Positions 1-15,100 of a stretch of DNA of 15,100 nucleotides are shown in pieces. Made by a program: the position numbers and the translations under genes. The stretch is from an uncultured Rikenellaceae bacterium. Its GTDB lineage: Bacteria > Bacteroidota > Bacteroidia > Bacteroidales > Rikenellaceae. The stretch's first letter is position 1. Every line of letters begins with the position of its first letter. The stretch lies in the NCBI GenBank assembly GCA_947037995.1, contig CAMQUV010000008.1:1-15100 (forward strand), in the 5' to 3' direction. Under the pieces are notes generated by a model. The model searched no databases. It was not told where the DNA came from and was given only the letters and a program-made list of their open reading frames with translations.

Positions 1-1515
1 GGACGAAAGCAAGTAGCTAGCAAGCACAGGTGTCAGCGTAACAGCCACGACCATAGATGCAAAGAGCGAGACAATAAATGCAACTCCAAGCGGTTGAAGC
101 ATACGTCCTTCCATTCCACTAAGGAAGAAAAGCGGAACGAATGTCACCATTATAATAAGCGTAGCGCTCCAAATAGAGCTACGAATTTCGGCCGAGGCAT
201 CATATATAACTTTAAGCTTAGGTTCTCTCTGTTCATTAGGCAGAGCCTGATTAAGTCTAAGTCTTTTGAATACATTTTCGACATCAATAATAGCATCATC
301 CACAAGCGAGCCAATTGCTATAGCCATTCCCCCGAGGCTCATAGTATTGAGTGTCATTCCCATTAATTGCAGTACAATCATCGAGAAGAACAACGACAAT
401 GGTATAGCCAGCAGCGAAATCAGCGTAATTCTAAGGTTCCCCAGGAAGACCAGTAGTATAACAATAACAAGTATTCCTCCTTCGAGAAGCGCTCGTTGAA
501 TATTATTAATAGAGCTTTGTATAAAATTTTCTTGACGGAATATGTCAGTAGAAACAACAACGTCATTAGGTATCGTTTTCTTAATATCTTCGATAGTTTT
601 ATCGAGCATCTCAGTAAGTTCAATAGTACTAACGGTGGGTTGTTTTGTAATAGAGAGTCTTACGGCCGGCGTAGCTTTGATAGATGCGTCACCAATAATA
701 GGTTGTTTAGACGCCACAACCACTTGTGCAATATCGCCAAGTGTAATAGGTTCCCCAAACGGCGAAGTTTTAACAACTGTTTCGGCCATTTGCTCTACAT
801 TAGTAGTTCGGACCATTGCACGCACAATATATTCATTACCATATTGGTCGAGCACTCCCCCAGGAGCATCAGCATTCATTTCGCTAGTAGCTTCAATCAC
901 TTCGTCGAGCGTAACACCAAGTTGCTGCATAACAGCTGGGTACAATTTAATATGATACTCTTTAATATCGCCCCCGACAACAGTTACCTGAGCCACTCCC
1001 GCAACCGAGAGGAGTCTAGGTCTGAGTGTCCAGTCAGCCATAGTTCTAAGTTGTTCGAGCGATGTTTCGCCCGTGGATTGCAAGCCTATGACCATCACCT
1101 CACCAAGAAGCGAGGATTGCGGCGCCAACACAGGAGTTTCGACACCCGATGGCAGGTCGCCCGAGACAGCCACCAATCGTTCCGTAACGATTTGGCGCGC
1201 TCTATATATATCTTCGCCCCAATCAAATTCTACCGTCACTACCGAGAATCCAGTAGAAGAGACACTTCGCACTCTTCGGACGCCCGTTGCGCCATTAATT
1301 GCCGTTTCGATAGGAAATGTTACAAGTTTCTCAACATCTTCAGGTGGCATTGATTTCGCCTCAGTCATAATCACAACTGTTGGCGAAGTTAAATCAGGAA
1401 ATACATCGACCTCCATATGACTCGCCGTGTATCCTCCCCACAGCATCAGCATAAAGGAGAGCGCGATAACCGCAAAACGGTTATTAAGCGATAGAGATAT
1501 TATTTTATTTAGCAT
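1..1515 (-). CDS. CzcA/CusA-type heavy-metal efflux RND permease, partial (N-terminal 505 codons)
   Basis: This is the inner-membrane pump subunit of a tripartite RND efflux system, which uses the proton gradient to export metal ions through an adaptor and an outer-membrane channel. The frame opens with ATG at 1515 (MLNKIISLSLNNRFAVIALS) and stays open for exactly 505 codons to the left edge, so about half of a protein of roughly 1,000 residues is present. Visible landmarks are the first membrane helix (residues ~12-30), the porter-domain sequence EVDVFPDLTSPTVV just after it, and the helix-4 motif GGMAIAIGSLVDDAIIDVEN with acidic residues D406, D407, D411 and E413. CzcA-type pumps carry their proton-relay carboxylates here. 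The metal-selecting residues of the second porter half lie outside the window, so specificity cannot be read. It starts 51 bases after the adaptor gene, which supports a two-gene pump unit. The heavy-metal RND family is certain; CzcA versus CusA is not. Confidence 0.93.
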   Translation of the reverse strand, partial: MLNKIISLSLNNRFAVIALSFMLMLWGGYTASHMEVDVFPDLTSPTVVIMTEAKSMPPEDVEKLVTFPIETAINGATGVRRVRSVSSTGFSVVTVEFDWGEDIYRARQIVTERLVAVSGDLPSGVETPVLAPQSSLLGEVMVIGLQSTGETSLEQLRTMADWTLRPRLLSVAGVAQVTVVGGDIKEYHIKLYPAVMQQLGVTLDEVIEATSEMNADAPGGVLDQYGNEYIVRAMVRTTNVEQMAETVVKTSPFGEPITLGDIAQVVVASKQPIIGDASIKATPAVRLSITKQPTVSTIELTEMLDKTIEDIKKTIPNDVVVSTDIFRQENFIQSSINNIQRALLEGGILVIVILLVFLGNLRITLISLLAIPLSLFFSMIVLQLMGMTLNTMSLGGMAIAIGSLVDDAIIDVENVFKRLRLNQALPNEQREPKLKVIYDASAEIRSSIWSATLIIMVTFVPLFFLSGMEGRMLQPLGVAFIVSLFASMVVAVTLTPVLASYLLSS

Positions 1516-1566
1516 ATTATTAGCGTTGTTTTGTTATTCTTATTATATGAAAGTTTACTCGTTAGC

Positions 1567-2808
1567 TTAGTGTGCGTGTCCGTGCGGTATGGCGGATGAG
1601 GCCCCTGCGAGCCTTACAAAATAGGCCCCTTTAGTAACAATAACATCGCCAGCTTTTACGCCCGAAAGTATCTGCACTTGTTTGCCATTACTGTCACCCA
1701 GTTTAACCAACGTTTTTTCGTAACTTTCCTTACACACTTTTTTATAAACATAAAACGCCCCTTGTTCCTCAGTAAGAGCCGTAACAGGCAGCGAGATAAC
1801 CTTCTCTTGAGGTTGTAGCGTCAAGAAGACTTCGAGCGCCGTGCCCGTCGCGATATTCTCTACGTTACCAACAACGAATCTCACGGGGATAGTATATCCA
1901 CCCTCTGTAATAGCATTAGCTTTGGAAATTAGTTTCCCGCCAAGCTCTTTGACCGAATAAGTTTTGCCGTTATATGGCGTTACAAAATTAGCAGAATTAA
2001 TTTGCGGCAAGATATCGAAATAGTTAGCCGGCACATCCGCTCTGACAACGATTTTGCGCGATGAGGTAATAGTAACCAACGGCGCTCCCTCGCTAACAAA
2101 CCCACCTTTTTTGACATCAATTTGTGTAATATATCCTGTGATAGGTGCTTTGACGCGTTTAGCGCCCGAAAAACTAACGAAATTTTGCTCCGCTTTAATA
2201 ACATTAATCCTAGCCGCATCAAGCTGCGCAGGGGTAACGATAAGATTTTTGGCAGCTTCGAAGATTCTTCCGAACTCCTCCTTGGCCGCTATATATTCCA
2301 CTTCGGCAAGTTTAATTTTGTCGTTAAGGTTATTGCTCACCATTTTGTCACCTTTAAGTATAAAAAGGGTTGTTCCGGCGTTTACTTTAGTACCAGCTGT
2401 CATATTGAGCACCGCAAAATCAACAACTGCTCCAACAGGTGCAACAACAGCTATATCCTCAGAAGAGGCAGGCTCTACCACTCCACTAACTTTAATTGCT
2501 CCCTCGAAAGGCACCGCATCAATAGTCTGAAACGTCACCCCAAGCTCATCGGCTTGGCACTGCGAAAGTGTAATTGCACCGTCGTGTGCGTGTTCCTCTT
2601 CGGCCTTAGGCGCAGCTTCAGCCTTAGGTGTCGTTTCAGCTGCGTGGTCGTGATTCTCGTGATTTTCACCCTCGTGCTCCGCGTGGTCGTGCCCCTCAGC
2701 GTGTTGGTGTTGTTCGCCGTGGTCGTGGTCTTTATGCGTATCTGTTTTCGTTGACGTGCCGCAGGCCGAAAGCGCTATTGCGATAGCCAATAAGGTAATT
2801 CTTCTCAT
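1567..2808 (-). CDS. RND efflux periplasmic adaptor lipoprotein with histidine-rich N-terminus (CusB/CzcB-like)
   Basis: This is the membrane-fusion protein that links the RND pump to an outer-membrane channel; 413 residues. The N-terminus is a lipoprotein signal with lipobox LSAC, giving C16 as the lipidated residue, so the protein should be anchored in the periplasm. Residues 25-75 form a charged linker with 13 histidines, mostly in DH, EH or QH pairs, and the C-terminus ends HGHAH. Such stretches bind divalent metals. A split barrel-sandwich (lipoyl-like) domain follows, with halves at about residues 120-150 and 210-245, separated by an alpha-helical hairpin (~155-205). A beta-barrel and a membrane-proximal domain complete the usual adaptor order. 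It lies 30 bases after cmk and 51 bases before the pump gene, in the same direction. Zn, Co, Ni or Cu are all possible substrates. No TolC-like gene is in the window; it may lie beyond the left edge. Confidence 0.93.
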   Translation of the reverse strand: MRRITLLAIAIALSACGTSTKTDTHKDHDHGEQHQHAEGHDHAEHEGENHENHDHAAETTPKAEAAPKAEEEHAHDGAITLSQCQADELGVTFQTIDAVPFEGAIKVSGVVEPASSEDIAVVAPVGAVVDFAVLNMTAGTKVNAGTTLFILKGDKMVSNNLNDKIKLAEVEYIAAKEEFGRIFEAAKNLIVTPAQLDAARINVIKAEQNFVSFSGAKRVKAPITGYITQIDVKKGGFVSEGAPLVTITSSRKIVVRADVPANYFDILPQINSANFVTPYNGKTYSVKELGGKLISKANAITEGGYTIPVRFVVGNVENIATGTALEVFLTLQPQEKVISLPVTALTEEQGAFYVYKKVCKESYEKTLVKLGDSNGKQVQILSGVKAGDVIVTKGAYFVRLAGASSAIPHGHAH

Positions 2809-2838
2809 CTGTTCGTATTTATTTTTCGTTATTATTAT

Positions 2839-3513
2839 TTACTCTGTTTTATCAATTATAAGTCTGTCGACCCACTGCATTTGCTCCTCGACAGTCATCG
2901 CGCTATTATCAAGCACTATCGCGTCATCCGCTTTTCTCAATGGGCTTTGTTCCCTATTCTCATCAGCGAAATCTCTCTGTTGTATATTAGTTTTGATATG
3001 TTCCATCTGCACACTTTCACCTTTTTGGGTCAGCTCATCGAACCTCCTCTGCGCTCTCACCTCGACCGATGCAGTCATAAAAATTTTGAGCTCCGCGCTG
3101 GGGAACACCGTAGTCCCAATATCACGTCCATCCATTACAATCCCTTTATCCTGTCCCATTTGCTGTTGCAGCGCGACAAGTTTTTCACGCACCTCAGCAA
3201 TGGCGCTAACCGCGCTAACATTATCACTCACGTGCATCAAGCGAATTTCGCTATCAACATTTTTACCATTAAGATAAATCTCACTTCTTTCGAGTTGTTC
3301 ATTAAACTTAAAATTAATGACCACTTTATCGAGGTTCGCAACAATTTCTTGTGCGTTATCTATCAGATTATTTTCAATTGCCCAGAGCGTAACAGCACGA
3401 TACATCGCTCCGGTATCAATAAAAGTATAGCACATTTTCTTTGCAATTTCCTTTGCAAAGGTGCTTTTCCCACAGGATGAGTGTCCGTCTATGGCGATTA
3501 TTATTTTTTTCAT
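2839..3513 (-). CDS. cmk: (d)CMP kinase (cytidylate kinase)
   Basis: Cytidylate kinase phosphorylates CMP and dCMP with ATP to give CDP and dCDP, a cytoplasmic step in pyrimidine nucleotide salvage and turnover. The ATP-binding P-loop GHSSCGKS lies near the N-terminus, followed by DTGAMYRAVT, the nucleotide-binding segment typical of Cmk. The motif MDGRDIGTTVFP sits in the middle and QRDFADENREQSPLRKADDA forms the lid/CMP region near the C-terminus. The length (224 residues) matches the bacterial family. I chose ATG at 3513 because the longer frame begins with TTG at 3519 and the family begins MKKIIIAIDG; the TTG would add only two residues. It follows the LysE-family gene closely and is followed 30 bases later by the efflux adaptor. 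Cmk is housekeeping, so its place in front of a metal pump probably reflects co-transcription and not shared function. Confidence 0.95.
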   Translation of the reverse strand: MKKIIIAIDGHSSCGKSTFAKEIAKKMCYTFIDTGAMYRAVTLWAIENNLIDNAQEIVANLDKVVINFKFNEQLERSEIYLNGKNVDSEIRLMHVSDNVSAVSAIAEVREKLVALQQQMGQDKGIVMDGRDIGTTVFPSAELKIFMTASVEVRAQRRFDELTQKGESVQMEHIKTNIQQRDFADENREQSPLRKADDAIVLDNSAMTVEEQMQWVDRLIIDKTE

Positions 3514-3534
3514 AATCAATATTTGTATTATATT

Positions 3535-4194
3535 TTAGAGTGAAATACTTGGGTGCAGCGAGAGAACGACTTTAATAACCGCCCACATACCGAGCAGCAT
3601 AATGAATCCTCCGGATATTTTATTGAGCCACCACAGTCCTTTGTAGGAGAATTTTTTGCGTAGTTTATCGACTAGCAGTGTGAGCACGAACCACCAAAAA
3701 GCGGCTCCGATAAGGACACCCGAGAGTAGCGCCACGCTATATCCGACCGTAGTACTATCGCTAGAGCCCACTCCCATCGCAGCGAAGACCCACACAAACA
3801 CGCCGAAGTAGGCAGGGTTAGGCAGGGTTAGAATTAGTACAGAGAAGAAATTTCCGACATAACTCATTTCGGATGCATTTCGTTGTGATTTTTTGGATGG
3901 GTGGTGCACTTTTTTAAGAAAGATGCTCATACCAAACACAATAATAATGAGGCCTCCGATTACATTGACCCAAAAGTCATATTCGGCGATAAATGAGTTG
4001 ATATATCTGAGTGCATAGAGTGCAAGCAGGGCAAAAAAGGTATCAGCTGTGGCTGCCCCGAGTCCCGAAAGAAAGCCACTGAGCCTGTTATTAGCAAGTG
4101 TTCTCTGGATACACAAAATCCCAATTGGCCCGAGCGGCACGGATGCCATAAGCCCTGCGGCGATTCCTAAAAAAAGAGTAATAATTAAATCCAT
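3535..4194 (-). CDS. LysE/RhtB-family amino-acid exporter-like membrane protein
   Basis: A 219-residue integral membrane protein of the LysE superfamily, whose characterised members export amino acids such as lysine, threonine or homoserine. The N-terminus shows the family signature SVPLGPIGILCIQRTLANNR directly after the first membrane segment, then SGLGAATADTFFALLAL in the second. About six hydrophobic helices can be seen, at residues ~5-25, 38-65, 72-93, 112-137, 146-170 and 190-212. A basic cytoplasmic loop (FLKKVHHPSKKSQR) sits between helices 3 and 4. The LTLPNPAYF stretch at the start of helix 4 corresponds to the conserved NP-containing motif of the family. It is the first gene of the row that includes cmk and the RND efflux genes and has a promoter-like site about 70 bases upstream. 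The substrate cannot be predicted. A short tandem duplication (3811-3830) lies in its coding sequence without breaking the frame. Confidence 0.87.
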   Translation of the reverse strand: MDLIITLFLGIAAGLMASVPLGPIGILCIQRTLANNRLSGFLSGLGAATADTFFALLALYALRYINSFIAEYDFWVNVIGGLIIIVFGMSIFLKKVHHPSKKSQRNASEMSYVGNFFSVLILTLPNPAYFGVFVWVFAAMGVGSSDSTTVGYSVALLSGVLIGAAFWWFVLTLLVDKLRKKFSYKGLWWLNKISGGFIMLLGMWAVIKVVLSLHPSISL

Positions 4195-4551
4195 AGATAA
4201 ATACTAGTGTGGGTATAAAAGTTAATTCGTCTTACCATTGCGCAAAAATGGTTATAATATGCTAGGCAAAGATAGTCAAAAAAAATAACTTATAATGCAA
4301 TATGTTCGGGGGTTTTAATCTATTTTATAAGAGTATTTGATTGATTGACCAAACTACATCGAAATAAGATTTGAAAATCAATACATTTAGTTTTGTGCGC
4401 GAAAGTTTTAGACATCCTCTCGAAATCGCAAAAATGAACTCTACGAACCCTCTCCATACAATAATTCTAACACATTATTATGCAAGCAAAAAATCCACAT
4501 AAAGACTGTATCTACCTGATTATTAGGTTAACAAAGCGAGCATAGTACTCT
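4195..4551. other. Intergenic region between the arginine deiminase-like gene and the lysE-like gene
   Basis: About 357 A+T-rich bases without a convincing gene on either strand. The left third carries the promoter-like site for the lysE-like gene and a 7-bp inverted repeat around it, both listed separately. From 4332 to 4551 I find no tRNA, no good intrinsic terminator for the upstream gene and no conserved RNA motif. A weak hairpin at 4513-4527 (ACCT/AGGT ends) lacks a following T run in the transcribed direction. The stretch may be the 3' untranslated part of the arginine deiminase-like transcript together with plain spacer. Confidence 0.7.
4267..4301 (-). promoter_or_regulatory. Bacteroidota-type promoter upstream of the lysE-cmk-efflux genes
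   Basis: On the minus strand the -7 element TATCTTTG (4274-4267) matches the Bacteroidota consensus TAnnTTTG perfectly. The best -33 candidate is ATTG (4301-4298), 23 bases upstream, slightly longer than the usual 19-21. A T-rich run lies between them. Transcription would begin near 4260, giving a leader of about 65 bases before the ATG at 4194. No competing site was found closer to the gene. Confidence 0.5.
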
Positions 4552-5820
4552 CTATTTGCGGTAAATTACCTGCGTCATACAGTGGGCTGCGCCATACCCC
4601 TTCGTTAAATTGTGGAGCGGCAGCCACGTAACTTTAACCGAATTTTCTTTGAGTTTGAGTTTAAATTCATCCGACTGTCCCGCCACAGCCATAATTGTAC
4701 GTGGCGCAATCGTAAGGAAATTATTTGCTAAGCGAGATTTGTCTTCCGGTGATACCGAAATTATAGTCATACCCATATCGCGCAATAGCTTAATGAAACT
4801 TATGTCAGCCTCAATTTTCACGTATCTCCCATTGCGCCTGTTATATAGGTCGGCACTAATATATTTTTCATCTCCTTTTTCTGCCAACATTCGTTCCTCG
4901 GCAAGGGTAACAAGGTCTTTATCGATAATATTAAAATAGGTATCGAGATGCATTTCTGCTTGGAAATATCTTACGTCTTTTACCACTACAACCATTTCTG
5001 TTCCAAACACATCTTTCTCCAACATTTGACCAATAGCCTCCCCCGTAGTGCGCATTCCACAGCCAATAAAAGAACAGTTATCAGCAAGTAAGAAATCGCC
5101 ACCCTCTACAAATGCCTTCTCACCTTTCACCTCTAATATTGGTGTTATACCAATTTTGTTGTAGCAAAATTTAATGATTTCACTTTCACTGCGGCGCTGA
5201 GGCGAATTGAGTTTACAAATAATCACACCCCTGGGAGTGGTTATAATTTGGTCTCTTGTGTAAAACAGATTCATCAAAGGATTGTAAGTATAGCTTGCCG
5301 CCACACCCGTATTATGCTCAGTTTCGGTGAGCAGCACGGTGGGTTGTAACAGTATAATATCCACAAGCTCTTCGGCTGTCAATGCTGCAACACACTCTTT
5401 CTTGTAATCATTCTGCTTCATTTGTTTCTCGCAAGAGAGCTTACTTACATCATATTTCAACACGCTAAAAGCAAATTCGCGCAAAGATTTAGTCTCCGCA
5501 CTTTCAATCGTTTCACCGTGCTCATCGATGCAACCCGCCATTAGAACATCTCGTACTAAAAGTGTTTTAATGCCATTTTTATTCAATTCCTTGACATAGT
5601 TTTGGTGTTCTATTTTCGACTTTTTCAAGTTGAAATACTTTTCGAAAAGAGCCGCCTGAGGATGTAGCATACCTAGATTTAATTCGCTACCAGGCTCGTG
5701 TAAAAGGATAGTGTGAGCAGCTGTGTACTCAGAGTCTTGAAAGTGTTTACTGCCACTTGCAAAGCAAAATACAGATGCTATTACAAGAAAAATAGCAGCA
5801 AGAATGATGTTTTTTTTCAT
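4552..5820 (-). CDS. Arginine deiminase-family protein with N-terminal signal peptide (predicted exported)
   Basis: Arginine deiminase hydrolyses L-arginine to citrulline and ammonia. This 422-residue protein keeps the family landmarks in order: ILLHEPGSELNLG (38-50), YTRD with D190, the QRRSE arginine pair (208-212), FVEGGDFL with E239, the MHLDT pair H291/D293, and GYGAAHCMT with the nucleophile C414 near the C-terminus. The catalytic Asp, Glu, His, Asp and Cys residues therefore all appear present. Canonical ArcA is cytoplasmic and about 400-420 residues, but here residues 1-22 read as a signal peptide: basic MKKN, a hydrophobic core, and a possible cleavage site near CFA-S. The cysteine at 19 does not fit a lipobox. 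No ornithine carbamoyltransferase, carbamate kinase or antiporter gene is adjacent, so it does not sit in an arc operon. It stands alone between two intergenic gaps. Agmatine or peptidyl-arginine as substrate is less likely from the motifs but not excluded. Confidence 0.85.
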   Translation of the reverse strand: MKKNIILAAIFLVIASVFCFASGSKHFQDSEYTAAHTILLHEPGSELNLGMLHPQAALFEKYFNLKKSKIEHQNYVKELNKNGIKTLLVRDVLMAGCIDEHGETIESAETKSLREFAFSVLKYDVSKLSCEKQMKQNDYKKECVAALTAEELVDIILLQPTVLLTETEHNTGVAASYTYNPLMNLFYTRDQIITTPRGVIICKLNSPQRRSESEIIKFCYNKIGITPILEVKGEKAFVEGGDFLLADNCSFIGCGMRTTGEAIGQMLEKDVFGTEMVVVVKDVRYFQAEMHLDTYFNIIDKDLVTLAEERMLAEKGDEKYISADLYNRRNGRYVKIEADISFIKLLRDMGMTIISVSPEDKSRLANNFLTIAPRTIMAVAGQSDEFKLKLKENSVKVTWLPLHNLTKGYGAAHCMTQVIYRK

Positions 5821-5897
5821 AAAATTATTTTATTTAATTATACATCCCAAACTAAAGTTCTTAACTTCAGCTTTTACGGTTCATTCTGCAATTTAAT

Positions 5898-5929
5898 CAA
5901 ATTTTATTTAATTCTAACTACTGTACAAA
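5898..5929 (-). promoter_or_regulatory. Weak promoter candidate for the arginine deiminase-like gene
   Basis: On the minus strand a TTTG at 5929-5926 is followed after 20 bases by AAAATTTG (5905-5898), one mismatch from TAnnTTTG. The spacing is right for the Bacteroidota housekeeping sigma factor. It would give a leader of roughly 70 bases. With one mismatch in an A+T-rich region this could be chance. Confidence 0.3.
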
Positions 5930-6051
5930 ATAATATTAATCTAAATTGTATTATCGCCCACGCTAACACAACAGTTAAGTCATTCCCAAATCTCATTTCC
6001 ATATCAACTGCACGCAAGCACTTTTCAGACCTCCCCTCCCAACACACGCAC

Positions 6052-6085
6052 AATAAAAACACCCCTCTCTCGAATCCGAAAGGGG
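6052..6085 (-). terminator. Intrinsic terminator after the mrp-kbl-cysteate synthase unit
   Basis: On the minus strand CCCCTTTC (6085-6078) pairs with GAGAGGGG (6069-6062) to give an 8-bp stem with one G-U pair and an 8-base loop. It is followed directly by TGTTTTTATT. It lies about 50 bases after the stop codon of the cysteate synthase gene, the expected place for a Rho-independent terminator. Confidence 0.82.
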
Positions 6086-6134
6086 GGCGCAATAAATATA
6101 TCTGTCGACCAATTAAACGGCCGAAGCTGCAATA

Positions 6135-7415
6135 CTAAAACAGTTGTTCAACCGCCTTAAGCACTGAATCTTCGCAAGGGTCTACGTCAAAAACGACGGT
6201 CGGTTTAAGATAAAAAATCTTGTCTCCCAACTCTTTTCTCAGTCTTCCCTCGCCTCCTCCAGTGATGTTCAACATAATGCAATCATCCGAATTTACTCTT
6301 CCCGCGTTTACCGCATCAATAAGTGATGCCACCGCAACAGCAGCTGCCGGGTGTATGTCAATGCCCTCAAGTTTTTGGTATATAGCAGCGGCTTCGCGTG
6401 CTTTTTCGTTATCAACGATAACAACATCACCATCACAATCGACCAGCGCATCATAAAGACCGCCGATTATAGCATAAGGTGGTTTTCTATTTGAAAGCAC
6501 TTTAGCATCAATAATTTCCACGTGTCTGCGCGCCTCGTTGTCTTCATACGGAAGCATCTCGCGCGAGTTCGCTTTCCACGCATCGTACATAGGCACAAAT
6601 GGGTGGTTTTGCGAAACAATCAGTTTCATTTTATTGTCTCCAAACCTTCCGTCTTCAATAAATCTCAGGTTCGCCTCCCAAGCCGCAATAGCCCCGGTAC
6701 CACTCCCAACTGCTTGGAAGTAATAGTCTGGAATTTGCCCAATTGTAGTTACAGCCGAGAGTGTCGTTGTAGCCATACCATCACGTCGTGCCACATTTTT
6801 GGCTCCTCCCTCAGCATAGAATTTAGGCGATTTGACCGCTATATTTCCAAGATGAATAGCATCGAAATAGTCCGAGCCAGTACGCGAAGCAATTAGTTTC
6901 ACACAAGGATTTAGCTCCTTCTCGAACCACAGCGCGTCGAGGTTATCTTCGGGAACTGAGAGTAATAGTTTTATATTATTTTCCGAACAGACTTTTGCAA
7001 ACGCACGTGCAGTATTACCAGCCGATGCGACCACGAGTACCCTATCTTCATTCGCCGAGATTCTCCCACCAACAGTATAGCTTTCGGTCTCTTTAAACGA
7101 GCAGGTAGACATATTTGCACCGATTTCGGGGTAGTAACCATTAAAGGTAATCCACAAGTTGGTGAGTCCTAGCTTTTCAGCTAGCCCTTTACTTTTGTAA
7201 GTTACCGGTGCAGCCGAACCTTTCAGCGTACGGCTAATAGGCATCCAATCCGCAAATTTATATATGCCTTCCGTAGGGTCGCCCAGGGTAAGTTGTTTTT
7301 TGTCATATATAGCTCTCACAAGTGAGTGCCCTTCATACTGTGGGTCGTCTAGGACCCAGCCCGTATCATCAAATTCACGCCCCGTAGCAATTGTTTTTAA
7401 ATGGTATTTTGTCAT
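6135..7415 (-). CDS. Cysteate synthase (PLP-dependent, threonine synthase-like)
   Basis: Cysteate synthase converts O-phospho-L-serine and sulfite to L-cysteate and phosphate. It was described in methanogens for coenzyme M synthesis and is related to threonine synthase. This 426-residue protein agrees with my memory of the methanogen enzyme over its whole length: PVTYKSKGLAEKLGL (70-84), TCSFKE with K108 as the likely PLP lysine, SAGNTARAFA (131-140), GGAKNVARRDGM (203-214), FQAVGSGTGAIAAWEA (233-248) with the glycine-rich PLP-phosphate loop, EDGRFG (254-259) and PFVPMYDAW (272-280). These long identities favour cysteate synthase over threonine synthase. Bacteroidota do not make coenzyme M; there cysteate feeds sulfonolipid (capnine) synthesis. 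The gene starts 17 bases after the alpha-oxoamine synthase gene ends and is followed by a terminator, so it is the last gene of the unit. A threonine synthase role is the main alternative. Confidence 0.87.
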   Translation of the reverse strand: MTKYHLKTIATGREFDDTGWVLDDPQYEGHSLVRAIYDKKQLTLGDPTEGIYKFADWMPISRTLKGSAAPVTYKSKGLAEKLGLTNLWITFNGYYPEIGANMSTCSFKETESYTVGGRISANEDRVLVVASAGNTARAFAKVCSENNIKLLLSVPEDNLDALWFEKELNPCVKLIASRTGSDYFDAIHLGNIAVKSPKFYAEGGAKNVARRDGMATTTLSAVTTIGQIPDYYFQAVGSGTGAIAAWEANLRFIEDGRFGDNKMKLIVSQNHPFVPMYDAWKANSREMLPYEDNEARRHVEIIDAKVLSNRKPPYAIIGGLYDALVDCDGDVVIVDNEKAREAAAIYQKLEGIDIHPAAAVAVASLIDAVNAGRVNSDDCIMLNITGGGEGRLRKELGDKIFYLKPTVVFDVDPCEDSVLKAVEQLF

Positions 7416-7432
7416 TATTTTCTTTTCCTTAT

Positions 7433-8620
7433 TTATTTAATTACACCAAGCTCTTGCCCAACTTTTGTAAATGCAGCGATACATTTATCAAGATTTTCGG
7501 TAGAATGCGCCGCCGAAACTTGTACTCTAATACGTGCTTGTCCTTTGGGCACAACAGGGTAATAGAATCCGGTTACATAAATTCCTTCGTCAAAAAGTTT
7601 CGTCGCCATCTCTTGTGAAAGTGGTGCATCATACAGCATCACAGCACATATAGCCGATTGCGTAGGTTTAATATCAAATCCAGCTGCGTTCATTCCCGCC
7701 ACGAAATGTTCTACATTTTGCGCTAATTTATCGTGTAGCGCATCGCTCTCATCCAACATATTGAACATTTCGATAGAGGCACCAACAATAGCAGGTGGTA
7801 TAGAATTCGAGAAAAGGTACGGTCTCGAGCGTTGTCTAAGCAGTTCGATAATCTCTTTGCGCCCAGTTGTAAACCCTCCGACACCGCCGCCAAAGGCTTT
7901 CCCAAGCGTTCCGGTGATAATATCGACGTGTCCACGAACATTAAATTGTTCGGTTACTCCGCGTCCTGTTTTGCCAACTACTCCTGCCGAGTGGCATTCG
8001 TCAACCATAACAAGAGCATCATATTTCTCAGCCAATTCACAGATTTTGTCCATCGGCGCAACATTTCCGTCCATCGAGAACACGCCATCCGTAACGATAA
8101 TTCTAAATCGTTGCGCCTGCGCTAGTTGCAGTTGTTTTTCGAGGTCCTCCATATCAGCATTAGCATATCTATATCTCACAGCTTTACAAAGTCTCACCCC
8201 ATCAATAATCGAGGCGTGGTTGAGCGAGTCAGAAATAATAGCGTCTTGTTCGTTGAAAAGTGGTTCGAAAACACCGCCATTAGCATCAAAACAAGCGGCA
8301 TAAAGTATCGTGTCTTCGGTACCAAAATATTTTGATATAGATTGCTCTAGCTCTTTATGTATGTCCTGCGTTCCGCAAATAAATCTCACCGAGCTCATAC
8401 CAAATCCGTGGCTTTCCATAGCTTGTTGCGCCGCTTTGATAATTCTAGGATTATTGGATAGTCCCAAGTAATTATTAGCGCAAAAGTTCAAGACATCCTT
8501 TCCCTTTACAGTGATTTGAGCATCTTGCGAGCTGGTTATAACTCTTTCTTGTTTATACAATCCAGCTTCGTTGATAGCTTTCAGCTCTTCGAGCAAATGT
8601 TGTTGTAGGTTACCGTACAT
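7433..8620 (-). CDS. kbl: 2-amino-3-ketobutyrate CoA ligase-like alpha-oxoamine synthase
   Basis: A PLP enzyme of the alpha-oxoamine synthase family. Its closest known relative by eye is Kbl (glycine C-acetyltransferase), which with acetyl-CoA and glycine forms 2-amino-3-ketobutyrate, or cleaves it during threonine breakdown. The 395 residues align with E. coli Kbl from end to end: NFCANNYLGL (45-54), SVRFICGTQDIHKELE (77-92), SDSLNHASIIDG with H135 stacking on PLP, MVDECH with D207 and H210, TGTLGKAFGG with the PLP lysine K241, QRSRPYLFSNS (263-273) and YPVVPKGQARIR near the C-terminus. Serine palmitoyltransferase and BioF have different sequences in the last motif. No threonine dehydrogenase gene is next to it, although the two often go together. 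Instead it lies 17 bases before a cysteate synthase gene, which raises the possibility of cysteate as amino substrate. The family is certain, the substrate open. Confidence 0.85.
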   Translation of the reverse strand: MYGNLQQHLLEELKAINEAGLYKQERVITSSQDAQITVKGKDVLNFCANNYLGLSNNPRIIKAAQQAMESHGFGMSSVRFICGTQDIHKELEQSISKYFGTEDTILYAACFDANGGVFEPLFNEQDAIISDSLNHASIIDGVRLCKAVRYRYANADMEDLEKQLQLAQAQRFRIIVTDGVFSMDGNVAPMDKICELAEKYDALVMVDECHSAGVVGKTGRGVTEQFNVRGHVDIITGTLGKAFGGGVGGFTTGRKEIIELLRQRSRPYLFSNSIPPAIVGASIEMFNMLDESDALHDKLAQNVEHFVAGMNAAGFDIKPTQSAICAVMLYDAPLSQEMATKLFDEGIYVTGFYYPVVPKGQARIRVQVSAAHSTENLDKCIAAFTKVGQELGVIK

Positions 8621-8650
8621 AGTATTATTATTTTTTAAAATGTATAATGT

Positions 8651-9697
8651 TTATTTAAAGTTTACAATTTTGTTAGCGATATTCATATATGCTTTAGCAA
8701 TATCACTCTGCTGATTATCAGTCACATACGGCAGACCTTGGTCGCCCCCAGCAGCGATAAATTCGTCGAGCGGTATTTGCTCTAAGACCTCTACTCCACT
8801 CTCCTTCGCAATTTCTTGGGTCTTATCCTTGCCAAATATATAGTAGGTTTTATCCGAGTCAGATGGTTTGAAATAGGCCATATTTTCGACAATTCCAACA
8901 ACAGGAATATTAACGTGCTCGCTTTTGAACAGTGAAATTCCTCGCACTACATCAGCCAGCGCAACCATTTGCGGCGTTGTAACAATGAGTGCCGCATCAA
9001 TTTTCAGTTCACCCACGATTGTAAGGTGTATATCTCCCGTGCCAGGAGGCAGGTCGAGCAAAAGGAAATCAAGTTCTCCCCAAGCTGTTTGGTGGACAAG
9101 TTGTCGAAGTGCCGAAGTGGCCATCGGGCCTCTCCACGCCAACGCATCGTCACCTTTAATAAAGAAGCCAATCGACATAACTTTAACGCCGTGATTTTCG
9201 GCTGGTTGTATCATTTTGCCCTCATTGTCAGAGGGAACAGGCACATAGCTCTCCACGCCAAACATTTTGGGCATAGACGGTCCATAAATATCGACGTCTA
9301 ACACACCAACTTTATATCCCATTTTCTGCAACGAGACAGCCAAATTGGCCGTCACAGTTGATTTACCGACCCCTCCTTTTCCCGAAGAGACCGCTATAAC
9401 TCGCTGTATATTAGATGTTGTGGTATTCTCACGAAGCTCTTTTTGCACCTTCTGTTGTTTTGAAATAGGGGCAGGGTCGCTCACCACGATAGATGTTTTG
9501 AGTCCCATTTTATCTTCCACCGCTCGCTCAATCGCCCTTCTGAGGGGGCTGGCAGCAGGGTCGTGTTTTTTTGGCATTCTCAAAGTCAAGAAAAGCGTAT
9601 CGCCCTCCTGCTTAACAGAGCCAATCATTCCCAATTCTACAATATTTTTTTGCAGCTCGGGATGAATTATAGTCCTTAAAATATCAGTAATTTCCAT
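8651..9697 (-). CDS. mrp: Mrp/NBP35-family P-loop ATPase (iron-sulfur carrier type), cysteine-free
   Basis: Mrp (ApbC) proteins are cytoplasmic ATPases that carry iron-sulfur clusters to target enzymes. This 348-residue protein has an N-terminal DUF59/MIP18-like domain (~1-75; PELQKNIVELGMIGSV), then the deviant Walker A SGKGGVGKS (105-113), LDVDIYGPSMPKMFG (133-147), DLPPGTGDIHLT and GIVENMAYF. The CxxC motif that follows VENMxxF in E. coli and eukaryotic homologues is replaced by KPSDSDKTYYIFGKD, and I find no cysteine anywhere in the protein. The DUF59 cysteine region also reads DPAASPLRR. The protein therefore cannot hold a cluster through its own cysteines in the usual way. As far as I recall, other Bacteroidota Mrp proteins also lack this CxxC. 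It is the first gene of the unit with kbl and cysteate synthase; a good promoter precedes it. Length and domain order are normal. Confidence 0.92.
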   Translation of the reverse strand: MEITDILRTIIHPELQKNIVELGMIGSVKQEGDTLFLTLRMPKKHDPAASPLRRAIERAVEDKMGLKTSIVVSDPAPISKQQKVQKELRENTTTSNIQRVIAVSSGKGGVGKSTVTANLAVSLQKMGYKVGVLDVDIYGPSMPKMFGVESYVPVPSDNEGKMIQPAENHGVKVMSIGFFIKGDDALAWRGPMATSALRQLVHQTAWGELDFLLLDLPPGTGDIHLTIVGELKIDAALIVTTPQMVALADVVRGISLFKSEHVNIPVVGIVENMAYFKPSDSDKTYYIFGKDKTQEIAKESGVEVLEQIPLDEFIAAGGDQGLPYVTDNQQSDIAKAYMNIANKIVNFK

Positions 9698-9753
9698 AAG
9701 TATATTCTATATAAAAAAAGTAATCAAGAGGTTCTTACGAAAGTCTTAGAGTA

Positions 9754-9784
9754 CAAATATAGTCAAAATTTATCACGCACCAAA
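9754..9784 (-). promoter_or_regulatory. Bacteroidota-type promoter of the mrp-kbl-cysteate synthase unit
   Basis: On the minus strand TTTG (9784-9781) is followed by exactly 19 bases and then TATATTTG (9761-9754), a full match to the Bacteroidota -33/-7 consensus. Transcription would begin near 9748, about 50 bases before the mrp start codon. The rest of the 220-base gap between ruvB and mrp holds nothing else I can recognise, and no clear terminator for ruvB. Confidence 0.68.
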
Positions 9785-9917
9785 TAGGTTGTTAAGCTCG
9801 CTAATGTTGTTAATTAAGACCATCGCCGTACTCATATCTACATTATTACAGCAAAAAACTACAGTTAGCCTGAACGTAAATTTAGTCAACTAGCAATCGT
9901 ACAGACGCAATGCAATT

Positions 9918-10925
9918 TTACAATAGCTCTTGCTGTTCAACTTTATTGTAAGCCACGCCCAAATGTTCATAGGCCAACGGAGTAGCTTCGCGACCGCGAG
10001 GTGTGCGCTTAATAAAACCTTCCTGTATCAAGAATGGTTCATAAACCTCTTCGATAGTTCCACTATCCTCACCAACAGCCGTAGCAATAGTTGTAAGCCC
10101 CACCGGACCTCCGCCAAACTTATGGATTATAGTCGACAATACTCTATTATCCATATTGTCCAGTCCTTTTTTATCAATATCCAATGCATCAAGCGCATAC
10201 TTAGTCACTTTCAGGTCAATAATTCCATTTCCTGTAACCATCGCAAAATCACGGACTCGTCTCAACAAAGAGTTAGCAATACGCGGCGTTCCTCGCGACC
10301 TTCCAGCAATTTCGATAGCCGCTTTTTCATCTATCTGTACATCTAATATAGTCGCAGCTCTCAATATAATCTTCTTCAGCGTGACAGCATCATAATATTG
10401 CAGATGGCACTGTATTCCAAACCTAGCTCTCAAGGGGCTAGTAAGCAGTCCACTCCTAGTGGTAGCACCAACAAGCGTGAAAGGCGCCAATTTAATTTGC
10501 ACAGTTCTAGCCGAGGCACCTTTATCGAGCATAATGTCAATTTTATAGTCTTCCATCGCAGAATATAGGTACTCTTCCACAACGGGAGACAGTCGATGTA
10601 TTTCGTCAATAAACAGGACATCACCTTCAGAGAGTGTCGTGAGCAGTCCCGCAAGGTCACCGGGTTTATCGAGAACTGGGCCCGAGGTGACTTTCATAGA
10701 CACACCGAGTTCATTGGATATAATATTCGCCAGTGTAGTTTTCCCAAGTCCTGGGGGGCCGTGTAGCAGAACGTGGTCGAGCGATTCGTCTCTCATAATG
10801 GCCGCTTTGATAAACACTCTTAGGTTATCAACAATTTTATCTTGGCCGCTAAAGGTTTCGAGTGCTTGCGGTCTAATTAGCGTATCAATTTCGCTATCAG
10901 GTTGAACGTCTCTGATTTCGCTCAT
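9918..10925 (-). CDS. ruvB: Holliday junction branch migration helicase subunit RuvB
   Basis: RuvB is the hexameric AAA+ motor that, with RuvA, drives branch migration of Holliday junctions before RuvC cuts them. The 335 residues match the family length. Motifs in order are [14 protein letters not shown] (17-30), Walker A GPPGLGKT (56-63), Walker [10 protein letters not shown] (105-113), [18 protein letters not shown] with sensor 1 and the arginine finger, [20 protein letters not shown] with sensor 2, and the C-terminal winged helix ([17 protein letters not shown] and [12 protein letters not shown]). Nothing is missing or altered. It lies downstream of the ribosomal protein cluster but is separated from it by a strong terminator and has its own promoter candidate. 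ruvA and ruvC are not nearby, which is common in this phylum. Confidence 0.97.
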
Positions 10926-10957
10926 AGTTTGGTGTGTATATAGTTAGTAATTAGTTA

Positions 10958-10990
10958 CAAATATAGTTAAAAAAAAGCAAATCATCCCAA
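10958..10990 (-). promoter_or_regulatory. Promoter candidate for ruvB, overlapping the upstream terminator
   Basis: On the minus strand TATATTTG (10965-10958) is a full match to the -7 consensus. The -33 candidate is TTG at 10990-10988, 22 bases upstream, within the left arm of the terminator hairpin. Transcription would begin near 10951, about 25 bases before the ruvB start codon. The -33 element is weak. Confidence 0.42.
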
Positions 10991-11017
10991 CGTACTTTCA
11001 GTACATTGGGATGATTT
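10969..11017 (-). terminator. Strong intrinsic terminator ending the ribosomal protein cluster
   Basis: AAATCATCCCAA (10979-10990) and TTGGGATGATTT (11006-11017) form a perfect 12-bp inverted repeat, continued after one mismatch by a 4-bp GTAC/GTAC inner stem with a 5-base loop. On the minus strand the hairpin is followed by GC and eight Ts (10976-10969). It lies about 90 bases after the rpsN stop codon. The plus-strand side lacks a comparable T run, so it should act only on right-to-left transcription. Confidence 0.87.
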
Positions 11018-11105
11018 AAGTAAAAAATATTATTTAGCAGTGTTAGTCAAGTAAGTCTTTCACTGTTATATACCAAGTGTTAGCAAGGTAATAAATATTT
11101 AGGTA

Positions 11106-11411
11106 TTACCAGCTAGCTTTTTTGACACCAGGAAGGAGTCCATTAGAAGCCATTTCGCGGAATTGAATACGCGAGAGACCGAAGTATCTCATATATCCTT
11201 TAGGTCTACCGGTGATAGCGCATCTATTGTGCATTCTAACAGGGTTTGAGTTTCTAGGAAGTTTGGCAAGTGCTGCGATGCTTTCATAGTCAAGTTCACC
11301 TTTAGCCGAAGCTTCTTTGATTTTAACTTTAAGGGCAGCTCTTTTCTCCGCAAATTTTTCTACTAGTTTAGCACGTTTCACTTCGCGTGCTTTCATACAT
11401 TCTTTAGCCAT
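11106..11411 (-). CDS. rpsN: Small ribosomal subunit protein uS14
   Basis: uS14 binds 16S rRNA in the head of the 30S subunit. The 101-residue form is the long zinc-free (C-minus) type: it has no CxxC pairs, and the conserved core reads [20 protein letters not shown], ending [11 protein letters not shown]. It follows rplE by 15 bases. It is the last ribosomal gene here; rpsH, which normally follows, is absent and a terminator comes next. A weak 7-bp inverted repeat (11087-11093 with 11104-11110) spans the stop codon. Confidence 0.97.
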
Positions 11412-11426
11412 TTTGGATATAAGTTA

Positions 11427-11981
11427 TTATTGGTTAATAGATTTGAACGGAAGTCCGAATTCTTTAAGAAGCGCAAGCGCTTCTTGGTCATTGTTAGCCG
11501 AGGTAACGAAAGTAATTTCGACTCCAAGAATTTTAGAAATTTTATCGATATCAATTTCCGGGAAGATGATTTGTTCAGTAACACCAAGAGTGTAGTTACC
11601 TTTTCCATCAAATTTGTTATTAATACCTTTAAAGTCTCTAATACGAGGAAGTGATACTGCAATAAGTCTTTCAAGGAATTCGTACATTTGTTCTCTGCGC
11701 AGAGTAACTCTGACACCGATAGGCATATGTTTACGAAGTTTGAAGTTAGAGATATCTTTTTTCGATTTAGTTTGGACAGCTTTTTGGCCTGCAATAATCG
11801 AGAGTTCTTGCTGTGCAGTATCGATAAGTTTTTTATCGGTAACAGCCGCTCCCATACCTTGGTTAAGGACGATTTTTACAAGTTTTGGGCATTGCATAAT
11901 GCTTTTGTATCCAAATTGTTTCATAAGTTCCGGAATAACATGTTCCTGGTACTTAGTTTTGAGTGTTGGTGTGTAGCTCAT
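11427..11981 (-). CDS. rplE: Large ribosomal subunit protein uL5
   Basis: uL5 binds 5S rRNA in the central protuberance of the 50S subunit and contacts the 30S head and P-site tRNA. The 184 residues match the bacterial family: [20 protein letters not shown] near the N-terminus, [26 protein letters not shown] sequence in the middle, and [16 protein letters not shown] toward the end. Its ATG overlaps the rplX stop codon by one base (TAATG), a sign of translational coupling. Confidence 0.97.
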
Positions 11982-12298
11982 TATTTAATTTCCTCCCCTG
12001 ATTTTTTAGCAACTCTGACAAGTTTTCCATTTTCGGCTACTTTACGGCAAATGCGTGTAGGGACGTTGGTTTTCGGGTCAAGAATTTGAAGATTAGAGAT
12101 GTGAATTGGTGCTTCCATTTCGATTATGCCTCCTTGTGGATGTTTGGCGTTAGGTTTGGTGTGTTTTTTGACAATATTTACACCTTCGACAACAGCGCGC
12201 TGTTTGTCAATAATAACCTCAAGGATTTTCCCTTGTTTACCTTTGTCATCACCAGCGAGAACAATTACTGTGTCACCTTTTTTGATGTGTAATTTCAT
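11981..12298 (-). CDS. rplX: Large ribosomal subunit protein uL24
   Basis: uL24 is an assembly initiator that binds the 5' end of 23S rRNA. The 105 residues show the KOW motif [20 protein letters not shown] at the N-terminus, then [14 protein letters not shown] and [11 protein letters not shown]. It follows rplN by 35 bases and overlaps rplE by one base, in the normal order rplN-rplX-rplE. Confidence 0.97.
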
Positions 12299-12333
12299 AT
12301 TATTATGTTATAAATGAAGATTAGTTAATTTGA

Positions 12334-12699
12334 TTAGAGCACTTCCGGTGCCAGTGAGATAATTTTCATATAGTTTTCACGTAGTTCTCTGGCAACAGGT
12401 CCAAAGATACGAGTACCTCTCATTTCGCCTTGGTTGTTAAGTAGAACAGCAGCGTTGTCATCAAATCTGATGTACGACCCGTCAGGACGACGAATTTCTT
12501 TGCTAGTTCTGACAACTACAGCTTTTGAGACAGTACCTTTTTTAACTTCTGCGTTAGGCGCAGCAGCTTTTACTGTCACTACAATTTTATCTCCGATAGA
12601 AGCATATCTTCTACCAGTACCTCCGAGCACTCTGATGCAGAGAACTTCTTTGGCGCCGCTATTGTCAGCGACTTTAAGTCTAGATTCTTGTTGTATCAT
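12334..12699 (-). CDS. rplN: Large ribosomal subunit protein uL14
   Basis: uL14 lies at the 50S interface, near the bridge to 16S rRNA and the landing site of translational GTPases. At 121 residues it has the standard length. Family hallmarks are [20 protein letters not shown] at the start, [19 protein letters not shown], and [14 protein letters not shown] near the end. It starts two bases before the rpsQ stop codon region ends, at a gap of only two bases. Confidence 0.97.
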
Positions 12700-12701
12700 A
12701 A

Positions 12702-12956
12702 TTATTTAGCTCTTTCGATGATTTCTATGAGTCTCCAGCATTTATTTTTGCTAAGAGGTCTTGTTTCTTGTATTTTAACTGTGTCACCTTCTTGGCAATC
12801 GTTAGTTTCGTCGTGTGCTACGAATTTAGTAGTTTTGTTAACGAATTTACCATAGATAGGGTGCTTCACTTTGCGGGCAACCGCTACAACAATAGACTTG
12901 TCCATCTTGTTGCTGACTACAACGCCAACTTTTTCTTTTCTAAGATTTCTTTCCAT
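12702..12956 (-). CDS. rpsQ: Small ribosomal subunit protein uS17
   Basis: uS17 binds 16S rRNA early in 30S assembly. I place the start at ATG 12956, giving 84 residues beginning [20 protein letters not shown], the usual N-terminus of the family. A longer frame reaching 13001 would add 15 unrelated residues and run into the end of rpmC. Further motifs are [40 protein letters not shown]. It follows rpmC by seven bases. Confidence 0.96.
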
Positions 12957-12963
12957 TTTAAAA

Positions 12964-13170
12964 TTATAGCTTAGTGTTGTTATTAGTATTTTTATTAGCA
13001 AGCGCAGTCATCATTCTGGCTATATCACGACGAGCACTTCTGATAGTAGTAGTGTTCTCAGTCGGCGAGATAGTGTGATTGACTTTAGCTTTTTGCAAGT
13101 TTGCTTTTTCAGCGTCGATTCTCTCGATTAGTTCTTCAACAGAGAGTTCGTTTATTTCTGCAATTTTCAT
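12964..13170 (-). CDS. rpmC: Large ribosomal subunit protein uL29
   Basis: uL29 sits next to uL23 at the peptide exit tunnel. The 68 residues form the expected two-helix hairpin: [18 protein letters not shown], then a central loop, and [20 protein letters not shown] with the conserved IRxARRDIAR signature. The asparagine-rich tail is a low-complexity extension. It lies between rplP and rpsQ in the normal order. Confidence 0.96.
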
Positions 13171-13215
13171 TATATTATTGAAATATATTGTTTAAAGTAA
13201 AAGGATAATAGGGTA

Positions 13216-13644
13216 TTAGTCTTGTGTTTCAACGAAGTCTTTTCTGATGATAAATTTCGTAGCAACGGGAAGTTTTTGAGCACCAAGTCTAAGAGCTTCT
13301 TTCGCAACGCTAAGGGGTACCCCTTCGGCTTCGAAAAGAATTCTACCAGGAGTGACCGGAGCGACAAAGCCTTCAGGTGCACCCTTTCCTTTACCCATAC
13401 GAACCTCTGCAGGTTTTTTGGTAATAGGTTTATCTGGGAAGATTTTGATCCATACTTGACCTTCACGTTTCATATATCTCACGATAGCTTGACGTGCTGC
13501 CTCAATTTGTCTACCGGTAATCCAGGCAGCTTCAAGGGTTTTGATTCCGAAGCTTCCGAAAGCGAGTTGATTCCCTCTTCCTGAAAGGCCTTTCATACGA
13601 CCTTTTTGCATACGCCTAAATTTGGTTCTTTTTGGCTGTAACAT
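13216..13644 (-). CDS. rplP: Large ribosomal subunit protein uL16
   Basis: uL16 helps position the A-site tRNA and is needed late in 50S assembly. The 142 residues begin [19 protein letters not shown] and contain [37 protein letters not shown] and [15 protein letters not shown], all standard. The arginine in the MGKGKG loop region, modified in E. coli, cannot be judged from sequence. It lies 50 bases after rpsC and 45 before rpmC. Confidence 0.97.
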
Positions 13645-13694
13645 ATTAGTTAATTTTTAATTGTTTATAAATTTATATGTGTAAAAAGGTCTCT

Positions 13695-14441
13695 TTACTT
13701 GTTGTTTTTGTGATTTCTTTTATCACCAGATCTCCTTTTATCACCACCTCTGTTGCTTTGACCATTAGAAGTAGCGTTAGTAGCAGTCATACTAGCAAGT
13801 GGAGAGAGTTCTCTTTTGTTGTAGACTTCACCAAGGCAAATCCAGACTTTAATCCCAAGGAGTCCTACTTTCGTAAGAGCTTCCGCAAGGTTGTAGTCAA
13901 TGTCAGCACGGAAAGTGTGAAGCGGTATACGTCCTTCTTTGTAGTGTTCGGTACGTGCCATTTCAGCACCACCAACACGTCCAGAGATAGAGATTTTGAT
14001 ACCTTCGGCACCCATTCTGATAGTAGAAGCGATAGTCATTTTGATAGCTCTTCTGTACGAGATGCGTCCTTCGACTTGTCTAGCAATGTTGTTAGAAACG
14101 ATAACTGCATCGAGTTCAGGTTTTTTTACTTCAAAGATGTTAATTTGCACTTCTTTACCAGTAAGTTTTCTGAGTTCTTCTTTGAGTTTATCCACTTCAG
14201 TACCACCTTTACCAATTATGATACCAGGTCTAGAAGTAGAGATAGTAACAGTAACAAGTTTAAGTGTACGTTCGATGATTATTCTAGAGATAGATGCTTT
14301 TTGCAGTCTAGCTACAAGGTATTGGCGGATTTTGGCATCTTCAAGCAGTTTTGCTCCGAATTCTTTACCACCGTACCAGTTTGAGTCCCAACCACGGATA
14401 ATACCGAGTCTATTGGAGATTGGATTACATTTTTGTCCCAT
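13695..14441 (-). CDS. rpsC: Small ribosomal subunit protein uS3
   Basis: uS3 lies at the mRNA entry channel of the 30S subunit and takes part in mRNA unwinding. The 248 residues start [20 protein letters not shown]. The KH domain carries the GxxG loop in [20 protein letters not shown], and the C-terminal domain has [35 protein letters not shown] and [12 protein letters not shown]. The last ~35 residues are a low-complexity basic tail rich in N, S, G, R and K. Its ATG overlaps the rplV stop by one base. Confidence 0.97.
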
Positions 14442-14875
14442 TATTCAGATACTTCTTTGGTTTTAGTTGATTTTATAGTAGGCACTAATTTATCAACAAT
14501 AATAGTGATATGGTTAGAGCGTTTACGGATTCTGTGCGCTCTCCCTTGCGGGGCAGGTTGAATACGTTTAAGTTGTCTCGCCGAGTCAACCATAATAGTT
14601 TTAACGCAAAGCGGAGTAGTCTCAATAGTTTCGTTAGGATTTTTTGCTTCCCAGTTAGCTATAGTAGATTTCAGAAGTGTGTGTAATGTAATAGCAGCGT
14701 CTTGTTTGCTAAATTTAAGAATAGCAAGTGCTTTATTAATTTCGACACCACGAATGATATCTGCAACGAGTCTCATTTTACGAGGCGATGTAGGGCAGTT
14801 CTTGAGTGACGCGATAGCTGTCACTTTTTTTTCTGCTTTGAGCTTTTCAGCTCTTTCTCTTTTTCTTGCACCCAT
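14441..14875 (-). CDS. rplV: Large ribosomal subunit protein uL22
   Basis: uL22 lines the peptide exit tunnel with its beta-hairpin. The 144 residues include the family core: [40 protein letters not shown], and [20 protein letters not shown], the extended hairpin tip, followed by HITIIVDK. An N-terminal basic extension ([17 protein letters not shown]) makes it longer than the ~110-residue E. coli protein. It overlaps rpsC by one base and follows rpsS by 78 bases. Confidence 0.97.
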
Positions 14876-14953
14876 TATATTGATGTTGTAATATTAAGAG
14901 TTAATAAAATTTTAATTAGGTAGTTAAATAGGTAATAAATAAGCTAAGATGAC

Positions 14954-15100
14954 TTAGCGTTTTTTGTTACCACCGTGTCCACGGAAAGTTCTCGTAGGCG
15001 AGAATTCTCCAAGTTTATGACCTACCATATTTTCAGTAACATACACAGGAATAAATTTATTCCCGTTGTGCACTGCAATAGTGTGACCAACGAAGTCCGG
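14954..15100 (-). CDS. rpsS: Small ribosomal subunit protein uS19, partial (C-terminal 48 residues)
   Basis: uS19 is in the 30S head, next to uS13. The C-terminal half is present and reads [20 protein letters not shown], then [20 protein letters not shown] and GHGGNKKR before the TAA stop at 14956-14954. The frame is open to the right edge, so the N-terminal half (about 40 residues) lies outside. It is the first gene of the cluster in this window. Confidence 0.95.

Follow-up and report, generated by a model that had tools for sequence, protein, structure and literature searches.

Sequence comparison makes it very probable that the window analysed here, which is the whole of contig C8 (15,100 bases) from a draft genome of 1.42 Mb with an estimated completeness of 65.7%, encodes a cysteate synthase whose acyltransferase partner is a SulA-type protein on contig C74, and that the kbl gene beside the synthase is an ordinary one. 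In the mechanism that we propose, the product of 6135-7415 would convert O-phosphoserine and sulfite into L-cysteate in a PLP-dependent reaction, the C74 transferase would use cysteate and acyl-ACP to form 3-ketocapnine, the earliest lipid intermediate on the way to sulfonolipids, and the adjacent kbl would serve ordinary threonine catabolism. The SulA chemistry has been shown in Alistipes finegoldii (PMC9304779), and we infer that the organism studied here, a relative of the gut genus Alistipes, carries out the same chemistry, has a source of sulfite and produces sulfonolipids. As far as sequences can establish it, the three proteins are members of these families and SulA lies outside the window.

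The minus strand of the window carries a series of genes for ribosomal proteins, ruvB, mrp/apbC, kbl, cysteate synthase, an arginine deiminase-like protein, a LysE-family protein, cmk, an RND adaptor and part of an RND pump, the ribosomal proteins and the pump part being assigned by sequence. The kbl gene (7433-8620, minus strand) is an open frame of 395 aa with an ATG start, identified from profile models, solved structures and the residue at the Lys281 position; the cysteate synthase gene (6135-7415, minus strand) is an open frame of 426 aa, also with an ATG start, identified from profile models, a solved structure and a tree. Only 17 bases (7416-7432) separate them, so that the preliminary description of a full-length cysteate synthase-like gene 17 bases after an alpha-oxoamine synthase gene on the same strand was confirmed in its coordinates. 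An mrp/apbC-type P-loop NTPase gene (8651-9697, minus strand) precedes kbl by 30 bases and is the candidate first gene of a transcript covering kbl and cysteate synthase. Pattern matching placed a weak promoter-like site directly ahead of kbl (8624-8653, minus strand) and a terminator-like hairpin with a T-rich tail just 3' of cysteate synthase (6062-6085, minus strand), the latter a pattern match only in a region (4200-11200) where eight terminator-like sites were found against 5.6 expected. A single mrp-kbl-cysteate synthase transcript is thus possible. A search of the window against Rfam returned no match at gathering scores. Two other features of the minus strand were observed: a 19-pair hairpin with a T run behind it at 10978-11018, which separates ruvB from the genes for ribosomal proteins and is likely the terminator of the ribosomal operon, and a gene at 4552-5820 whose arginine deiminase-family product has an N-terminus resembling a signal peptide, scores well under the arcA cut-off and is perhaps an exported relative.

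The identification of the 6135-7415 protein as a cysteate synthase, made in the preliminary description from the letters alone, held up well. The protein scored 471.4 bits with the TIGR03844 cysteate_syn model, against a cut-off of 324.9, residues 4-397 aligning to positions 1-388 of the 398 in the profile. Its closest solved structure was PDB 9k3c, entitled 'Cysteate synthase', matched end to end (residues 2-426) with 634.8 bits, and the second best was a threonine synthase with 35.6 bits. The SFKE segment, which we take to carry the PLP lysine, aligned unchanged to 9k3c. Among the best 120 of 8000 matches, every protein with a name was called cysteate synthase, Rikenellaceae supplying several of these, and a search against its own genome returned a single match, the protein itself. 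On these sequence grounds the protein is a PLP-dependent cysteate synthase of the archaeal-type family (TIGR03844; PDB 9k3c), full length, and it differs from other members only in its genomic place, behind kbl. Alistipes and Odoribacter are reported to use this archaeal-type enzyme for sulfonolipids in place of CapA (PMC10191378). A cysteate synthase, which may or may not be of this family, is reported for Chryseobacterium gleum (PMC11211663).

For comparison, 247 genomes of the order were each filed by their best TIGR03844 match, by which construction classes A and C are disjoint. Class A comprises 67 genomes, of which 66 exceed the cut-off and the remaining one has a partial match of 311.9 bits; class C comprises 47 genomes with matches of 84 to 145 bits, and weaker, threonine synthase-like matches were left out. 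A tree was built of 27 proteins: the window protein, 10 of the 26 other A-type rows, six thrC proteins of the family (one of which, L173, probably starts late) and 10 proteins of class C. The 11 A-type rows, the window protein included, formed one group at 100/100 apart from the six thrC proteins, and class C did not form one group. The highest identity to the window protein in this tree was 70%, with the Rikenellaceae protein L056. In a larger tree without thrC, for which 27 A-type loci were picked (L046 yielding no row), the window protein stood beside six Rikenellaceae-type proteins with modest support (84/61).

That the window lyase might instead be the threonine synthase (thrC) of the organism, the gene pair then making and breaking down threonine, is very unlikely. 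The lyase is distantly related to threonine synthase, and searches for a thrC above its cut-off came back empty for this incomplete genome and for three of the 12 others in the family, one of which (G253) is 98% complete. Against this reading, however, five threonine synthase models scored only 25.2-63.3 bits and none reached its cut-off (167.1-421), the best thrC model giving 63.3 bits against 303 and TIGR00260 24.5 bits against 167.1. A separate thrC above cut-off is present in nine of the 13 family genomes (this one counted), eight of which also carry a cysteate synthase above its own cut-off. A place for the lyase inside the threonine synthase clade, which together with the only thrA/thrB of the genome was one outcome that the preliminary description had named as fatal to its proposal, is contradicted by the TIGR00260 score and by the separate thrC of relatives; on scores, relatives and the 100/100 separation in the tree, we reject thrC as the identity of the lyase.

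The neighbour at 7433-8620 looks like Kbl, an ordinary enzyme of threonine catabolism, when judged against models and structures. It exceeded the equivalog cut-offs of two Kbl (glycine C-acetyltransferase) models, with 689.4 bits against 493 for TIGR01822 and 640.9 against 460 for NF005394, and fell far under the cut-offs of three serine palmitoyltransferase models. The closest solved structure was E. coli KBL (PDB 1fc4; 513.4 bits, residues 1-394), from which it has no visible difference at family level. The structure of SulA (7u7h) and that of another cysteate acyltransferase (28eh) scored 194.5 and 192.6 bits, respectively, placing the window protein in a different subgroup from the SulA/CapB of A. 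finegoldii. Lys281 is the residue reported to distinguish SulA from serine palmitoyltransferase (Radka et al., 2022, PMC9304779), and in the pairwise alignment the window protein has Asn at this position. Because it passes the Kbl models, is nearest to a Kbl structure and lacks the SulA lysine, the window neighbour is not the acyltransferase. It is most likely outside the sulfonolipid pathway and probably an incidental neighbour of cysteate synthase.

A second alpha-oxoamine synthase, which the preliminary description had suggested looking for elsewhere in the genome, was found on contig C74, where its gene adjoins rsmD; with the window kbl it makes two in this 65.7%-complete genome. Two are likewise reported for A. 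finegoldii, namely SulA and the Kbl-like alfi_1465, both of which were expressed and assayed, with a cysteate-dependent product described for SulA only (PMC9304779). The C74 protein passes no NCBIfam model; it scored 706.1 bits with 7u7h and 546.7 with 28eh, and has Lys at the Lys281 position. 7U7H is the A. finegoldii SulA, a proven cysteate acyl-ACP transferase (PMC9304779), with which the C74 protein, encoded outside the window, shares a high score and the diagnostic lysine. By these comparisons the C74 protein is likely a SulA-type cysteate acyl-ACP transferase and the likely partner of the cysteate synthase. Among the 13 genomes of the family, this one counted, 12 have a cysteate synthase over the cut-off and 11 a SulA match.

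At the level of the order, SulA (E of 1e-80 or better) was present in 175 of the 247 genomes, and it was found in 63 of the 67 class A genomes against 112 of the 180 without an A-type synthase (Fisher p 2e-7, ancestry ignored); a match was missing in the other four of class A. It was also present in 40 of the 47 class C genomes. No class A genome had a second match in the class C range, the match list being complete to about 52 bits, and the two classes seem to replace each other. The same kind of count for kbl gave 63/67 in class A against 137/180 in the others (p 0.0009, ancestry ignored). Because kbl is also commoner with the synthase, these counts by themselves give SulA no advantage over Kbl, and it is the sequence tests that single out SulA.

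Gene neighbourhoods were compared over 113 A-type loci, in which at least six genomes are counted twice and of which 100 extend at least 1.2 kb on each side. The genes of kbl and cysteate synthase adjoin in two of the 113, the window and a locus (L053) of a distant genome (G172) with the same order and strand and about 160 bases between the genes; a conserved kbl-cysteate synthase operon is rejected on this count. Eleven further loci of the family showed no kbl beside cysteate synthase, and two family members (G113 and G213) have kbl on another contig or 1.9 Mb off along the contig. SulA did not occur within the examined flanks of any of the 113 loci, and with SulA on C74 the window does not hold a head-group cluster of cysteate synthase and acyltransferase. 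A gene read from its sequence as carboxynorspermidine decarboxylase-like lies near cysteate synthase in at least 10 of 72 sources, all of Alistipes/Rikenellaceae type. Such family counts are lower bounds, since the longest of overlapping ORFs was kept, by which antisense ORFs replace some real genes, and recovery was 60 of 61 loci for SulA and 57 of 72 sources for cysteate synthase. Wu et al. (2024, PMC11211663) report for C. gleum and A. finegoldii that the genes of the reductases form no cluster with those of the synthase and the acyltransferase.

These data bear on two further readings of the gene pair. According to one of them, the window Kbl itself condenses cysteate with an acyl donor and the pair is a cassette for the sulfonolipid head group, for which the 17-base spacing on one strand, the recurrence of the arrangement in one distant genome (G172) and the somewhat higher frequency of kbl with the synthase can be cited. 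Weighed against the Kbl and serine palmitoyltransferase model scores, the Asn at the Lys281 position, an identity of only 29% between the window Kbl and the genome's own SulA, and adjacency in just two loci, this reading is extremely improbable. Moreover, kbl is present in 200 of the 247 genomes, including 48 of the 72 that lack SulA, and the assayed Kbl-like enzyme of A. finegoldii, which we liken to the window Kbl by description and not by sequence, is not the one for which the cysteate-dependent product is described (PMC9304779). We reject the window Kbl as the cysteate acyltransferase on its model scores, its closest structures, the residue at the Lys281 position and the published assay, so that the adjacent alpha-oxoamine synthase proposed as the cysteate user in the preliminary description has to be given up: of the pair said to make and use cysteate, the making half would stay with the cysteate synthase and the using half would pass to SulA on C74. 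The other reading takes Kbl and cysteate synthase as separate enzymes that are co-transcribed for a reason, for example a common response to amino acid supply. The tight spacing from mrp through kbl to cysteate synthase, followed by the terminator-like hairpin, points this way, as does the second occurrence in G172, given that chance should produce only about 0.05 genomes with this arrangement in a set of some 62 others (a rough estimate at about 2,700 genes per genome). It is nevertheless unlikely, for the arrangement is absent from the other 111 loci, G113 and G213 keep kbl elsewhere, and a weak promoter-like site stands just ahead of kbl.

In class C, the places of the synthase and SulA are both listed for 28 genomes, and in 11 of these the two genes share a contig and are no more than about 10 kb apart (a hand count); no such linked pair occurs among the matches listed for class A. 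Twenty class C SulA loci were inspected, 11 of them selected for linkage; ten contain a class C lyase, all from a single family, and seven an APS/PAPS-reductase-like gene, both recognised by domain search, and three contain cysD/cysN-like genes, named by sequence. In L151-L161 this second, distant cysteate synthase-like family is close to SulA, and several of these loci also have genes for APS/PAPS reductase, a glyoxalase-like protein and an SDR, which is likely a sulfate-to-capnine cluster. Class C is probably of the CapA type, a link made by description and context. CapA and CapB of Capnocytophaga have consecutive accession numbers (PMC12927429), and CapA is said to form cysteate from phosphoserine for CapB/SulA and is called only distantly related and unused by Alistipes (PMC10191378). 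At the cut-offs used, a cysteate synthase of either recognised type was missing in 72 of the 175 SulA-bearing genomes, a group that hinges on the 84-bit cut and in which some members have matches of 52 to 68 bits. In 20 of these 72 genomes (L111-L130), SulA was often seen amid housekeeping genes. Labilibaculum euxinus, a producer of capnine lipids, is reported to have a CapA match of only 32% identity (PMC12927429), and a divergent CapA is a possible source of cysteate in the genomes with neither type.

The proposed reaction would also need phosphoserine, sulfite and, after SulA, a reductase. A serC match was found in all 13 family genomes, over the cut-off in seven; in this genome it reached 442.7 bits, just short of 443.6. 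A query SDR, itself a 3-ketocapnine reductase candidate by position only, had matches of 65-72% identity in all 12 other family genomes and a best match of 30% identity in this incomplete one, so the search for a capnine reductase elsewhere in the 65.7%-complete genome, which the preliminary description had also suggested, gave no close match. Among the 60 recovered SulA loci, four have an SDR of one loose family next to SulA and a fifth has one at a greater distance within the cluster, and by position only these are candidates for 3-ketocapnine reductases, which are diverse in published cases (PMC11211663).

With a single query and a limit of E 1e-30, an APS/PAPS reductase match was present in 141 of the 247 genomes and in none of three family genomes searched for it (this one, G113 and G213). 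The place immediately upstream of cysteate synthase is taken in some other Bacteroidales by an Hdr-like cluster, which encodes proteins like HdrA and HdrB, a pair of iron-sulfur proteins and a larger iron-sulfur protein that is membrane-bound by sequence. Such clusters were observed at L050:1747-6588 and in L042, L091, L093, L095 and L097-L104, some of them with a SulP permease following. The family of the large protein, in which domains were found and no NCBIfam cut-off was passed, occurs in at least 13 of 72 sources. Its relatives occur in 76 of the 247 genomes, mostly away from the synthase, as in G113 and G213, and none was seen in this incomplete genome. Within class A, such relatives are present in 13 of 21 genomes without APS/PAPS reductase against 14 of 46 with it (p 0.018, uncorrected). 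In a limited collection of papers, we found none linking cysteate and heterodisulfide reductase in Bacteroidales. The Hdr-like cluster is possibly a sulfite-generating system, which we offer as a lead rather than as a result. A broader proposal would be that sulfonolipid-making Bacteroidales obtain cysteate by at least three interchangeable routes, one of them undescribed, and that lineages without APS/PAPS reductase, as here, get sulfite otherwise, perhaps from an Hdr-like iron-sulfur complex of the kind encoded upstream of cysteate synthase in some relatives; taken as a whole, we regard it as speculative and quite improbable.

More interesting than the gene pair itself are the APS/PAPS reductase gap in three family genomes and the 72 of 175 SulA genomes with neither synthase. 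The window gene is a further instance of the known sulfonolipid pathway in a Rikenellaceae-like genome, and it corrects a tempting misreading, since the acyltransferase is not identified by which gene lies next door. Effects of sulfonolipids on inflammation (PMC11211663) and on choanoflagellate development (PMC3463246) have been reported; because of this reported bioactivity, calling the correct SulA gene matters for the prediction of producers.
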